Program-made: the position numbers and the translations under genes
Origin: an uncultured Lachnospiraceae bacterium
Lineage (GTDB): Bacteria; Bacillota; Clostridia; Lachnospirales; Lachnospiraceae
NCBI GenBank assembly: GCA_902798585.1
Contig: CADBXF010000005.1
Location: 1-64,000, forward strand
Length of the DNA stretch: 64,000 bases
Direction of reading: 5' to 3'
Notes under the pieces: model-generated
What the model was told of the DNA's origin: nothing
The model's input: the letters and a program-made list of their open reading frames with translations, nothing else
Database searches by the model: none
Shown: positions 1 to 64,000 of the stretch, piece by piece
Layout: every line of letters starts with the position of its first letter
Position numbering within the stretch: position 1 is the first letter of the stretch

Positions 1-588
1 GTTAACAACGGTACCGTCATATGTGACGCCGTCTCTGTTAAACAGGATGGGTTTGATTCCGAGTGATGCCGCGACTTGAAGATTATTAACACTGTTGTCG
101 ATAAAAACGCAATCTTCCGCCCGACATCCCAGACGAGACAGCGTGAGTTCAAAAATCTCGGAATCGGGCTTTTTAAGTCCGACATCACCGCTTACAATCT
201 TTTCGTAAAAATACTTGTTAATACCATGGATATCCGTAAGATATTCGCTCCATTCGGAAACGTCGTTGGAAAGCAGCACAAGCTTATACTCACTGCCGAT
301 TTTCTCAGCAAAAGTTTTGAATCCCACATCCAAGGTAAGATAGTTACTAAGATAATCCTTCATGGCGGCAAAAGGATCATCGTATCCGAGATACTCCAGA
401 AACTCATTTGATGAAAGTACGCCTATCTGTGCTTTACTGAATATCTTTTCCTCGCGAAAAGCTTTTGTAATTCTTTCATATTCAGACTCGGCAAAGTGTT
501 CATATGTATATGGGATAAAGTATCCCTTACTTTCCTCTATTATCACCCCGTACAGATCAATTAAAATATACTGCGAACCATTCTTCAT
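1..588 (-). CDS. HAD-superfamily hydrolase, 3' end cut by window edge
   Basis: An open frame runs from ATG at 588 to the window edge (196 codons seen, no stop), preceded by a GGGGGATGGG Shine-Dalgarno stretch. HAD landmarks are visible in order: DLYGV at residues 11-15 (motif I), LLSND (motif II), a lysine in GLKKPDSE (motif III) and VFIDNSVNNL (motif IV). The usual second aspartate of motif I is a tyrosine, which is seen in some HAD groups. The family hydrolyses phosphate esters of small metabolites in the cytoplasm; the substrate cannot be read from sequence. Base composition is more AT-rich than the later part of the window. Confidence 0.85.
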   Translation of the reverse strand, partial: MKNGSQYILIDLYGVIIEESKGYFIPYTYEHFAESEYERITKAFREEKIFSKAQIGVLSSNEFLEYLGYDDPFAAMKDYLSNYLTLDVGFKTFAEKIGSEYKLVLLSNDVSEWSEYLTDIHGINKYFYEKIVSGDVGLKKPDSEIFELTLSRLGCRAEDCVFIDNSVNNLQVAASLGIKPILFNRDGVTYDGTVVN

Positions 589-619
589 TCTCACCCATCC
601 CCCTATCGAATTTTATCTC

Positions 620-647
620 TTTATAAATCATCGTGACATATAAACAA
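620..647 (-). promoter_or_regulatory. Candidate sigma-A promoter for the HAD gene
   Basis: On the minus strand TTGTTT (642-647) and TATAAA (620-625) are 16 bp apart, about 30 bases upstream of the HAD start codon. The match to consensus is moderate. Confidence 0.4.
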
Positions 648-688
648 TACTTTTATCATCGACTTTTTTGTTTGTTGAGGAAACCGGT

Positions 689-1483
689 CTATTCGTTTAT
701 ATCCCTATAATACTCATCCAGCATTTCCTTAGGTATAGGCACACTGCATCCTTCCAGCTCTTTATAAATTAAATCCGTCAATTTCATTAGGCATGTCCAT
801 AATGTCTCTTGGCTGTCATCTGTAATATACGTACTCTTTATGGCTTCCTTTTCATGATCGGGCAGCTTATCAATTTCACGGTTCACAGCGCTCTCGAGTC
901 TGTATCGGTCTCCTAAAAGATCAATATATATTTTTCTGACAAATTCAAGTTCACCTACTGTACGAAAATAGTTGTTTCGCTTAATAGCCACTGCAGCATG
1001 CATCAAGTGTAAACATGCATAATTACAGGCGGTTTCCAGATCTTTTTGCTGCTTACTCCCATATATTTGATCATCCATAGTGGTTCTTGATTGAACCATT
1101 TTATCTTCTACGATACCCGAATTATCAAAAAGAACCTTAAATGCCGGTTTTAAAGCGGCTGCATGCTCATAGCATCCATACCCTATATCTATCTCCAAAA
1201 GATTATCCAGAACATAAGCCTGAAGATGCCTCTCTGCAGATTGCGTAAAGAATAAAACACTGTATTCCTCAGAAATCATTTTACGCATATAATCCATCAC
1301 TTCAGCCATGGATTCATTGGAATCATATGCTATTACAAAATCCAAATCAGACTTTTCATCATGGAAACCTTCAGCTCCGGATCCTACCTGAACCAAAGAA
1401 ACTATCTTAGGACAATCTTTGGATGTTGAAAGTATATAATCCAATGTACTCTTTCTGTCTTCTACATTAAAAACTTTTACCAT
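689..1483 (-). CDS. Nucleotidyltransferase-fold protein (aminoglycoside adenylyltransferase-like)
   Basis: 264 aa, with AAAGGAG eight bases before the ATG. The N-terminal third carries the Pol-beta nucleotidyltransferase signature: GSGAEG followed by SDLDF, giving the paired metal-binding aspartates near residues 47-49, and a later acidic residue in LEIDIGYG. The C-terminal half is helical, as in streptomycin and lincosamide nucleotidyltransferases. Such enzymes transfer AMP to a small molecule, often an aminoglycoside. A resistance role is plausible but the substrate is unknown. It sits in an AT-rich accessory stretch beside a GNAT and an APH-like kinase, both also families used for drug modification. 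Confidence 0.7.
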   Translation of the reverse strand: MVKVFNVEDRKSTLDYILSTSKDCPKIVSLVQVGSGAEGFHDEKSDLDFVIAYDSNESMAEVMDYMRKMISEEYSVLFFTQSAERHLQAYVLDNLLEIDIGYGCYEHAAALKPAFKVLFDNSGIVEDKMVQSRTTMDDQIYGSKQQKDLETACNYACLHLMHAAVAIKRNNYFRTVGELEFVRKIYIDLLGDRYRLESAVNREIDKLPDHEKEAIKSTYITDDSQETLWTCLMKLTDLIYKELEGCSVPIPKEMLDEYYRDINE

Positions 1484-1537
1484 TTACAACTCCTTTTGTT
1501 CCCGGGGAATCATCCCATCTGTTTTATGATGCATTTA

Positions 1538-1954
1538 TTAAATGTATTTTATCAGAAAATACTTGGTTAGATTCTCATCTTTGTTCTTACGCACATATTC
1601 CACTTCGTAACCGAGTTTTTTATAAAACTCAAGAGCCTGGAATCCGTAAGTCGTAAGATTAATCTGTTCTCTGTTATCGTCTTTGAAAGCCTCTTCCACT
1701 GCCCTGACAAGCATGGAGCCGACACCGGATTTCCGATATTCTTCCATGACAATCAGATCTCCGATATGAACCTCTTTGTAATAAGCGTGTCCCTGAATTA
1801 CACCCGCGATCTTTCCCTCGTCTTTTGCCACAAAGCAGTATTCGACATATGCAGTATCTATGCCTTTTTTCAAGGCATATTTCGTGAACTCTTCACCTAC
1901 AAGTTCACCGATTGCTCCGTCCTCGTCTTCGGTTCGTTCAATTATGATGGACAT
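1538..1954 (-). CDS. GNAT family N-acetyltransferase
   Basis: 138 aa, single GNAT domain. The acetyl-CoA pyrophosphate-binding motif is clear as EYRKSGVGSML (the R/Q-x-x-G-x-G/A pattern), preceded by the beta-4 strand HIGDLIVM and followed by FYKKLGYE near the C-terminus. AAGGGGG lies seven bases before the ATG. The family acetylates amines on small molecules or proteins using acetyl-CoA; the acceptor is unknown. It reads in the same direction as its neighbours. Confidence 0.85.
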   Translation of the reverse strand: MSIIIERTEDEDGAIGELVGEEFTKYALKKGIDTAYVEYCFVAKDEGKIAGVIQGHAYYKEVHIGDLIVMEEYRKSGVGSMLVRAVEEAFKDDNREQINLTTYGFQALEFYKKLGYEVEYVRKNKDENLTKYFLIKYI

Positions 1955-2022
1955 TTTAGTATCCCCCTTACTCTCGCAATAACGGATGGCTTCCTCATAG
2001 GAAACCGTACTTCAGCAACGCC

Positions 2023-2397
2023 TTAACAAACGCGCTCCCACTTTATTGATTGGGGCAGCTCTTTACACTGAAAGAAATCCATCAGCCCGGCCAACGCCTC
2101 GTCCTTTTTGATAATCTGATAGTTCCAGACTTCATATTGTCCGGCGGAAAATGCCACGATGCCGTCATCTCGTTTCTCATCTCCGACAGACACATAGCTT
2201 TCACCGTCATTATTGAAATACGTCAGCATAGCCATGTCATTTTCCAGCAATACGGCAATGCAGGGAGTCTCTTCCCGCGTGCCGTTCTCCGAAACCCAAA
2301 TCTCAGCGGATGCTGACGCCATCCTTAATGAAAGCTCTTTCTCGAAAGTTTCTCTTGTATCACAGCAGATGTTTTCGTGCCCGATTGAAATTACCAT
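2023..2397 (-). CDS. Possible Imm1-family immunity protein
   Basis: 124 aa, cytoplasmic, with no signal or membrane segment. The layout of a central strand pair (MLTYFNNDGESY, then SVGDEKRDDG), a loop ending in a hydrophobic turn, and a C-terminal helix closing with a phenylalanine and SIKW resembles Imm1-type immunity proteins, which neutralise deaminase or nuclease toxins of contact-dependent systems. The match is by eye and may be wrong. No toxin gene lies beside it, so if correct it is an orphan immunity gene. AAGGGTG precedes the ATG. Confidence 0.4.
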   Translation of the reverse strand: MVISIGHENICCDTRETFEKELSLRMASASAEIWVSENGTREETPCIAVLLENDMAMLTYFNNDGESYVSVGDEKRDDGIVAFSAGQYEVWNYQIIKKDEALAGLMDFFQCKELPQSIKWERVC

Positions 2398-2554
2398 TTT
2401 GCACCCTTCTTATATTTCTGAATGCGTTTCATTTAACATCATTATCACAGCGGAGTGTTTTCTTCGCGTATTTCTGAAGATACTCTTCGGCTTCCGTACC
2501 CAAAGACTATCTCCTATCACTGTTGCACTTTTCTTTTCCGCAATATCAGGCATA

Positions 2555-3517
2555 TCAACTTTGCACATGCAACAGATAAAAATCATCCGCATATATACGC
2601 TCTCCCTGCACATACGGCTTCAGGTTTTCCTCATGCCACCGTTGCATTCTGGGCGCAAACCACTCTTGTTTACTCCACTGCACAAAATGAATACCGAGGC
2701 AATCCAACAACGTCATTATAAAGCAGGCATCCAACACATCGTAGCGGATTGTTCCGCCGGCATTCCGATACCCTTCTGCCATTTGTTGTCTGCGTACCAA
2801 TGATCCGCCGATATTCCCAAACAGAACCGCAAGATCGTACATCGGATGTCCCATTCCGAAAAATGAAAAATCAATAGGCACCAGTCCTTCCGGTGTTTGC
2901 AAAATGTTCGACGCAGATAAATCACCGTGGATCATCTGAAATTCATCCCGAGCATTTTCCAAAACTGCCCCGACGCAATCACAGCTGCGTTGCATGATTG
3001 CAGAATACTCAGCGCTTAGCCCATGGTTTTCCAACGCTTGAATTCGTCTTTTCGTACAATCACAATGATGCTTATCGTAAAACTTTACCGGTGATGTGTG
3101 AAATCCCTTTGCTTTCTGATGCAAATGTGCAAGCATCTCGCCGATCTGATAACAAACCGCATCATTCAATTCAAGTTTGTCCAACGATTCGCCTTCGAGC
3201 CATTTCGAAGTCGTGACATACGTCCCATCCTGTAACTTTGTAATGCGTTCACCGTAGCAATTCTCAATTGCTTCACGGATCTGCATACCCTGTTTCTTTA
3301 AGTACGCTTGAAACGCAATTTCCGCCTTATATATCTCGATACGATCAACACCTTCATAGAAAAAATCCGTGGAGAACCCTTCTACCGGCTCATGAATCTG
3401 CAACAAATACTCGTTTCCAACACGATAAGTCAGATTCTCATTGTGTCTCAGCAATTCTATTTCCGACGCGGTGATATTGTAAAAGGCCAGCGCTTCCTGT
3501 ATGTAGTTGTGTTCCAT
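2555..3517 (-). CDS. Aminoglycoside phosphotransferase (APH)-family kinase
   Basis: 320 aa, APH/choline-kinase-like fold. The catalytic loop HGDLSASN is at residues 197-204 and the metal-binding aspartate is in IDFSF at about 216; an N-terminal nucleotide-binding lobe (residues 20-110) precedes them. GGGGGAA lies four bases before the ATG. The family phosphorylates hydroxyls on aminoglycosides, homoserine, choline, fructosamine and others, so the substrate is open. The adjacent nucleotidyltransferase and GNAT genes make a drug- or metabolite-modifying cluster plausible. Confidence 0.8.
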   Translation of the reverse strand: MEHNYIQEALAFYNITASEIELLRHNENLTYRVGNEYLLQIHEPVEGFSTDFFYEGVDRIEIYKAEIAFQAYLKKQGMQIREAIENCYGERITKLQDGTYVTTSKWLEGESLDKLELNDAVCYQIGEMLAHLHQKAKGFHTSPVKFYDKHHCDCTKRRIQALENHGLSAEYSAIMQRSCDCVGAVLENARDEFQMIHGDLSASNILQTPEGLVPIDFSFFGMGHPMYDLAVLFGNIGGSLVRRQQMAEGYRNAGGTIRYDVLDACFIMTLLDCLGIHFVQWSKQEWFAPRMQRWHEENLKPYVQGERIYADDFYLLHVQS

Positions 3518-3622
3518 TTTTCCCCCTGCAGCATATCATATTCCGGTTTTCCCATATCCACCGATAATTGTTTTAACGCTATATTCATAGTCGTCTTTCC
3601 TTTTGTTTTTGTGCTCCAACAT

Positions 3623-4147
3623 CTAGCGATGCGGTAATACTCCTTCGGCAATGAGCAATTCAACAACTCTAGCCTCCCGTTCAAACATCATCGTGTTATA
3701 CGGACTCTTTCCGACACTTCGGTTTTTTACAATGACAGCAGCCGGATCGACATACTCCAGCTCGTAGGATTCTTTTTCCTCGTATTCATCCAATTGCTGA
3801 GAAACCGGAGTTCCGTCAGTATCGCAAAGATAATAATAGTTATCCTGGACAAAACATTCTGTTTTATCACCATCGCTTCTTTGAATCCGATGGACATATC
3901 CGTACTCCCGGACGGATTCCGGCAGAACGACCAATCCGGCCTCTTCTCGCGTTTCACGAATCATCGCATCAATCGGATTTTCCGTGCCCTCAATGCCGCC
4001 TCCGGGGAACTTATAATAATCATATTCTTTACTGTGAATCATCGCAAGTTTCCCATCACGAATGATAATGCTTCTGGCCGAATTACGCACAAAAGTGTGT
4101 GTACAATCGTCATAGTCTTTTAAGTCCATATCAAATAACAGTCTCAT
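3623..4147 (-). CDS. NUDIX hydrolase
   Basis: 174 aa from the ATG at 4147, chosen over one 18 bases upstream because GGGGGAAG ends two bases before it. A full NUDIX box is visible: G50-x5-E56-x7-R64-E65-x2-E68-E69-x-G71. The family cleaves nucleoside diphosphates linked to another group, with Mg2+ held by the box glutamates. The substrate is unknown. It lies about 100 bases upstream (in the direction of transcription) of the APH-like kinase gene. Confidence 0.9.
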   Translation of the reverse strand: MRLLFDMDLKDYDDCTHTFVRNSARSIIIRDGKLAMIHSKEYDYYKFPGGGIEGTENPIDAMIRETREEAGLVVLPESVREYGYVHRIQRSDGDKTECFVQDNYYYLCDTDGTPVSQQLDEYEEKESYELEYVDPAAVIVKNRSVGKSPYNTMMFEREARVVELLIAEGVLPHR

Positions 4148-4297
4148 GCTTCCCCCATACCTCAATCTGCTTTGTTAATCTGAAATATAATCGTTGTTGC
4201 ACTTAACTTTTCTTTTGTGGTCTATCGCTCTTCCTATTTTCATTTGGCGCCTCTGACTCGTCAAGGTTTTCCTTCGTGACCGGGCCCCGAATGAATA

Positions 4298-4780
4298 CTA
4301 TCGGTATGTCGCATTTTTCTGTTTCTCCTCACCGAGAATTTCCTCAAGCACATCGACCGCGGCTGCTACCATTTTGGGACACAACTCCGTAAAGAGATGA
4401 TGGTCTCTGGCGTACTGAATGCCCTGTTCGGTTCTGACATCGCACCCAAGCAGCTCATTGCAGATATAGGATCCGCATTTTTCGGAAAAGCGTTCCATCA
4501 TGGCTTCATTGACTCTGTTGGCCTGCATGCGGCTCTCTAAATCTTCTTTGTTCGACTGCCCGTACAGCAGTCCCAACACCATCAGAGCTCCCGTACAGGC
4601 GCCGCAGACTTCCCCTTTTCTCATTCCCGAGCCGAAGCATGCCCCGAGCTTCAAGGCCTGTTCCTCCGTTATCCCGCACTCTTCGGAAAATGCGGCAAGC
4701 ACAGCCTGCGAGCAATGGAAATGCTCAGAAAACAACTGCAGCGCCTTTTCTTTGTGACAACTCTTTATCCCGCTTGCCAT
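4298..4780 (-). CDS. C_GCAxxG_C_C family (putative redox-active) protein
   Basis: 160 aa. The signature is visible: an early cysteine in HCSQAVL, GACFGSGM, then VCGACTGA, and later cysteines in CGSYICNELLGCD. ATG at 4780 is preferred to a GTG at 4789 because AAAGGTG lies six bases before it and overlaps the GTG. Family members are small cysteine-rich proteins annotated as possible redox or electron-transfer proteins, without a proven activity. The gene directly upstream encodes a flavodoxin-fold oxidoreductase with only about 26 bases between them, suggesting a shared redox operon. Confidence 0.8.
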   Translation of the reverse strand: MASGIKSCHKEKALQLFSEHFHCSQAVLAAFSEECGITEEQALKLGACFGSGMRKGEVCGACTGALMVLGLLYGQSNKEDLESRMQANRVNEAMMERFSEKCGSYICNELLGCDVRTEQGIQYARDHHLFTELCPKMVAAAVDVLEEILGEEKQKNATYR

Positions 4781-4806
4781 GATATTCACCTTTCTCTCTG
4801 TTATGT

Positions 4807-5394
4807 TTAGAGAAACAATGTCTTCCCCTTCTCGTACGCCTTTTGGAGATTCGCATCCCAGTTCTTCTCCCTGAGCTCATTCTCTCGGGAAGTGTTGTCA
4901 AAAACGACAAACTCCGTTTGCTTCACACGCCCGAAAAGCCTGTCACCGAACATGACTCTTTTCATACTGTCCAGAAGACCGAACTGCCTAAGGCGCTCAA
5001 CCGGATTCCCTGCAGAGCACAGAATTATTGCTTTATCAAGCAGCTTCATGGTCTTTTCCCCATAGGCAAATCCATAGGACCAGACCCTGTCAAACCAGCC
5101 CACCAGCTTAGCCGGCGCCTCCGTCCAAAACACCGGATAAATAAAGGCTATCGCATCCGAGGAATTAATCTTCTCCTGCTCCGCCCGTACATCCTCTGCC
5201 ACTTCCGGCGTATCTCTGTAATTCGCGTCTCTGAGGTATTCTTCCTCAGATATATCTGTCGTGAATCCCATTTTGTACAGGTCTGACAGAATATACTCAT
5301 TTCCGGAATCGGTCACGCCCCTAAGAAAGGCGTCGCACATATTCTTCGTAAAAGAATTCTCTGACGGATGGCAGTAAACGACGAACACCTTCAT
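4807..5394 (-). CDS. Flavodoxin-fold NAD(P)H oxidoreductase
   Basis: 195 aa, one Flavodoxin_2 domain. The N-terminal FMN/FAD-binding loop VVYCHPSENSFT (residues 5-16) and the signature YPVFWTEAPAKLVGWFDRV followed by SYGFAYG match NQO1/KefF/MdaB-like quinone reductases. The enzyme probably carries out two-electron reduction of quinones or similar compounds in the cytoplasm. Its Shine-Dalgarno is weak (GAGG) and its 5' end abuts a truncated NUDIX gene. It precedes the C_GCAxxG_C_C gene. Confidence 0.85.
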   Translation of the reverse strand: MKVFVVYCHPSENSFTKNMCDAFLRGVTDSGNEYILSDLYKMGFTTDISEEEYLRDANYRDTPEVAEDVRAEQEKINSSDAIAFIYPVFWTEAPAKLVGWFDRVWSYGFAYGEKTMKLLDKAIILCSAGNPVERLRQFGLLDSMKRVMFGDRLFGRVKQTEFVVFDNTSRENELREKNWDANLQKAYEKGKTLFL

Positions 5395-5405
5395 AGCCTA
5401 AAACC

Positions 5406-5603
5406 TCATTTCTTTATTCGTCTTTGTGTCTCTCCGAGTTCTACCGCGCCGCCCGGGAATCCCCACAAATTGGTATCCCCGCGCCTCTGCAGAAGCACCT
5501 CGCCTTTGTCATTAAAGACGCATCCTCCGGCAAATGTGAGTATAATCTTGTCATGTCCCACTTTGCTTCGAATCCCTTGAATATAGTTCTTGTTCTGCCC
5601 CAT
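5406..5603 (-). pseudogene. Truncated NUDIX hydrolase
   Basis: 65 codons from an ATG with a good GAGGGGAG Shine-Dalgarno. The N-terminal NUDIX strands are intact (ILTFAGGCVFNDKGEVLLQRR, then LWGFPGGAVELGE), but the frame runs into an unrelated tail (TQRRIKK) and stops exactly where the rest of the NUDIX box should begin. The catalytic REXXEEXGX part and about 80 further residues are absent. The downstream flavodoxin gene starts 12 bases later, so a deletion has removed the remainder. Confidence 0.8.
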
Positions 5604-5639
5604 TCTGTCGCTCCCCTCAGCAAGTTTTTCTTTTTGGTT

Positions 5640-6237
5640 TTACTTTTTCAGCTCCCAGTACAAATACAACGGTATTTTTTGCAGCCATGCTATTCCCACA
5701 GAAATCTTTGCCTGTTCATCGGTAGCTCCGGGCTCATTTAAATCAACAATTGTCAACCCCGCGCCCACAAAGGTTTTAACATAATCTTCGAGAGTACGAT
5801 GTCGCCGTATAACCGGAATTGTCCCCTGATAAAGAGGTGCTTCCCACTCCCTGGGCTCAAAATAATTCTTAACAACAACCTCACGGTCTATCCCCAAGCC
5901 TTGCCTTCCTATACCGGTATCATGATTTCCATCAAAACAGGGATGCAGAACACTCGCAAAAAGACGTCCGCCCGGCTTTAAAACCCTCACTACTTCCCGA
6001 ATAGTCCCCTCAAAATCCTCACAATCCATAAGCATCATATCCGCCCTCGCCACACCCAAGATCAAGTACTTTTTTACCTTTTACATCACCTAAAAATTTA
6101 AGCATATTAGGCATGATGAAGAAGTTCCGTGCTTCACCTGTCTGAGCAAGTTCAAACCACTCATCTCCCATGGCATTCCAAGCTATAGTGGAACTATCTT
6201 GTTTCATTTCTTTCAATGTAATATTCTCCTTAACCAT
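5640..6237 (-). pseudogene. SAM-dependent methyltransferase with internal out-of-frame deletion
   Basis: Two frames together make the two ends of one class I methyltransferase. The first (6237 to about 6030) ends with motif I, VLDLGCGEGGY. The second (from about 6040 to 5640) resumes at MLMDCEDFEG and continues through VLKPGGRLFASVLHPCF to a normal C-terminus. In related proteins roughly 50-65 residues (motifs II and III) lie between them. Both frames share the same bases around 6020-6040, so the missing part was removed by a deletion that also shifted the frame. The product would not bind SAM correctly. Confidence 0.85.
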
Positions 6238-6410
6238 CCACTTGATATTTCACACAACTTTTGTTTTTGTGTAGCAAGCCATTTGTGAGATTATACCACA
6301 CGGAGGGGCTGCTTGTCACTCGTAAACCCATAACGAGGACGACTGTTTTCGCGCGTCGCCCACATAAATCTTAATCTTCTTGTTCCCGTACCTATTCTTA
6401 TCCTCCGAAC

Positions 6411-6459
6411 AAAAAACGGGAAGCCGCATATCAAAAGCAGGGGCTTCCCGTGGTTTTTT
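6411..6459 (-). terminator. Rho-independent terminator after guaA
   Basis: A 10-bp perfect stem (6416-6425 with 6442-6451, ACGGGAAGCC and its complement) follows the guaA stop. On the minus strand it is followed by six T residues; on the plus strand also by a T-rich run, so it may act in both directions. Confidence 0.85.
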
Positions 6460-6460
6460 A

Positions 6461-8029
6461 TTATTCAAACTCAATCGTTCCCGGCGGCTTGCTCGTGAGG
6501 TCGAAAAATACGCGGTTGACTCCGCGAACCTCCTTGATGATTCGGTTCATAACCACATCGAGCACCTCGTACGGGATGTGCGCCGAATCAGCCGTCATAA
6601 AGTCGGTGGTTCGCACTGCGCGAAGCGCAACAGCATAGTCGTAGGTGCGCTCATCGCCCATGACACCGACGGAACGGACATTCGTGAGCGCCGCATAGTA
6701 CTGGTCGGGCTTCCAGGGCGCCGCCGTGCCGTTCTCCGCAGCGTAGGCGGCCAGCGCCTGATCGACTTCCTCACGGAAAATGTAGTCCGCGTCCTGCACG
6801 ATGCGAATCTTGTCCTCGGTCACATCGCCGATGATGCGGATGCCGAGGCCCGGGCCCGGGAACGGCTGGCGCATGACAAGCTTCTCCGGAATTCCGAGTT
6901 CAAGACCCGCCTTGCGAACCTCGTCCTTGAAGAGATTGCGAAGCGGCTCGATAATCTCCTTGAAATTTACATAGCTCGGCAATCCGCCGACATTGTGATG
7001 CGATTTAATCACCGCGGACTCGCCGCCGAGGCCGGATTCCACGACATCCGGATAAATCGTACCCTGTGCGAGGAACTCAACCGCACCGATTTTGCGGGCT
7101 TCCTCCTCGAACACGCGGATAAATTCCTCTCCGATAATCTTGCGCTTCCGCTCCGGCTCGGTCTCGCCGGCCAGTTTGACATAGAAGCGATGCTGCGCGT
7201 TGACGCGCACGAAATTGAGATCGAAAATGCCGTTCTTGCCGAACACCGCCTCAACCTCGTCGCCCTCATTCTTGCGAAGAAGACCGTGATCAACGAACAC
7301 GCAGGTGAGCTGCTTTCCGATGGCGCGTGCAAGAAGTCCCGCCGCCACCGACGAGTCCACGCCGCCCGACAGTCCGAGCAGCACTCTGCCGTTACCGACT
7401 TTTTCGCGGATTTCGCGGATGGTTCTCTCGACGAAGGCATCCATTTTCCAGGAGCCGTCGCAGCCGCAAATCGTGCGCACGAAATTGCGAATCATCACAG
7501 TTCCCTCCGGCGTGTGAAGCACTTCGGGGTGGAACTGGATTCCGTAAAGATTCTTCCCGCGGTTCTCGCAGGCCGCCACGGGGCAGTCCTTCGAGTGCGC
7601 GATGGAGACAAAGCCGGGCGCCATTTTGCTTATGTAATCAAAATGGCTCATCCAGCACACGGTCGTCTGCGGAACCTCTGCAAAAAGAGGCGACGCCGTA
7701 TCGGTTTCAATCTCTGTACGACCGTATTCCTGCACCGATGCGCGCTCCACCCTGCCGCCGAGCACCTGCTGCATCAGCTGCGCGCCGTAGCAAAGCCCTA
7801 ACACCGGAATGCCGAGTTCAAAGAGCTCCTTCCGATAGGTCGGCGCACCCGGCTCATAGCAGCTGTTCGGTCCGCCGGTCAGGATGATGCCCTTTAAATC
7901 CATCGCCTTAATCTTCTCAAGATCGGTTCGGTAGGATGCAATTTCACAGTAAACATTGCACTCGCGCACGCGTCTGGCGACAAGCTGATTGTACTGTCCT
8001 CCGAAGTCCAAAACCAGGATTTTGTCCAT
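6461..8029 (-). CDS. guaA: GMP synthase (glutamine-hydrolysing)
   Basis: 522 aa, usual length. It converts XMP to GMP with ATP and glutamine. The class I amidotransferase domain (residues 1-195) shows catalytic Cys80 in GLCYGAQ and the His166/Glu168 pair in FHPEV. The ATP pyrophosphatase domain has the PP-loop SGGVDS at 220-225, and the C-terminal dimerisation domain ends PPGTIEFE as in other GuaA proteins. The ATG at 8029 is chosen because AAGGA lies nine bases upstream; an in-frame ATG at 8056 has no such site. It is the last gene of the purine cluster and ends at a strong terminator. Confidence 0.97.
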
Positions 8030-8058
8030 AGGTATGTATCCTTTCACTGTAATCATAT

Positions 8059-8090
8059 GTGAACCGACATTTGCTCACACTGCGGTTCAC
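8059..8090 (-). other. Hairpin in the purB-guaA spacer
   Basis: An 8-bp inverted repeat (GTGAACCG at 8059-8066 with CGGTTCAC at 8083-8090) sits between purB and guaA, ahead of the guaA ribosome binding site. No T run follows on the minus strand, so it is not a standard terminator. It could tune guaA translation or stabilise the mRNA. Confidence 0.45.
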
Positions 8091-8104
8091 CACAGTTACT
8101 CTTT

Positions 8105-9559
8105 TTACACATTTATTACTGAAGTCACACCCAGCTCCTCGCGGTTTGCTTCGAGAATCGGGGCAACCACATCGGCGAGAAATGCCTCGGTCTGCTCCGC
8201 GGAGCGACCCACATAATTTGCGGGTACCATGTAGCTCTCAAGCTCCTCGCGGGTTACATCGAACACATCGTCCGCTGCGATGAGATCGAGAAGATTGTTC
8301 TCAAGGCCCTTCTGCTTAACCGTAGCGCCGGCCTCCATCGAGAGCTTGCGAATCTCCTCATGCAGCTCCTGACGGTTGCCGCCCTGTTTTACCGCATCCA
8401 TCATGATATTTTCCGTAGCCATGAAAGGAAGCTCGCTGCGGAGGTGCTTCTCGATGACCTTCTCGTTCACAACAAGGCCGTCCACAACATTTAAGCAGAG
8501 ATCGAGGATTCCGTCGATTGCAAGGAAGCCTTCGGAGATAGCCACGCGCTTGTTCGCGGAGTCGTCGAGCGTGCGCTCAAACCACTGCGTCGCTGAGGTG
8601 ATGGCGGGATTTAACGCGTCGATGATGACATAGCGGGACAGCGAAGCGATACGCTCGGAGCGCATCGGATTTCTCTTGTATGCCATTGCGGACGAGCCGA
8701 TCTGGTTCTTCTCGAAGGGCTCCTCCACTTCCTTTAAGTGCTGCAGCAGACGAATGTCGTTGCTCATCTTGTGCGCCGAAGCGGCAATGCCTGCCACAAC
8801 ATTCATAACGCGCGTATCTACCTTGCGGGAGTAGGTCTGGCCGGATACCGGATAGCATCCGTCAAAGCCCATTTTCTGTGCAATCTTCGGATCGAGCTGA
8901 TCAAGCTTCGTCTTATCGTTGTTGAAGAGCTCCTTGAACGACGCCTGCGTGCCGGTCGTTCCCTTGCAGCCGAGAAGCTTCAAGGTCGAAATCACATAGT
9001 CGACATCCGCCAAATCCATGCAAAATTCCTGAAGCCACAGCGTCGCGCGCTTGCCCACGGTCGTAGGCTGCGCCGGCTGAAAATGCGTAAACGCCAGCGT
9101 CGGAAGGCTCTTGTATTTGTCCGCAAACTGCGAGAGTTTATCAATCACATTCACAAGCTTCCTGCGCACAAGCGTAAGCGCATCGCGCATCACGATGATG
9201 TCGGTGTTGTCGCCGACATAGCAGCTTGTAGCTCCGAGATGGATGATGCCGGCCGCCTTCGGGCACTGCAGACCGTATGCGTACACATGGCTCATGACAT
9301 CGTGGCGCACGAGCTTCTCGCGCTCCTTCGCAACCGCATAATCGATGTCATCGATGTGACTCTTCATCTCATCGATCATTTCCTGTGTGATGACGGGCTT
9401 GCCGTCCTGCGAAAGGCCGAGCTCCATCTCGGTCTCCGCCAGCGCAATCCAGAGTTTTCTCCATGTGGAAAATTTCTTGTCCTGGCTGAAAATGTACTGC
9501 ATCTCCGCGGAGGCGTAGCGCTCCGAGAACGGGCTTGTGTAACGGTTGGTGTCGCTCAT
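8105..9559 (-). CDS. purB: Adenylosuccinate lyase
   Basis: 484 aa, fumarase/aspartase superfamily. It carries out two steps of purine synthesis: SAICAR to AICAR and adenylosuccinate to AMP, each releasing fumarate. The superfamily signature is present as SSAMAYKRNP near residue 295, with the catalytic histidine region in GATSCYVGDN and TTVGKRA upstream. AGGAG lies five bases before the ATG. It follows the purA-purC fusion, so the enzymes for IMP to AMP and the SAICAR step are encoded together. Confidence 0.96.
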   Translation of the reverse strand: MSDTNRYTSPFSERYASAEMQYIFSQDKKFSTWRKLWIALAETEMELGLSQDGKPVITQEMIDEMKSHIDDIDYAVAKEREKLVRHDVMSHVYAYGLQCPKAAGIIHLGATSCYVGDNTDIIVMRDALTLVRRKLVNVIDKLSQFADKYKSLPTLAFTHFQPAQPTTVGKRATLWLQEFCMDLADVDYVISTLKLLGCKGTTGTQASFKELFNNDKTKLDQLDPKIAQKMGFDGCYPVSGQTYSRKVDTRVMNVVAGIAASAHKMSNDIRLLQHLKEVEEPFEKNQIGSSAMAYKRNPMRSERIASLSRYVIIDALNPAITSATQWFERTLDDSANKRVAISEGFLAIDGILDLCLNVVDGLVVNEKVIEKHLRSELPFMATENIMMDAVKQGGNRQELHEEIRKLSMEAGATVKQKGLENNLLDLIAADDVFDVTREELESYMVPANYVGRSAEQTEAFLADVVAPILEANREELGVTSVINV

Positions 9560-9626
9560 TTTGTTTCTCCTGTTAATGGTGTGTTTCTGCGGGCATTTTC
9601 CGTGGAATTCCTTCCGCGCGCATCTC

Positions 9627-9669
9627 GCAAAATGAAACCATGAGCCCCCGAAATTCAGGCGCTCATGGT
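9627..9669 (-). terminator. Probable terminator or attenuating hairpin between purA-purC and purB
   Basis: A 9-bp perfect stem (ACCATGAGC at 9637-9645 with GCTCATGGT at 9661-9669) follows the purA-purC stop. On the minus strand it leads into TTTCATTTTG, a broken T run, so termination is probably partial. Confidence 0.55.
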
Positions 9670-9683
9670 GCGTGTTCCGTATG

Positions 9684-11849
9684 TTAATTCAACTTGCTGC
9701 CGGTCAGCTTCTCATAGCCTTCCAGATAAATCGCGATGGTCTTGTCCACAACCTCCTGCGGAAGCGTCCAGTCATCGTGCGGGTTTGCCTTGAGCCAGTC
9801 GCGCGCGAACTGCTTGTCGTAGGAAGGCTCTGCATGGCCGACCTCGTAGGAAGCCAGCGGCCAGAAGCGCGAGGAATCGGGCGTCAGCATCTCGTCGCCG
9901 ACCACAATCTCACCGTTCTCATCAAGGCCGAACTCAAACTTTGTATCCGCAATGATGATGCCCTTCGTAAGCGCGTAATCGGCGCACTTCTTGTAGAGAG
10001 CAATCGTGTAATCGCGAAGCTTGGTCGCGTACTCAAGTCCCTTGCCCGGGAACTGCTTCTCAAGATATTCAATCGACTGCTCGAACGAGATGTTCTCGTC
10101 GTGATCGCCGATCTCCGCCTTCGTGGAAGGCGTGTAGATAGGCTCAGGGAGCTTTTCGGACTCCTGCAGCCCCTCGGGAAGCTTGATGCCGCATACGGTG
10201 CCGTTCTCGCAGTAGCTCTTCCAGCCCGAACCGGTGATGTAGCCGCGAACGATACACTCCACAGGGAGCATCGTGAGCTTCTTAACGAGCATGCTGTTGC
10301 CCTCGAAACGGGCCTGGCGGAAGTACTCCGGCATGTCCTTCGTATCCACGGAAATCATGTGGTTTTTCACGATATCCTTCGTAAAATCAAACCAGAACTT
10401 CGACATCTGCGTAAGCACGGTGCCCTTCTTCGTAACCGTGTTGTTCAGAATTACATCGAAGCAGCTGATGCGATCCGTCGCAACGAGAATCATATTCTCA
10501 CCGATGTCATAAATCTCTCTGACTTTTCCTTCCTTTACGGGACGATACTCTTTCACTTCACAAGCTCCTTTCGGTTCTCTTTCGATATATGCATCACGCT
10601 CCGGTCCCACCGAAACATACCGGATGTGACAGCCGATCTCCTTCTCGATGTACTCGACATACTCCTGCGCAGCCTTCGGCAAATCCTCCCACTTGCGGAC
10701 GCCGCTGATATCGCACTTCCAGCCGTCCATGTAAGTGATCACCGGCTTGCATGCCTCAAGCGCCGCCGGGAACGGAAAATCATCGATAATCTCGCCGTTC
10801 AACTCGTAATGAGCGCAAATCGGAATCCTGTCCATGTAGCTCATGACATCCATCTTCGTAAGCGCGATGTCCGTCGCGCCCTGGCACTCGACGCCATAGC
10901 GCGTCGCAACGATATCGATCGGTCCGACTCTTCTCGGGCGGCCGGTCTTCGCACCGTACTCGCCGCCGGCCTCACGAAGCTTCTCCGCCTCCGGTCCGAA
11001 CCACTCACAAACGAACGGTCCCTCGCCGACGCAGGTCGAGTATGCCTTAACAACGCCGACAACCTCGTCCACCTTCGCGGACGGCAGACCGGAACCGACC
11101 GGTGCAAATGCGGCAATCGCATTGGACGATGTCGTGTAAGGATAGATACCGTAATCGAGGTCTCGCAGCGAACCGAGCTGCGCCTCAAAGAGAATGCTCT
11201 TGCCGGCCTTCGTCGCCTGCTTCAGGACCTTACCGGTGTCGCAGATGAACGGGCGGAAGATCTCGCCGTACTTGTCAAACCATGCCTTGAGCTCCTCGTA
11301 GCTGACCGGCTCCGCGCCGTACACGCCCGTAAGCGTCAGGTTCTTCCAGGTCAGCAAATCTCTGATATGCTCCTCAAGCTTCTCCGGGTAGAACAACTCT
11401 CCCGCAAGAATCGTCTTCTTTTGATATTTATCAGAATAGAACGGCGCGATGCCCTGCTTCGTGGAACCGTACTTCTTGTCGGCAAGTCTTGCCTCCTCGA
11501 GTCCGTCCAGCTGCCGATGCCACGGCAGCACCAGCGAGGCGCGCTCGCTGATTTTCAGGTTCTCCGGCGTAATCGAAACGCCCTGCCCGACGACGGTCTG
11601 AATCTCAGCATCCAGGTTCTCCAAATCAAGCGCCACACCGTTTCCGAGGATGTTCACAACGCCCTTTCGGAAAATGCCCGACGGCAGCAGATGCAATGCA
11701 AATTTGCCGTACTCGTTGACCACGGTATGCCCGGCGTTGCCGCCGCCCTGATAGCGTACGACATAATCAAACCGCTCCGTCAGAAGGTCGACCATCCGAC
11801 CCTTTCCTTCATCGCCCCAATTGATACCTACAATCGCGCAATTACTCAT
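9684..11849 (-). CDS. purA-purC: Fused adenylosuccinate synthase - SAICAR synthase
   Basis: 721 aa in one frame. Residues 1 to ~431 are a full PurA (IMP + Asp + GTP to adenylosuccinate): GDEGKG P-loop at 12-17 and the GGGNAGHT loop. Residues ~432-721 are a full PurC (CAIR + Asp + ATP to SAICAR), from [13 protein letters not shown] to the usual C-terminus. Start 11849 has AGAGAGG upstream; the earlier in-frame ATG at 11891 falls at the predicted transcription start. At the junction the ORF contains AAAGGAG (10565-10571), an 8-base spacer and GTG at 10556, i.e. the ribosome binding site and start of a separate purC. The protein may be made fused, separately, or both. Confidence 0.93.
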
Positions 11850-12199
11850 AAACTCCCAACCTCTCTTTGGTTGACTTCGTGCACAAAACACAAAGTATAC
11901 TATACAGATTTTTCGCCCGGATTACAACAAAAATCTTCTCCGGGCATTACGAAAATCTATATTATTACACTTACATAAGAATATTACAACTCCGCAAAAT
12001 TCATGTCAATTTCTTTCCGTTTTTTCATGTGAGAAATATCGGGCGGCAAGTGGCCCGTTTTCCGTCAATAGTGCTAAACGGGACACAAAAAACCCCGGGC
12101 GGAATTGTGCCCAATATATGGGGAATTGTCAATGTGTAGAACAGGGAGTATCATTTACGCAGGATAACACACGATGAAATGCAAAGAGATTTGGCAAAA
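11850..12199. other. Intergenic region between divergent purA and the HTH gene
   Basis: About 350 bases without a gene. Apart from the purA promoter it holds a weak 5-bp stem followed by TTTT (12040-12060, plus strand) and a lone GTAGAAC (12136-12142), one half of the palindrome found elsewhere in the window. No clear promoter for the plus-strand HTH gene was recognised. Confidence 0.5.
11899..11927 (-). promoter_or_regulatory. Sigma-A promoter of the purine cluster
   Basis: Minus-strand TTGTAA (11922-11927), 17 bp, TATAGT (11899-11904) gives transcription starting near 11892 and a leader of about 40 bases to purA. An inverted repeat, GCCCGG and CCGGGC about 20 bases apart (around 11914-11945), spans the -35 region and could be an operator. 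Confidence 0.7.
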
Positions 12200-12430
12200 A
12201 TGATAACCTACGCACCGTTTTTTCAAACCTTAAAAGAGAAAAACATCTCTTCCTACCGGTTGATAAACTATTACAATGTCAGCCGCGGGATGCTGGATCG
12301 GATTCGCCACAACCGACCGATTACAACAACGACAATCGAAACTCTTTGCAAGATACTGGACTGTCCGGTGGAAAACATTTTGCAATACTATCCGGACAAA
12401 AACACAACCGAAGACAGCACGAAAAGATGA
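12200..12430 (+). CDS. Small XRE-family helix-turn-helix protein
   Basis: 76 aa, consisting almost entirely of one Cro/CI-type DNA-binding domain: FQTLKEKNISSYRLI, then NVSRGMLDRIRHNRPITTTTIETLCKIL and CPVENILQYYPD. This is the common stand-alone Clostridia regulator that starts M-I-x-Y. For that reason the ATG at 12200 is preferred to the one at 12179. It probably represses a nearby or distant promoter; no target is evident. It is the only plus-strand gene in the first 33 kb and ends at a terminator. Confidence 0.8.
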   Translation: MITYAPFFQTLKEKNISSYRLINYYNVSRGMLDRIRHNRPITTTTIETLCKILDCPVENILQYYPDKNTTEDSTKR

Positions 12431-12460
12431 AAGCCCGAAGCATCCGACGCTTTGGGCTTT
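12430..12460 (+). terminator. Terminator after the HTH gene
   Basis: Inverted repeat AAAGCCC (12430-12436) with GGGCTTT (12454-12460), plus an inner AAGC/GCTT pairing, overlapping the stop codon region and followed by GTTGTTTGG. It also separates the convergent GH8 gene. Confidence 0.6.
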
Positions 12461-12543
12461 GTTGTTTGGTTAAGTATCGGACATTATTTTGCGGCTAATA
12501 CCGCCCGGCAGAGTCAGCGGAGCTTTTCGGCTGCTCGAAGCTC

Positions 12544-13698
12544 CTACCACGCCCGATACCGTCCGCTGAGCGCCAGGAGCGCGAAAATGTACAGGCAGTT
12601 GTCGTAGTAGCGGCGAACGCCCCTGCGAAGCGGCTGGTTCCAGAACCACAAAACCCATTTGCGGGCAATCGCAAAATCGCTGTCCGGGTCGTCGCTGTAC
12701 GGAATCGCGAGCGCACTCTGGGCGATGGTTGCCACCAGTCCGACCGGGTGCAGAACCGGGCGCTGGATAGGTGTTCCGTCAACCTCGTACGCGCAGCGCA
12801 CAGCCTCAAGGTCCGTGCCGAAGAATTTCATCATGCGAAGCGGCGCGGCGTAATGCCCATGGTCCTCCCCGTACCAGACGGCATCGAGACCGATATTGGC
12901 GGCGGTGCGATATGCATCGCTGAAAAATGTCCCCATGTTGCCCCACGGAAGCTGCTTGTTGAAAGGCGTTCCGTCAAAATTCGCATACTCGGGATTTAAG
13001 CCGGTCACCGGATGACACGCCTTCGCCAAATACTCGCGGCTCGCCTGCGCGGCGCGCTTCCAAAACGGCCGGTCCTCCTCATACGCCCACAGCGCAAACA
13101 GGTCGTAAAAATGCGGCAAATGGTACGACGGGTCGGTGTGCGGGCACCCCGGCACAAACAGAATCTGCGCGTTGTCGCGGTTCCACATAGCAGCGCCGGG
13201 CCGTCCGTTCTCGCCCTTGTGAAGCGCCGCCCGAAGGATTTCCTTCGCCTCGCGGCTGTACGCAAAAATCCCCTCGCCGTCGCCCCAGCGGTGCGATGCG
13301 AAGAACAGCGCCATCGCGTAGAATTCCTCGCCGTCCGGCGCAGGGCCGTAGGCATTTTTCGTGCCGTCGGTCTTGCACGACCACGCAAAATACCCTTCGT
13401 TCTCGCCCTCGTCCATGTACATGTAGGTCTTCGACCACTTCCAGATGCGGTCGAACTCTTCCTTCCTGTCCATCTGCACGCACATCATCATGCCGTAGGA
13501 CATGCCCTCCGTGCGGGCGTCGTTGTTGCCCGTGTCCTCGAGGTATCCGAGATCATCCCCGACCGCATGGTAGATGCGCTCGTTCTCATCATAGAAAAAT
13601 GTATCCCGGACGCTCTTGATACGCGCCTCAATCTCCTCCTCGCCGATTCCGATTTCCGCGAGAAGGTTTCTGTATTTTTTGCTTTCGACTGCTCCCAT
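12544..13698 (-). CDS. GH8 reducing-end xylose-releasing exo-oligoxylanase
   Basis: 384 aa, full length for Rex-type GH8 enzymes (EC 3.2.1.156). No signal peptide, so intracellular. The catalytic acid is Glu64 in ARTEGMSYGMM; Asp122 in APDGEE is conserved in the family, and Asp261 in FSDAYRT is the likely base by comparison with characterised Rex enzymes. It trims xylose from the reducing end of imported xylo-oligosaccharides. CGGAG precedes the ATG. Together with GH43 and GH127 genes further along it points to arabinoxylan use. Confidence 0.9.
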   Translation of the reverse strand: MGAVESKKYRNLLAEIGIGEEEIEARIKSVRDTFFYDENERIYHAVGDDLGYLEDTGNNDARTEGMSYGMMMCVQMDRKEEFDRIWKWSKTYMYMDEGENEGYFAWSCKTDGTKNAYGPAPDGEEFYAMALFFASHRWGDGEGIFAYSREAKEILRAALHKGENGRPGAAMWNRDNAQILFVPGCPHTDPSYHLPHFYDLFALWAYEEDRPFWKRAAQASREYLAKACHPVTGLNPEYANFDGTPFNKQLPWGNMGTFFSDAYRTAANIGLDAVWYGEDHGHYAAPLRMMKFFGTDLEAVRCAYEVDGTPIQRPVLHPVGLVATIAQSALAIPYSDDPDSDFAIARKWVLWFWNQPLRRGVRRYYDNCLYIFALLALSGRYRAW

Positions 13699-13722
13699 AA
13701 TTGCTCCGTATTCAGAAAATTT

Positions 13723-15658
13723 TCAAAGCAGAAGTTCCGCATCTGCCGAATCATTCTGCACCGCAGACTCGCCGGACTCCGCCGCTGTTTCGTCAGACTC
13801 CCCGTCCGACTTGCCGCGGACGCGTCCCTCCTCGTCCACCTTCTTAAACTGTGTGTTGTACAGCTCGGTGTACACGCCGCCGAGCTTCACAAGATCTTTG
13901 TGCTGGCCGCGCTCGACAATCTCGCCGTCCCTGACAACCAGAATTTCATCTGCCGCGAGAATCGTCGAAAGACGATGCGCAATCAAAATGCTCGTGCGCT
14001 CCTCGATAATCGGGTCGATTGCCTCCTGAATTTTGCTCTCCGAGATGGAGTCAAGCGCCGAGGTCGCCTCATCGAAAATCAGCAGCGCCGGGTTCTTAAG
14101 AAGCACGCGCGCGATGGAAATTCGCTGTTTTTCACCGCCCGAAAGTTTCAATCCGCGGTTGCCGACCATCGTGTCGAGGCCGGTCTCCTGCGATTCGATG
14201 AAATCGTACATAAATATTTGCCTTCCTGCACGCCTCAATCATCTCCTCCTCGGTCGCATCCTCCTTCGCATACAGGAGGTTCTCGCGAATCGTTCCGTTA
14301 AAGAGGTAGGTCTCCTGCGACACAACGCCGATGCTCTTCCGAAGGAAGGTGAGATCGATTTTCCGTACATCGATTCCGCCGAAGAGCACCTCGCCCTTCT
14401 GCACATCATACAATCGCGGAATCAGGTTGATAATCGTGCTCTTGCCCGAGCCCGACGGCCCGACAATCGCAATGCTGTGCCCGGCCTCGAGGCGGAACGA
14501 CACATTTTTGAGGATTTGCCGCTCGGGATCATATGCAAAATCAACCCCCTTGAATTCCACTTCGCCCGTCGTGCTCTCGGGCGTAACGGCGTCAGGCGCA
14601 TTTTCAATCTCCACGGGCATGTCGAAGTACTCGAAAATTCGCGTGAAGAGCGCCATCGAACGCATCCAGTCGACCTGGATGTTCAGAAGGTTGTTGACCG
14701 GCATGTAGGTGCGTCCGAGGAGCGCCACCATGACGGTGATATCGCCGGGCGTCAGGTTGCTGTCGTACTTCATAATCAGGATACCGCCCACAAGATAGAG
14801 AAGCATCGGGCCGATATTTGTAACCGTATTCAGCACTACGAAGAACCAGCGGCCGGCCATGCGCTCACGAATGTTGAGCTTAATCATGCGGCCGTTCGCG
14901 TCTTTGTAGCGGCTGTACTCCTGCTCCTCCTTGCCGAAGAGCTTCACCAGAAGCTGGCCGCTCACGGACATCGTCTCGTTGAGAATGCCGTTAATCTCAT
15001 CGTTACACTCCTGCGCCTCGCCGGTCAGCTTCCATCTCGTCTTGCCGGCCTTTCGCGTCGGAATGACGAAGAGCGGAATGATACAGATGCCGAGCACCGC
15101 AAGAACCCAGCTCTTCTGGAACATCATGATCAGCGCCACAATCAGCGTGATAGAGTTCGACAGGATGTTTCGGAATGTGTTGGTAATAACCGACTCCACG
15201 CCCGAAATATCGCTGGTCATGCGCGTGATGATATCTCCCTGGTTATTGGTCGTAAAAAACCGCTGCGACATGCGCTGCAGATGAGCAAACATCTGATTTC
15301 GCATATCGTAGGTGATGTGCTGCGCAATCCAGGTGTTGATGTAACCTTCCACAACGCCGATCAGATTGGACATCAATGTCAACCCGAACGAGGCAACAAT
15401 GAAGATAATCAACAACTTAAGATTCCTTCCGATGATACCTTCATCGAGAATCTTACCGGTCAGCACCGAAGGGTACAGCGACATCGCAGACGAAATCGCG
15501 ATGCAGATAAGCACCAGCGTCAGCTGCTTCCAGTACGGCGTCAAATACGAGAAGACACGCTTTAACAAAGCCGTCGTTATCTTCGGCTGGTTTGCCTTCT
15601 CCTCTTCGGTCATGAAGCCTCTTTGAAACGGACCTCCCATTCTTCCTCCGGGTGGCAT
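13723..15658 (-). pseudogene. ABC exporter (membrane + ATPase half-transporter) broken by a frameshift
   Basis: One ABC half-transporter is split over two frames. Frame one (15658 to about 14210) has a perfect AGGAGG site, six membrane segments and the ATPase start with Walker A GPSGSGKST and the Q-loop VSQETYLF. Frame two (about 14209 to 13723) has LSGGEKQR, Walker B LLIFDEATSALD and the H-loop. Near 14205-14215 the expected ANIYDFIES is interrupted by one or four extra bases. No slippery heptamer is present. If real, the product lacks the second half of its ATPase. A sequencing error is possible. Confidence 0.85.
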
Positions 15659-15671
15659 GGTTACCTCCTTT

Positions 15672-15689
15672 GTTCTACGCGTGTAGAAT
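15672..15689. promoter_or_regulatory. Palindrome GTTCTAC-N4-GTAGAA(T), copy A
   Basis: Inverted repeat lying directly upstream of the ribosome binding site of the ABC exporter gene. Same core as the palindromes at 41572-41589 and 44272-44289. Candidate operator. Confidence 0.5.
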
Positions 15690-15769
15690 CATGTGTATGC
15701 TTGCTGAAGTGTGATGTTCTCTTCCCGGTATTTCTATTGATTTCGGCTGTCGGTTTCGGTGTTCGCTTT

Positions 15770-15958
15770 TGGTGGTGTTTTGCGTCGGCCTCTTTGGGAA
15801 TTCTCTTTTTGGCAGTATCTTGCAGCTGCCGCTTCGGGAATTCTCGTTTGGTGATATTTTGTGTCAGCCTCTTCGGGAAATCTCTTTCAGTATCTTGCAG
15901 CTGCCGCTTTGGGAATTCTCGTTTGGTGATATTTTGCGGTTGCCGCTTCTGATTGTCT
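15770..15958. repeat. Degenerate tandem repeats, 75-bp period
   Basis: The spacer between the ABC exporter and HAD genes is filled with repeats. A segment beginning CAGTATCTTGCAGCTGCCGC and ending GTTTGGTGATATTTTG occurs at 15813 and again at 15888. Each 75-bp period is made of two diverged ~38-bp halves that share GGGAA(T/A)TCTC. No spacers, no ORF with family resemblance. The spacer 15659-15960 holds nothing else apart from palindrome copy A. Confidence 0.75.
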
Positions 15959-15960
15959 CT

Positions 15961-16626
15961 TTAGTTTTTCCCGTCTTTGAGTGCAACCGTCGGAATCTCC
16001 CCGACTGTGCCTGCTATGTAAGTCGCGCCGGCTTCGCGAAGCTCCGCCTCGCTGCCGTATCCGTATAAAACGCCGAGCGAGTCGATGCCGACCTCTCTTG
16101 CGGCCTGAATGTCATAAAAGCGGTCCCCGACCATAAGAATGTCACGGCAATCCGCATCGGTAAGACCGAGTTCCTCCATCGCTCTCCGAATCAGCCCCGC
16201 CTTATTCGGATCGCGTCCCTCCAGAGCCGGCCCTGCAATCCCTTCAAAGTATTCACGAACACCTTCGTGTTTCGCCACAATCTCTGCCATATTTTGCGGC
16301 TTGGCGGTGACAATCATAAGCTTGCAGCCCGCGTCGCGAAGCGCCTCAAGCGCTTCCTTCACTCCCTGAAAGAGCGGCGCCAGATATACTCCTTCGCTCT
16401 CGTAGTATTCACGGTACACGCGAATGGCCTCAAAGCTGTCCTCATCCGACATGCCGTAGAACTCATGGAACGAAACATACAACGGCGGTCCGATAAAACG
16501 CTTCAACAATTCACGGTCGGGTGTCTCGATTCCGAAATGTGCAAGCGCTCTGCCTGCCGCCTCAACAATTCCGAACTCCGACTGCGTCAGCGTTCCGTCC
16601 AAATCAAAGAAAACATACTTGTACAT
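15961..16626 (-). CDS. HAD hydrolase, phosphoglycolate phosphatase-like
   Basis: 221 aa. Motif I FFDLDGTLTQSE (both aspartates present, residues 7-9), an alpha-helical cap domain (residues ~15-85), motif II VTAKPQN, motif III in DPNKAGL and motif IV MVGDRFYDI. This layout is that of Gph/PpaX-type phosphatases that act on phosphoglycolate, pyrophosphate or nucleotides. The exact substrate is not evident. GGAAAGG precedes the ATG. Confidence 0.88.
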   Translation of the reverse strand: MYKYVFFDLDGTLTQSEFGIVEAAGRALAHFGIETPDRELLKRFIGPPLYVSFHEFYGMSDEDSFEAIRVYREYYESEGVYLAPLFQGVKEALEALRDAGCKLMIVTAKPQNMAEIVAKHEGVREYFEGIAGPALEGRDPNKAGLIRRAMEELGLTDADCRDILMVGDRFYDIQAAREVGIDSLGVLYGYGSEAELREAGATYIAGTVGEIPTVALKDGKN

Positions 16627-16700
16627 AGAAAAACCTTTCCAACCCCGGTATTGTTTCCTTCTCGTAAACCCTTTCTCCCCTGAAGATCCGCGCCCCGCTG

Positions 16701-17141
16701 TCAGGACAGCCGCTTGCTGAAGTTCTTCTGCATCTTCCCGAACACATAGCCCCGCGATTCGTAGAAGGCATGCGCCCCGGTCCGGGTAGCCCCGGAAATC
16801 ACACGCATCAATGTGATTCCCTGTTCCTTCGCCCAGCCTTCCGCGGCGCTCAAAAGCGCCGTGCCGGCGCCGCCGGCCTGACAGTTCTTTCGCACCGCTA
16901 TTCCAAGTATATTCGCCATCGTTTCAAAATACAATGTATCATATCGTTCAACATGGATGTATCCGATGCATTTGTTGTCGGAAAGAGCAACAAAAACAGC
17001 TTCTCTCCCCGAATCCAGCCTCTCAATCTTGCTTCTTACCAATTCTGCGGTACAAGGATACCCGAGATCCTCGCTGCAAATTTCGCAGATTTCTTCTGCA
17101 TCGCCCGCTGCAAGCGGGCGCACTTTCCAATTGTTCGCCAT
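16701..17141 (-). CDS. GNAT family N-acetyltransferase
   Basis: 146 aa, one GNAT domain. The CoA-binding motif is RKNCQAGGAGTALL, preceded by LGIAV, and the C-terminal part has AHAFYESRGYVFG. GGGGGAAG lies three bases before the ATG. Acceptor unknown. Upstream lies the repeat-rich gap. Confidence 0.85.
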   Translation of the reverse strand: MANNWKVRPLAAGDAEEICEICSEDLGYPCTAELVRSKIERLDSGREAVFVALSDNKCIGYIHVERYDTLYFETMANILGIAVRKNCQAGGAGTALLSAAEGWAKEQGITLMRVISGATRTGAHAFYESRGYVFGKMQKNFSKRLS

Positions 17142-17185
17142 AGTCTTCCCCCTGTTGTTCTGTGGTTGTTTTGATTCTTCCTGCG

Positions 17186-17307
17186 GTTGTCTTGATTCTT
17201 TCTCAGGTTCTTCCGCGGGTGCCCGACAGTTGTCTTGATTCTTTCTCAGGTTCTTCCGCGGGTGCCCGACAGTTGTCTTGATTCTTTCTCAGGTTCTTCC
17301 GCGGGTG
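17186..17307. repeat. Tandem repeat, 43-bp unit, 2.8 copies
   Basis: Units start at 17186, 17229 and 17272 with GTTGTCTTGATTCTTTCTCA and contain AGGTTCTTCCGCGGGTG; the copies are essentially identical, with a decayed partial copy at 17162-17181. Directly contiguous, with no spacers, so not CRISPR. Confidence 0.85.
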
Positions 17308-17720
17308 GTCTGATTCTATCTTTCCTTTGTTCGGGACAAGCCTCCGTCTTCCTGTTGTGTGTAAGGCTGCCCCGGTCCCTCAAGCTTGTTTATACGAGCT
17401 TTTGTGACATTCTCATTATAACGAATCCGGAACATTATGTCACGAAAAAACGCTTTTTGAAGAAATTGCGGTTGAATTCATTAGAGCAGCCAATTTCCAC
17501 CGCTTTTGTACCTGTCTCTTCATCTCGGAATTCAACGGTCTTATCCAACTTGCGGTAGTTTTCGGTTTTTTATCGGAATCCCACCGCACAAAACGCAACC
17601 GCCAAGCAAGCCGCTTGACTTCAGACGGATCAAGATGCGGTGGCTTCTGCCGATTTCAATCGTTTCCACCGCAAAGTGTCAAAAACATGCTTTTTGAGAC
17701 AGGTACAAAAATGAAACAAT

Positions 17721-17755
17721 GCGGTGGTTTTCGCCCACTCGGGCGAAACCACCGC
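17721..17755 (-). terminator. Strong hairpin, possible nitroreductase terminator
   Basis: A 15-bp stem (17721-17736 with 17741-17755, one bulged base, loop ACTC). On the minus strand it is followed by ATTGTTTCATTTTTG. It lies ~145 bases past the nitroreductase stop, so it may end that transcript or belong to the repeat structure. Confidence 0.5.
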
Positions 17756-17900
17756 AATTCTTGCTAAACGGCTGAAAAAAAGCTTCTTCTCACACAATCT
17801 ACTCCCGGATTTCAGCTAAACCACCGTGATTCCCGGGCAAAAACACCCCGGAATCGCTCCGAAATCCAAAGCAGGACACTGAACACCCCGCCATCAGGAA

Positions 17901-18428
17901 TCAAACATAGTACACATAGTTTTCTTTGCGCGGCGCGGCTGCCTGCAGCGGCGCTGCGGCGTAGCCGAGCGCGCAGTGGCCGATGCCCTCGTAGTTGCCC
18001 TCGATACCGAGCTTGGCAAGAAGATTCTTGCCGAAATCGGACTCGAACTCCTCCTTCGCGCGGTGAATCCAGATGCTGTCTACGCCGACGCTCTTCGCTG
18101 CGTTCATCAGGTTTCCGAGAACAAGCGCGCCGTCATAAATGTGCGTCACAACATCCTTGTTTGCAAGGACAATCAGGATGACCGGAGCACCGTAGAAAGG
18201 ATCTCCCATCCCCGGCCATGCAGCGATTCTTGCATTCTCCGCCGAGAGCGCGTCGCGCGTTGCCTTGTCGGTCACGGCGATGATAATCGGGCTCTGCTTG
18301 CCCATGCCGGTTGCGGCATAGGTGCCGGCCTTCAGAATTGCCTCAAGGTCTTCTCTGGGAATCATCTTGTCCGGAATGAAATTCCGGCAACTGCGTCTCT
18401 CTTCCAACACTTTCAAAGTTTCATTCAT
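17901..18428 (-). CDS. Nitroreductase family protein
   Basis: 175 aa, FMN-dependent nitroreductase fold. Visible: the N-terminal ERRSCRNF segment that contacts FMN phosphate, PAPVI-like GAPVILIVLA, the helix DGALVLGNLMNAAKSVGVDSIWI, and GHCALGYA near the end. The family reduces nitroaromatics, quinones or flavins with NAD(P)H. Substrate unknown. GGAGG lies seven bases before the ATG. Single gene, with a short spacer of about 250 bases before glpK in which I see only small palindromes. Confidence 0.85.
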   Translation of the reverse strand: MNETLKVLEERRSCRNFIPDKMIPREDLEAILKAGTYAATGMGKQSPIIIAVTDKATRDALSAENARIAAWPGMGDPFYGAPVILIVLANKDVVTHIYDGALVLGNLMNAAKSVGVDSIWIHRAKEEFESDFGKNLLAKLGIEGNYEGIGHCALGYAAAPLQAAAPRKENYVYYV

Positions 18429-18675
18429 ACTTGCTACCTCCGTAAGTATTATTGTTTCTGTCGGCCCAATCCCCGACAGGTACAGCTCATTACATCGCGC
18501 TGAAGGCCCGCAGCAAAGTTCAGGGAGACATCCTTGCGTTTCGGTTGATTATCGATGCTGTGTCCGGGATTCCGGGCAGATGCCAACCTGCAGAGGGCTG
18601 TGTAATTCAACAAAAAGCATATGCTTTGTCAGCAGTATCGTCTTCGCATTCAGCGGCGCACAAATACCTGCCCGC

Positions 18676-20145
18676 TTACAAAAGCGTCTTCACGGCATCC
18701 TTCCAGCCGCGGATGTGGCGGGCGCGCTCGTCGGCATCCATCTTCGGACGGAAGACGGTCTCCTCCGCGCCGTTTGCGAGGTCGGCCTCGTCCTCCCAGA
18801 AGCCGGTTGCAAGACCGGCGAGATATGCTGCGCCGAGCGCCGTCGTCTCCACGCACGGAGGCCTCACAACGCAGGTGTTGCTGATGTCGGCCTGCGTCTG
18901 CATCAGATAGTTGTTCACGCTCGCACCGCCGTCGACACGAAGCGTCCCGACCGGGCTCTTTGCATCCTGTTCCATCGCGGTCACGATGTCGTTCACCTGA
19001 TAAACGATGGCGTCAAGCGCCGCACGGATGATGTGGAATCGACCGACCCCGCGCGTCAGACCCGTGATGATACCCTGAGCCTCCGGCTTCCAGTACGGAG
19101 CGCCGAGGCCGGTAAATGCCGGCACGATGTAGCAGCCGTTCGTGTCCTTCACCTTCTGTGCAAGCTCCTCCGTCTCGGCGGCTGTCGCAATCAGGCCGAC
19201 CTCGTCGCGGAGCCATTGAACGACAGCTCCGCCCATGAAAACCGAGCCCTCCAGCGCGTAGGTCACTTTGCCGCCGCGCCCCCAGGCGATGGTAGTCACA
19301 AGGCCGTTCTCCGAGGAAATCGGCGTCTCTCCGGTGTTCATCAAAAGAAAGCATCCCGTGCCGTAGGTGTTCTTAATGTCGCCCGCGGCAAATGCCCTCT
19401 GCCCGAACAGCGCGGACTGCTGGTCACCCGCGGCGCCCGCGATGCGGATGCGTCCGCCCAGAAACTCCGCGGCCGACTCGCCGTAAACCTCGCTGTTGCC
19501 GACCGGCTGCGGGAGCATCCCCATGGGAATATTCAGCCACTCGCAAATCTCCCGATCCCAGGTGAGCGTGTGAATATTGAAAAGCATCGTGCGCGACGCA
19601 TTGCTCAGGTCCGTCACATGGCGCCGGCCCTTTGTGAGTTTCCAAATCAGCCATGTCTCCACGGTTCCGAAGAGAAGCTCGCCCCGTTCGGCGCGCTCCC
19701 TCACCCCCTCGACATGGTCGAGAATCCACGCAAGCTTGGTTGCCGAAAAATAGGGGTCCAGCACAAGCCCGGTCTTCTCACGGACAGCGTCCGCATGCGG
19801 CGCAAGACGGTCACAGTAATCGACGGTCCGGCGGCACTGCCACACGATGGCGCGATACACCGGGCGACCGGTCTTGCGGTCCCATACAATCGTCGTCTCA
19901 CGCTGGTTCGTGATTCCGATGGCGTCAATCTCCTCCGCCGTGATTCCGGCCTTGCTCATCGCCTCAACCGCAACGCCGAGCTGCGCCGACCAAAGTTCCA
20001 TCGGATCGTGCTCAACCCAGCCCGCCTGCGGATAATACTGCGTAATCTCCTTCTGCGCGACGCTCACAATCTCGCTGTTATGATTGAAAATGATAGCCCG
20101 CTCCGATGTGGTTCCCGCATCGAACGACATGATAAACTTTTCCAT
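18676..20145 (-). CDS. glpK: Glycerol kinase
   Basis: 489 aa, FGGY family; ATP + glycerol to glycerol-3-phosphate. The ATP/glycerol motifs [11 protein letters not shown] (N-terminus), GITNQRET, and [13 protein letters not shown] are present, as is the FGGY-type [11 protein letters not shown] segment. ATG at 20145 has GAAGGA upstream and starts 26 bases after the lipase-like gene, suggesting one operon. In Firmicutes GlpK the histidine phosphorylated by HPr lies in a Y-H-F-F-G context; here the aligned segment reads AAEFLGG, so that control site appears to be missing (alignment from memory). Confidence 0.95.
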
Positions 20146-20171
20146 AAACCTATTTTCCTTCTTCCGGAATC

Positions 20172-21134
20172 TTATAGTTGTGCGCAACCGGCGCCGTCCC
20201 GCATAAATGCAAGGATATCACGGTGCACACCGGTCTTCGCGGATTCACGCAAAATCTCGTGGCGCATGCCGGGATAAACCTTGCCCTTCGTATCCCGATA
20301 GCCCTGCTTCCGAAGCAGCGCAATCGCTTTGCCGAGCTTCTTTTCGGAGATGGCACACGGGTCGTCCGCGCCCGAGAAGAAACGAATCGGAAGCCCCGGT
20401 TTACTCATTTTGTAACCACCGTCCCGGTAGGTCAGCATCGTCATCCGGATCAGCGTCTCGTAGGCGTCCAGCGTAAAGCTGAAGCCGCACAGCGGATCCT
20501 CATTGTACACGGCCACCTCGGCGGGGTCGGAATTAATCCATGCGTGAATCGTCTTCTCCTTCGCAAACCTCTTCTCGTACCCGCCGCACACGATGACATC
20601 GACGATGCGCGAGCGCGCCTTGCTTCCGCGGAGCCTGCGAAGCAGTCGGACAAACCAAAGCCCCGGGCGCATCCCGGTCGGTTTCGAGGGGCATCCGCAG
20701 AGCACAAGCCGGTCAATCACATCGTCATGTTCGCGCAGCCAGCACCGCGCAATCAAGGTGCCCATGCTGTGGGCGACGATTGTGACCGGAAGCCGCCTGC
20801 CGACGGCGCTCATTGTATAATTCTCCGCCATCGCGACAACCGCGCTCAGGTCCTCCGTGAGCGACGCAACCCCGCCGCCGTAGAAATAACCGAGGTCTCC
20901 CGCGTCGCGCACGCTCTCTCCGTGTCCGCGCAGATCGAAAATCGTCACGATACAGCCGTTCTGTGCAAGAAAACGCACGAACTCTTCGTAGCGCCCCTTG
21001 TGCTCGCACATTCCGTGGACAATCACCACCGTGTCGACTGCATCTGCCGGATTAACAGGCTCCGTGCGAAGCACTGCAAGAGGAAGATTATCGACCGGGG
21101 AGATGCATTTTTCGATTGTAGTCCGAATCTCCAT
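20172..21134 (-). CDS. Alpha/beta hydrolase, monoacylglycerol lipase-like
   Basis: 320 aa, hydrolase_4/serine aminopeptidase S33-like fold. [17 protein letters not shown] is the oxyanion-hole region, AHSMGT holds the nucleophilic serine, FSGADDPC the aspartate and GMRHEIL the histidine. No signal peptide. Start 21134 is chosen because AGAAGGGAG precedes it and the family homology begins there. Its position immediately before glpK suggests it releases glycerol from monoglycerides or similar esters that GlpK then phosphorylates (inference). Confidence 0.85.
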
Positions 21135-21254
21135 GCGCTGCTCCCTTCTCCGTCCGTACCGTCGGGAATGTACCGATATCCCGCAAAATCCGTTCCCGCC
21201 GAATGTTTCATGAGTATCCCGCCGGGCCGTCCGTACTCCCGGAATTGTTCTATC

Positions 21255-21284
21255 AGTATACCACAAAAGCCCCTCCGGACGCAA
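21255..21284 (-). promoter_or_regulatory. Candidate promoter for lipase-glpK, embedded in the upstream terminator
   Basis: Minus-strand TTGCGT (21279-21284), 18 bp, TATACT (21255-21260). The -35 lies in the distal arm of the terminator hairpin that ends the ABC/two-component operon. Leader of about 110 bases. Confidence 0.4.
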
Positions 21285-21307
21285 CGACCCGAAGCGTCCG
21301 AAAGGGC
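21263..21307 (-). terminator. Terminator of the two-component/ABC gene set
   Basis: Stem of about 14 bp (21269-21282 with 21294-21307; CGGACGC/GCGTCCG core and GCCC/GGGC ends), followed on the minus strand by TTTTG and on the plus strand by seven Ts. It lies 70 bases after the last permease. Confidence 0.75.
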
Positions 21308-21379
21308 ATTCTTTTTTTGCCGGATGAAACAGGATTTGTCATTTGTCCGCGATACGGATTGCCGCGGCGACCGGCGCTC

Positions 21380-23017
21380 TCAGTTCATATCCGTGAGCGC
21401 TGTCCCGAGGTTTTTCCGGTGCAAAAGCCATGCGGCGGCAAGAAGTAAGGTCAGAACAGCGAAGCCCGTAATGTGCGCATACGCCTTCGGCACGATGCAC
21501 ATTGCGGCGGCGGGAATGACAGCCGCAACGGCGCCGAGCATGGTCAGGCCGACCGCAGCGCTCTGCTTTACAACCTCGGTCGGAGTCTCCCAGCGGAACT
21601 TCGGAAAATGAAGATTGCAAAACAGTCCCCATACCGACGAGAATACGATGTAAGCGGCAGGCGCCGCCAGAAGCAGCTGCCTCCCGGCGAATCCGGCCCC
21701 GAGGGTAAACCACAAAATGATTTCCGTTGCGAGATAGAACGGCGCCCAGACGAGAAGGCTGAACAACAGCTTGGCGTTGATGATGTCCCTCTCCCTCACC
21801 GGCAGGGATTTCACAATCCACCAGTTTTTCCCCTCCATGGAGACGGCCGACGATGTGATGCTCATCGTGCTGATTACGATGCCGAAGAGGAACGGAACCG
21901 CCGACTCCGGATGCAGCTCAACCGGGAGTTTGCCGACTTTCTCGACAAGCTTCGCCGGCTCGAAAAATCCGAACGCAACCGCAAGCGCTACCGTCAGAAC
22001 CGCGCCGATTATCGTGTTGCTCACATAGATTCCGCACGAAAAATACCGTTTTGCCTCCTTCGAGACAAGCGCTGTCATCGAAGAGCGCGAGGCGAGCCGT
22101 TCCATCCGGTATTCCCTGTGGACGGCCGTCGGCGCAAGCTTCGCGGTGATTGCGAAGAAGCGAAAGCCGACCGCAAGCACCGTAAGAGACAGCAGTGCGA
22201 CCGAACCCAGGCCGAACAGAAGCAGTCCCGCAAGATTGCCCCTCGCGATTCCGCCCCATGTCTTCAGAGCAGGTATCGACGACTCCGTCTTCTGCATCGC
22301 CTCCGACACTGCCTTCGCCATCGCCTCGTTCATCTCCGCGCGCGTCTTCGCCCCGGCTTCCGTCATATCGGCGAACGGCAGCGAACTCATTTTCCCTCCG
22401 GAGAGAATCACCGGCAGAACGAGCATTCCGACGACCACGAGAATCGCAATCGCCACTTCCGCTAACACTTTGTGCCGCATCCGCGCAAGAATCGCCGTAA
22501 CCGCGATTCCGATCCACACGGTCAAAACCACGGGAAGCACCGGAACCGTCAGGATGACGGGCAGCGTGCAGAGATACGAAATCGCACCGGGCCGCTCGAA
22601 AGCAAAATAAACTCCGTAAGCGGGCACGAGAACAAGCGCGGCGATAAACACGCCGTACAAATACAGGCGGGCAATTCTGGCCGCGGCAATCGGAAGTCCC
22701 CGCACCGGCATCGCGGCAAGCAATTCCCTATCCTTCTCGCGGTACAGATTCCCGCGCACCGTAATCAGTCCGAAAAGCAGGACGATTGCGGCCGCTGACA
22801 CGGAATACAGCATCGGGATATAACGGGCTGCACCGAAACCTGCGAGGGCATAGGAAGCCCCGCCGATGTATCCGGCAGCCAGCGCCAAAAGCACTATCAC
22901 GGTCACCCGCAGCATTTTCCTTCGCTTACGGTCTGCGGGGTCCTTTGTGTGGCGATAGACATTTTTGCCGAAGCAGTTCAACATCTCCGCCCGGAACAAT
23001 GCGGAAAATTCTCTCAT
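21380..23017 (-). CDS. ABC transporter permease (large, ~12 membrane segments)
   Basis: 545 aa, many hydrophobic segments in two sets (residues ~35-225 and ~265-540) separated by a polar, Ala/Glu/Met-rich stretch near 225-260. No periplasmic-binding-protein-type domain, so an exporter or membrane-acting system is likelier than an importer. It starts four bases after the stop of its ATPase gene, so the two are translationally coupled. It is the last gene of the set led by the response regulator. Substrate unknown. Confidence 0.8.
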   Translation of the reverse strand: MREFSALFRAEMLNCFGKNVYRHTKDPADRKRRKMLRVTVIVLLALAAGYIGGASYALAGFGAARYIPMLYSVSAAAIVLLFGLITVRGNLYREKDRELLAAMPVRGLPIAAARIARLYLYGVFIAALVLVPAYGVYFAFERPGAISYLCTLPVILTVPVLPVVLTVWIGIAVTAILARMRHKVLAEVAIAILVVVGMLVLPVILSGGKMSSLPFADMTEAGAKTRAEMNEAMAKAVSEAMQKTESSIPALKTWGGIARGNLAGLLLFGLGSVALLSLTVLAVGFRFFAITAKLAPTAVHREYRMERLASRSSMTALVSKEAKRYFSCGIYVSNTIIGAVLTVALAVAFGFFEPAKLVEKVGKLPVELHPESAVPFLFGIVISTMSITSSAVSMEGKNWWIVKSLPVRERDIINAKLLFSLLVWAPFYLATEIILWFTLGAGFAGRQLLLAAPAAYIVFSSVWGLFCNLHFPKFRWETPTEVVKQSAAVGLTMLGAVAAVIPAAAMCIVPKAYAHITGFAVLTLLLAAAWLLHRKNLGTALTDMN

Positions 23018-23021
23018 GCCA

Positions 23022-23741
23022 TCACTCCCCTTCCGTCACGGTTTCCATGAAGAGCGACTCCAGCGACTCCCCGTCTCCGACCACCTCGCCCATGAGGCCG
23101 TCGGCAATAAGGCGTCCCTCCTTGATGATTGCCACTTTGTTGCAAAGCTTTTCCGCCACATCGAGAACATGTGTAGAGAAGAAAATGGCGCTCCCCTGCT
23201 CGGTCAGCTTGCGCATGCAATCTTTGAGAAGGTACGCAGCCTTCGGGTCGAGTCCGACAAACGGTTCGTCCATAATCAGAAGCTTCGGCTCGTGCAAAAG
23301 CGCCGAAATCAGAACAAGCTTCTGCTTCATTCCGTGGGAATATCCGGAGATCAGATCGCCGAGCGAGCCGGTGATTTCGAAGAGGTCGGCGTAGGTTCCG
23401 ATTCGCTCCTCGCGCTCCGCCGCCGACACACCGAAAATGTCCGCGACGAAATTCAGATACTGGATTCCGGTCATGAACTCGTAGATGTCCGGATTGTCCG
23501 GCACATACGCGATACGCTGCTTCGCGGCGACCGGCTGCTTCCGGATGTCAATTCCGTCGATTTCAACCGTTCCCGCATCAAAGCCGTGGATTCCGGTGAC
23601 CGCTTTCAACAGCGTCGTCTTCCCCGCGCCGTTGTGGCCGATGAAGGCGTAAATATCGCCCTTCTCCACGCGGAGCGAGATGTCCGTGATTCCTTTGTCG
23701 GTTCCCTTATATATTTTCGTCAGATTTTTGATAACAAGCAT
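23022..23741 (-). CDS. ABC transporter ATP-binding protein
   Basis: 239 aa, single ATPase domain. Walker A GHNGAGKTT at residues 35-43, Q-loop in AYVPDNPDIY, signature YSHGMKQKL, Walker B LLIMDEPFVGLD and the switch histidine in FFSTHVLD. The start at 23741 has GGGAG nine bases upstream; an in-frame ATG further out would overlap the kinase gene end and has no site. It pairs with the large permease that follows. BcrA-like export family. Confidence 0.92.
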   Translation of the reverse strand: MLVIKNLTKIYKGTDKGITDISLRVEKGDIYAFIGHNGAGKTTLLKAVTGIHGFDAGTVEIDGIDIRKQPVAAKQRIAYVPDNPDIYEFMTGIQYLNFVADIFGVSAAEREERIGTYADLFEITGSLGDLISGYSHGMKQKLVLISALLHEPKLLIMDEPFVGLDPKAAYLLKDCMRKLTEQGSAIFFSTHVLDVAEKLCNKVAIIKEGRLIADGLMGEVVGDGESLESLFMETVTEGE

Positions 23742-23875
23742 TTTCGTCCACTCCCTTTCCCTGTTTTTCCCCGTAATAAAACAATAATGCGCAGTCCCCT
23801 GCAATGCCGGTGACTGCGCAACTTCTCCTTCCGTGCTCCGACAGTCCGGCGTTTCCGTTCGCGGGCTGTGTCGCA

Positions 23876-24793
23876 TCACTCCGCAGTCCTGTCCACGCTG
23901 CTCGGCAGGCGGATTTCCACGGCAAATACGCCTTCGCGAAGCGTCGCTCCGATGCTTCCGCCGAGTCTCTCCGTGAACTCCTTCGCTATGGCAAGTCCCA
24001 GTCCGCTCGATGCGTTGCGGTGGAACCGGTCTGCAGTGTAAAACTGCTCGAAAACGCGCTCAATCTCAATCTCCTCCGGATGCTCCACCGGGTTGGCGAT
24101 TGTCACAAGCGCGGTCTGCGCGTCCTCTCGTGCAAGACTCACGGAGAGTCTCTTTCGACCGTGGAGGACCGCATTTTTCGTAATATTCTGGAGGATGCGC
24201 TTGATTGCCGTCACATTGCCCTCCATCGGAAAGGCCTCCTCGGCAATCGCGATCTCCGGCTCAATGCCGGCTTCCTTCCAAACATCGTAGTAGGAAAGCA
24301 CCGTGTCGGACACAATGCTTCGCAGCGATACCGTCTCGGTCTTAAGCTCATACGCCTCGTTCTTGAGCTTTGTGAAGGTAAACAAATCCTCGAGAAGCTC
24401 TTTCATCGTGCCGATACGCTCACCGATGATTGCCGTGTAGCGCTCGCGGTCGGCCTCGGTCTTCGCATCGCGGAGCAGCTGGACATAACCGTCCAGCGAT
24501 GTAAGCGGCGTGCGGATATCGTGCGAAAGGTTGGCATACGCATCCGCAATCAGCTTCTCCCGCTCGCTCATGGCGTGCTTCCGGTCCCGGACATCATCCA
24601 GGGTTTTGTTGATCTCCGTCGCAAGAGCAAGCTCACCGAGCATCTCCTCGTTCACGGAGACCCGCATCGCGGAGTCGTGCTCCCGGATGAACGCAAGCTG
24701 CCCGCAGATTGCAAGGTTCTGCCTCCACAGAAGCCAAAGCCATACCGTCTCCGCCGCTGCAATTGTAGCGAGAATTATGATTGCAATCCCCAT
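23876..24793 (-). CDS. Sensor histidine kinase with one short membrane anchor
   Basis: 305 aa. One N-terminal membrane segment (residues 2-23), no extracellular domain, a coiled-coil-like linker, the H-box ANLSHDIRTPLTSLD with phospho-accepting His91, and an HATPase_c domain with QNITKNAVLHG (N-box) and SSGLGLAIAKEF (G-box). Because no sensory domain is seen, it may sense through an ABC permease, as Bce-type kinases do. The partner response regulator is the first gene of the same set, with three genes between. Confidence 0.92.
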   Translation of the reverse strand: MGIAIIILATIAAAETVWLWLLWRQNLAICGQLAFIREHDSAMRVSVNEEMLGELALATEINKTLDDVRDRKHAMSEREKLIADAYANLSHDIRTPLTSLDGYVQLLRDAKTEADRERYTAIIGERIGTMKELLEDLFTFTKLKNEAYELKTETVSLRSIVSDTVLSYYDVWKEAGIEPEIAIAEEAFPMEGNVTAIKRILQNITKNAVLHGRKRLSVSLAREDAQTALVTIANPVEHPEEIEIERVFEQFYTADRFHRNASSGLGLAIAKEFTERLGGSIGATLREGVFAVEIRLPSSVDRTAE

Positions 24794-24850
24794 GACAAGC
24801 CTCCGTTCACCGGTATTATCGATATCGCATACGCGCTTTCCGTACGCGCC

Positions 24851-25693
24851 TTAGGCGAGATCCTTCTTCGACATGCAGACGCTTCCGATCAGGAAGGAAG
24901 CCACTGTGAACGCCGCTATTACTACAAGTGTAGAACCGAGCATTTTCGCGTCATCCGCGCCGTATTTCAGGATGCGTCCGCTGACGGTGTAATTCTCAAT
25001 TGCAGCCTTTTTCCAGCCGAGCTTCTTAAGTCCTTTGTCAATCAGGGAATACAGCACGAGAAACACATTTGCCGAAATGCAGACCGAAATAATCATGCTG
25101 ATCAGATTGTTTCTCACAACCAGACAAAGCGCCATGATAACCAGTCCGAATGTCATGTGAAGCAGAAGCTGCATTCCGATAATTTCGATTGTCTTTGCGG
25201 CGGAGGCAAACACCAATCTGCGTCCTGCGATAACGGCCCCAAGGCATGAGCTTCCGATAAATACCGCAAAGAAGAAGAGGGTGTATGCAAGCACGCCGGT
25301 AGCCTTGGAAAACACCATGTGATACCGGTGCTTCACCCCGCCTCCGTAGTTTTTGATATATCCGGTGCTGAAATCCGCCGTCGCATAGAGGACGGTAAAA
25401 ATTCCGACAAACAATGCGCAGAGCATGCCGCGCGCCGCTGCCCCGATCAATTCCAGAAAGTCATAGCTGCCGTCGCTGTTTCTCTTGACGGAGACATTCA
25501 TTCCGATATTGGCCGCCGGGGAATCCTTCGAGCCCTCCGCGGCCGCAATGGCCTGCTGAATCTCTTCATTGTCCATGATTGCATCGTTCATGGCAACGGT
25601 AATCACATTCATGAAGCCGACGATAATCATTATTACCCAAAAGCTCTTCATCCGCACCATGCGGTACAGCTCCATACGAATCATATTTAACAT
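24851..25693 (-). CDS. ABC-2 type permease
   Basis: 280 aa with six predicted membrane segments and an external loop after the first (residues ~40-80). The N-terminal MIRMELYRMVRMKSFW resembles lantibiotic/bacitracin export permeases. It starts 16 bases after its ATPase gene and precedes the histidine kinase gene. Probably exports or extracts a peptide or lipid-active compound; substrate unknown. Confidence 0.8.
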   Translation of the reverse strand: MLNMIRMELYRMVRMKSFWVIMIIVGFMNVITVAMNDAIMDNEEIQQAIAAAEGSKDSPAANIGMNVSVKRNSDGSYDFLELIGAAARGMLCALFVGIFTVLYATADFSTGYIKNYGGGVKHRYHMVFSKATGVLAYTLFFFAVFIGSSCLGAVIAGRRLVFASAAKTIEIIGMQLLLHMTFGLVIMALCLVVRNNLISMIISVCISANVFLVLYSLIDKGLKKLGWKKAAIENYTVSGRILKYGADDAKMLGSTLVVIAAFTVASFLIGSVCMSKKDLA

Positions 25694-25709
25694 ATGCTCA
25701 CCATTCCTT

Positions 25710-26615
25710 TCAGTCGGCCGTTCTGCTTAAGAAGAACGACTCCAAGCTCTCGTTGTTCACCGAAATTCTCGAGACCAGAACGCCCGCTGCGTTCAGCTCG
25801 CGGTTGATGTACGCCACATCCTCAAGTCTCTCCGTAATCTGAATCGTCTCGCGGTCCGTCACCTTGTACTCGGTGATGCCCAGGCCGTCCAGAACCGTGC
25901 TTGCGAACTCCGGACGGTCCACAACCGCCTCGATTCGCAGGCTGCATTTTTCGGCGAGTTCCTCCGCCGTAAGCTGCTCCACAAGGCGACCCTTGCTCAT
26001 GATGCCGTAGTGTGTCGCAACCTTGGAAAGCTCCTCCAGAATGTGGCTGGAGATTAAAATGGTGATACCTTTTTCCTTGCTGACCTGCGTAAGCATATCG
26101 CGGATTTCCACGATGCCCTCCGGATCAAGGCCGTTGATCGGCTCGTCCAGAACAAGCAAATCCGGCTCGCCTACCATCGCAAGCGCAATGCCCAGACGCT
26201 GTCTCATACCGAGCGAAAAATGCTTTGCTTTCTTCCTGCCGACTTCCGCCAGCCCTACCAGATTCAGCAATCTCTTGATATAATCATCGTCCTTAATGCC
26301 GTAGCAAAGACATTTGGCTTTCAAATTCTCGAAGGCCGTCATGTTTCCGTACAGCCCGGGATCCTCAATCAGGCAGCTGACGCGCCCCCGCACATCCGCC
26401 AGTTCCGCGCCGCTCTTGCCGAACAGTGTGAAGCTGCCGCTTGTCGGCGCCGAAAGTCCTCCGATCATCTTGAGTGTCGTGGTTTTGCCCGCGCCGTTTT
26501 TGCCGATCAGACCATAGATGGAGCCTCTCTCGACCTTCAAATCGATGCCGTCCACCGCAGCCTGTGTGCCGTAAACCTTCCGCAAATCGTGTGTCTGCAG
26601 AATGTAGTCGCTCAT
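25710..26615 (-). CDS. ABC transporter ATP-binding protein (BcrA-like)
   Basis: 301 aa. Walker A GKNGAGKTT at 38-46, signature FSLGMRQRLGIA, Walker B LLVLDEPINGLDP, switch histidine in LISSHILEEL, and the C-terminal extension typical of BcrA/NatA-type export ATPases (residues ~215-301). AACGGAGG lies six bases before the ATG. Partner permease follows directly. The 88-base spacer upstream contains TTGACG and TATGAT 20 bp apart, too wide for a standard promoter but possible for an activated one. Confidence 0.92.
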   Translation of the reverse strand: MSDYILQTHDLRKVYGTQAAVDGIDLKVERGSIYGLIGKNGAGKTTTLKMIGGLSAPTSGSFTLFGKSGAELADVRGRVSCLIEDPGLYGNMTAFENLKAKCLCYGIKDDDYIKRLLNLVGLAEVGRKKAKHFSLGMRQRLGIALAMVGEPDLLVLDEPINGLDPEGIVEIRDMLTQVSKEKGITILISSHILEELSKVATHYGIMSKGRLVEQLTAEELAEKCSLRIEAVVDRPEFASTVLDGLGITEYKVTDRETIQITERLEDVAYINRELNAAGVLVSRISVNNESLESFFLSRTAD

Positions 26616-26703
26616 TTTGCGTACCTCCGTTCGCTTTGTTTATGGCCTTATCATAACCGGCGTCCCCTAAGACATCGTCAACAAATTCTAAAGAAAAAGT
26701 AAA

Positions 26704-27495
26704 TCATTTCGGGGAAGATTGGGCGGGATACGGACCGGCCGGCCTCTCGCCGCGGCGTATGGTCCGGTCAATCAAAAACATGGTCTCCTCGGCCACCTCG
26801 CACTCCCATTTGCGCTTGAACAGCGCAAAAACCAGCAGCAGGCCCCCCGTCAGTATAATCCCGAAGAGGAAAAAGAAAATCAGAAAGAGCGGAAACACGA
26901 AAATCCGCGCAACAACATCAAGCTCGCCCCCGCCTTCGAAGCCTGCGGACAGGAACAGTTTATAAAATATACCGCCGAGAAGAGCCGCCTGAATCACGCA
27001 GAGGAGCAGAACGGCTACAATGTACTTCTTCCGCAGATTGAGCCAGCGGGTTCCGCCTCCCGCAGCGATATCCTCCGACATGCGGTTCATGCAGGTATAA
27101 TACGAAATCGTGCGGACAATCGCGATAACCGCGATAATCACCGGCATGATGTAGATTACCGCGGTGAGCACACGGACCGAATCCCCGGCAATCCGTATTA
27201 TAACCAGCGCGATACCGATCATCGCCCAGCATGCAAACAAAACGACAGTCAGCCAGTAGGAGAGCCGGAAGCCCTTCCAAAGGCGACTCAGTTCTCGCCG
27301 ATATCCCGCGCCGAAGACCAACTGACATCCCATCGCCAAGGTCAGCGCAAGGTACATCGGGAAAAATTCGTTCTCGGTTACGGCACCGACCACGGCGACG
27401 ATTACGATAAGCGCAATCGGAATCCGGGGTGAAATCGTCCGATGATACCTCTCCCCCAACAGCTGTTGAATTGTCTGCAGCTCCTGTTTGCCCAT
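26704..27495 (-). CDS. Multi-pass membrane protein of unknown function
   Basis: 263 aa, about six membrane segments in three pairs (near residues 27-62, 82-140 and 158-230), with a basic loop between and a charged, proline-containing tail. I do not recognise a family. It sits between the response regulator (31 bases upstream) and the BcrA-like ATPase, so it is probably a regulator or accessory component of this sensing and export system. Confidence 0.75.
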   Translation of the reverse strand: MGKQELQTIQQLLGERYHRTISPRIPIALIVIVAVVGAVTENEFFPMYLALTLAMGCQLVFGAGYRRELSRLWKGFRLSYWLTVVLFACWAMIGIALVIIRIAGDSVRVLTAVIYIMPVIIAVIAIVRTISYYTCMNRMSEDIAAGGGTRWLNLRKKYIVAVLLLCVIQAALLGGIFYKLFLSAGFEGGGELDVVARIFVFPLFLIFFFLFGIILTGGLLLVFALFKRKWECEVAEETMFLIDRTIRRGERPAGPYPAQSSPK

Positions 27496-27526
27496 TGTTT
27501 TTCTCCTTCTCTCTTCTTTGGTTTCT

Positions 27527-28201
27527 CTATGATTTCATGCGATAGCCGATGCCCCAGATCGTCTCGATATACTCCTTCTCGCTCACCTGCTTCAGTTTCT
27601 TCCGCAGATTGCTCATATGCACATCGAGCGTCTTCGTCTCGCCTACATACGGCTCCTGCCATGCGTATTCATAGATGGCATCCTTGGAGTATACCCGCGT
27701 CGGATGCTGCACGAGAAGCTCCAGAATCCGGTACTCCTGCCGGGTCAGCTTCGGCACCTCCGCGCCGTCCGCCATCACCGTAAAATGCTCCCGGTCCATG
27801 AAGATTCCGCCAAATGACAGCGTGTCCGCCGCCGCTGCCGTGCGCTTCCGCAGCTGTACCCGCATGCGGGCGACAACCTCCTTGATTTCAAACGGTTTCG
27901 TCACATAATCGTCGGCGCCGATGCTCAGCACATCGACCTTGGAATCCAAATCGTCCTTCGCGCTTACGACAATCACGGGAACTCCGCTGCCTTTCTGCCG
28001 AATCTCCTGCAGCACCTGCTCGCCGTCGATTCCCGGCAGCATCAAATCGAGAAGCACCAGGTCGTATTTTTCGAGCGACAGTCGAAGCAGGCACTCCGAT
28101 CCGGAAAATGCCTGCCCGCAGGCGAAGCCCTCCTTCTCCAGCGACTCCCGAAGCATCATGCTGATGTTCTCGTCGTCATCCACAATTAAAACCCGCTCCA
28201 T
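27527..28201 (-). CDS. OmpR-family response regulator
   Basis: 224 aa. Receiver domain with acidic pair DDD at 8-10, phospho-acceptor Asp52 in LLDLMLPG and Lys102 in VTKPF; the C-terminal winged helix (residues ~128-224) includes LTRQEYRILELLVQHP and VDVHMSNLRKKL-like VHMSNLRKKL. First gene of a seven-gene set that includes its likely kinase and two ABC systems, so it probably switches on the transporters. GGGAGAGG precedes the ATG. Confidence 0.94.
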   Translation of the reverse strand: MERVLIVDDDENISMMLRESLEKEGFACGQAFSGSECLLRLSLEKYDLVLLDLMLPGIDGEQVLQEIRQKGSGVPVIVVSAKDDLDSKVDVLSIGADDYVTKPFEIKEVVARMRVQLRKRTAAAADTLSFGGIFMDREHFTVMADGAEVPKLTRQEYRILELLVQHPTRVYSKDAIYEYAWQEPYVGETKTLDVHMSNLRKKLKQVSEKEYIETIWGIGYRMKS

Positions 28202-28283
28202 ATCGATTTCCTCTCCCGCCTTTCAGGCAATAATCCCGCCGACCGCGCGGCGCGATGTGTCGTCTTCCGCAATCCCCGCCGTC

Positions 28284-28745
28284 CTATTCCTGCGGGAGCT
28301 TCATGACATTGTCGCCGTAGCGAATCACAAATTCCGCAAGCTCGTCGAAGCTTGCCATGTCCGGCAGCTCGAAGGTGCGCTTCGCATGCTGCAAAACGGG
28401 CCTGCGCGAGGAGGTGTAAAATTTGCCGCCGAGCGGATGACGATCGCGCCCCAGAATGCGGAACGCGTAGTATTTCGTGTTCTTCTCCTCCCCGGTTCGC
28501 ACGGTGATGTATCCGACATCGCTCAGTTTCCAGACCTTATAGCCGATCTCCCGGCCGCTTGTCGACTCCCAAATCAGCTCGTTGTTTTTCGAGACATGCA
28601 TTCCGCCGCAGGATGCGACGAACGGATGCTCGAGGCTGAATTTGGTGATAAATTTTTCGCTGTTGTCGCGCCGGTCCGCAATTACGCAAATCACAAACGA
28701 CAGCGTGACCGCGGAAATCGCAATCCACGCTCCCAAAGTAGGCAT
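28284..28745 (-). CDS. Membrane-anchored protein of unknown function
   Basis: 153 aa from ATG 28745 (AGGGGG nine bases upstream). One N-terminal membrane segment (residues ~7-24), then a ~125-residue soluble domain with alternating strands (IGYKVWKLSDVGYITV, KYYAFRILGRD, HPLGGKFY). The soluble part looks PH-like or DUF-type; I do not recognise it. It lies 80 bases upstream of the response regulator in the same direction and has its own promoter. Confidence 0.65.
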   Translation of the reverse strand: MPTLGAWIAISAVTLSFVICVIADRRDNSEKFITKFSLEHPFVASCGGMHVSKNNELIWESTSGREIGYKVWKLSDVGYITVRTGEEKNTKYYAFRILGRDRHPLGGKFYTSSRRPVLQHAKRTFELPDMASFDELAEFVIRYGDNVMKLPQE

Positions 28746-28779
28746 ACGCACAATACCCCCTGAATCCGATAGTGTTATA

Positions 28780-28788
28780 ATTATACCA
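28780..28788 (-). promoter_or_regulatory. Extended -10 promoter for the gene at 28745
   Basis: Minus-strand TGG-TATAAT (28780-28788), a perfect -10 with the extended TGn element. No good -35 is seen. Start of transcription about 28773, giving a leader of about 30 bases. Confidence 0.6.
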
Positions 28789-28813
28789 CACGCGCACGCA
28801 AAATGCCATTGCG

Positions 28814-28852
28814 AAAAGAATCCGGCCTGCACGGTCGGTGCAAGCCGGATTC
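28814..28852 (-). terminator. Terminator downstream of rsmJ
   Basis: 9-bp perfect stem GAATCCGGC (28818-28826) with its complement (28844-28852), followed on the minus strand by TTTTCG. A second small stem CCGGAGCA/TGCTCCGG lies closer to the rsmJ stop (about 28876-28897). Confidence 0.75.
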
Positions 28853-28900
28853 CTCTTCCGTCGAATATTTGCGAATCGCCGGAGCAGGCTGTGCTCCGGT

Positions 28901-29740
28901 TTATTTTGCGGCGAACGAAGCCGGCTCGATGACATCATAGCGAACCGCTTTGCCGCTTAAGGTGTACGCCGGTTTTCTGCCGGCGAGAAGCGCTCCCTTC
29001 ACGGGACGCTTGATTATGATTCTTCTTGGCGCTGCCGCCAGTGCCGCCGCAAACAGCTCCTCCTCGTTCTCACAGGGACGCTCGAGAAGGTGAAGCAGCT
29101 GGAACTTCTTGCCGACCGCCGCGCTCTTGGTGCGCTTCGGAAACATGGGGTCGAGGTAAACAATGTCCGGCGGCGTCGCCATGGTGCGAAGCGCCTCGAT
29201 GCTGTCACCGCAAATCAGCTCCATCCGCGCGGCAACCGGCGCAAGACGGGAGTCCTCCGAAGCTCTTCGCAGCGCGTCCGAGAGAAGCTCCGCGATATAC
29301 GGATTGCACTCATACATTTTCACGCGGAATCCGGCAGCCGCAAGAAGCAGCGAATCCTCGCCGAAGCCGGCGGTCGCATCCACAACCGTCATCGAACTCC
29401 GGTCTCCCTTCAACCTGGCTGCACGCACCAAAAGCTCCTGCGCGAGATTTCTCTGCGTAAGCCGGGGAATCATCCCCGCAAAATCGGCGCGAAGCCCGGC
29501 GTCTCCCGCACAAAGCGAAAGCCCCCGCTCCCCGATAAGAAGTACCGGGAAATCGCCCGGGTCCGCGGCATTGTCGGGATTGTTCCCTCCTGCGGCACAG
29601 TCGATTCCCAGCCGGGCCGCAAGCCGCTCCGCCGCTTCCGCAAAGTCCTCAGACTGCGCAAGCACGCGGATTGACGCCTGCCCTGCCTCCGGCTTCCCGG
29701 ATGGTTCGCTCAGTTTCTGTTTTTGCATTTTCTCAGGCAT
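28901..29740 (-). CDS. rsmJ: 16S rRNA m2G1516 methyltransferase-like protein
   Basis: 279 aa, RsmJ/DUF548 family. The SAM motif DATAGFGEDSLLLAAAG, the acidic motif II region YECNPYIAELL, and the substrate motif VYLDPMFPKRTKSA followed by the FQLLHLL stretch match RsmJ, which methylates G1516 of 16S rRNA in Escherichia coli. The N-terminus is long and polar. Start 29740 is chosen because GGAGG lies five bases upstream; two further ATGs upstream are possible. It follows the ABC exporter pair by 47 bases. Confidence 0.8.
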   Translation of the reverse strand: MPEKMQKQKLSEPSGKPEAGQASIRVLAQSEDFAEAAERLAARLGIDCAAGGNNPDNAADPGDFPVLLIGERGLSLCAGDAGLRADFAGMIPRLTQRNLAQELLVRAARLKGDRSSMTVVDATAGFGEDSLLLAAAGFRVKMYECNPYIAELLSDALRRASEDSRLAPVAARMELICGDSIEALRTMATPPDIVYLDPMFPKRTKSAAVGKKFQLLHLLERPCENEEELFAAALAAAPRRIIIKRPVKGALLAGRKPAYTLSGKAVRYDVIEPASFAAK

Positions 29741-29787
29741 GAATTCCTCCATCCCTTTCCGGGCTGCAGCACCCTCGGAACAACATT

Positions 29788-31578
29788 TTACGCTTCGTAC
29801 CGGCCTGCCTGAACACGCCACATCTGCGCATAACGGCCGTTCCTGCGAAGGAGACTCTCGTGGGTTCCCTCCTCGACAATCTGTCCCTGCTCAAGCATCA
29901 GGATGCGGTCGGCATCCCGGGTTGTGGACAGACGGTGCGAAATGTAGAACACGGTCTTGCCCTTCGCTGCGTGGCGCATGGCGCGGTTCAGTTCGTACTC
30001 GGCAATCGGATCGAGCGCGCTGCTCGGCTCATCCATAATCAGGATATCCGAATTCATGTAAAATGCTCTCGAGATGGCAATCTTCTGGCTCTCGCCGCCG
30101 GAGAAGTTGACTCCCTCGCGGTCGAACTCGGTTGTCACCTGCGTATCGAGGCCCTTCGGAAGACTTTGCAGTCTCTCGCCGAAGCCGGCCCTTGTGAGCG
30201 CCGATACAATCTCCGGCTCATGACCCTTCGCAGCCTCGCTGCAGTTCATGATGACATTTTCCGCCAGAGACGCGCCGTACATCTGATAGTCCTGGAATAC
30301 AACGCCGATGCGCTCGCGGTAATCGCTCGCCCGATACTCGCGGATATCCTTTCCGTTGTATGATATCACACCGGTTGTAGGGTCGTAAAGACGCATCAGA
30401 AGTTTGATCAGCGTCGTCTTGCCGGCACCGTTGTATCCGACGATTGCAATCTTCTCTCCCGGCTTGACCGAAAGGTTGATGCCGCGCAGTGTGTCGGGAA
30501 GATCCCCGCGATAACGGAAGCTCACATCGCTGAGCTCCATCGCAGCATTGCCCGCGCGGACCGGCTCGCCCTCGTTGACCTTCATCTTCGGCTCGTAGGC
30601 CAAAAATGCGCGGATTTTGTCGATATAGAGGCTGTTCTCCTGCGCCTGCGGGACGATGTCCGCAAGATTCATCATACCTCTTCGCAGGCTTCCCGTGCGA
30701 TTGAACAGTACGACGGCATTGCTGTAGTCGATTGTGTGAAGAACCGCCGCCTGATATACGAGGTAAGTGATATACAGTCCGTCCAGGATAAATTCTCCCA
30801 CGACATAGTCGTTGAGGAAGCCCAAAATCGACCGTTTGGCGCCGACCTTCTTCTGCTCCGCGATAATCTCGTCGTTGGCCTCTAAGAATTCCTGTTCAAG
30901 CGAATCCCCGACCTCCGGATGCAGACGAAGCTCCTTGGCGTAATCGTTTAAGTAAAATACGCGGCTCACATAATTTCTCTTGCGCTCGAGCGGATTGACG
31001 CGGAGGCGAACCCGGTAATTAAGCTTGTTCAGCACGCGCGACACCAAGAACCGCAGCACAAACGAGGCAAGCACGAAAAGGATTCCCGCGGCGTCCGTCA
31101 TCAGGTAGAAGACGCCGGTTGTGAACAAAATCGTCAGGGCCTGCACAAGCAGATTGGTCATGGAGAGGAACCGATCGATGGAGCTCTCCGCCTCCGCAAC
31201 CGCCAGCACAAAATCGTTGTAGTACTTCGGGTCGTCGTAGCAGGAGAGATCGATCTCCGCCGCCTTTTTGTACATCTGCTCCTTGAGCGCGCGGTACAGC
31301 TTCGGCTTGCAGCGATAACTCCACCCGTGGATGAAGAAACCGTCGGGAATAATCTGAATCAGGTTGATGGCCAAAATGATTCCGATGACCAGGAGCGCCT
31401 TCCAGAACGGCTCGTGGTACTCCGCGCAGTGAAGCACATAGCGGATTCCCAGAACATGCTCAAGGAAAATGATTCCCTGGTAGCGGAAGCCGTCGTACAG
31501 GTGGTAGAGCATGTATCCCGGACAGGTCCGGAAGCACAGTCTCCACAAAAAAATCTGGTTTTGAATTACATGACTCAT
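29788..31578 (-). CDS. ABC exporter subunit B (membrane + ATPase)
   Basis: 596 aa. An N-terminal membrane domain (residues ~1-310) followed by an ATPase domain: Walker A GYNGAGKTT, Q-loop VFQDYQMY, signature FSGGESQKIAI, Walker B LIMDEPSSALDP, H-loop ISHRLSTT. The ATG at 31578 overlaps the stop of the preceding ABC gene (ATGA), so the two are translationally coupled and probably form a heterodimer. Substrate unknown. Confidence 0.9.
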   Translation of the reverse strand: MSHVIQNQIFLWRLCFRTCPGYMLYHLYDGFRYQGIIFLEHVLGIRYVLHCAEYHEPFWKALLVIGIILAINLIQIIPDGFFIHGWSYRCKPKLYRALKEQMYKKAAEIDLSCYDDPKYYNDFVLAVAEAESSIDRFLSMTNLLVQALTILFTTGVFYLMTDAAGILFVLASFVLRFLVSRVLNKLNYRVRLRVNPLERKRNYVSRVFYLNDYAKELRLHPEVGDSLEQEFLEANDEIIAEQKKVGAKRSILGFLNDYVVGEFILDGLYITYLVYQAAVLHTIDYSNAVVLFNRTGSLRRGMMNLADIVPQAQENSLYIDKIRAFLAYEPKMKVNEGEPVRAGNAAMELSDVSFRYRGDLPDTLRGINLSVKPGEKIAIVGYNGAGKTTLIKLLMRLYDPTTGVISYNGKDIREYRASDYRERIGVVFQDYQMYGASLAENVIMNCSEAAKGHEPEIVSALTRAGFGERLQSLPKGLDTQVTTEFDREGVNFSGGESQKIAISRAFYMNSDILIMDEPSSALDPIAEYELNRAMRHAAKGKTVFYISHRLSTTRDADRILMLEQGQIVEEGTHESLLRRNGRYAQMWRVQAGRYEA

Positions 31579-33434
31579 ACGGCTGCACCTCCTTCCGCAG
31601 ATACCGGTTTGGAGATTGCAAGGTAATTTTTCGCCTGCTTCGTGTACATATCCGCATACAAACCGCCCTGCTCCATCAGCATGCGGTGTGTGCCGGCCTC
31701 CTTCACGGTGCCGTCGGAGAGAAGGTACACCCAGTCGGCATTTTGCACGGAGGAAAGACGGTGCGAGATAAATACAAGCGTGTTGTCGCGGCACGACTCG
31801 TAGATGTTGTCGAACAGCTGCGCCTCGGCAATCGGGTCGAGCGCACTGCTGGGCTCGTCAAACACCTTGAACGGGCATTCGCGCACGAACGCTCTGGCGA
31901 CGACAATCTTCTGGAACTCGCCGCCGGAGAGCATTGCGCCCTCGTCGTCGAACTCGCGTGTCAAAATCGTCTGCATCCCGGCGGGAAGCGACATTACCTT
32001 GTCGTAAGCGCCCGCAAGGCGAAGCGCCTGCGTAACGCGCTCCTCCCGCTCCTCCTCGGGAATCTCCGTCCCCATCGTGACATTGTCCGCCACCGACATG
32101 GAGAACATGCGGTGATCCTGAAATGCGGTTGCAAAAAGCGCGCGGTATTTCCGCAGATTGTACTCGCGGATATCGCGGCCGTTCAAAAGAATCTGTCCCT
32201 CCGACGGGTCGTAGAACCGGAGCAGAAGCTTGATTAAAGTCGTCTTGCCCGCGCCGTTATGCCCTACAAGAGCGTAGGTTTTACCGCCGCGGAACTCCAT
32301 CGAGAGATGCGAGATGATCTCCTTGTCCTTATAAGAAAAGGAAACATCGCGGAACTCGACGGAACGAATCTCCGTGCCGGGATCGGCGCCGTCCGTATCC
32401 TCGGGAATCCGCTCCTTATACTCCATAAACGAGCGCAGATACTCGATGAAAAGGCCGTTTTTAAACAATTCCGTCAGCGCTTCGGTAAATCCGATGAGAA
32501 TCCATGTCGTGGACACCATCATGCTTGTGATGACCGAAAGCTGCGCGAGGCTCATCGTCCGGCTGACCAGGGTCCGGTAGGAACCGTAAATCAGAAGCCC
32601 CTCGAAAATGAAGGTGAAGGTGAACATGACATACAGCCAGTGCAGAATCGCCGCCTTCTTCGTATACTTCTTCGTCACATCCGCTACGCCGGTGATGGCT
32701 TCGCGGTACTGCTTCTTCATCAGCGCAAACACGCCGGTGAGCCGCATTTCCTTCGCATAGTCCGGAAGATACATAACGCGGTTGATGTATGCAATCCGGC
32801 GGTTATGCGGCGCCATATCGAGATTTCGCGCGTAGTCGAGCCGACTGATGCGCCGGTTGAACACAAAATTGCCGATGACCGGAAGAATCACGAACAGCAC
32901 CGAGATTTTATCGATCTGATACATAAATACGAACGCGCACACGCTCGCAATCGCCCCGAAAAATGCCTTGAAGGCCGACTCCACTGTCGAAATCAGGCGC
33001 GTATCCGCCTTCTCCATCGCCAGCGTATACCGGTCGTAGAAATCGCTGTCCTCAAAGCATGCCAGCTCCACATTCCGGGATTTGCGGAACAACCGCTGAT
33101 AGAGGCCGCGGTTGACTCTCGCCTGCGCCACCGGATACACCGCCCCGTTTAAGAACCGGTCGTAGAAGGTCATCGCCCCCTCGACCAAAGCAACAATGAC
33201 AACGAATGTCATAATGGTGCGGAAGGTGTCGCCCCGCTCCAGGGAGTTGATCACATAGCGCATGAAAAATGCGCTGTAGAACAGCCACTCGAAATACCCG
33301 AGAAAACGGCTGATTCCCTTGTGAACAACAAGCGACGGACAAATCTTCCACAGAAGCCGCATGGCGAAAAGATTGTTCGCAACGGCACGCCTGCGCCGCA
33401 GCTTATTTTTCTTCTCATCCGTACTCACATACAT
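31575..33434 (-). CDS. ABC exporter subunit A (membrane + ATPase)
   Basis: 619 aa. A basic cytoplasmic N-terminus (KKNKLRRRRA), a membrane domain (residues ~40-340), then Walker A GHNGAGKTT, signature LSGGEFQKIVV, Walker B KVFDEPSSALDP and H-loop ISHRLSSV. AAGGGGGG precedes the ATG and a near-consensus promoter lies upstream. Coupled to subunit B by a four-base overlap. Both ATPase sites look intact. Divergent from the GH43 gene. Confidence 0.92.
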   Translation of the reverse strand: MYVSTDEKKNKLRRRRAVANNLFAMRLLWKICPSLVVHKGISRFLGYFEWLFYSAFFMRYVINSLERGDTFRTIMTFVVIVALVEGAMTFYDRFLNGAVYPVAQARVNRGLYQRLFRKSRNVELACFEDSDFYDRYTLAMEKADTRLISTVESAFKAFFGAIASVCAFVFMYQIDKISVLFVILPVIGNFVFNRRISRLDYARNLDMAPHNRRIAYINRVMYLPDYAKEMRLTGVFALMKKQYREAITGVADVTKKYTKKAAILHWLYVMFTFTFIFEGLLIYGSYRTLVSRTMSLAQLSVITSMMVSTTWILIGFTEALTELFKNGLFIEYLRSFMEYKERIPEDTDGADPGTEIRSVEFRDVSFSYKDKEIISHLSMEFRGGKTYALVGHNGAGKTTLIKLLLRFYDPSEGQILLNGRDIREYNLRKYRALFATAFQDHRMFSMSVADNVTMGTEIPEEEREERVTQALRLAGAYDKVMSLPAGMQTILTREFDDEGAMLSGGEFQKIVVARAFVRECPFKVFDEPSSALDPIAEAQLFDNIYESCRDNTLVFISHRLSSVQNADWVYLLSDGTVKEAGTHRMLMEQGGLYADMYTKQAKNYLAISKPVSAEGGAAV

Positions 33435-33461
33435 CCCCCCTTTTCGAATAAAATAAGGCTT

Positions 33462-33490
33462 ATTCTATCGCGAAGTCCGGTTGTTGTCAA
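33462..33490 (-). promoter_or_regulatory. Strong sigma-A promoter of the ABC exporter pair
   Basis: Minus-strand TTGACA (33485-33490), 17 bp, TAGAAT (33462-33467), about 28 bases before the subunit A start codon. On the plus strand TTGCAT...TATTCT (18 bp apart, around 33536-33566) is a weaker candidate for GH43. Confidence 0.8.
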
Positions 33491-33666
33491 GGGCGAATTT
33501 TTAGCACGATTTGTGATGTTCTTCGCAATTTTTACCTTGCATTCCCCTCGGCAAATGCCTTATTCTGTTGGTGATGACCGAAATCGCAATTTTTGACGGT
33601 TCATCGGCAGAATATACACGCTCCCGGGACAATTTTCCGATCGGGGCTTGAGGAGGGCAGAAAACC

Positions 33667-34668
33667 ATGAAGAAAGTGAAGCTCGCAAGAGCCAACGAGA
33701 GAACTCCTCTCGTGCGCAGTATCTACACCGCGGACCCTTCCGCACATGTTTTCGACGGCAGGATTTACATCTATCCGTCGCACGATTTCGAACACGATTG
33801 CCCGGATGACGACAACGGCGATCAGTACATCATGAAGGATTACCATGTTCTGTCCATGGACAGCCTTGACGCCGAATGTGTCGACAACGGCCTTGCGCTT
33901 TCCGAGGACGATATCCCGTGGGTTAAGAATCAGATGTGGGCGCCGGACTGCGTCAGAAAGAACGGCAAATACTATCTGGTATTCCCGGCCAAGGATTACA
34001 ACGGCCAGTTCCATATCGGCGTTGCCGTTTCGGACTCTCCCGTAGGTCCGTTCAAGCCGCAGGACAACTTCATCAAGGGAAGCTACAGCATCGACCCCGC
34101 CGTTTTGGTGGATGACGACGGTCGCACCTACTGCTACTACGGCGGTCTGTGGGGCGGTCAGCTCGAGATGTGGCAGTCCGGCGAATTCGATCCCGACGCT
34201 CATCGCCCGGAGGGTGACGAGCCTGCACTCGGACCGATGTTTGCCGAGTTCAACGATGAGATGGACGCATTTATCACCGAGCCGAAGCACCTCGTAATTC
34301 TCGACGAGAACGGGGAGCCGATCAAGGCCGGCGACGAGGACCGCAGATATTTCGAGGGTCCCTGGATGCATAAGTTCAACGGTAAGTACTACCTTTCCTA
34401 TTCCACCGGCACCACGCACTACCTCTGCTACGCCGAGGGTGAGAAGCCGGACGGTCCCTTCACCTACAAGGGCCGCATCATGGAGCCCGTGCTCGGCTGG
34501 ACGACGCACCACTCCGTTGTCAAAATCGGCGATGACTGGTATCTCTTCTACCATGACTGTGAGCTCTCCGGCGGCGTAACGCACGAGCGCTGCGTCAAGT
34601 ACACGAAGCTCAACATTCATGAGGACGGAACGATTGACACCATCTTCCCGTACGAATTCGAGCGCTGA
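33667..34668 (+). CDS. GH43 family glycoside hydrolase
   Basis: 333 aa, five-bladed beta-propeller family; no signal peptide. The three catalytic acids are visible: Asp23 in TADPSAHVF (base), Asp143 in SIDPAVLVDDDG (pKa modulator) and Glu230 in YFEGPWMHK (acid). The family cleaves alpha-L-arabinofuranosyl or beta-xylosyl linkages; an intracellular enzyme would act on imported arabinoxylan oligosaccharides. GAGGAGGG precedes the ATG. It is followed by a LacI-fold/GGDEF gene, which may respond to the same sugars. Confidence 0.92.
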   Translation: MKKVKLARANERTPLVRSIYTADPSAHVFDGRIYIYPSHDFEHDCPDDDNGDQYIMKDYHVLSMDSLDAECVDNGLALSEDDIPWVKNQMWAPDCVRKNGKYYLVFPAKDYNGQFHIGVAVSDSPVGPFKPQDNFIKGSYSIDPAVLVDDDGRTYCYYGGLWGGQLEMWQSGEFDPDAHRPEGDEPALGPMFAEFNDEMDAFITEPKHLVILDENGEPIKAGDEDRRYFEGPWMHKFNGKYYLSYSTGTTHYLCYAEGEKPDGPFTYKGRIMEPVLGWTTHHSVVKIGDDWYLFYHDCELSGGVTHERCVKYTKLNIHEDGTIDTIFPYEFER

Positions 34669-34898
34669 TTGTTCCGACGCGGAATTTCTTACAGAATCCT
34701 ATAATGAACAAAACGGACGGCAGCTGCCCCGGACCTTCGCGTCTGCGGCGGCTGCCGTTCTTCTTTTATTTCGCAAAATATGCTTTCTTTTGACAGTAAA
34801 TACGGCATTTTTTCACTTTTCTTATTTCCGCAGAACCCCTTTTCCGTATTTCTGCAACTTTCGGCATTTTGCCTGTGGCATTTTCCGCGCTGCGGTCG

Positions 34899-34904
34899 TA
34901 TAAT
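34899..34904 (+). promoter_or_regulatory. -10 element before the LacI-fold/GGDEF gene
   Basis: Perfect TATAAT 28 bases before the ATG at 34933; no convincing -35 is seen. It suggests this gene is transcribed separately from GH43. Confidence 0.5.
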
Positions 34905-34932
34905 GAACTGTACAAGAAAGGGGGTGCATGGC

Positions 34933-36855
34933 ATGAAGAACCGTAAAAAAAGAGTTGCCGTTTTCGTCAACGGCTGGAACGCCGAAAATGTCTGCCGCTA
35001 TCTGACCGGTCTGTCCGCGCAGACGCCGGACGGGACTATCGATTACTGTGTCTTCGTCTGCCATGCCATCTATTCCTGCTCCGAGACGGAGATCAAGAGT
35101 ATGAGTACCATCTTCGATCTCCCCGATTTAACGACCTTTGACGCGGCGATTATGTTCACGCCGGGTCTGAATTTTACGAATGTCATCAACCAGCTGATTA
35201 TCAAGCTGGAGAAATCCGGAATCCCGATTATCAGCATCGGTCTGAAACACCCCGGCTTCTACTATATCGGCATCGACAACTTTGTCGGAATGAGTCAATT
35301 GTGCGACCATATTATCGAGAAGCACGGGGCGAAGGACATTATGTTCATCGCGGGCTCGAAGGAAAATGAGGATTCCAACGACCGTCTCCGCGCCGTCCGC
35401 GACTCCATGGAGAAGCACGGTCTTACGCTTGCCGAGGACCGCATCTACTACTCCAACTGGGAAGTCGGACAGGTGATGTCCGAGTTTCTCGGAAGACTCC
35501 GGAACGGCTGGAAGCTGCCGGATGCCTTCGTATGTGCGAACGACCAGCTTGCAGAGGTCGTAAGCTATGTCCTTACGGACAGCGGTCACAATGTGGACGA
35601 TGTCATCGTGACCGGCTTCGATTTTCTCGACGAAGGACAGAATTTCTACCCTTCCATCGCCTCCGTCGATCAGGGCTACGCAGAGACCGGTCGGATTACC
35701 GCAGGTCTATTGGACAGGCTCTTCCGCGGTGAGGCGGTTTCGCAGGAGACAACTGTCGCCTGCGAGTTCCATCCCGGAGAAAGCTGCGGGTGTGCCGACA
35801 GCCGTGACGACGACAACCGGCGTCGTATGTTTGCCCGCGGAATCCCGCGCCACACCATGTCCTCCGATATGGTCGAAGGTCGCTTCCACGCGATGGAGAA
35901 AGAGATTATCCAGTCTGTGGATTACGACGATCTCAAGGAGAAGCTGAACCGCCTTTTCTGCTACACCACGGGGCTTGAGGGTCAGACATTCTTCGTCATG
36001 ATGGATCCTCATGTCGTCGATTTTTCGCTCTCGGATCTCGCCAGCTATCCGCAGTTTCATTATGCGGACACCATGGATGTCTTCGTCGCCAAACGCGACG
36101 GCAAACCGATTGAACGCGGGCTGATTCCCACCTCGCAGCTCCTTCCCGACGAGGGCAACAGCGAGCGGAATTATATGTATTTCTTCGTTCCCGTTTACTA
36201 TGAGAGTTATGTCTGCGGCTATATCGTCATGACCGACCAGCTCGCATGGCTGCCCGACAAGTTCTTCCATATGTGCGAGAACCGTTTCAACCGCGCGCTC
36301 GTCTCGTACCGCCGCAACATGCAGTTGACTGCGTTGAACTCGAAGCTCTCCATGCTGATGGAGAAAGACTCGCTCACCTTTGTCAAGAACCGCACGGCAT
36401 ACGACCGTTATGTCAAGCGCATGGAGGCCTCGATGCAGGCCGGCGATTGCGATCCTTTCGCGGTTGTCTGCTTCGACATCAACTACTTAAAGCAGGTCAA
36501 CGACGAGCTCGGCCATGAGGCCGGCGACGAATATATCAAGAAGTGCTGCAAGTTGATTTGTAACACCTTCAAGCACAGTCCGGTCTTCCGAATCGGCGGC
36601 GACGAATTTGTCGCAATCGCGGTACACGATGACTACACCAACCGCGACACCCTGCTCCGGACGATGCGCGAGCATATGAGGTCGCTTGACGCCGACACGA
36701 CGCTCTCGCCGATTGACAGAATTTCGGTCGCCTCGGGAATCTCCGATTGCACCGAGACAACCGGCGATGACTACAGCGCCGTATTCCGCCGCGCCGACAC
36801 ACGAATGTACGAAAACAAGCGCGAGATGAAGGGCGGCCGCTGGCGTACCATCTGA
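34933..36855 (+). CDS. LacI-fold sensor - GGDEF diguanylate cyclase
   Basis: 640 aa. Residues ~8-290 have the fold of LacI/PurR effector domains (KKRVAVFVNGWNAE, GIDNFVGMSQLCDHI, DAFVCANDQLAEVV, DDVIVTGFDFLDEG) but with no DNA-binding helix-turn-helix. Residues ~300-460 are a GAF-like or uncharacterised region. The C-terminus is a GGDEF domain with RIGGDEF at 555-559; no RxxD product-inhibition site precedes it. No membrane segment. It probably couples an intracellular sugar or related ligand to cyclic-di-GMP synthesis. AAAGGGGG lies eight bases before the chosen ATG. Confidence 0.88.
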   Translation: MKNRKKRVAVFVNGWNAENVCRYLTGLSAQTPDGTIDYCVFVCHAIYSCSETEIKSMSTIFDLPDLTTFDAAIMFTPGLNFTNVINQLIIKLEKSGIPIISIGLKHPGFYYIGIDNFVGMSQLCDHIIEKHGAKDIMFIAGSKENEDSNDRLRAVRDSMEKHGLTLAEDRIYYSNWEVGQVMSEFLGRLRNGWKLPDAFVCANDQLAEVVSYVLTDSGHNVDDVIVTGFDFLDEGQNFYPSIASVDQGYAETGRITAGLLDRLFRGEAVSQETTVACEFHPGESCGCADSRDDDNRRRMFARGIPRHTMSSDMVEGRFHAMEKEIIQSVDYDDLKEKLNRLFCYTTGLEGQTFFVMMDPHVVDFSLSDLASYPQFHYADTMDVFVAKRDGKPIERGLIPTSQLLPDEGNSERNYMYFFVPVYYESYVCGYIVMTDQLAWLPDKFFHMCENRFNRALVSYRRNMQLTALNSKLSMLMEKDSLTFVKNRTAYDRYVKRMEASMQAGDCDPFAVVCFDINYLKQVNDELGHEAGDEYIKKCCKLICNTFKHSPVFRIGGDEFVAIAVHDDYTNRDTLLRTMREHMRSLDADTTLSPIDRISVASGISDCTETTGDDYSAVFRRADTRMYENKREMKGGRWRTI

Positions 36856-36873
36856 TTCAGAACAACAAAAAAC

Positions 36874-36897
36874 GACCCGGTTCCGAAGAATCGGGTC
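36874..36897. terminator. Bidirectional terminator between convergent genes
   Basis: 10-bp stem with one G-U pair, loop CGAA. Plus strand is followed by ATTTTC, minus strand by GTTTTTTG. Serves the GGDEF gene and the convergent membrane gene. Confidence 0.85.
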
Positions 36898-36922
36898 ATT
36901 TTCATGCTCTTTAATCACTGTC

Positions 36923-37429
36923 TCACTCTTCCGCTTCTTTGCAGAATAATACCGTTCCCGCGACGAAAACCACCACCGCGACGATATATACATAAAATCC
37001 CAGGCCCATGGAGTAGCGGAAAATGCTGTCGTTCTCCATAATCTCCGGGTGGGACCCAGCGAACAAAACCTCCGACTCGCGGGCATTGGTCACGCAAAAT
37101 ACAAAATTAATCACCCAGTATACGCAGCAGGCAATCAGCAGGCTTCCGTATTGCTTCCAGATTCCCGCAACCGCCAGCAGGCAGAACACAAGGAAAAGAT
37201 ATTTGTTTAAAAATCCGATCTGCGATACCTCGCAGACATCCCATGACGTAAAAACAGAACTTCTCGCGCCGTTGGCGCCCGGTCTCGTCGTCACATAGGG
37301 GAGAAATACCGACGCAACAATACCGGCAATACCGGCAATCGTGAGCGGCATGCCGAGGTTCTTAATGCCTTCTCCCTTGGGAATTTCCACATTGCGAATG
37401 ACGATCGGCTCTTCGTTAAAGTAATCCAT
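36923..37429 (-). CDS. Small four-segment membrane protein, unknown function
   Basis: 168 aa, four predicted membrane segments (near residues 25-46, 74-92, 95-113 and 140-162) with a loop containing FTSWDVCEVSQIGFL between the first two. GAGGAGGAG precedes the ATG. Resembles the many unassigned membrane proteins of Lachnospiraceae; I do not recognise a family. The 200 bases between it and the GH127 gene hold no further gene. Confidence 0.7.
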   Translation of the reverse strand: MDYFNEEPIVIRNVEIPKGEGIKNLGMPLTIAGIAGIVASVFLPYVTTRPGANGARSSVFTSWDVCEVSQIGFLNKYLFLVFCLLAVAGIWKQYGSLLIACCVYWVINFVFCVTNARESEVLFAGSHPEIMENDSIFRYSMGLGFYVYIVAVVVFVAGTVLFCKEAEE

Positions 37430-37629
37430 ACACTCTCCTCCTCGAAGCCAACGGGGCTTCGACCTCTCTCAAACCAATTCACCGCATCGTGTATGTAAGC
37501 AACACTTACCACAACATATAGCATTTTTTCGCCGCAAAGTCAAGCGTTTTTGTGTTTTTACATAGTATTTGTCTTTTCCCGGCTTTTTTTGCACATTTTT
37601 TGTTTTTTACCGCCGGAAAATGCCGCGTA

Positions 37630-39483
37630 TCAGCGGTCAATCAGCGGAAAATAAACCTGATACCGCTCATAGCCGATCTTATACAGGGGAAGGAATCGCG
37701 TGCCGATCATCTGATTCCGCGTCTTGAATTCGTCGTTCCAGGTTCCCCATTCTCTCTCGTTGTCGTGCACCAACAGTTCAGCCGCGTCGCGGTGAGCATT
37801 GCACACAAGCGCCCTCTCCTCGCTGCTTAAGCCTGCCAGAACGCAGGGACCGTATGCAAAGGCGACCGTATTTTCCGCACCACTCAACGGAATCGAATAT
37901 ACCGACAGAGGCATCTTCAGTGCAATCGTGTCGCCGTCGAGCCACAGCTTCTGCACGATGACGAAATCGTTCTGGCGGTCAATGACCGTTCGCTTGTCCG
38001 CAGCTACGGAAATGTCGCCGTTCGACCAATCGGGGATTCGAAGCACAAGCCGCATATTGACCGGCTCGTCCGTATGCACCGTAAACTCCTGCACCCACAG
38101 ATCGGGATGAGTTCTGTAAACACGCGTATTTTCCGACAGCGCCTGAACGGACGCGGCATCTCCTGCCGCCTGAATGCTTCCGCTGAGCGTATTTCTGCGC
38201 TGCGTCACCGTAACCTTTACGCCGTCAATCTCCGTCGTAACCTCGGAATCCGCATAGATTCCGACATACAGAAGATCCCGATCCTGATACCAGAGATAGC
38301 GGTTCAAGGCGGCATTTGCCTGAACAAGCGTCCCGTGGCAACAGAAGAAATCGTTGAATTTGCTCGCCCATCCCTTCTTCGCACCGGCGCGAAGCGGAAG
38401 GTAGTATGTAATCAGGCCCTCGCCCGGCGTATCCTCTCCGTTCCGGTTTGCCCCCTCAAAATATCCCTGCGCAAGAATTCCGTTCCAGAGATTGCGCTCG
38501 ATATACGAGAGCACGGACACATCACCGGTCTGTCGGAACACGAAATCGGCGAGACGCATCATGTTGTACACCGTGCAGTGCTCCTGGTTCCGATCCCCTA
38601 GCCGCGAGCCCATGGCGTTTTGCGGCGTCCAAATCTCGCCGAGCGTCTGTCCGCCCGTGGCAAATGCCCCTCTTGTGACAACCGCTGCCTTCCAGTAGGC
38701 GAGCGCAACATCACGGTACTGTGTATCGCCTGTAACCTCATAGACTCTCGCTGCGCCGAGCACCTCGGGAATCGTCGTGTTCGCATGCATGTTCGTCAGG
38801 ACATCCACGCCCGCAAGCAACGGTTCGAACAGACGGTTTCTGGTGTACCGCGCAATCAGCTTGCGGTATTTTTCGTTGCCCGTTGCCTCCAGAAGATCCG
38901 CCCAGATCTCCAGCATTCCGCCGGTCTCGAAATCGAGGATGTCGTCCATCTCCTCGCGGGATTTGTCGTCGGTATAGCGCACGAACCAGTCCGCAAACCG
39001 GTCCGCCACGGCAAGCGCCTCCTCATTGCCGGCCATGCGGTACATATCGACGAGGCCCATGAAGGTCTTGTGCACGGTGTAATGCGGCGCCCAAACCTGC
39101 TTTCCGCGTGCAATCCATGCAAAATACTTCTCCGGAATCGAGGCTGCCCACTCCCCGCCGTTCTCCGTCTGGCAGACTGCAAGCTCATGGACAATCGCAT
39201 CGGCCTTCGCCTTCAGCTCCGCATCGCCGGTCTCCGCATAACGCATCGCGCAGGCGCTTAAGAAATGCCCCGTAAAATGTCCCCGCAGCTGGCACGAAGG
39301 GTCCTCCCATCCGCGGTGCGCCATCGCCTTGGCACCGAAGTTCTGCGCAAGCCCCGCCTCCTGATAGTAATTCTGCAGCAACCCGGCGTTCGTAAGCTCC
39401 GTCAGATAAGCGCGGTTTCGAAGCTCCCTTGAAAGGAACAAACCGTCCGTCAGTTTACAATTCCGCCCGTTAATCGCCTTCAT
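37630..39483 (-). CDS. GH127/DUF1680 beta-L-arabinofuranosidase-like enzyme
   Basis: 617 aa, (alpha/alpha)6-barrel family. The zinc-cysteine catalytic set known from HypBA1 is present: Glu301-His302-Cys303 in QEHCTVYN and Cys381-Cys382 in FFCCHGT. No signal peptide. It probably removes beta-L-arabinofuranose or related residues from imported oligosaccharides. GGGAGG lies five bases before the ATG. A NUDIX gene ends 30 bases upstream, so they may be cotranscribed. Confidence 0.88.
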   Translation of the reverse strand: MKAINGRNCKLTDGLFLSRELRNRAYLTELTNAGLLQNYYQEAGLAQNFGAKAMAHRGWEDPSCQLRGHFTGHFLSACAMRYAETGDAELKAKADAIVHELAVCQTENGGEWAASIPEKYFAWIARGKQVWAPHYTVHKTFMGLVDMYRMAGNEEALAVADRFADWFVRYTDDKSREEMDDILDFETGGMLEIWADLLEATGNEKYRKLIARYTRNRLFEPLLAGVDVLTNMHANTTIPEVLGAARVYEVTGDTQYRDVALAYWKAAVVTRGAFATGGQTLGEIWTPQNAMGSRLGDRNQEHCTVYNMMRLADFVFRQTGDVSVLSYIERNLWNGILAQGYFEGANRNGEDTPGEGLITYYLPLRAGAKKGWASKFNDFFCCHGTLVQANAALNRYLWYQDRDLLYVGIYADSEVTTEIDGVKVTVTQRRNTLSGSIQAAGDAASVQALSENTRVYRTHPDLWVQEFTVHTDEPVNMRLVLRIPDWSNGDISVAADKRTVIDRQNDFVIVQKLWLDGDTIALKMPLSVYSIPLSGAENTVAFAYGPCVLAGLSSEERALVCNAHRDAAELLVHDNEREWGTWNDEFKTRNQMIGTRFLPLYKIGYERYQVYFPLIDR

Positions 39484-39513
39484 ACCGGACCTCCCGATTC
39501 TGTTTGTTTTGAA

Positions 39514-40245
39514 TCATCCTTTTACGCTTAGACGCGACCCCGCGTATTTCCGCAGAAAATAGCCCAAAACCGCCCAAGTCGCGAGCGAGAAGAAATTCCC
39601 GTAGCGGTCGCGCCCCGTGGAAAACAGCCGCTCCGCCTCCGTCTCGTCGACCATCTCGAAGCCCGCGAAAAGCTCTGTCCCGACGCACCCGTCCTGGGAT
39701 ACCTCGGCGAGATCGTCCACGCGGATTTCGGCACACAGAAACGCGTTGCTCTCATCGGTCATTCCCGGCGTCGACAGGGCGCACGGATTGATTACCGTCA
39801 CCGTGTCCGTCGGCTTCACGATCAGCCCGCATTCCTCGTGAATCTCGCGGATTGCGGCGGTCACAAGCGGAGCCTCCGCGTCCCGGTCCTCGGGATCGAT
39901 CAGCCCTGCCACCGGGCTCAACAGATACTGTCCGACCGGATACCGGTACTCATAGTTGAGAAGCAGACGCGGCTTCCCGTCCGGCAAAATCACAACGACC
40001 GCAATCGTCACGGCATCGGGCAGCATCGCGCGAAACTCCTCGTCCGACTTGAGCGCAACGAGATCCTCCCGCACCCTCCTTGAGGCATCGCAGTAATGCT
40101 TTCCCTCCGCATAGCGAAGGTCGTACAGCCGGACATATTTTGCGTCGCAAAGCGTGTCCACCTCATCCTTTGTATATCGCGGCTTGTCCGTCCGCGGGTC
40201 AGTCTCGTACATTGTCATATCGACTGCCTTCTCTCTGTCTACCAT
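39514..40245 (-). CDS. NUDIX hydrolase, ADP-sugar pyrophosphatase-like
   Basis: 243 aa from ATG 40245 (AGGAG six bases upstream). The catalytic core is seen as SPVAGLIDPEDRD...AAIREIHEECGL: the REIHEECG helix fits the box, with a longer-than-usual stretch before it. An N-terminal ~65-residue extension precedes the fold. Likely hydrolyses ADP-ribose or nucleotide sugars. It lies between another NUDIX gene and the GH127 gene. Confidence 0.82.
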   Translation of the reverse strand: MVDREKAVDMTMYETDPRTDKPRYTKDEVDTLCDAKYVRLYDLRYAEGKHYCDASRRVREDLVALKSDEEFRAMLPDAVTIAVVVILPDGKPRLLLNYEYRYPVGQYLLSPVAGLIDPEDRDAEAPLVTAAIREIHEECGLIVKPTDTVTVINPCALSTPGMTDESNAFLCAEIRVDDLAEVSQDGCVGTELFAGFEMVDETEAERLFSTGRDRYGNFFSLATWAVLGYFLRKYAGSRLSVKG

Positions 40246-40310
40246 GGTCTTCTCCTTCTGCTCCCAACGGTTACTTCTGGCGTTTCTGCGGCCTTTTTCC
40301 GGCGGCCGAC

Positions 40311-40895
40311 TCATCCGTTCCTCTTCTCTTCCGCAGCCTCTGCAAGCCTCGTATGGCGAAGGTACAATGCGATTCCCGTCCCGACGAAAGAATTGCAGAA
40401 TTCCCCGCTTCCGAACGACGCAATCACCTCGTCAACCGGCAGCTCCACGGGCTCCAGATACTCATCCTCGTCGGTGTGAAGCTCGTTCGTCGGCGTCAAA
40501 TCCTCTGCCAGCACAAATGTGATGGTATTGTCGTAAATCGCGGGATTCGGGTTACAACGCCCGATTACCGTAATCCTGCCGGCGCGGTATCCGGTCTCCT
40601 CGAAAAGCTCCCTCGCGGCGCCGCTCTCCGGCGTCTCATCCCGCTCCTGAACTCCGCCCGGAAACTCCACGGTGATGCCTTCCATCCCATGGCGCCACTG
40701 GCGAACCATCACGAATTTACCGTCGCGCACCGGAACCGCAATCACCCAGTCCTTCGTCTTTATGGAGACATAGCGCCCGTTCAGTCCGTCCGGGGCGACC
40801 TCCTCCTTCTCCACAAAATCCATGATTCTGTGATGCAAAATGGTTTTCTCCGAAAGCACCTTCCAGCAAAGCGCCTCGTCTGACTCCCGACTCAT
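40311..40895 (-). CDS. NUDIX hydrolase, ADP-ribose pyrophosphatase-like
   Basis: 194 aa. ATG 40895 has AGGAGG eight bases upstream, which excludes the GTG at 40904. NUDIX box: FPGGVQERDETPESGAAREL then FEETGY (G-x5-E-x7-R-E-x2-E-E-x-G). The NPAIYDNTITFVLAEDL segment after the box fits NudF-like ADP-ribose pyrophosphatases. Second of two neighbouring NUDIX genes. Confidence 0.88.
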   Translation of the reverse strand: MSRESDEALCWKVLSEKTILHHRIMDFVEKEEVAPDGLNGRYVSIKTKDWVIAVPVRDGKFVMVRQWRHGMEGITVEFPGGVQERDETPESGAARELFEETGYRAGRITVIGRCNPNPAIYDNTITFVLAEDLTPTNELHTDEDEYLEPVELPVDEVIASFGSGEFCNSFVGTGIALYLRHTRLAEAAEEKRNG

Positions 40896-40928
40896 GTCTG
40901 TCACCTCCTGATTGGCAAGCGCCCGGGC

Positions 40929-41537
40929 TCAGTAAACACGGCGGTTCACATACTCCGACCACACGCTGCCGTCGTCATTGATTGAAAATTTCGAGACGGA
41001 GCCGCTTCTTCCGCTCATGCGGAAGCGCCCGCGGTCCTCGACCTTCCTGCCCATAAACATATCCTGCAGAAAGCTGAGCGCACATCCGTGGGATACAACG
41101 AGAATATTTTCCGCCGGACAGGTAAGAAGCTCGAGATAGAACGGATGCAGTCTCTCCCACAGATCACGATCCGATTCCGCATCCGGAAACGGTCGGTAAT
41201 CCGGGTCGAAGACTGCGGGTCTCGGCGCCTGGTTCGCACGGTACCAATCATAGGGCATGCCGTTGCCGGCGCCGGCGTTCACCTCGCGGATATCGTCGCG
41301 GGGAATCGGCGTAATTCCGAGCGAGAGATTGATTCCCTCCGCCGTCTGCCACGCACGCTTAAGCGTCGAGACGAACATTGTCCAGGTGTTGTCGCAACCG
41401 TTCTCCGCAAGCCATCTGCCGATAATCGCCGCCTGTTCGCGCCCGCGCTCCGTCAGATCCCAGTCGCCCCATGCGCCCGCGTGGCCGTTTGTGTGGTGGA
41501 CGGATTCCGTGTGCTGTACCATAAGAACTGTCTTCAT
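40929..41537 (-). CDS. Histidine phosphatase family protein
   Basis: 202 aa, phosphoglycerate-mutase-like fold. The catalytic histidine is in VLMVQHTES at about residue 9; the usual preceding arginine (RHG) is glutamine here, a variant shared by a group that continues HH-x-N-G. Other active-site residues appear in DWDLTERGREQA and in ILVVSHGCALSF. Acts on phosphomonoesters; substrate unknown. GGGGGG precedes the ATG and palindrome copy B lies just upstream. Confidence 0.85.
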   Translation of the reverse strand: MKTVLMVQHTESVHHTNGHAGAWGDWDLTERGREQAAIIGRWLAENGCDNTWTMFVSTLKRAWQTAEGINLSLGITPIPRDDIREVNAGAGNGMPYDWYRANQAPRPAVFDPDYRPFPDAESDRDLWERLHPFYLELLTCPAENILVVSHGCALSFLQDMFMGRKVEDRGRFRMSGRSGSVSKFSINDDGSVWSEYVNRRVY

Positions 41538-41568
41538 ACTTATCCCCCCTTGAAGTCAGTGACTTTTT

Positions 41569-41592
41569 GCCGTTCTACTTGCGTAGAACGGC
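41569..41592. promoter_or_regulatory. Palindrome GTTCTAC-N4-GTAGAAC, copy B
   Basis: Perfect 10-bp inverted repeat (GCCGTTCTAC with its complement, loop TTGC), 32-55 bases upstream of the histidine phosphatase start codon. Same core as copies at 15672 and 44272. Confidence 0.6.
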
Positions 41593-41734
41593 GCTGTTTC
41601 CCCACCGCCGCCGTCCGCCGCGGAGCCGTGTTTTCGCACCGTGCCGCAGCAAGGACATCCGCGGTTTCTCCGGACAGTTGCTGTATGCTTCATTATACCA
41701 CAAGAGATGGACTCTGTCACACTCATTTTCACGC

Positions 41735-41767
41735 AAAAGAGACTGCCGTCACCATCGACGACAGTCT
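41735..41767 (-). terminator. Terminator after the AraC/GyrI-like regulator gene
   Basis: 11-bp stem with one mismatch (AGACTGCCGTC at 41740-41750 with its partner at 41757-41767), followed on the minus strand by CTTTTGCG. Confidence 0.7.
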
Positions 41768-41794
41768 CTGCATCCGGCCACCGCCGGCTCATGC

Positions 41795-42685
41795 TCAAAT
41801 CTTTTTTACGGGGCGGAGAACCTGATAGCCGAGTTTCTCCGGATTGTGTCTCTGATAATCGGGGCAGCTTTCCTCGTTCCAGGCAAATCCGAGCGCTGCA
41901 GGGTCAAAATTCCGCGCAAGCTTCTCCACAGCCGGCATGACATCGACATTTTCCGCCATATAGTCAAAGGCCGGGTAGGAGAACACCAAGTAGTAGCTCC
42001 CCGGAATCTCGCGAAGTTCAAAGCCCTCCGGAACCGGACCGTCGTAGTCAAGCGGCACGCCCGTTCCGTAAAAATATGTGCGCTTCCCGTCCGCAACTTT
42101 CCATCCCGCGGTGTGCGGTGTCACAATCGGGTCCGCCGATTTTTCCATACTGGTCACATATCCGCAGACGGTATCGCAGTCGTGATACTTCCAGAAATCG
42201 CAGTAATTTTCCGCTCTTTCCTCCCAGATTCCGAGATATTTATGCGCCGGAACAAACTCTGTATGAACGCCCAATCTTGCTTCTTCCATCTTCTTAATCC
42301 TTTCTGTCTGTGTGATGTCGGGAAACAGAACATTTTTCTTCGGCAGAAGCGGTATCGGAATCGGTCTCCGTCGGTATGCAGCCGGTGTACATCCGAACTG
42401 CTCTTTGAACAATCTGGTCAGCGCCTCCTGGGAAGAGTAGCCGTTCTTCACGGCGATATCCAGTATGCGCTCCTCCGTGTCCCGAATTTCCTCCGCGGCG
42501 CGGGCCAGGCGCCTTCCGGACGCATACGATTTCATGGTCATCCCGGTCACATCGTGAAACACCACGGAACAATACCACGGCGAGTACCCAATCTCGTCAG
42601 ACAGGTCCTCCAAAATCCTGTTCCGGTCCGGATGCAACTCCATCCATTCAATCATCTGCTGAACAACTTCCGCCCATTCTTTCAT
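41795..42685 (-). CDS. AraC-family regulator with GyrI-like effector domain
   Basis: 296 aa. Residues ~1-108 form the two AraC helix-turn-helix motifs (ILEDLSDEIGYSPWYCSVVF and ILDIAVKNGYSSQEALTRLF). Residues ~130-296 are a GyrI/SHS2-like small-molecule domain (VPAHKYLGIWEERAE, VPEGFELREIPGSYYLVFSY). This is the Rob/SoxS-like arrangement used to sense multiple drugs. ATG 42685 has AGGAGG eight bases upstream. Targets not evident; the neighbouring enzymes are candidates. Confidence 0.88.
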   Translation of the reverse strand: MKEWAEVVQQMIEWMELHPDRNRILEDLSDEIGYSPWYCSVVFHDVTGMTMKSYASGRRLARAAEEIRDTEERILDIAVKNGYSSQEALTRLFKEQFGCTPAAYRRRPIPIPLLPKKNVLFPDITQTERIKKMEEARLGVHTEFVPAHKYLGIWEERAENYCDFWKYHDCDTVCGYVTSMEKSADPIVTPHTAGWKVADGKRTYFYGTGVPLDYDGPVPEGFELREIPGSYYLVFSYPAFDYMAENVDVMPAVEKLARNFDPAALGFAWNEESCPDYQRHNPEKLGYQVLRPVKKI

Positions 42686-42754
42686 CTCTTCCACCTCCTG
42701 CACGATGAGCATATCACACTCGCAGTCCGGTATTCTTGATGTTTTTTGCGGATT

Positions 42755-43255
42755 TCACGCAAAATGGTATTCCATCTCGATGCACTCCCAGTTTCCGAGG
42801 GGCAATGCACAGTTCTTCCGGTCAAACTCCCGGAATCCTGCGGCCTGATAGCAATATCTCGCCCGGTCATTGTTCGCAAACACGCCGAGCGTAACTCTCG
42901 TCGCCTGCAGGCGCTCCTTTGCGTATGCAAGTCCGAGCGCAAGCATCTGCTTTCCGAGCCCCCTGCCGCGGATTTCAGGGTCAACGACAATGAATCCGAA
43001 GCGGTAAACGGTCGCATCCTCATGCCCGGGATGACGGATGATGAAATGTCCGACGGGCTTGCCCTGCTCATCGGTCATAACAAGCGGAAAATAATTCCCC
43101 TCCGCCGCGCGCGGTGCATAATACGCCTCCATGTCCTCCGCCTGCAGCGGAAACTTATTGAACTGGTCCGCCGACCAGCGGTACAGCTCCTCCTCGCTGC
43201 GAACCCACGAACAGATGATTTTCGCGTCCTCTTTCGTATAAGCTCTCAATTGCAT
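42755..43255 (-). CDS. GNAT family N-acetyltransferase
   Basis: 166 aa. CoA motif RGRGLGKQMLALG, with FGFIVVDPEI before it and NNDRARYCYQAAGF after it. AGGAGGGG precedes the ATG; its first ten bases overlap the 3' end of the PHP gene upstream, so translation is coupled. Related to ribosomal-protein or aminoglycoside-type N-acetyltransferases; acceptor unknown. Confidence 0.87.
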   Translation of the reverse strand: MQLRAYTKEDAKIICSWVRSEEELYRWSADQFNKFPLQAEDMEAYYAPRAAEGNYFPLVMTDEQGKPVGHFIIRHPGHEDATVYRFGFIVVDPEIRGRGLGKQMLALGLAYAKERLQATRVTLGVFANNDRARYCYQAAGFREFDRKNCALPLGNWECIEMEYHFA

Positions 43256-44061
43256 AGCTTCTCCCCTCCTGCTGCGGCGGCCGCTTCGCCGAGCTCCTTA
43301 ATCATATAACCCACATCCTCCGGACGATGTGCGTCCGACGAGGTGACAATCCTAACATTGTGCCTTGCCAAAGCCCGCAAAAGCCCGGGGTTCATGCCGA
43401 GCTCTCCGGCCTCCGGACATCTGCGGTATGCGCCGCTGTTGTGGTCTGCGTACATGCCGGCCTCAGCAAGCGCTGCGGCCAGCCTTTCGTAGTATTCCGC
43501 AAGCGAAAACGACGGCCGGTGCCCGAACAGTTTGATGTGGTCCGGATGCCCGATTCCCGTGAACAGTCCGCTCTTTGCAAGAGAAAGGGAATCCTCGAAA
43601 TAAGTCCGGAAGATTGCATCCACATCCAGACCTTCCCAATGCTCTGCCGTGTGGTCAAACGCAAAATTCCCCGCGAAATGCACGCTTCCCAGAAGGAAAT
43701 CAAAGCCCCTGTCCTTCGTAAGCTCCGCCGTGAGAGCCTCGAAATCCCTGAAGTAGCACACCTCAAGCCCGAACAGAATCTTCACCGGAAAATGCTCCCT
43801 CCGCACCCTCTCGATGAGCCGAAGATACTCCTCATAGTCCTTCGTTCCGCCGACCCTTTGAAACCAGGCGTCCGCGAAATCGCTGTGAGCCCGCACGGAA
43901 TCGTACATGGGTGCAAACTCCGGGAAAAGGAAATTGTGCTCCAAGAGGCGAATCTCCGTAAGTCCCGTCTCCACGGCGCGGTCAACAAAGTGCCGGATCC
44001 AGTCAAGGGAATACTCACCCCGCTCAATATGAATATGTCCGTCAATCATTCTTTTTTCCAT
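43246..44061 (-). CDS. PHP-domain phosphoesterase (histidinol-phosphatase-like)
   Basis: 271 aa. Metal ligands seen as DGHIHIERG (His9, His11), LLEHNF, GLEVCYF, GSVHFAG, GIGHPDHI, YADHNSGA and SSDAHRPEDVG, in the order expected for HisK-type PHP enzymes. Hydrolyses a phosphomonoester, possibly histidinol phosphate; no other histidine genes are near, so another substrate is likely. It begins four bases after the remnant of a carbon-nitrogen hydrolase gene. Confidence 0.85.
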   Translation of the reverse strand: MEKRMIDGHIHIERGEYSLDWIRHFVDRAVETGLTEIRLLEHNFLFPEFAPMYDSVRAHSDFADAWFQRVGGTKDYEEYLRLIERVRREHFPVKILFGLEVCYFRDFEALTAELTKDRGFDFLLGSVHFAGNFAFDHTAEHWEGLDVDAIFRTYFEDSLSLAKSGLFTGIGHPDHIKLFGHRPSFSLAEYYERLAAALAEAGMYADHNSGAYRRCPEAGELGMNPGLLRALARHNVRIVTSSDAHRPEDVGYMIKELGEAAAAAGGEKLCN

Positions 44062-44064
44062 AGC

Positions 44065-44254
44065 CTACTCCACCGTGACAATAAGCACGCCCTCGGTATC
44101 GAAGGGAAAGGGAATCAAAGCCCTGCAAAAAGGCTTCGCCGAAGCACAGAAGGTCCGCCTTTCCCTGCACTTTTCGCATCGCCCGTTCGATCCGACGGAT
44201 ATTAAATTCAATGTTTTTGTTTTCGCATCGATAGGATGCGAGTCCGATTTTCAC
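44065..44254 (-). pseudogene. Carbon-nitrogen hydrolase remnant (internal deletion)
   Basis: GTG at 44254 with GGGAGG eight bases upstream begins KIGLASYRCENKN and continues to LLCFGEAFLQGFDSLS, the N-terminal ~50 residues of a nitrilase-superfamily enzyme including its catalytic glutamate region. The frame then fails; in the next frame FDTEGVLIVTVE and TAG (44065-44067) look like the C-terminus. Some 200 residues, including the catalytic Lys and Cys, are missing. Both ends and the flanking genes are preserved. Confidence 0.75.
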
Positions 44255-44266
44255 AGTTTCACCCTC

Positions 44267-44294
44267 CCAATGTTCTACATCTGTAGAACATTGG
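44267..44294. promoter_or_regulatory. Palindrome GTTCTAC-N4-GTAGAAC, copy C
   Basis: Perfect 12-bp inverted repeat (CCAATGTTCTAC and complement, loop ATCT) abutting the ribosome binding site of the carbon-nitrogen hydrolase remnant. Longest of the three copies. Confidence 0.6.
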
Positions 44295-44303
44295 ATTGTT
44301 TTC

Positions 44304-45003
44304 CTAATGAGTCCGGTATGTTCTGTCAACCTCGTACGCCGGATACTCGTGGCTGAATCGATAGCCAAGCGTCTCCGCCAAATGTACCGAAATCGGATTG
44401 TGCGCATCCCAGCTCGGATACAGCCCTTCCGAAAGGCACTGCAAAATAAGCGCGGCGCAGCAGACTCTCGCCAAACCCTTCTGCCGCTCCTCCTTCACGG
44501 TGTCCATCCCGGAGAATCACAAAACCGCGGCCGAGCTCAAGGAACTGCTCCTTGCTCTCAAAGCAGGCGACGAAGCTTGCCGTCTCCGGGTCGGCGAGGC
44601 ACAAATCATAGAGCTCGCCGTCGATTTTCCGAAGCTCACAGCCGTCCGGAAGCGTGTTACGATACTGCTCCAAAACGGCCCGGTCAAACTTCGTATCCTT
44701 CCGAATGGCATACCGCGTAACCCGCTTGCAATCCGGGAAGCACTCCTCAAGCAAAGCGCTCCAGGCTTCATTTTCCGGAACCATGACAAAAAAGCCCGCG
44801 GGCTTTCCCATCAAAAGCTCCCGGTCGGGCTCTCCCGCGCAAAACGCAAAACACCCGACGACCGCGATTGCGGACTTCGGCGCTTCCGTATCGGTCACGA
44901 GTATCGTCCCCATGACCTTCTGCTGACAGGACCACACGCAGGTGTCCTCCCAGCCGTCGAAGATATCCCGCACCTTCGAGGTGTCTTCCAAACGATAAAT
45001 CAT
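44304..45003 (-). pseudogene. GNAT_acetyltr_2-type acetyltransferase with internal deletion
   Basis: Frame one starts at ATG 45003 (GAGGCAGG upstream) with MIYRLEDTSKV and runs through the N-terminal domain to RGFVILRDG near 44512. The C-terminal GNAT part is in another frame: DTVKEERQKGLA, then ALILQCLSEGLYPSWDAHN to the stop at 44304. In relatives ~20-25 residues of beta-strand lie between these. Deletion of that stretch changed the frame, so the acetyl-CoA domain is lost from the main product. Confidence 0.82.
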
Positions 45004-45013
45004 AATACCTGCC

Positions 45014-45469
45014 TCATCTGTGAATATATACTCTCGACAGCTCCGGTTCGCCGTCCCCCTGTGCCATGCAAAGGAACTCCCAGCCATAACGCTCGTAGAA
45101 TCCCGTGTGATTCGTCAACAGATACACAGGCGAGATGCCGTGCGCCCGCAAATCTTCCACGGCCATCGTGAGAAGTTTTCCCGCAATGCCGCGTCTGCGA
45201 TACGCCTCGTCCGTATAGACCGCGCACACATTCGGCGCCAGGTCCTTCCGGTCGTGGAAATCGTTCTCGATCACGCCGAGCCCGCCGACGAATTTCTCAC
45301 CGTCCATGCAGATATACCAGCCGTACTCCGTCTCGCCCGAGAGGTACGCTTCCATACACTCCAGATACGCTTCCTTCGGCACATCCCAGCACTCGTGAAA
45401 CCACTGAGCCGCGTCATCTGCCCGCTCCGGGATTTCCCTGAGGGTCTTATATTGCAATTCCACTATCAA
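45014..45469 (-). CDS. GNAT family N-acetyltransferase
   Basis: 151 aa. CoA motif YRRRGIAGKLLTM, preceded by NVCAVYTDEA and followed by LTNHTGFYERYGWEF. Its ATG overlaps the stop of the HAD gene upstream (ATGA), so the two are coupled. Acceptor unknown. Confidence 0.88.
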   Translation of the reverse strand: MIVELQYKTLREIPERADDAAQWFHECWDVPKEAYLECMEAYLSGETEYGWYICMDGEKFVGGLGVIENDFHDRKDLAPNVCAVYTDEAYRRRGIAGKLLTMAVEDLRAHGISPVYLLTNHTGFYERYGWEFLCMAQGDGEPELSRVYIHR

Positions 45470-46176
45470 TCTCCCTTTCGAAAAATGATGCTGCGAAGAT
45501 CCCTTGTCTCCGCAATCTCGTAAGTCGCAAAATGCTCCGTGTCCTTCTCGCCCTTCCGGTTAATCCAGGCCACTTTGAGCCCGGCGTCGTGAGCGCCGAG
45601 GACATCGGTCTCATACATATCGCCGACGAAGAGAATATCTTCGCGGCTCTGCTCCGGATTCTCCCGGAGAATCACATCAACCGCCGATTCATAAAAATCG
45701 CGGTTCGGCTTGATTTTCCCGAAATCCGCGCTCGACCACACCTGCGCAAAATACTGCCCGATTCCCATTCGGTCGAGAGAGGTCCAAAGCGCCCCCGCAG
45801 TGAAACTGCTGTTGCTTAAGACATACATGGGAATTCCCGCTTCCTCACAGTCCGCAAGCAATTCCGCAATGCCCGGAGCCGGCGCCATACCGTTGCAAAG
45901 CATCAAAAATTCAGCCTCCTCCGAAGCATCCATCGCAACGACTTCCCCGCCGTAACGCTCGGCGTACAGCGGAAGTTCCTCCCGCACGAAGGCAAACTCC
46001 TTTCCCTCGCCGTGAGCTTTCTGAAGCAGAACGAAGAGCTCTTCGCCGTACTTTTTGATATCTTCGAAGGTGCATTTGCCGCGGTAATGCTTCTCCCAGA
46101 ACGGGAGAAGTCCCCGGTTAAAATCGATGAAGCGTTTGTTTACAAGCGTTTCAAACAGATCAAACATCAAAATCAT
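45466..46176 (-). CDS. HAD-family hydrolase
   Basis: 236 aa. Motif I MFDLFETL (the second aspartate is phenylalanine-glutamate, as in 2-haloacid dehalogenase-like and YjjG-like groups), motif II VLSNSSFTAG, motif III GKIKPNRDFY, motif IV LFVGDMYETDVLGA. A helical cap is inserted after motif I. Substrate unknown. Coupled to the following GNAT gene by a four-base overlap. Confidence 0.85.
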   Translation of the reverse strand: MILMFDLFETLVNKRFIDFNRGLLPFWEKHYRGKCTFEDIKKYGEELFVLLQKAHGEGKEFAFVREELPLYAERYGGEVVAMDASEEAEFLMLCNGMAPAPGIAELLADCEEAGIPMYVLSNSSFTAGALWTSLDRMGIGQYFAQVWSSADFGKIKPNRDFYESAVDVILRENPEQSREDILFVGDMYETDVLGAHDAGLKVAWINRKGEKDTEHFATYEIAETRDLRSIIFRKGD

Positions 46177-46189
46177 GCGGTTTCACCTC

Positions 46190-46717
46190 TCAGAAATTGT
46201 CCAGCACTCCCCGGCCTAACCCGTAGCCTTCCCCGGTCACCACAAAGACAAATTCCCCCGCCTTTCGGAAGCCCTCCTCATAATACCGGTTATCGGCCTT
46301 CAGCCGCTCCGGCGTGCAGCCGGAATCGTCTTTCCTGTTCTCGATGTCGGACGCATGTGCCAAAATATCCCCGAAGCGCTCGTCGATATAATCATCCCGC
46401 ATCACAAGACACAGGAACTTGATTTTCGAGAGGTACTCCTCCGTAAAATCCTTCCGCCACTCGAAGGGAATGTAGCACCCCTCCACGATCAGGTTCTGGT
46501 CGTTCTCGACGGCGGTTTTGATAATCTCGCGGACAATCGGCCAAAGATAGTCCGTCAGCTTATCGTCGTCCTCCGGCGTAAGGTCGGTATTGCCGCTTCG
46601 AATCAGGCCCATCTTCAGATGGTCGATGGACAGATAGGGGTATTTGTATTCCTCAAGCAGCATCTGTGCCAGCACTGTTTTTCCGGTGTGGGATGCACCG
46701 GCTATCATAAAAATCAT
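46190..46717 (-). CDS. P-loop kinase-like ATPase
   Basis: 175 aa from ATG 46717. Walker A GASHTGKTVLA at residues ~8-18, a DHLKMGL stretch like the NMP-kinase/adenylylate lid contact, and LIVEGCYIPFEW resembling substrate-binding strands of zeta-toxin or 2-phosphoglycerate-kinase-like enzymes. Likely phosphorylates a small molecule; the family is not identified with certainty. A GAAAGAGAGAG stretch serves as ribosome binding site. Confidence 0.72.
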   Translation of the reverse strand: MIFMIAGASHTGKTVLAQMLLEEYKYPYLSIDHLKMGLIRSGNTDLTPEDDDKLTDYLWPIVREIIKTAVENDQNLIVEGCYIPFEWRKDFTEEYLSKIKFLCLVMRDDYIDERFGDILAHASDIENRKDDSGCTPERLKADNRYYEEGFRKAGEFVFVVTGEGYGLGRGVLDNF

Positions 46718-46835
46718 AGTCTCTCTCTTTCTGCACCGTCTCGTCCGGACAGTGCGCAGAAGTACTTGCTCAACAATCGACATCGCCGAAGCGCCGTGCC
46801 TCCGGCTCCGCCTGCATTTTCCGCCTGCTGCGCTC

Positions 46836-47492
46836 CTACGAAATCCAGTAGGTTCCGTCCGGCGACTGCGTGATTGCTCCGACCTCCTCGGACAAGGTCC
46901 GGCCGTTCCAATCCTTCACGATTACCCTGTGATAAAACCGGTAGTTTTCGCCGGCGCAATCGCGCTCCTCATCCCAGCCTTCCTCAACCCATTCCTCGAG
47001 ATAGACACGCCCGTCTGCAATCAGCGCAAGCGTCTGATGCGGCGTGAGTTCCAATGAAAAATGCTCCGGGTAGTAACAGGTCGCCTTCTCCCCGTTCTGG
47101 CTCACGATGTGCACTTTCTCGCCGACGATTTGCAGGTTGTAAAGACTGATGTTCTCCATATCTGTCTCCGTCACAACCTTCGGCTTTTCCTCCGGCTGAT
47201 ACGAAAACAGCGTCACCTTCTTCTTCGCGTAATCCGCCTGCAAAATCCAGTAGGAACCGTCCGCGAACGCCGGATCGGAATAAAGCACATTCCTGCGCTT
47301 GCGGAACGGTTTGTATACCTTGCCGTTCGTATAATCGTAAAATATCGGAACGGAGCCCGGGTGACCGCCGCGCGCCTCCCACTCGACCAGATCGTACAGA
47401 TCGGAACTGTCCGAACAGGCATACGCAAGCCGCTCCTGTCCGTAGATTTTCACGACGGAACGGCCCTCAATTCTGTCAAATCGCTTTATCAT
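46836..47492 (-). CDS. Conserved-looking cytoplasmic protein, unknown function
   Basis: 218 aa from ATG 47492 (AGGAG nine bases upstream). Rich in beta strands with aromatic residues (GSVPIFYDYTNGKVY, GSYWILQADYAKKKV, RVYLEEWVEEGWDEE), suggesting a propeller or sandwich of repeated strands. No signal or membrane segment. I do not recognise a family. It lies between the P-loop kinase gene and the NUDIX-GNAT fusion. Confidence 0.65.
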   Translation of the reverse strand: MIKRFDRIEGRSVVKIYGQERLAYACSDSSDLYDLVEWEARGGHPGSVPIFYDYTNGKVYKPFRKRRNVLYSDPAFADGSYWILQADYAKKKVTLFSYQPEEKPKVVTETDMENISLYNLQIVGEKVHIVSQNGEKATCYYPEHFSLELTPHQTLALIADGRVYLEEWVEEGWDEERDCAGENYRFYHRVIVKDWNGRTLSEEVGAITQSPDGTYWIS

Positions 47493-47541
47493 AAGCCACT
47501 TCTCCTGTTTTCTCACGGCACTTCACCACGGCGGGGAACTC

Positions 47542-48489
47542 CTAAAGATCAAACCGGAACACCTTCACCTGCCGTTCGCCTCTTTCGTACATGTCGTGAT
47601 CCTCGGGGATATCCGCGGTCTCCAGGTACGTTCCGCCGGCCAGCTCGCAGGTGCGCGCAGACGCATCGTTCGTCGGAATGCAGGTAATGAGCACGTACGT
47701 AAGGCCGTGTTTCCGCGCCTGACGGAACAACAGCTCGCACGCCTTCGCCGCATAGTGATGCCCGCGGTACGGCTCGTCAATCCCGTAGCCGATGTTGCCG
47801 CCGATATAGAGCTTGTCATTGTGGCCGATGCGCAGGTCGCATTTTCCAATCTTCGTTCCGTCCGAAAGGCAGATGTCAAAATGGTATGCAGGCACAAACT
47901 GTTTCTCCGGCTGCGCCTCGCAAAGGCGCACCAGCCGCAGGAAGATCTCGTCCGACCGAAGGTCACTCACGTCGTAAAATGTAGACTGCTCCGGAAGCTG
48001 CCGTACCGTATCCCGGAACATCTCAAACCGCTGTCCCAGGGAGTACACAAACTCCTGGTTTGCGATCAGCTGCAGAATGTCCTCCTCCGTCGCCCAGCGC
48101 GCGTCAACCGCCTCATCCGGCTGAAGCACGATGTCCTTGATGTCAACATCCCTGCGCAGCAGATAGATGTCCTGGAAGTAGTTCTTGCGCTGATATGTCG
48201 TAAAGAGCGTAAACTCATGCTCTTTCGCCGCAATGCCGGTCTCCTCCGCAATCTCGCGCACGGCCGACTGCAGCGTGGTCTCGCCCGCGAGCGTACCGCC
48301 GCCCACGAACTCCCACTGGTTGCCCGCCTTCTTGGCCGGATGGCGCTTCTGGATCAAAAACTCGCCCTTCGAATTCCGTACCCACACCTCAACGCACACA
48401 TAGTACTCGCCCTCGCCGAATGCCTCGCCGCGCACATGCGTGCGCCCGAGCGGCTTTCTCTCGCTGTCATACAGATCCCACAGTTCCAT
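47542..48489 (-). CDS. NUDIX - GNAT fusion protein
   Basis: 315 aa from ATG 48489 (AAGGAG seven bases upstream). Residues ~1-155 are a NUDIX enzyme with box GGGTLAGETTLQSAVREIAE then ETGI. Residues ~170-315 are a GNAT domain (LYIGGNIGYGI, EPYRGHHYAAKACELL, NDASARTCELAGG). The NUDIX half closely matches that of the glycosylase-NUDIX protein at 52618, which ends at the point where this one continues into the GNAT, so the fusion joins two otherwise complete proteins through a ~10-residue linker. Function unknown. Confidence 0.88.
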   Translation of the reverse strand: MELWDLYDSERKPLGRTHVRGEAFGEGEYYVCVEVWVRNSKGEFLIQKRHPAKKAGNQWEFVGGGTLAGETTLQSAVREIAEETGIAAKEHEFTLFTTYQRKNYFQDIYLLRRDVDIKDIVLQPDEAVDARWATEEDILQLIANQEFVYSLGQRFEMFRDTVRQLPEQSTFYDVSDLRSDEIFLRLVRLCEAQPEKQFVPAYHFDICLSDGTKIGKCDLRIGHNDKLYIGGNIGYGIDEPYRGHHYAAKACELLFRQARKHGLTYVLITCIPTNDASARTCELAGGTYLETADIPEDHDMYERGERQVKVFRFDL

Positions 48490-48576
48490 TTTTTGTCTCC
48501 TTCCCGGAAAATGAGGTTCCGCCACCGCAATGTCGAAGCAAACCTCAATCCCGTATCAAAATTTATTTTTCAAAAA

Positions 48577-49101
48577 TCAAAGCGCCTTCGCAAAAAACAA
48601 CAGCAGATCGTCATCGTTGACGCAGGGCTCATACTGTCCCAGCTGCTTTCCCTGATACCACACGCCGCTACCGTCCGGAATATATCCGCGCTTTACATAG
48701 ATGCGCTGCGCCGGGCCGTACCCGGAGTGCACGCCGACGGCAAGGAACACATGGTCCGTGATCTTCGCGGCCTCGCCTTCTGCAACATCCAGAAGCTTGT
48801 TGCCGATGCCCTTGTTGTGGATGTGGAAGAACACGCACAAATCCACAATCTCCGGCCATCCGTTGCCGGCATACGGCCCCTCCGTCGGGTGTAGCACAAG
48901 GGTGCAGATACCCGCAACCTCCCCCTCATATTCGGGGATGAACACAAGGCGCTCACCTGCCTCCTGTTCCCGAAGATATCCTTCGTACGTCTCCATCTGC
49001 GGATGCCAGCCGTACGACTGGTAGGTATCGAAAATGGCCTTCGCATCCGCGGGAACCATGCTCCGAATCCGGATGGTCCCGTCATCATAATAAACCGTCA
49101 T
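48577..49101 (-). CDS. GNAT family N-acetyltransferase
   Basis: 174 aa. CoA motif HNKGIGNKLLDVAE, preceded by IVDLCVFFHI and followed by GYGPAQRIYVKRGYIPDG. The ends VWYQGKQLGQYEPC and DDLLLFFAKAL match a Clostridia GNAT group. Acceptor unknown. First of four consecutive GNAT genes. Confidence 0.88.
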   Translation of the reverse strand: MTVYYDDGTIRIRSMVPADAKAIFDTYQSYGWHPQMETYEGYLREQEAGERLVFIPEYEGEVAGICTLVLHPTEGPYAGNGWPEIVDLCVFFHIHNKGIGNKLLDVAEGEAAKITDHVFLAVGVHSGYGPAQRIYVKRGYIPDGSGVWYQGKQLGQYEPCVNDDDLLLFFAKAL

Positions 49102-49125
49102 TGGTAATTCCTCCGTCTTTCGTTT

Positions 49126-49584
49126 TTAATCCTTCAGGTACCTGCGCAACAGCGGCACTTCCTGCAGTTCCGCGCCCTCGAACGCACGGTAGAAACGGTC
49201 CGCCTCGGGGTTCGTCGCCCGAATCAGATAGTATTGGTTGATTCCGCTGCGCTCGCAATCCTCCTGCATTTTCCGAAACAGCGCCTGCGCGACACCCTTG
49301 TGACGCGCCTTCGGAAGCACATAGACCCAGTCCACATACGCCATCCGATAACCGTCCTGCAGGCAGCCGTAGAAGTGGTACTCAATCCTCCCTACGACCT
49401 CGTCGCCTTCGATTGCAAGCAGCGATGTTGTTTTCCCGTAAAATGCATCCCGCATCCTCGCGCGGATGCCTTCCTCGTCCACCGCCTCCGCCGTCATCAT
49501 CTGCGGCTCCAGCGCCATCGCCTTGTGCAGGTAGCGAAGATAACTCCCGACATTGTTCTCACCGAGTCTCTCAATTCGAAGCAT
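49126..49584 (-). CDS. GNAT family N-acetyltransferase
   Basis: 152 aa. CoA motif KARHKGVAQALFRKM, preceded by YVDWVYVLP and followed by ATNPEADRFYRAFEGAE. Acceptor unknown. One of four consecutive GNAT genes that share no obvious close sequence similarity with one another, so this is not a recent tandem duplication. Confidence 0.85.
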   Translation of the reverse strand: MLRIERLGENNVGSYLRYLHKAMALEPQMMTAEAVDEEGIRARMRDAFYGKTTSLLAIEGDEVVGRIEYHFYGCLQDGYRMAYVDWVYVLPKARHKGVAQALFRKMQEDCERSGINQYYLIRATNPEADRFYRAFEGAELQEVPLLRRYLKD

Positions 49585-49626
49585 AGCCCCTCCGAAACGC
49601 CCTTATCCGGGCAAACTCCTTATTTA

Positions 49627-50229
49627 TCACTCCCGGATTCCGACTGTCCCGCAGGCCGCAGCCATCTCCTCATACTCCGGATGCTCCGCAAGCGCCCTAT
49701 CGGTATCGATGTGGTAGACCACAACCATGCCGTGGGAATCCTCATCGTCATAATACTCGCGAACCCGCACGCCGCCGAGCGCCTCCATCGTCCGCCACGA
49801 CGCCGGATTGTTCAGGTCGGCGTCCAGCATCACGGTTTTGATGCCGTATCGGCTGCACACCTTCAGACCGAGGTAGAGGTTAATCTTGTTGTAACCCTTT
49901 CCCCGCTCCGTCGGTCGGATACTGTAGCCGATGTGACCGCCGTGCTTTCTCATTTTCCCGTTGAGCGCGAGGCGGATGTTAATCATCCCGATGATTCGGT
50001 TATCATTCTCGCGCACCAGAAAGAACTCCCTCGCGGGAACCCGCTCCTCGGTGAGCTCCGCCACGGCCCGCTCCGCTGTCATGCGAAGCCATCCATCATA
50101 ATCCGTGAGAAAATGATTCAGACCGCCGGCGCCGTTAATCTGCGAACCGTACTCCCGAAACTCCCGGATGTACGCTATGGCTTCCTCTTTCCGGCTGACG
50201 CCGGGCGCTTCCAGGTAAAATTTCTCCAT
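49627..50229 (-). CDS. GNAT family N-acetyltransferase
   Basis: 200 aa from ATG 50229 (AGGGAG six bases upstream; it lies just after the stop of the preceding gene). HIGYSIRPTERGKGYNKINL is the CoA-binding strand and motif, with LDADLNNPASWRTMEALGG after it. This resembles the YjaB/YkkB-type GNATs that act on small amines; acceptor unknown. Confidence 0.87.
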   Translation of the reverse strand: MEKFYLEAPGVSRKEEAIAYIREFREYGSQINGAGGLNHFLTDYDGWLRMTAERAVAELTEERVPAREFFLVRENDNRIIGMINIRLALNGKMRKHGGHIGYSIRPTERGKGYNKINLYLGLKVCSRYGIKTVMLDADLNNPASWRTMEALGGVRVREYYDDEDSHGMVVVYHIDTDRALAEHPEYEEMAAACGTVGIRE

Positions 50230-50245
50230 AGTTTTCTCCCTGCAA

Positions 50246-50839
50246 TCAACTCTTAAGAATCGCCTGCACCGCACCCTCCGCAAGCTCGGAAAAGGGAATC
50301 ACTTCCTTCGGCGGAACGCTGTGCTCGTTGATGATCTTCTCCATCCAAAGGAGGTTGTACCACCGGCCGAATTTGCTGCCGCAGCCGTGATAGCGCGCCA
50401 CCGGCTTGTACCCGATCGCCTCATGAAAATGCTCGCTGTTTCTGGTGAGGTACGGGTCTTCCTCCTCCATCGGATCCGCAGCTCCGGCATAGAGGTTGGT
50501 GATGTTTTGAAGCTTTAAGATCGCCTCAAGCTTCTCGTACAAAAGCTTCCCGATGCCTCGTCTGTGGTAGTCCCGGTCGATGTAGATGGAAGTGCCTGCC
50601 GCCCAGCCGTAAGCCGCTCTCTGCGCAAAACGCGACGCATAGATGTAGCCGACGATCCGACCTTCCTCCTCCGCCACAATGTACGGATACTTCACAAGCG
50701 TGCTCCGGATGCGCTCCGTAAACTCCGCAAGGGTCGGCACATCGTACTCGTACGACACCGCCGTATTCTCCACATAGTAGGCGTAAATCTCAAGAATTCG
50801 CGAGGCGTCCTCCACCTTCGCAATTCGAAAAGTGATCAC
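50246..50839 (-). CDS. Phosphinothricin/methionine-sulfoximine-like N-acetyltransferase
   Basis: 197 aa. The Pat/Bar-like pattern is visible: YYVENTAVSYEYDVPT near residue 21, YIYASRFAQRAAYGWAAGTSIYI and HRRGIGKLLYEKLE as CoA motif, then FHEAIGYKPVARYHGCGSKFGRWYN. Members acetylate phosphinothricin or related compounds. The ~30 residues after the fold are an extra tail. Acceptor here unproven. Confidence 0.82.
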   Translation of the reverse strand: MITFRIAKVEDASRILEIYAYYVENTAVSYEYDVPTLAEFTERIRSTLVKYPYIVAEEEGRIVGYIYASRFAQRAAYGWAAGTSIYIDRDYHRRGIGKLLYEKLEAILKLQNITNLYAGAADPMEEEDPYLTRNSEHFHEAIGYKPVARYHGCGSKFGRWYNLLWMEKIINEHSVPPKEVIPFSELAEGAVQAILKS

Positions 50840-50857
50840 TGTTTTGTTCTCCTTACT

Positions 50858-51349
50858 TCAGTCCTGCAGCTCCGGCACGAACTGCCACATGCGATGCGTC
50901 AGAAGTTCGCCCTTCATAGCCAGCAAAGTCTCCCGGTCGATCCAGCGGTACGCAACGGTCTCGCCCTCCTGCAGGATTACGCTGTCCTTTTCGCAGGACG
51001 TCTCCGCAAAATACTCCGCGTACACCGAATGCGTCGGCGGATTCACAACCCTGCCGACCTCGGTTATCCGGTCCGCTGTGATCCCGGTCTCCTCCCGAAG
51101 CTCGCGGATTGCGCCCGCAAGCGGACTCTCGCCTTTAAGCGCCGAGCCGCCGGCCGTCGCCTCCCACATGCTGCCGTAGGCCTTGCGCGGGTCGCGCTGC
51201 ATGATCAGATAGGTTCCGTCCGCATGCTTCAGAATGATCTCGCACACGAGGTGGAACACGCCTTCGGCAAATGTCGCCTCCTCGCCGCGCACGAGTGTCA
51301 CGCCCGGTATGATGTTAAAGTCGCTGTCATAAGCGTCCCAGAGTTCCAT
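50858..51349 (-). CDS. NUDIX hydrolase
   Basis: 163 aa from ATG 51349 (AAGGA eight bases upstream). Box GGSALKGESPLAGAIRELRE then ETGI. It starts MELWDAYDSD, like the NUDIX parts of the proteins at 47542 and 52618 (MELWDLYDSE, MELWDLFDSD), so the three are paralogues. It follows the shortened methyltransferase gene by 19 bases. This mirrors the methyltransferase - glycosylase-NUDIX order at 54.2-52.6 kb. Confidence 0.88.
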   Translation of the reverse strand: MELWDAYDSDFNIIPGVTLVRGEEATFAEGVFHLVCEIILKHADGTYLIMQRDPRKAYGSMWEATAGGSALKGESPLAGAIRELREETGITADRITEVGRVVNPPTHSVYAEYFAETSCEKDSVILQEGETVAYRWIDRETLLAMKGELLTHRMWQFVPELQD

Positions 51350-51368
51350 TTTCCGTTCCTTGTTCCGA

Positions 51369-51818
51369 TTACTTTTTGCCGTATTTGCGCTGCAGCTTCT
51401 TCGACATTGTCTGCGTGTTCTTCTTCGGCTTTTCCACGCGCGCCGCGCGCTTCTCACTGAGGAAAATGAAATAGTCCTCCGCCTCGAACACCTTCACGCC
51501 GCCGAAAACCGATGTCAGCTTGTTTTTGTACCATTCAAGCCGCTTGGTCACCATGACCATCCGGCCGCCCACCGCAAGTTTGCGAAAGCCGTCCTCGAGG
51601 ATATCACACATCACGACATGCTCGCCGCCGAGCTGCTTCGCCGCATAGATTCCGACAACGCCGTAGCCGCACCCGAGGTCAAGCACCTTGTCGCCCTCGC
51701 GGACAGGCACGGTCTCCAACATAAGGCGCGTGCCGCGGTCCACACGGTTCGGCGAAAAATAGTACTCGCCGGTCTCGCATGTGATATCGATTCCGTTGAT
51801 TTCTTCCTTTACCGTCAT
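51369..51818 (-). pseudogene. RsmC/YbxB-like methyltransferase with 165-bp in-frame deletion
   Basis: 149 codons, near-identical to the 204-aa protein at 53608-54222 except that 55 residues are missing between MCDILED and GFRKL. The missing part contains the catalytic NPPYHTDF motif and half of the SAM-binding domain, so activity is very unlikely. In the intact copy CGTCCTCGA (plus strand) occurs at 53829-53837 and at 53994-54002, exactly 165 bp apart; here it occurs once, at 51590-51598. The deletion therefore fits slippage or recombination at a 9-bp direct repeat. The frame is still open, so a stub protein could be made. Confidence 0.9.
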
Positions 51819-51847
51819 AGTTTCCATCGCTCCCTGACGAATTCTTC

Positions 51848-52597
51848 TTACACATACCGCCAAATGGTGATGCCCGTCTTTCCTTTTCTCGTGGCATGCT
51901 CCTCGCCGCGGTATTCGAATTTACCGAATCCCCGTATGGAGACCTTACTGTCCGCTTTCAACACGGTCTCCGGGTTTGTGCATACTCTCCCGTTCACAGT
52001 CACCTTCTCAGCCTCGAACAGGCTCTTAGCCTCTCCGCGGGAGAGATGATATGCCTTCGCTAAGACAGCGTCCAGCCGCGGCGATGCGACCGTAACCGTC
52101 TCCTCCGAAAGCTTCGGAAGGCACCCCTCTGGGACTTCCCTGACCGACTCGCATTTGACGGCTGTGCGCCGCACGCGCTCCAGCTCGAGGCACACAAAAT
52201 CGGCCAGCTCCTCCAACACGAAAAGATAGGCTGTATTTTCCGAGATCAGAATATCCCCGATTACATCCCGCTCAATCCCGAGATTCAGCACGGCACCCAG
52301 AAAATCGCGATGCGTCAGCGAATCTGCGAACTTTTCCTGCTTCGGCTTAATGCACACAATGCGAATCGGAAAATCCTCCTCGTATCCGAGCTCCTCCGGA
52401 TCACCGAAGCGCACCATTACGCGCTCGGAATTGTCCGTGCCGCCCCACATAGTGACTTCCGTTTCCTCCGCCACCCGGTAGGCCAGGCTTGCAGTCTCCG
52501 CGGAATGGAAGCTTGAGTAGGTATAAACCCCGCTTCGCCTCGCCCGCTCCGCCAGCTCTTCGAACCGTTTTCGATTTTTCTCCGCATGCTCGTCCAT
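51848..52597 (-). CDS. S4-domain RNA-binding protein, YlmH-like
   Basis: 249 aa. The S4 domain is at residues ~172-235 (RLDAVLAKAYHLSRGEAKSLF, EAEKVTVNGRVCTNPE, DSKVSIRGFGKF). Ahead of it lies the YlmH-type domain (EETEVTMWGG, RIVCIKPKQEKFADSLTHRDFLGAVLNLGIERDVIGDI, FVLEELADFVCLELERV). YlmH is found in the cell-division cluster of Firmicutes and has been linked to ribosome quality control. Its place here, away from ftsZ-linked genes, is unusual; it sits between the two methyltransferase-NUDIX units. Confidence 0.85.
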   Translation of the reverse strand: MDEHAEKNRKRFEELAERARRSGVYTYSSFHSAETASLAYRVAEETEVTMWGGTDNSERVMVRFGDPEELGYEEDFPIRIVCIKPKQEKFADSLTHRDFLGAVLNLGIERDVIGDILISENTAYLFVLEELADFVCLELERVRRTAVKCESVREVPEGCLPKLSEETVTVASPRLDAVLAKAYHLSRGEAKSLFEAEKVTVNGRVCTNPETVLKADSKVSIRGFGKFEYRGEEHATRKGKTGITIWRYV

Positions 52598-52617
52598 CGA
52601 TTCCTTCCCGCCGGATT

Positions 52618-53598
52618 CTACCGAAGCTGCCGGACCGTGTCCCGGTACCTTGTAAACCGGATACCGACAGACGGCACGAATTCACCGGTCTCCATCAACC
52701 GCAGAATATCCTCCTCCGCTGCCCACCGCGCATCGATACCTTCGCCGGGCTGAAGCACGATATCCTTGATGTCGACATCCCTGCGAAGCAGATACAGGTC
52801 TCCGAAATAGTTCTTATTCCGGTAAGTCGCAAAGAATGTAAACTCCTGCTCCGCCGCCGAAATCCCGGTCTCCTCTGCAACTTCGCGCACTGCCGACTGT
52901 CGCGTGGTTTCCCCGGCGAGCGTTCCGCCGCCGACGAATTCCCATAGATTGCCGTTCTTCTTGGCGGGATGGCGCTTCTGAATCAGAAACTCCCCTTTCG
53001 AGTTCCGAATCCACGCCTCTACCCAGACATAGTATTCGCCCTCGGCGAAAGCCTCTCCCCGCACATGGGTGCGTCCGAGAGGCTTTCTGTCGCTGTCAAA
53101 CAGATCCCAGAGTTCCATTTTCCGCTCCTTTATGCACTTCCACTCCGAGACGAGCCGCTCCGTGTTCCACGCCGCATTTGCGGGGCTTGTGGACGGAAGG
53201 CAGGTCGCCGGCCGGTGGATTGTCGGTTGTATGTAGCGCTCGTAGTACCGAAGCGCGGTTTTGCCGTTGACGTAGATTGCCTCGATTGTCGCTGTGTCCA
53301 GAATCACCCGAAGGTCGTTCGCCACGACGTTTCGTATGCTCGCGTCCGAGGAGCCCTCGATCTCGCACGAGTGGATCACATCCCAGACCGCAACACGGTT
53401 TCTGAGCAAAAACGCCCGTTTTTCTTCGATTGTCCGCGGCACGTCCTCTCCGAACACCGCTGCCGTCACCTTCCAGAAACGGTTCTGCGGATGTCCGTAG
53501 AAAAAACCTGCCTCCCGCGATTTAACCGACGGAAAGCTGCCGAGGATCAACACTCGGGAATCCCTGTCAAACACAGGGGAAATCGGATGAATGATCAT
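52618..53598 (-). CDS. Fused DNA-deoxyinosine/uracil glycosylase - NUDIX hydrolase
   Basis: 326 aa. Residues 1 to ~157 are a Mug-like UDG-superfamily glycosylase (LILGSFPSVKSREAGFFYGHP, VWDVIHSC, LPSTSPANAAW). Residues 161-326 are a NUDIX enzyme (box GGGTLAGETTRQSAVREVAE then ETGI). At the join the ORF contains AAGGAG (53125-53130), six bases and ATG at 53118 followed by ELWD, the normal start of the paralogous NUDIX proteins. The glycosylase thus appears to have lost its stop while the second start site remained. Both activities would act on damaged bases or nucleotides. Confidence 0.88.
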   Translation of the reverse strand: MIIHPISPVFDRDSRVLILGSFPSVKSREAGFFYGHPQNRFWKVTAAVFGEDVPRTIEEKRAFLLRNRVAVWDVIHSCEIEGSSDASIRNVVANDLRVILDTATIEAIYVNGKTALRYYERYIQPTIHRPATCLPSTSPANAAWNTERLVSEWKCIKERKMELWDLFDSDRKPLGRTHVRGEAFAEGEYYVWVEAWIRNSKGEFLIQKRHPAKKNGNLWEFVGGGTLAGETTRQSAVREVAEETGISAAEQEFTFFATYRNKNYFGDLYLLRRDVDIKDIVLQPGEGIDARWAAEEDILRLMETGEFVPSVGIRFTRYRDTVRQLR

Positions 53599-53607
53599 CT
53601 TTGCTCC

Positions 53608-54222
53608 TTACTTCTTTCCGTACTTGCGCTGCAGCTTCTTCGACATTGTCTGCGTGTTCTTCTTCGGCTTTTCCACGCGCGCCGCGCGCTTCTCGCTGAG
53701 GAAGATGTAATAATCCTCCGCCTCGAACACCTTCACTCCGCCGAACACGGTCTTCAGTTTGTTTTTGTACCACTCGAGCCGCTTGGTCACCATGACCATC
53801 CGCCCGCCGACCGACAGCTTGCGAAATCCGTCCTCGATGAACTCCCTCGCCACCGAAAAGTCCGTATGGTACGGGGGATTTGAGTAGATCAGCGTAAAAT
53901 CCCGCTCTTCCACGCCCTTCAGGCCGTCGCTTTGCAGCACCTTCACGCCTTCAATACCGTTCCTAGCGAGATTCTCCATCGAGAGCGCCACCGCGTCCTC
54001 GAGGATATCGCACATCACGACATGGTCTCCTCCGAGCAGCTTCGCCGCATAAATCCCGACAACGCCATAGCCGCAGCCTAAATCGAGCACCTTGTCGCCC
54101 TCGCGGACGGGCACCGTCTCCAGCATAAGCCTCGTGCCGCGGTCCACACCCTTCGGCGAAAAAAAATACTCCCCGGTCTCGCAGACGATCTCGGTTCCGT
54201 TGATTTCTTCCTTAACAATCAT
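53608..54222 (-). CDS. RsmC/YbxB-like class I methyltransferase
   Basis: 204 aa, full length for this family. SAM motif VLDLGCGYGVVGIYAA, motif IV LIYSNPPYHTDF (amino-group methylation), and a basic tail KKNTQTMSKKLQRKYGKK suited to RNA binding. Relatives methylate guanine N2 of 16S rRNA (G1207 in E. coli RsmC). Its start lies within the end of the Fic gene (11-base overlap), so it is translated with it. Intact counterpart of the shortened copy at 51369. Confidence 0.9.
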   Translation of the reverse strand: MIVKEEINGTEIVCETGEYFFSPKGVDRGTRLMLETVPVREGDKVLDLGCGYGVVGIYAAKLLGGDHVVMCDILEDAVALSMENLARNGIEGVKVLQSDGLKGVEERDFTLIYSNPPYHTDFSVAREFIEDGFRKLSVGGRMVMVTKRLEWYKNKLKTVFGGVKVFEAEDYYIFLSEKRAARVEKPKKNTQTMSKKLQRKYGKK

Positions 54223-55168
54223 GATTCCAAGGCTCCATGTTCACTGTATTGATACCCGTCGGGAACACCCCCAACATTTTAAGTAATCGAACAAAAGTAT
54301 CCTGTCCATCACGACAGGTGTCCAACAGCCAGCCCTTCTCGTTTTTCCATTCAGCCAGCCCCCTGTAATAGTAATTCTTCTTGGCATCCTCAATAAGAAA
54401 GGGAATCACATTATGCCGCAAACACTCCTTCAGCGCCACAAGACGTCCGACTCTGCCGTTTCCGTCCTGGAAAGGATGAATGAACTCAAACTCGGCATGG
54501 AGTTCTACGATATCTTCAAGCGTCACATCATCCTTCGCATTATACCTATGTAGCAGATCTTTCATATGCTCATGTACTTCCGAAGGTTTCGATGTTTCCC
54601 GACCTCCGACCGTGTTGGCGCGCTTCTTATAAGCCCCGACCGCAAACCAGGAAAGCGAGGCGTCCTTGGTATCGTGCTTTAAAATATAGTGCAAATGCTT
54701 GATAATATCTTCTGTCAGTTCATCCTCTGCAATATCAATCACATAATCGATTGCACGAAAATGATGGACCGTTTCCAGCACATCATCGACCTGAATACCG
54801 TCCCCCGCATCAAGAGTATTTGTTTCGAAAATCAGCCTTGTCTGGTCCTCGGAAAGTTTGCTCCCTTCGATATGATTGGAATTATAGGTCATCCTGACCT
54901 GCAGTTCATGATACAAACCGCCGGAAAGTTTTACTTCTTTCTCCTCCCGCAGCACCTGCAGTATCCTGTTATCGGAAACTTCTCTCATGAGATCTTCCGA
55001 TTCAACGCCCAACCAGTCGGCAATCTTTTGTATGCTTCGGTTGGATAATCTTTCCCCTTTTCCAATCTTCGCGACTGTGCGTGTCGACAGTCCTAACCGC
55101 ACAGAGAGTTCCGTCTTTCCGATGCCTTTATCCTTAAGCGCCTTCTCAAGGCCTTCATAAGAAATCAT
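54212..55168 (-). CDS. Fic-domain protein with N-terminal helix-turn-helix
   Basis: 318 aa. Residues ~5-58 are an XRE-type DNA-binding domain (TELSVRLGLSTRTVAKIGKGERL). The Fic domain has the catalytic motif HPFQDGNGR at 231-239 and the inhibitory S-x3-E-G motif at Ser97-Gly102 in the same chain. Fic enzymes AMPylate target proteins. Start 55168 has GGAGG upstream. The upstream region has three GTAAAGAT sites on the promoter, so it probably represses itself. Comparatively AT-rich, suggesting transfer. Confidence 0.92.
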   Translation of the reverse strand: MISYEGLEKALKDKGIGKTELSVRLGLSTRTVAKIGKGERLSNRSIQKIADWLGVESEDLMREVSDNRILQVLREEKEVKLSGGLYHELQVRMTYNSNHIEGSKLSEDQTRLIFETNTLDAGDGIQVDDVLETVHHFRAIDYVIDIAEDELTEDIIKHLHYILKHDTKDASLSWFAVGAYKKRANTVGGRETSKPSEVHEHMKDLLHRYNAKDDVTLEDIVELHAEFEFIHPFQDGNGRVGRLVALKECLRHNVIPFLIEDAKKNYYYRGLAEWKNEKGWLLDTCRDGQDTFVRLLKMLGVFPTGINTVNMEPWNHDC

Positions 55169-55184
55169 GAATCCACCTCCCGAA

Positions 55185-55258
55185 ATCTTTACATATTTTA
55201 CCACACTCCGCACTAAAAGTAAAGATTATGGAGCTGTTTCAGCGTAAAATGTAAAGAT
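55185..55258 (-). promoter_or_regulatory. Promoter and triple operator of the Fic gene
   Basis: Minus-strand TTTACT (55218-55223), 17 bp, TAAAAT (55195-55200) with extended TGG. The octamer GTAAAGAT (or its complement) occurs at 55185-55192, 55219-55226 and 55251-55258: just downstream of the -10, on the -35, and upstream. The sites nearest the promoter are in inverted orientation. Strong candidate operator for the Fic protein's own HTH. Confidence 0.75.
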
Positions 55259-55288
55259 TTTCGGTTTCTTTTTCCGAATCACTCCATG

Positions 55289-56353
55289 TCAATTCCACCC
55301 GCGCCTGGTTTTTTCCAGTATCGCAAAGCCCTCATCCAGGTCGTTCCCGAGAACCTCCTGAATCTTTTCAAAATCATGCTCTTTGTGGAGCCTGTCCATC
55401 GTCTTCAAAAGTTCCGCTTTTCCGTACTTACGGATGAACAAAGCCATCGCCTTGATGGCGTTCACATCATCGTATTCGTAGAAGCCTTTCCGGCAGCTCA
55501 CAAGCGCGTCGCACTCGTAGCAGCCGTCGATACCCTTTTCCATGCAGCAGGCAGTGTTGGGGCATACCTTATCCGGATGGTTCATTGCATCGGAGCAGGT
55601 GTTGTAAGCGGTTCTGCACCCTCCGCACCAACTCTTCAAAAAGCAATGGTTGCAGGACAGACCGCATCGGGCAATCGGGTCCGCTCCTTTTCTCGCATTC
55701 TGACACAACTTATTGCTGATCCGGCACATGGCTTCGATATGCATAATCCAATGTCTGGAAAACGGCATTTTCAGAAGTCCGCGTACATCCTTGTCGCACC
55801 AGTAATCAATCAGCCAGACAGCATCCTCGTCCGTGCTAACGCATTGGCTGTCAATCACCCGCTTCTTATCCTCGTCAGAAAATTTGCGCTTCAAATCCTT
55901 ATAGGCGAGGCTTCGCAGCAACTCGTCGGTGGAATCCTTCACCGCTTTGCAATACTCAAACAGGACCTTGACATTCAGTTTCTTCGAGAACTCCGCGATT
56001 TCCTCGCCCTTAAGTTCATTGCCTGTGGTGATGATGGGACTGCCCGTTTTCTGCTGCCATTTGCCGGCGAAAAGAATCTGCTCGTCCCCCTTGATCAGCG
56101 TGTGCGCCACGATATCCTCAATGCGGAAAATGTGCCACATGGAATACGCAAGTGTCTTGCTGTGATACCCGTCCGCCCCCGCAAACGGCATTTGGTAAAA
56201 GGCCTCCTCCGGATACGGATTCACGATATACGAAACCTGCGTAAGCAGATCGTTTCGTAAGTCGATCAGCGCTTCGATTCCCTCGGCGAAGGCCGCTTCC
56301 CTGCCGATGAGCGATTGCATCTTTTTGTTTTTCTCTGACCAGTCCTTATTCAT
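55289..56353 (-). CDS. DinB-like domain - DUF3795 protein
   Basis: 354 aa. The N-terminal half resembles a DinB-type helical bundle (GIEALIDLRNDLLTQVSY, MWHIFRIEDIVAHTLI), usually a metal-binding fold in thiol-dependent enzymes. The C-terminal half is cysteine-rich in the DUF3795 pattern: CGLSCNHCFLKSWCGGCR, CSDAMNHPDKVCPNTACC, GCYECDALVSCRKG. Cysteines may bind zinc or a cluster. Function unknown. It lies upstream of the Fic gene but is separated from it by the Fic promoter. Confidence 0.75.
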   Translation of the reverse strand: MNKDWSEKNKKMQSLIGREAAFAEGIEALIDLRNDLLTQVSYIVNPYPEEAFYQMPFAGADGYHSKTLAYSMWHIFRIEDIVAHTLIKGDEQILFAGKWQQKTGSPIITTGNELKGEEIAEFSKKLNVKVLFEYCKAVKDSTDELLRSLAYKDLKRKFSDEDKKRVIDSQCVSTDEDAVWLIDYWCDKDVRGLLKMPFSRHWIMHIEAMCRISNKLCQNARKGADPIARCGLSCNHCFLKSWCGGCRTAYNTCSDAMNHPDKVCPNTACCMEKGIDGCYECDALVSCRKGFYEYDDVNAIKAMALFIRKYGKAELLKTMDRLHKEHDFEKIQEVLGNDLDEGFAILEKTRRGWN

Positions 56354-56460
56354 ATTTCGGATTCTCCTTATGATGCTTGTTTGTCATTTTTCAAGGGACA
56401 CCGCCACTTGCTTTTGTCATTTTTAAGAGGTTGCCGGTCGTCTTTGTTGACGTTTTAGCA

Positions 56461-57225
56461 TCACAGTTTCACCGCTTTCGTCGCAATCGAGCCGCTCATA
56501 AAGTTGTCGAGCGGGGTGCCGCCGCGGTCCTCGTAGAACCCGACGATTGCAAAGCCGGCGTCAATCTGTCCGCCGATCTGGTCCGTGAGCGTGTGCCCCC
56601 AGATGTAACCTTCGGCCTCCGCAATCCGCTTTATGTCCGGATTGTCCAGATGGTCAACATCCGCGTAAGGCAGCTTGTACGCCACGCTGAGTTCGCCCTG
56701 CTCGAGTTTCACCGGGTCGAAGATACTCTCGACCCCGTTGCTGAAGCCGGCGATGAGAATACCACCCTTCTTGAGTATCCGGGCGCATTCCTTCCATACC
56801 GGAAGTACGTTGTCGATGTAACTGTTAGACCACGGGTTGATCACAAGGTCAAAACTTTCGTTGGCAAATTCGGAAAGATCCTGCATATTTCCCTGCGCCG
56901 TCGCGATCGTCAGTCCATCTCTCTGTGCGACGTACAAGTCCTTATCTAACTGTGTTCTACTATTGTCGAATACCGTCACGTTCGCGCCCGTTGCGGCGAG
57001 GATCGGGCCCTGCTGGCCGCCTCCGCTCGCGAGACACAGAACATGTTTCCCGGCCAACTCCTGCGGAAACCAGTCGTGCGGGACCTGCTTCGTCGGCGTC
57101 AGCAAAATGCTCCATTCGCCCTGTCTCGCCAGCGCAACTTCCTCGCTCGAGACCGGGACGGACCACCGGTCCGCGTTGGCGGACCGGTCATCCCATATTT
57201 TACTGTTTTCTTTCAGGTAATCCAT
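56461..57225 (-). CDS. Class I SAM-dependent methyltransferase
   Basis: 254 aa from ATG 57225 (GAGGAG four bases upstream). SAM motif VLCLASGGGQQGPILAATGANVTVFDNS, motif III IATAQGNMQDL, motif IV FDLVINPWSNSY and motif V RILKKGGILIAGF. This is a common small-molecule methyltransferase group of Clostridia; substrate unknown. The 100 bases between it and the DinB-DUF3795 gene hold nothing recognised. Confidence 0.88.
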   Translation of the reverse strand: MDYLKENSKIWDDRSANADRWSVPVSSEEVALARQGEWSILLTPTKQVPHDWFPQELAGKHVLCLASGGGQQGPILAATGANVTVFDNSRTQLDKDLYVAQRDGLTIATAQGNMQDLSEFANESFDLVINPWSNSYIDNVLPVWKECARILKKGGILIAGFSNGVESIFDPVKLEQGELSVAYKLPYADVDHLDNPDIKRIAEAEGYIWGHTLTDQIGGQIDAGFAIVGFYEDRGGTPLDNFMSGSIATKAVKL

Positions 57226-57266
57226 ATCGCTCCTCATTTCTTTTGATGATGCCCGGTAATGGACCA

Positions 57267-58184
57267 CTAACCCCGTCCCACGTAGTGCCCGTACACATGG
57301 ACGCCCTGATATCCGATCTTCCGATAGAAGTCGTTGCCGCCCCCGGTCATAACCTCGGCGCCCAACGGCCTGAGGTTCTTCTCATGGTGCGCAAGCGCTG
57401 CCGCTGCCAGTCCCTTGTGCTGATGCTCCGGCACTGTGCAAAGAGGCTCCATGTAGGCAAGTTTATTTTCCGGTACCCACCACATCCCGGAGAAGCAGAC
57501 ATAGTTGTCGTTCTCATCCGCAATGACGGTAGTGTACTCATAGGTTGCATGGGGTGCGGGCGCGATGGTCGCGCCGAGCACATTGTGGTAAAGCTCGTGC
57601 GGGCTGATGCCGCCGTTTTTGACAGGCTTCTCCCAGTCCGTAAACTCGCCGTGCTCCGATTTGTTAAAGCCGTCCCAAAGGCATTTTGCGACCTTCAGCG
57701 GGTCGTTGTCCGCCGGATTCGTAAAATGATACCCCTCCGGCAGCGGATAATCAAGCGTCCCGGTCCGAAAATCAAAATACAGATCCGAGTCCTCGTACGC
57801 GAGCTGATATCCGCGCTTTTTCGCCGCATCAATCAGCGCCGTCTGCCGGCTTCCGATTACGAACTCCGTGGGCTCCTCAAACTTCGGAAATGCATTCTCC
57901 GCATACCCGACCATTTCGTCTGCAAGCGCCTCATAGCCCGGGCGCAGCACGAAATAAATCTCATCCGCGGATGTCTCGTAAAACACGAACGCAACCGGCA
58001 CATCGCCGTCCATCCAGAAGCGGTCCAGACGGTCGTAATCGCGGTCGTGCCACGGCGACGTAATAGCGTACTCAAAGAAAGGTGCCGCAGGTCCGTTGCT
58101 CTCTTCGTGATCATAGACCTCCGTCATCAGCTTCCACACCAGATTGATGTCCGTCAATATCTGAAATTGTTTTGTCGTAATCAT
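57267..58184 (-). CDS. GNAT family N-acetyltransferase (two-domain)
   Basis: 305 aa. N-terminal half is a degenerate GNAT-like domain (residues ~1-140). The C-terminal half carries the working CoA motif EHQHKGLAAAALAHHEK, preceded by YMEPLCTVP, and ends TGGGNDFYRKIGYQ. The usual arginine of the motif is histidine here. Acceptor unknown. It begins right after the C-terminus of the next GNAT gene. Confidence 0.82.
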   Translation of the reverse strand: MITTKQFQILTDINLVWKLMTEVYDHEESNGPAAPFFEYAITSPWHDRDYDRLDRFWMDGDVPVAFVFYETSADEIYFVLRPGYEALADEMVGYAENAFPKFEEPTEFVIGSRQTALIDAAKKRGYQLAYEDSDLYFDFRTGTLDYPLPEGYHFTNPADNDPLKVAKCLWDGFNKSEHGEFTDWEKPVKNGGISPHELYHNVLGATIAPAPHATYEYTTVIADENDNYVCFSGMWWVPENKLAYMEPLCTVPEHQHKGLAAAALAHHEKNLRPLGAEVMTGGGNDFYRKIGYQGVHVYGHYVGRG

Positions 58185-58208
58185 AGTGTCTCCGTTCTTT
58201 CCGGGCCG

Positions 58209-58799
58209 TTACCAGCGTCCGTCACGGTCATCCATATAGTACACCAGGTTGATGCGGACTTCATGTCTTTTTATGTCACGATTTGTGTAGCAGCAGGTGT
58301 CAAACCCTAACAGCTGAAAGCCCTGGCTTCGATAAAACGCGATGGCTCTCACATTGCAGGACTGGGTCTCTAAGATGATTGCTCTGCGCCCCTGGGCCTT
58401 CGCAACCTCCTTCGCCTTGTTCATAAGCGCCGTGCCGACGCCCTGTCTGTGCAGGGAATCGTCCACCCACAGCTCCGTCACCATCAGGCGGTTGCTCCAC
58501 TCCTCAGGACACACCTCGATGCAGGCGAGCATTTTCCGCTCCCCGTTCTCCTCGGTGTACATGCCGTAGGCCTCGGCCTTCTCCCAGTGATCCTGATACA
58601 GACTGTCCGGAAAATCATACTCCTCCGGTGAATGTGTCACCGGCGTGTCAAACTTCTTCTTTACAAGCTTCGCCTCGAAAGCGTCCGGGCACTCCGAAAT
58701 CTCCACATCGAAGTACTCCTCCGTGGTGTATCTCATCATGATCGGAGTGCCTTTCCATTCCACCTTCGGAAGCGCAACTATTGTGTGCTCCTTTTTCAT
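58209..58799 (-). CDS. GNAT family N-acetyltransferase, streptothricin-acetyltransferase-like
   Basis: 196 aa. CoA motif HRQGVGTALMNKAKEVA, preceded by MVTELWVDDS and followed by LETQSCNVRAIAFYRSQGFQLLGFDTCCYTN; the last phrase and GYDTTCYSN-like wording are typical of streptothricin acetyltransferases (Sat/StaA). Start overlaps the stop of the isochorismatase gene by four bases. Resistance role possible but unproven. Confidence 0.82.
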   Translation of the reverse strand: MKKEHTIVALPKVEWKGTPIMMRYTTEEYFDVEISECPDAFEAKLVKKKFDTPVTHSPEEYDFPDSLYQDHWEKAEAYGMYTEENGERKMLACIEVCPEEWSNRLMVTELWVDDSLHRQGVGTALMNKAKEVAKAQGRRAIILETQSCNVRAIAFYRSQGFQLLGFDTCCYTNRDIKRHEVRINLVYYMDDRDGRW

Positions 58800-59314
58800 T
58801 CCTCTACCTCAAATGCCTCTTCAATGCTGACTACATCCGCGAAACTCTCCCAGATGTCCTCGTTGTAGTAGCGAACCGTGGTCTCGCCGTCCATGTAGTC
58901 GTTGTCAAATGTGGAATTGCAGCCCTCGGGCACAATCACGCCGTAGTCGCGGTCAAATGCGGACTTGATGGACGCGTCGATGCAGTAGTTGGTCTGAAGA
59001 CCGGCGATAATCACCGTCTCCTCGCCCTTGTCCTCGAGGTATTTGCAAAGCTCCTTGTTGCTGAAACAGCTGTTAACCTTCTTCACGAACACCTTCTCGC
59101 CGGGCAGGGGCGCAAGCTCATCATAGAACTCAAAATCCCAGTCGCCCTCGCTCATTCCGCTTCCCTCGCCGGCGTCGTGCCGCACGTAGATGACCTCCAC
59201 GCCGCGCTCTCTCGCCTCCGCAAGAAGCTTCTTCATGTTCGCAACAAAACCTTCGTAGTTGTAAAGATCTTCAACAAGCAAGCCTCTCTGAAGATCGATT
59301 GCTAACAAAACCAT
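58796..59314 (-). CDS. Isochorismatase-family cysteine hydrolase
   Basis: 172 aa. Catalytic triad visible: Asp7 or nearby in AIDLQRGLL, a lysine in FVKKVNSCF and the nucleophile in AGLQTNYCIDASIKSAFD. Enzymes of this type act as nicotinamidase or other amidohydrolases; substrate unknown. ACGGAGG precedes the ATG; translationally coupled to the following GNAT gene. Confidence 0.88.
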   Translation of the reverse strand: MVLLAIDLQRGLLVEDLYNYEGFVANMKKLLAEARERGVEVIYVRHDAGEGSGMSEGDWDFEFYDELAPLPGEKVFVKKVNSCFSNKELCKYLEDKGEETVIIAGLQTNYCIDASIKSAFDRDYGVIVPEGCNSTFDNDYMDGETTVRYYNEDIWESFADVVSIEEAFEVEE

Positions 59315-59342
59315 AGTTTGATTCCTCCGTTTTTAACTCATA

Positions 59343-59750
59343 CTAAATCCGTTTGATGAAGAAATACTCGGAAAAGCCGTCCTCCTCGCAGGTGTACCGG
59401 CCCGCAAGCTCGTACCCCATCGCAAGATAGAAGTCCTTCCCCTGCCAGTCAAAGGTGTCGACGCGGATGAGGTTTACGCCCATCTCCTTCGCACGCTTCT
59501 CCAGCTCGGTGATCAGCTGTTTACCGAGGCCCGTTCTGCGATACTCCTCCTGCACGAACAACGTCTCGATATACAGGATTTTAAAGCATGTCACACACGA
59601 ATTCACGCCGGCGATCAGCTCGCCGTCCTTCTGAATTCCGAGGCAAATGCTGCCCTCCATGCGGTATGTGATATATTCGGTATCGAACTCCTCCAAAGCC
59701 TCGTCGAGCTCTTCCGATTGCTCCTCTGTTAATTCTATAATCTTATACAT
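59343..59750 (-). CDS. GNAT family N-acetyltransferase
   Basis: 135 aa. CoA motif YRRTGLGKQLITELEKRAKEMG, preceded by IETLFVQEE and followed by FYLAMGYELAGRY. Begins one base after the stop of the S51-like gene upstream. Acceptor unknown. Confidence 0.87.
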   Translation of the reverse strand: MYKIIELTEEQSEELDEALEEFDTEYITYRMEGSICLGIQKDGELIAGVNSCVTCFKILYIETLFVQEEYRRTGLGKQLITELEKRAKEMGVNLIRVDTFDWQGKDFYLAMGYELAGRYTCEEDGFSEYFFIKRI

Positions 59751-59751
59751 G

Positions 59752-60432
59752 TTACATTAACTCCTTTAGTCTTTCGTCGGTAATCGGCCCGATTTGACCC
59801 TTGTCAAACAGGTGCATCTCGCCGACCTTCCAAATGGCGTCGCCCTTCACAAAGATGGCGCTCCGGTCCTCCATCGCAACGATCGGATGTGTCATGGACA
59901 TTTCCTTCAAAAGCGGAACGAACCACTCCCCTTCCTCATAGTGGGCCTTGATTGTAATGTCCGTGAAGCCGAGAGCCTCATAAAACTCCGGATTGTCCCA
60001 GACATAAGCGACCAGGCGTCCGAGGTTCATGGAACCCGCGCTCACGCCGAGAATCACCGCCTTGCTCCTGTGAAGTTCCGTATCAATCCCGAGGTCGCGA
60101 ATCAGCTGAATCTGCCATGTCGGTTCGCCGCCCATAAGCCAGATGCAATCCGCTTCTCTTATAAGCCTTACTGCCTCTTCCGCTCCGGTACGCCGGTCGA
60201 TCACATGCTTTGCGGCAAATGCCAGGCCAAGCTCCGCGAACATCTCATGCATACCGTCACGGTCATCATCATTTTGCGCAAAATTCTCCGGGTCGGCGCT
60301 GATAAATACAATCAGCTCCCGCCTGGGCAGGTTTTCCCGCAAAACCGCCGCAAGAGCATCGGTGAAATGATGCTCCGGAAAACCGCTGAACAGCCCGAGA
60401 AGGCGCGCGTTTATACTCTTGTTTGTGTTCAT
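59752..60432 (-). CDS. Peptidase S51/dipeptidase E-like protein
   Basis: 226 aa, type 1 glutamine amidotransferase-like fold. The nucleophile serine elbow is LGVSAGSMNL; other landmarks are IWLMGGEPT and the histidine in IKAHYEEGEW. S51 enzymes cleave Asp-X dipeptides or cyanophycin-type chains, but many relatives are of unknown use. ACGGAG precedes the ATG. Confidence 0.82.
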   Translation of the reverse strand: MNTNKSINARLLGLFSGFPEHHFTDALAAVLRENLPRRELIVFISADPENFAQNDDDRDGMHEMFAELGLAFAAKHVIDRRTGAEEAVRLIREADCIWLMGGEPTWQIQLIRDLGIDTELHRSKAVILGVSAGSMNLGRLVAYVWDNPEFYEALGFTDITIKAHYEEGEWFVPLLKEMSMTHPIVAMEDRSAIFVKGDAIWKVGEMHLFDKGQIGPITDERLKELM

Positions 60433-60468
60433 TTTTTACTCCGTGAGTATTACTGAACCGCTGGACGG

Positions 60469-61416
60469 TCACACTGTCATTTCCCGGTTCCAGGCCTCGT
60501 AGCCCTTCTCCCAGGTTTCAACCATGTACGGTCGGCGCTCATCACCGATACTCTGCGCATACGCTTCCACACGCATCAAAAACGGCAGCATATGCTCGCG
60601 CCCCGTGAGGATTTCCTTTTGAATGACCTTCGTCCATACCGGCGCCTGCTGAAACTGCTCCGAACGAAGAAGTTCCCCGACATAGCGCTCTACATCAAAT
60701 TCGACTCTCCGTTCATCGACGAGAATCCCGCCCTGTTCCGTTATCTCAAGCAAAATGTACGGAACCGTACCGGGCAGGCAGTCCAGCGGCAGTCCGCAGG
60801 AACCCGGGTTCATCAAAACAACTCGCCCGTCCTTCGAACGATAACTCCACTGTACATGCGTGTGTCCGAAGATGTATACGCCGTCGGACAGCTCCCGGAT
60901 CCTCTCCTGAAGCACTTCATCGGAATCATTTTCCGCATGAATCTCTCTGCGCATCATCTCTTTTGTTACCGCACGACCGCCGTATTTCGCGCCGAAAGCC
61001 GACGAACGCCAATGCGTTCCCTCCAGCGGGCCGAGAAAATCGGCTTTGTTATGGGTGATGTGAATGTTCACGCCGTTGCACTCGAGATCGATCCGGCGCG
61101 GCAGAGCCGCGAGATACTCCCGATTTTCTTTCCGAACGCTCCGAAAGCAATAATAGGAAATCTGCATCTGCCCGTCCGTCCAGGTATCGGGATCCGCGCC
61201 CTCCAGATTTTCCAGATAGGCCTCCTCGTTTCCCCACAGAACATAAGCTCCCGGGATGGCACGCATCGCGTCGATGCACTCATCCGGATACGGTCCGCTT
61301 AAGCAGTAATCGCCGGCAAACAGATAACCGTCTGCCCCCTGCTCCCTCGCGTCCTGAAGAACCGCCTCAAGAGCCGGGAGATTGCCGTGAATGTCCGAAA
61401 TTACAGCATACTTCAT
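60469..61416 (-). CDS. Metallophosphoesterase
   Basis: 315 aa. Metal-site motifs in order: ISDIHGNLPALEAVL (D-x-H), FAGDYCLSGP (GD), LWGNEE (GN-E where GNHD is usual), ITHNKAD and FGHTHVQW (GHTH). This is the DevT/YfcE-like bacterial phosphodiesterase group that acts on cyclic or diester phosphates. C-terminal ~100 residues form an extra helical region. AAGGAG precedes the ATG. Confidence 0.88.
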   Translation of the reverse strand: MKYAVISDIHGNLPALEAVLQDAREQGADGYLFAGDYCLSGPYPDECIDAMRAIPGAYVLWGNEEAYLENLEGADPDTWTDGQMQISYYCFRSVRKENREYLAALPRRIDLECNGVNIHITHNKADFLGPLEGTHWRSSAFGAKYGGRAVTKEMMRREIHAENDSDEVLQERIRELSDGVYIFGHTHVQWSYRSKDGRVVLMNPGSCGLPLDCLPGTVPYILLEITEQGGILVDERRVEFDVERYVGELLRSEQFQQAPVWTKVIQKEILTGREHMLPFLMRVEAYAQSIGDERRPYMVETWEKGYEAWNREMTV

Positions 61417-61515
61417 TCAACATCTCCTTTTTGGAAATCTTTCGACACTTTGTCTGTTCCTTTTCGAAATCCGCATCGCGTGCTCGTAACACGCGGGAGT
61501 CATGCTCTCCTGTCG

Positions 61516-62751
61516 TTACTGCGGTTGCATATTATTTCCGATCAGACGCAGCATCTCATTTGCATAGTCTTTGGCTATGCTTATATCATACCCCGGCGTT
61601 TCGCCGCGATATTCCGAAAGTGCTTCCCGAAGAAGTCCGTGGTACTTCTCCGGCAGATTCTTAAGCCCCCACTCGCCGCCCTCTTTCTTGGAGAGGACGC
61701 TTCCGTCCTGCAAAAACGCAAGAACTCTGGCTAAGTTGAGCGTAAGATACATGGTGTCTTCGGCGACATCGTCCTCTGCATCGGCGATATCGTGCCAAAG
61801 CGAATCGATATAGTCCTGCTTCGGGACTTCCCCGAAGACTTCATCTATGGGTGCTCCGCACAGACATACGCCCCTTGCGCGGATCACCGTAATGTGCGCC
61901 GCCAGATCCCTGTCGGTGCCCTTCATCTTCGCAATATAATCCTCCGGATTGCTCCGATACCAATCAAGGTGCATCTTCGAAAAATGCAGCTCAAAAGGCG
62001 TCGGGTATACGAACGGTTTACATACCCCGCGCCTCACGACGCTCATCTCGATGCCCTTCGCGGGACCGTTTTCATTGAGGGATACAACCATATCCAGAAA
62101 GGCACGTTTCACGGTATCCGTGGGTTCCTCATTCACAACAACCAGTAGGTCAACATCGCTTTTTTCGGGATTGAAGCACCCCATCACCGCCGATCCGTGG
62201 AGGTAAACGCCCACCAAGTTGTCGACGAGAATCCGCTTGGATTCCTCCGCAAAAATCTTCGCAACCCGGTCAGCAACATCTGCATTCAGATCGCACACCA
62301 TGATGTACTCTTCTGCATTTTCCGAGACGGAGTGAAAGCCGACCTTCTCGTACATCCGCTCGGCTATGTTGGCCTTCTGAACCGCAAGAGATGCGCGGGC
62401 AAAGCCTTTTTCCCGGAGCTTGTTAAGCATCGCAAGCATCAGCTTTGTGCCGATGCCCTGCCCCCGGTATTCCCGGTAAAGAGAAATAGCAAAGGAGGGC
62501 GTCTGGTCATCCACATACCCGTAGTCCTTCATCAGGCGCGTCCAGGCCGCGCCGACAATCCGGCCGCCTTCCTCCGCGACCATGCAGCAGTCGGCCTTTC
62601 CCGTGCCGAAGCCCTCGTAATAGATTCGAAGTTCCGGAAGCTCCACGATGGAGCGCTCCGGCGGCGTCACGCCCTCCGGAAGGAAAATGGCCTCGTACAG
62701 GAAGTCCTTTAATACACCGGCCTCATTCGGTTGTAACTCGCGTATCAACAT
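61516..62751 (-). CDS. GNAT - AadA-like nucleotidyltransferase fusion
   Basis: 411 aa. Residues 1-155 are a complete GNAT (CoA motif EYRGQGIGTKLMLAML). Residues ~156-411 are an aminoglycoside 3''-adenylyltransferase-like protein: HGSAVMGCFNPEKSDVDLL with the metal aspartates at 199 and 201, then the AadA-type C-terminal helical domain (ARVLAFLQDGSVLSKKEGGEW, GLKNLPEKYHGLL). The join falls after EEYIMVCDL, a normal GNAT end, and at NADVADRV, a normal AadA-like beginning. Bifunctional drug modification is plausible but unproven. Confidence 0.86.
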   Translation of the reverse strand: MLIRELQPNEAGVLKDFLYEAIFLPEGVTPPERSIVELPELRIYYEGFGTGKADCCMVAEEGGRIVGAAWTRLMKDYGYVDDQTPSFAISLYREYRGQGIGTKLMLAMLNKLREKGFARASLAVQKANIAERMYEKVGFHSVSENAEEYIMVCDLNADVADRVAKIFAEESKRILVDNLVGVYLHGSAVMGCFNPEKSDVDLLVVVNEEPTDTVKRAFLDMVVSLNENGPAKGIEMSVVRRGVCKPFVYPTPFELHFSKMHLDWYRSNPEDYIAKMKGTDRDLAAHITVIRARGVCLCGAPIDEVFGEVPKQDYIDSLWHDIADAEDDVAEDTMYLTLNLARVLAFLQDGSVLSKKEGGEWGLKNLPEKYHGLLREALSEYRGETPGYDISIAKDYANEMLRLIGNNMQPQ

Positions 62752-62764
62752 CTGCTCATGCCTG

Positions 62765-63152
62765 TTATTTCAAGTATTTCTCAAGTCCTCGGTCAGTCCA
62801 CATCTGAACCTCCACATAGCATTCCGGGCCGAACCTGAAATCCGGATTCCAGTGTTGGGGAAGGCCGTATTTGTCGATAATTTCCTGAATCTCCCCGTAG
62901 GTATAAAGGCGGTTTCGGTATTCCTTTCCGTCCTTCACATTTCCGCTGAAGGTCGGGTGCGAATCGCCGTAGGTAAAGGACAGCGTGCGCACATCGCCGC
63001 TTCTGCACATAATCCTCCGGCCGCTTCGAAATGAAGGCATCCGGCTTCTCCTCCCGAATCCGCGCCAGCACCTCTTCCGCCTTCGCATCCGAAAGCTCCG
63101 AAATGCTTCGAAACGGCCCGTTTTTCTCTTCGTAGTAGTGGTATAAAAGCAT
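62765..63152 (-). pseudogene. Conserved small protein (LLYHYYEE type) with internal deletion
   Basis: ATG 63152 (AAAGGAG upstream) starts LLYHYYEEKNGPFRSISELSD and reads to KRPEDYV near 63010; the rest of the protein, GDVRTLSFTYGDSHPTFSG to RGLEKYLK, lies in another frame ending at 62765. In relatives I recall about 40-50 residues between these parts (an EEI/RKEF helix and a HYMVVE strand). The deletion shifted the frame. The family is a common Clostridia protein of unknown function. Confidence 0.78.
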
Positions 63153-63176
63153 CGGAGCGCTCCTTTCCTGTGTCAA

Positions 63177-64000
63177 TTAAAAATGCTCTCCGACATATAT
63201 TTTCTTCGGGATGAACACGCGGCGGAGCATCTCCTCCTTCGCGTTTACGGTCACATCCGTGCGAAGCAGTGCCTCGTCCATGGTAAGCCCGCCGATTGCG
63301 AGCTGTCCGAGGGCGCGCACATTGATCTCAAGGTCCGCCTTGGGCGCAGTGTCCGCGGCGCCGGCGTCGTCCGCTGCGAACCGCTCGCCCACCGTCTCGA
63401 CGCGGTCGGAAAGCACGCGGTAAGTGCGGTTATTTTCCGAAATCATCTCGTCCGTAATCTTGAGCGTGAAATCGCAATCCCCGGGCTTTTTGATGGTTTC
63501 CAGAAGCTTCTTCGCGTTGATTACACGCACCATGAAATTCGGGAAAACCGTCTCCTTAACAGCGTACGCATTCGGCGTCACGATGACGCGCAAAAGGTCG
63601 ATTCCCGCGGGAAGCCGCAACTCAATCGTGCCGTAGTCCGCCTCGAATCTTGCGAGGAACCCAAGCACGGCGCGGAAGCCCTCGCGGCATGTCCATGCGC
63701 ACTCCTCCACCTGAAGAATCGCGGCCGGATCGTTTTTGATGTCCCTGAAGATCACATAGGCAACGGGCTCGCCGTTTTCCTTCAGTACATACGAGAAGCG
63801 CCGGTCGATGTACTCCTTCTCGACCTTCATGTGCTCAAGCATCTCCTCTTCCGTGCGCGCATGCGCCAGGTTATACTGCGGCGCGAAGGCGTTGTACACG
63901 GTCATAAAGTCCGTAACCGGGCTGCCCGGCTTCCATTTTACGACCTCGCCGTCAAAACGGTAGCGGCACAGAAGCTCCGGCGTAAGGCTGTACTGACTCC
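63177..64000 (-). CDS. Eis-like GNAT acetyltransferase, 5' end cut by window edge
   Basis: 274 codons seen, open to the window edge; an internal ATG at 63905 is not the start because the frame continues upstream as YSLTPELLCRYRFDGE. The visible part is a C-terminal GNAT-like domain (residues around AYVIFRDIKNDPAAI and CREGFRAVLGFLARFEADYG) followed by an SCP2-like sterol-carrier domain (VRVINAKKLLETI, DFTLKITDEMISEN, INVRALGQLAIGG). That order is typical of Eis proteins, which acetylate aminoglycosides and other amines; the acceptor here is unknown. Confidence 0.82.
   Translation of the reverse strand, partial: SQYSLTPELLCRYRFDGEVVKWKPGSPVTDFMTVYNAFAPQYNLAHARTEEEMLEHMKVEKEYIDRRFSYVLKENGEPVAYVIFRDIKNDPAAILQVEECAWTCREGFRAVLGFLARFEADYGTIELRLPAGIDLLRVIVTPNAYAVKETVFPNFMVRVINAKKLLETIKKPGDCDFTLKITDEMISENNRTYRVLSDRVETVGERFAADDAGAADTAPKADLEINVRALGQLAIGGLTMDEALLRTDVTVNAKEEMLRRVFIPKKIYVGEHF

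Follow-up and report, generated by a model that had tools for sequence, protein, structure and literature searches.

Short direct repeats are known deletion hot spots. In a tested bacterium, direct repeats of 38 bp promoted the perfect loss of the DNA between them, with no need for double-strand-break repair genes (PMC3519483); those repeats are much longer than the 9-bp pair described below, and the support that the literature lends to our deletion reading is of a general kind. The gene concerned resembles the class I methyltransferases RsmC, RlmG and MJ0882 (PF05175; PDB 2pjd, 4dcm and 1dus, respectively), and it is present in two versions in a rumen-type gut bacterium, an uncultured member of the Lachnospiraceae, from which a stretch of 64,000 nucleotides was analysed (the window). 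One version, FULL, is intact and the other, STUB, lacks an internal segment (Table 1).

FULL matched the Pfam MTS profile (PF05175) with 131.2 bits over profile positions 10-167 of 170. Like RsmC, RlmG and MJ0882 it carries both motif I (DLGCGYG) and NPPY. These three proteins were also its nearest solved structures, with alignment at residues 2-178 to 1dus and at residues 16-166 to 2pjd. In contrast to these proteins, FULL is a single 204-aa domain with a basic tail. It scored 84.6 bits against the NCBIfam model of RsmC, the 16S rRNA m2G1207 methyltransferase (NF007023, cut-off 295), and 59.9 bits against that of RlmG (cut-off 468), far below the threshold in both cases. By analogy with these enzymes one might guess at rRNA or an RNA base as its substrate. 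STUB matched the MTS profile at positions 10-63 of 170 only and differs from all three known enzymes in having neither NPPY nor about a quarter of the chain.

Table 1. Features of the two methyltransferase genes and their neighbours, in coordinates of the window
Feature	Coordinates	Strand	Basis or size
NUDIX_A, downstream of STUB	50858..51349	-	profile match, gene order
STUB, MTS-type methyltransferase gene without 165 bp	51369..51818	-	450 bp, 149 aa
Lone CGTCCTCGA in STUB, at the deletion junction	51590..51598	.	sequence match
YlmH-like S4-domain protein gene, type II half marker, directly upstream of STUB	51848..52597	-	profile match, gene order
NUDIX_B, downstream of UDG	52618..53118	-	matches NUDIX half of NUDIX-GNAT gene at 47542-48492
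UDG, DNA-deoxyinosine glycosylase (TIGR04274), type I island	53131..53598	-	profile match, DNA identity
FULL, intact MTS-family methyltransferase, RsmC/RlmG/MJ0882-like	53608..54222	-	615 bp, 204 aa
Direct repeat CGTCCTCGA, 3' side of FULL gene	53829..53837	.	sequence match
165-bp FULL segment absent from STUB	53838..54002	-	residues 77-131 of FULL
Direct repeat CGTCCTCGA, 5' side of FULL gene	53994..54002	.	sequence match
Fic gene and g55289, type I half markers	54212..56353	-	profile match, gene order, DNA identity

In the coding-strand orientation the repeat reads TCGAGGACG; counted from 0, it begins at positions 220 and 385 of the FULL gene but only at position 220 in STUB. The DNA missing from STUB is the 165 bp, or 55 codons, between the two FULL repeats, and the NPPY motif lies inside it. 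The size of the gap, the positions of the 9-mer and the loss of NPPY were all given exactly in the original prediction, as rechecking of the coordinates confirmed. The base-by-base alignment that it had proposed showed 198/229 identical positions before the gap and 196/218 after it, with no other insertion or deletion. The two genes, which had been called near-identical, are thus about 88% identical outside the gap and differ at roughly one base in eight (about 12%). In the AlphaFold2 model of FULL (pLDDT 90), the absent residues make up strands beta3 and beta4 and the NPPY loop, as well as the greater part of helix alphaC and of alphaD. The motif SNPPYHTDF in this part is nearly invariant across 43 aligned homologues. 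An alternative in-frame ATG 9 nt upstream could also serve as the start of STUB.

The two methyltransferase (MTase) genes belong to different lineages. In a tree built on the 447 columns shared by STUB and the intact genes, STUB grouped with L071 (genome G006) and L070 (G012) with support of 92/94, and FULL grouped with L068 and L069 (G013 and G010), again with 92/94; a sister relationship of STUB and FULL was rejected (AU p = 4.0e-6). L071, from an uncultured Lachnospiraceae metagenome assembly, was the intact gene nearest to the left half of STUB (208/229 identical). Like FULL, it shows the 9-mer twice, at positions 220 and 385 of the gene, with the 165 bp in between, so that two direct repeats stand in both intact genes where one is left in STUB. 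It occupies the same place, in the order YlmH-MTase(intact)-GNAT, and the spacer between YlmH and the MTase matches that of STUB almost letter for letter. This is direct evidence that a related species carries, at the corresponding place, an intact form that still has the two repeats, and with it the repeat-mediated deletion originally proposed is well supported. Among 22 genomes of the genus, only that of the window has two MTase copies, its relatives having at most one. An apparent second copy in G012 (L080 at the end of contig C99, L070 on C72) was rejected as one gene split over two contigs that overlap with 530/530 identical positions; once joined, they give the order MT56461-MTase-GNAT.

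Comparison of gene order within the genus revealed two types of the surrounding island. Type I (genomes G013, G004, G010, G014 and G001) reads MT56461-g55289-(Fic)-(MTase)-UDG-(NUDIX_A)-GNAT, with some genes absent in single genomes. Type II (G006, G008, G020 and perhaps G012, where YlmH is absent) reads MT56461-YlmH-(MTase or UDG)-(NUDIX_A)-GNAT. The window has the order MT56461-g55289-Fic-MTase-UDG-NUDIX_B-YlmH-STUB-NUDIX_A-GNAT, which is type I in its left part and type II in its right part. The identities of single genes agree with this division: g55289 and Fic were found in type I genomes only, the UDG of the window has a DNA identity of 90-94% with its type I counterparts and of 84% with those of type II, and its YlmH, at 86-87% DNA identity, was matched in type II genomes only. 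The genes o46190 and g46836 also had their best matches in type II genomes.

These gene orders bear on the claim that the MTase-NUDIX unit had been duplicated in tandem, with a later 165-bp loss in one MTase. The order MTase...NUDIX does occur twice, as reported, but the glycosylase is not all that interrupts it: UDG sits between FULL and NUDIX_B, and the YlmH/S4-domain gene comes next, ahead of STUB. The two NUDIX proteins are only 36-37% identical and thus anciently diverged; other genomes hold orthologues or paralogues that are closer to each of them. Neither the MTases nor the NUDIX genes are each other's closest relatives, as tandem copies should be, and UDG, YlmH and Fic/g55289 assign the two halves to different island types. 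A tandem duplication is therefore extremely improbable. The repeated order is better read as a by-product of a merger of type I and type II islands, with capture of a second NUDIX domain, and the tempting duplication reading has to be corrected because repeated gene order did not, in this case, come from duplication.

One of the joints can be read. The UDG-NUDIX_B boundary of the window and the UDG-NUDIX_A boundary in G013 are the same as far as the first codons that they share, ATGGAACTCTGGGA. Past this point the protein sequence of NUDIX_B shows 79% identity to the NUDIX portion of the window's own NUDIX-GNAT gene, and it ends at the domain border. Region 52618-53130 thus looks like the NUDIX part of such a fusion gene, attached downstream of the glycosylase at ATGGAACTCTGGGA.

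How the 165 bp were lost was considered in the light of the repeat itself. When all breakpoint pairs 60-400 bp apart within the intact gene were enumerated, random breakpoints shared at least 9 bp at a frequency of 1.5e-4 in FULL and 3.9e-4 in L071. FULL contains two 9-bp direct repeat pairs, the one at the deletion site among them, and L071 contains four 9-bp pairs and one 10-bp pair. The repeat thus accounts for the site of the deletion, although other candidate sites exist, and the pair used is a good but not a unique substrate for slippage. That the deletion left the frame intact (165 = 3 x 55) is on its own a 1-in-3 event. The most likely route is slipped mispairing during replication or some other event that uses short homology and does not depend on RecA; such routes look alike at the sequence level.

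Alternatively, STUB could have arisen by an unequal crossover between two MTase genes at the 9-bp repeat, with a left end of type II and a right end of type I. The nearest DNA to the right half of STUB is indeed a type I gene, L078 (199/218 identical, against 187/218 for L071), and placement of this half within the type I group was not rejected (p 0.26). In addition, STUB (51369-51450) and FULL (53608-53690) share an identical run of 71 bp near their 3' ends (positions 529-599 of the gapped alignment). This run is perhaps a short conversion tract; the 3' end is, however, conserved in most close relatives. Against a crossover, the best right-half tree still pairs STUB with L071 (75/84), whose lower identity there is accounted for by its long branch on this half, and STUB and L071 share T-S (KLTSVFGG), in contrast to the K-T of the close type I genes (KLKTVFGG). 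The same trees did not show a mosaic origin of STUB, as both halves group with L070/L071, the right half weakly. Moreover, ordinary homologous recombination needs far more than an overlap of 9 bp. We consider a crossover unlikely and prefer a deletion within the type II copy because it takes one event and needs only 9 bp of homology.

Could mixed strains have been misassembled so as to create the deletion, or even the entire joint between type I and type II? In favour of such an error, the related genomes that stand closest are metagenome assemblies, and both island types lie on one contig. However, the 15-, 21-, 27- and 31-mers that cross the junction in STUB are found nowhere else in the window, so that the assembler must have seen reads bearing the junction, and the genome has ratings of 100% for completeness and 0.35% for contamination, the contig being 205 kb long. 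A collapse between the two copies, the artefact that had been raised as a possible refutation, is very unlikely given their divergence and the uniqueness of the junction 15-mers. A mixed-strain chimera joining the two islands is likewise unlikely, and misassembly as a whole has a very small probability.

The stub is in frame, as originally noted, and contains neither a stop nor a frameshift. Since the frame and the upstream region are kept, STUB may possibly be expressed. On its branch since the split from L071, we counted 7 synonymous and 0 nonsynonymous changes (neutral probability 8e-5), as compared with 19 synonymous and 11 nonsynonymous changes on the L071 branch. This count shows no decay and therefore leaves room for some retained constraint; it would fit either a recent deletion, the simpler reading, or a remnant that is still constrained. 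An AlphaFold model of STUB reached pLDDT 87 and pTM 0.75, with a drop in pLDDT to 66 at the junction, but it was built on an alignment of intact relatives and is no proof of folding. A Foldseek search with this model retrieved the parent fold only (1dus, TM 0.67).

The open frame, the conserved upstream spacer, the 7:0 count and the confident model would all suit a short protein that is being maintained, such as a partner of the intact enzyme with a SAM-binding or regulatory role. On the other hand, the 7:0 changes may predate the deletion, and STUB retains motif I, for SAM binding, but has lost beta3, beta4 and the NPPY loop, with a fall in model confidence where the chain is rejoined. The junction was found in 0/396 other sampled Lachnospiraceae genomes, most of them of different genera, and in no other of the 22 genomes of the genus. 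A maintained function is accordingly improbable. The specific version in which STUB persists as a short protein that has no methyltransferase activity but binds SAM and modulates the adjacent, acquired intact enzyme is highly doubtful. Most likely, STUB is a pseudogene of recent origin that is catalytically dead.

Taken together, we assign a probability of roughly 0.8 to the whole account of an island merger followed by a 165-bp loss in the type II copy and a dead young pseudogene. Two versions of one accessory MTase gene would have come from two lineages of the same genus. Joining of a type I half (g55289-Fic-MTase-glycosylase) to a type II half (YlmH-MTase-NUDIX_A-GNAT) would have brought both MTases into one island. 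The type II copy would then have lost the DNA between its two 9-bp direct repeats, leaving an in-frame remnant that keeps the SAM-binding motif I but is without the catalytic NPPY loop and two strands of the sheet. Such a remnant could be tolerated because the intact type I copy remains.

The case as a whole is ordinary gene decay after an island merger. Its value is modest, that of a clean worked example in which both repeats are present in an intact gene from the same lineage and a redundant second copy came with the island merger; together, these two point to a route by which a second version is first gained and one of the two is then lost.

The wider setting, at 39514-61416, is a long array of small accessory enzymes on the same strand with very short spacers, the intergenic gaps of the island being mostly <50 nt. 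It includes many GNATs, several NUDIX proteins, an isochorismatase, HAD, PHP and Fic proteins, an S51 peptidase, a metallophosphatase and methyltransferases. The GNAT at 50246-50839 is near the arsinothricin-resistance ArsN1 family B, below the cut-off (155.6 against 210 bits). The place of the array is conserved, yet its content and order vary from species to species within the genus, as in the variable accessory gene islands of bacterial chromosomes. The island differs from these in that no mobility gene was seen among the genes scanned, and no element recurred between the genes when 49000-56000 was searched for repeats, attC-like sites of an integron cassette array included; the single readable joint shows short homology at a gene start. 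The deletion itself closely follows the pseudogenes formed between short direct repeats by RecA-independent slipped mispairing or single-strand annealing, in which likewise one repeat and the intervening DNA are lost and a single repeat stays at the junction. STUB does not depart from them in substance, its deletion being one that happens to be in frame.
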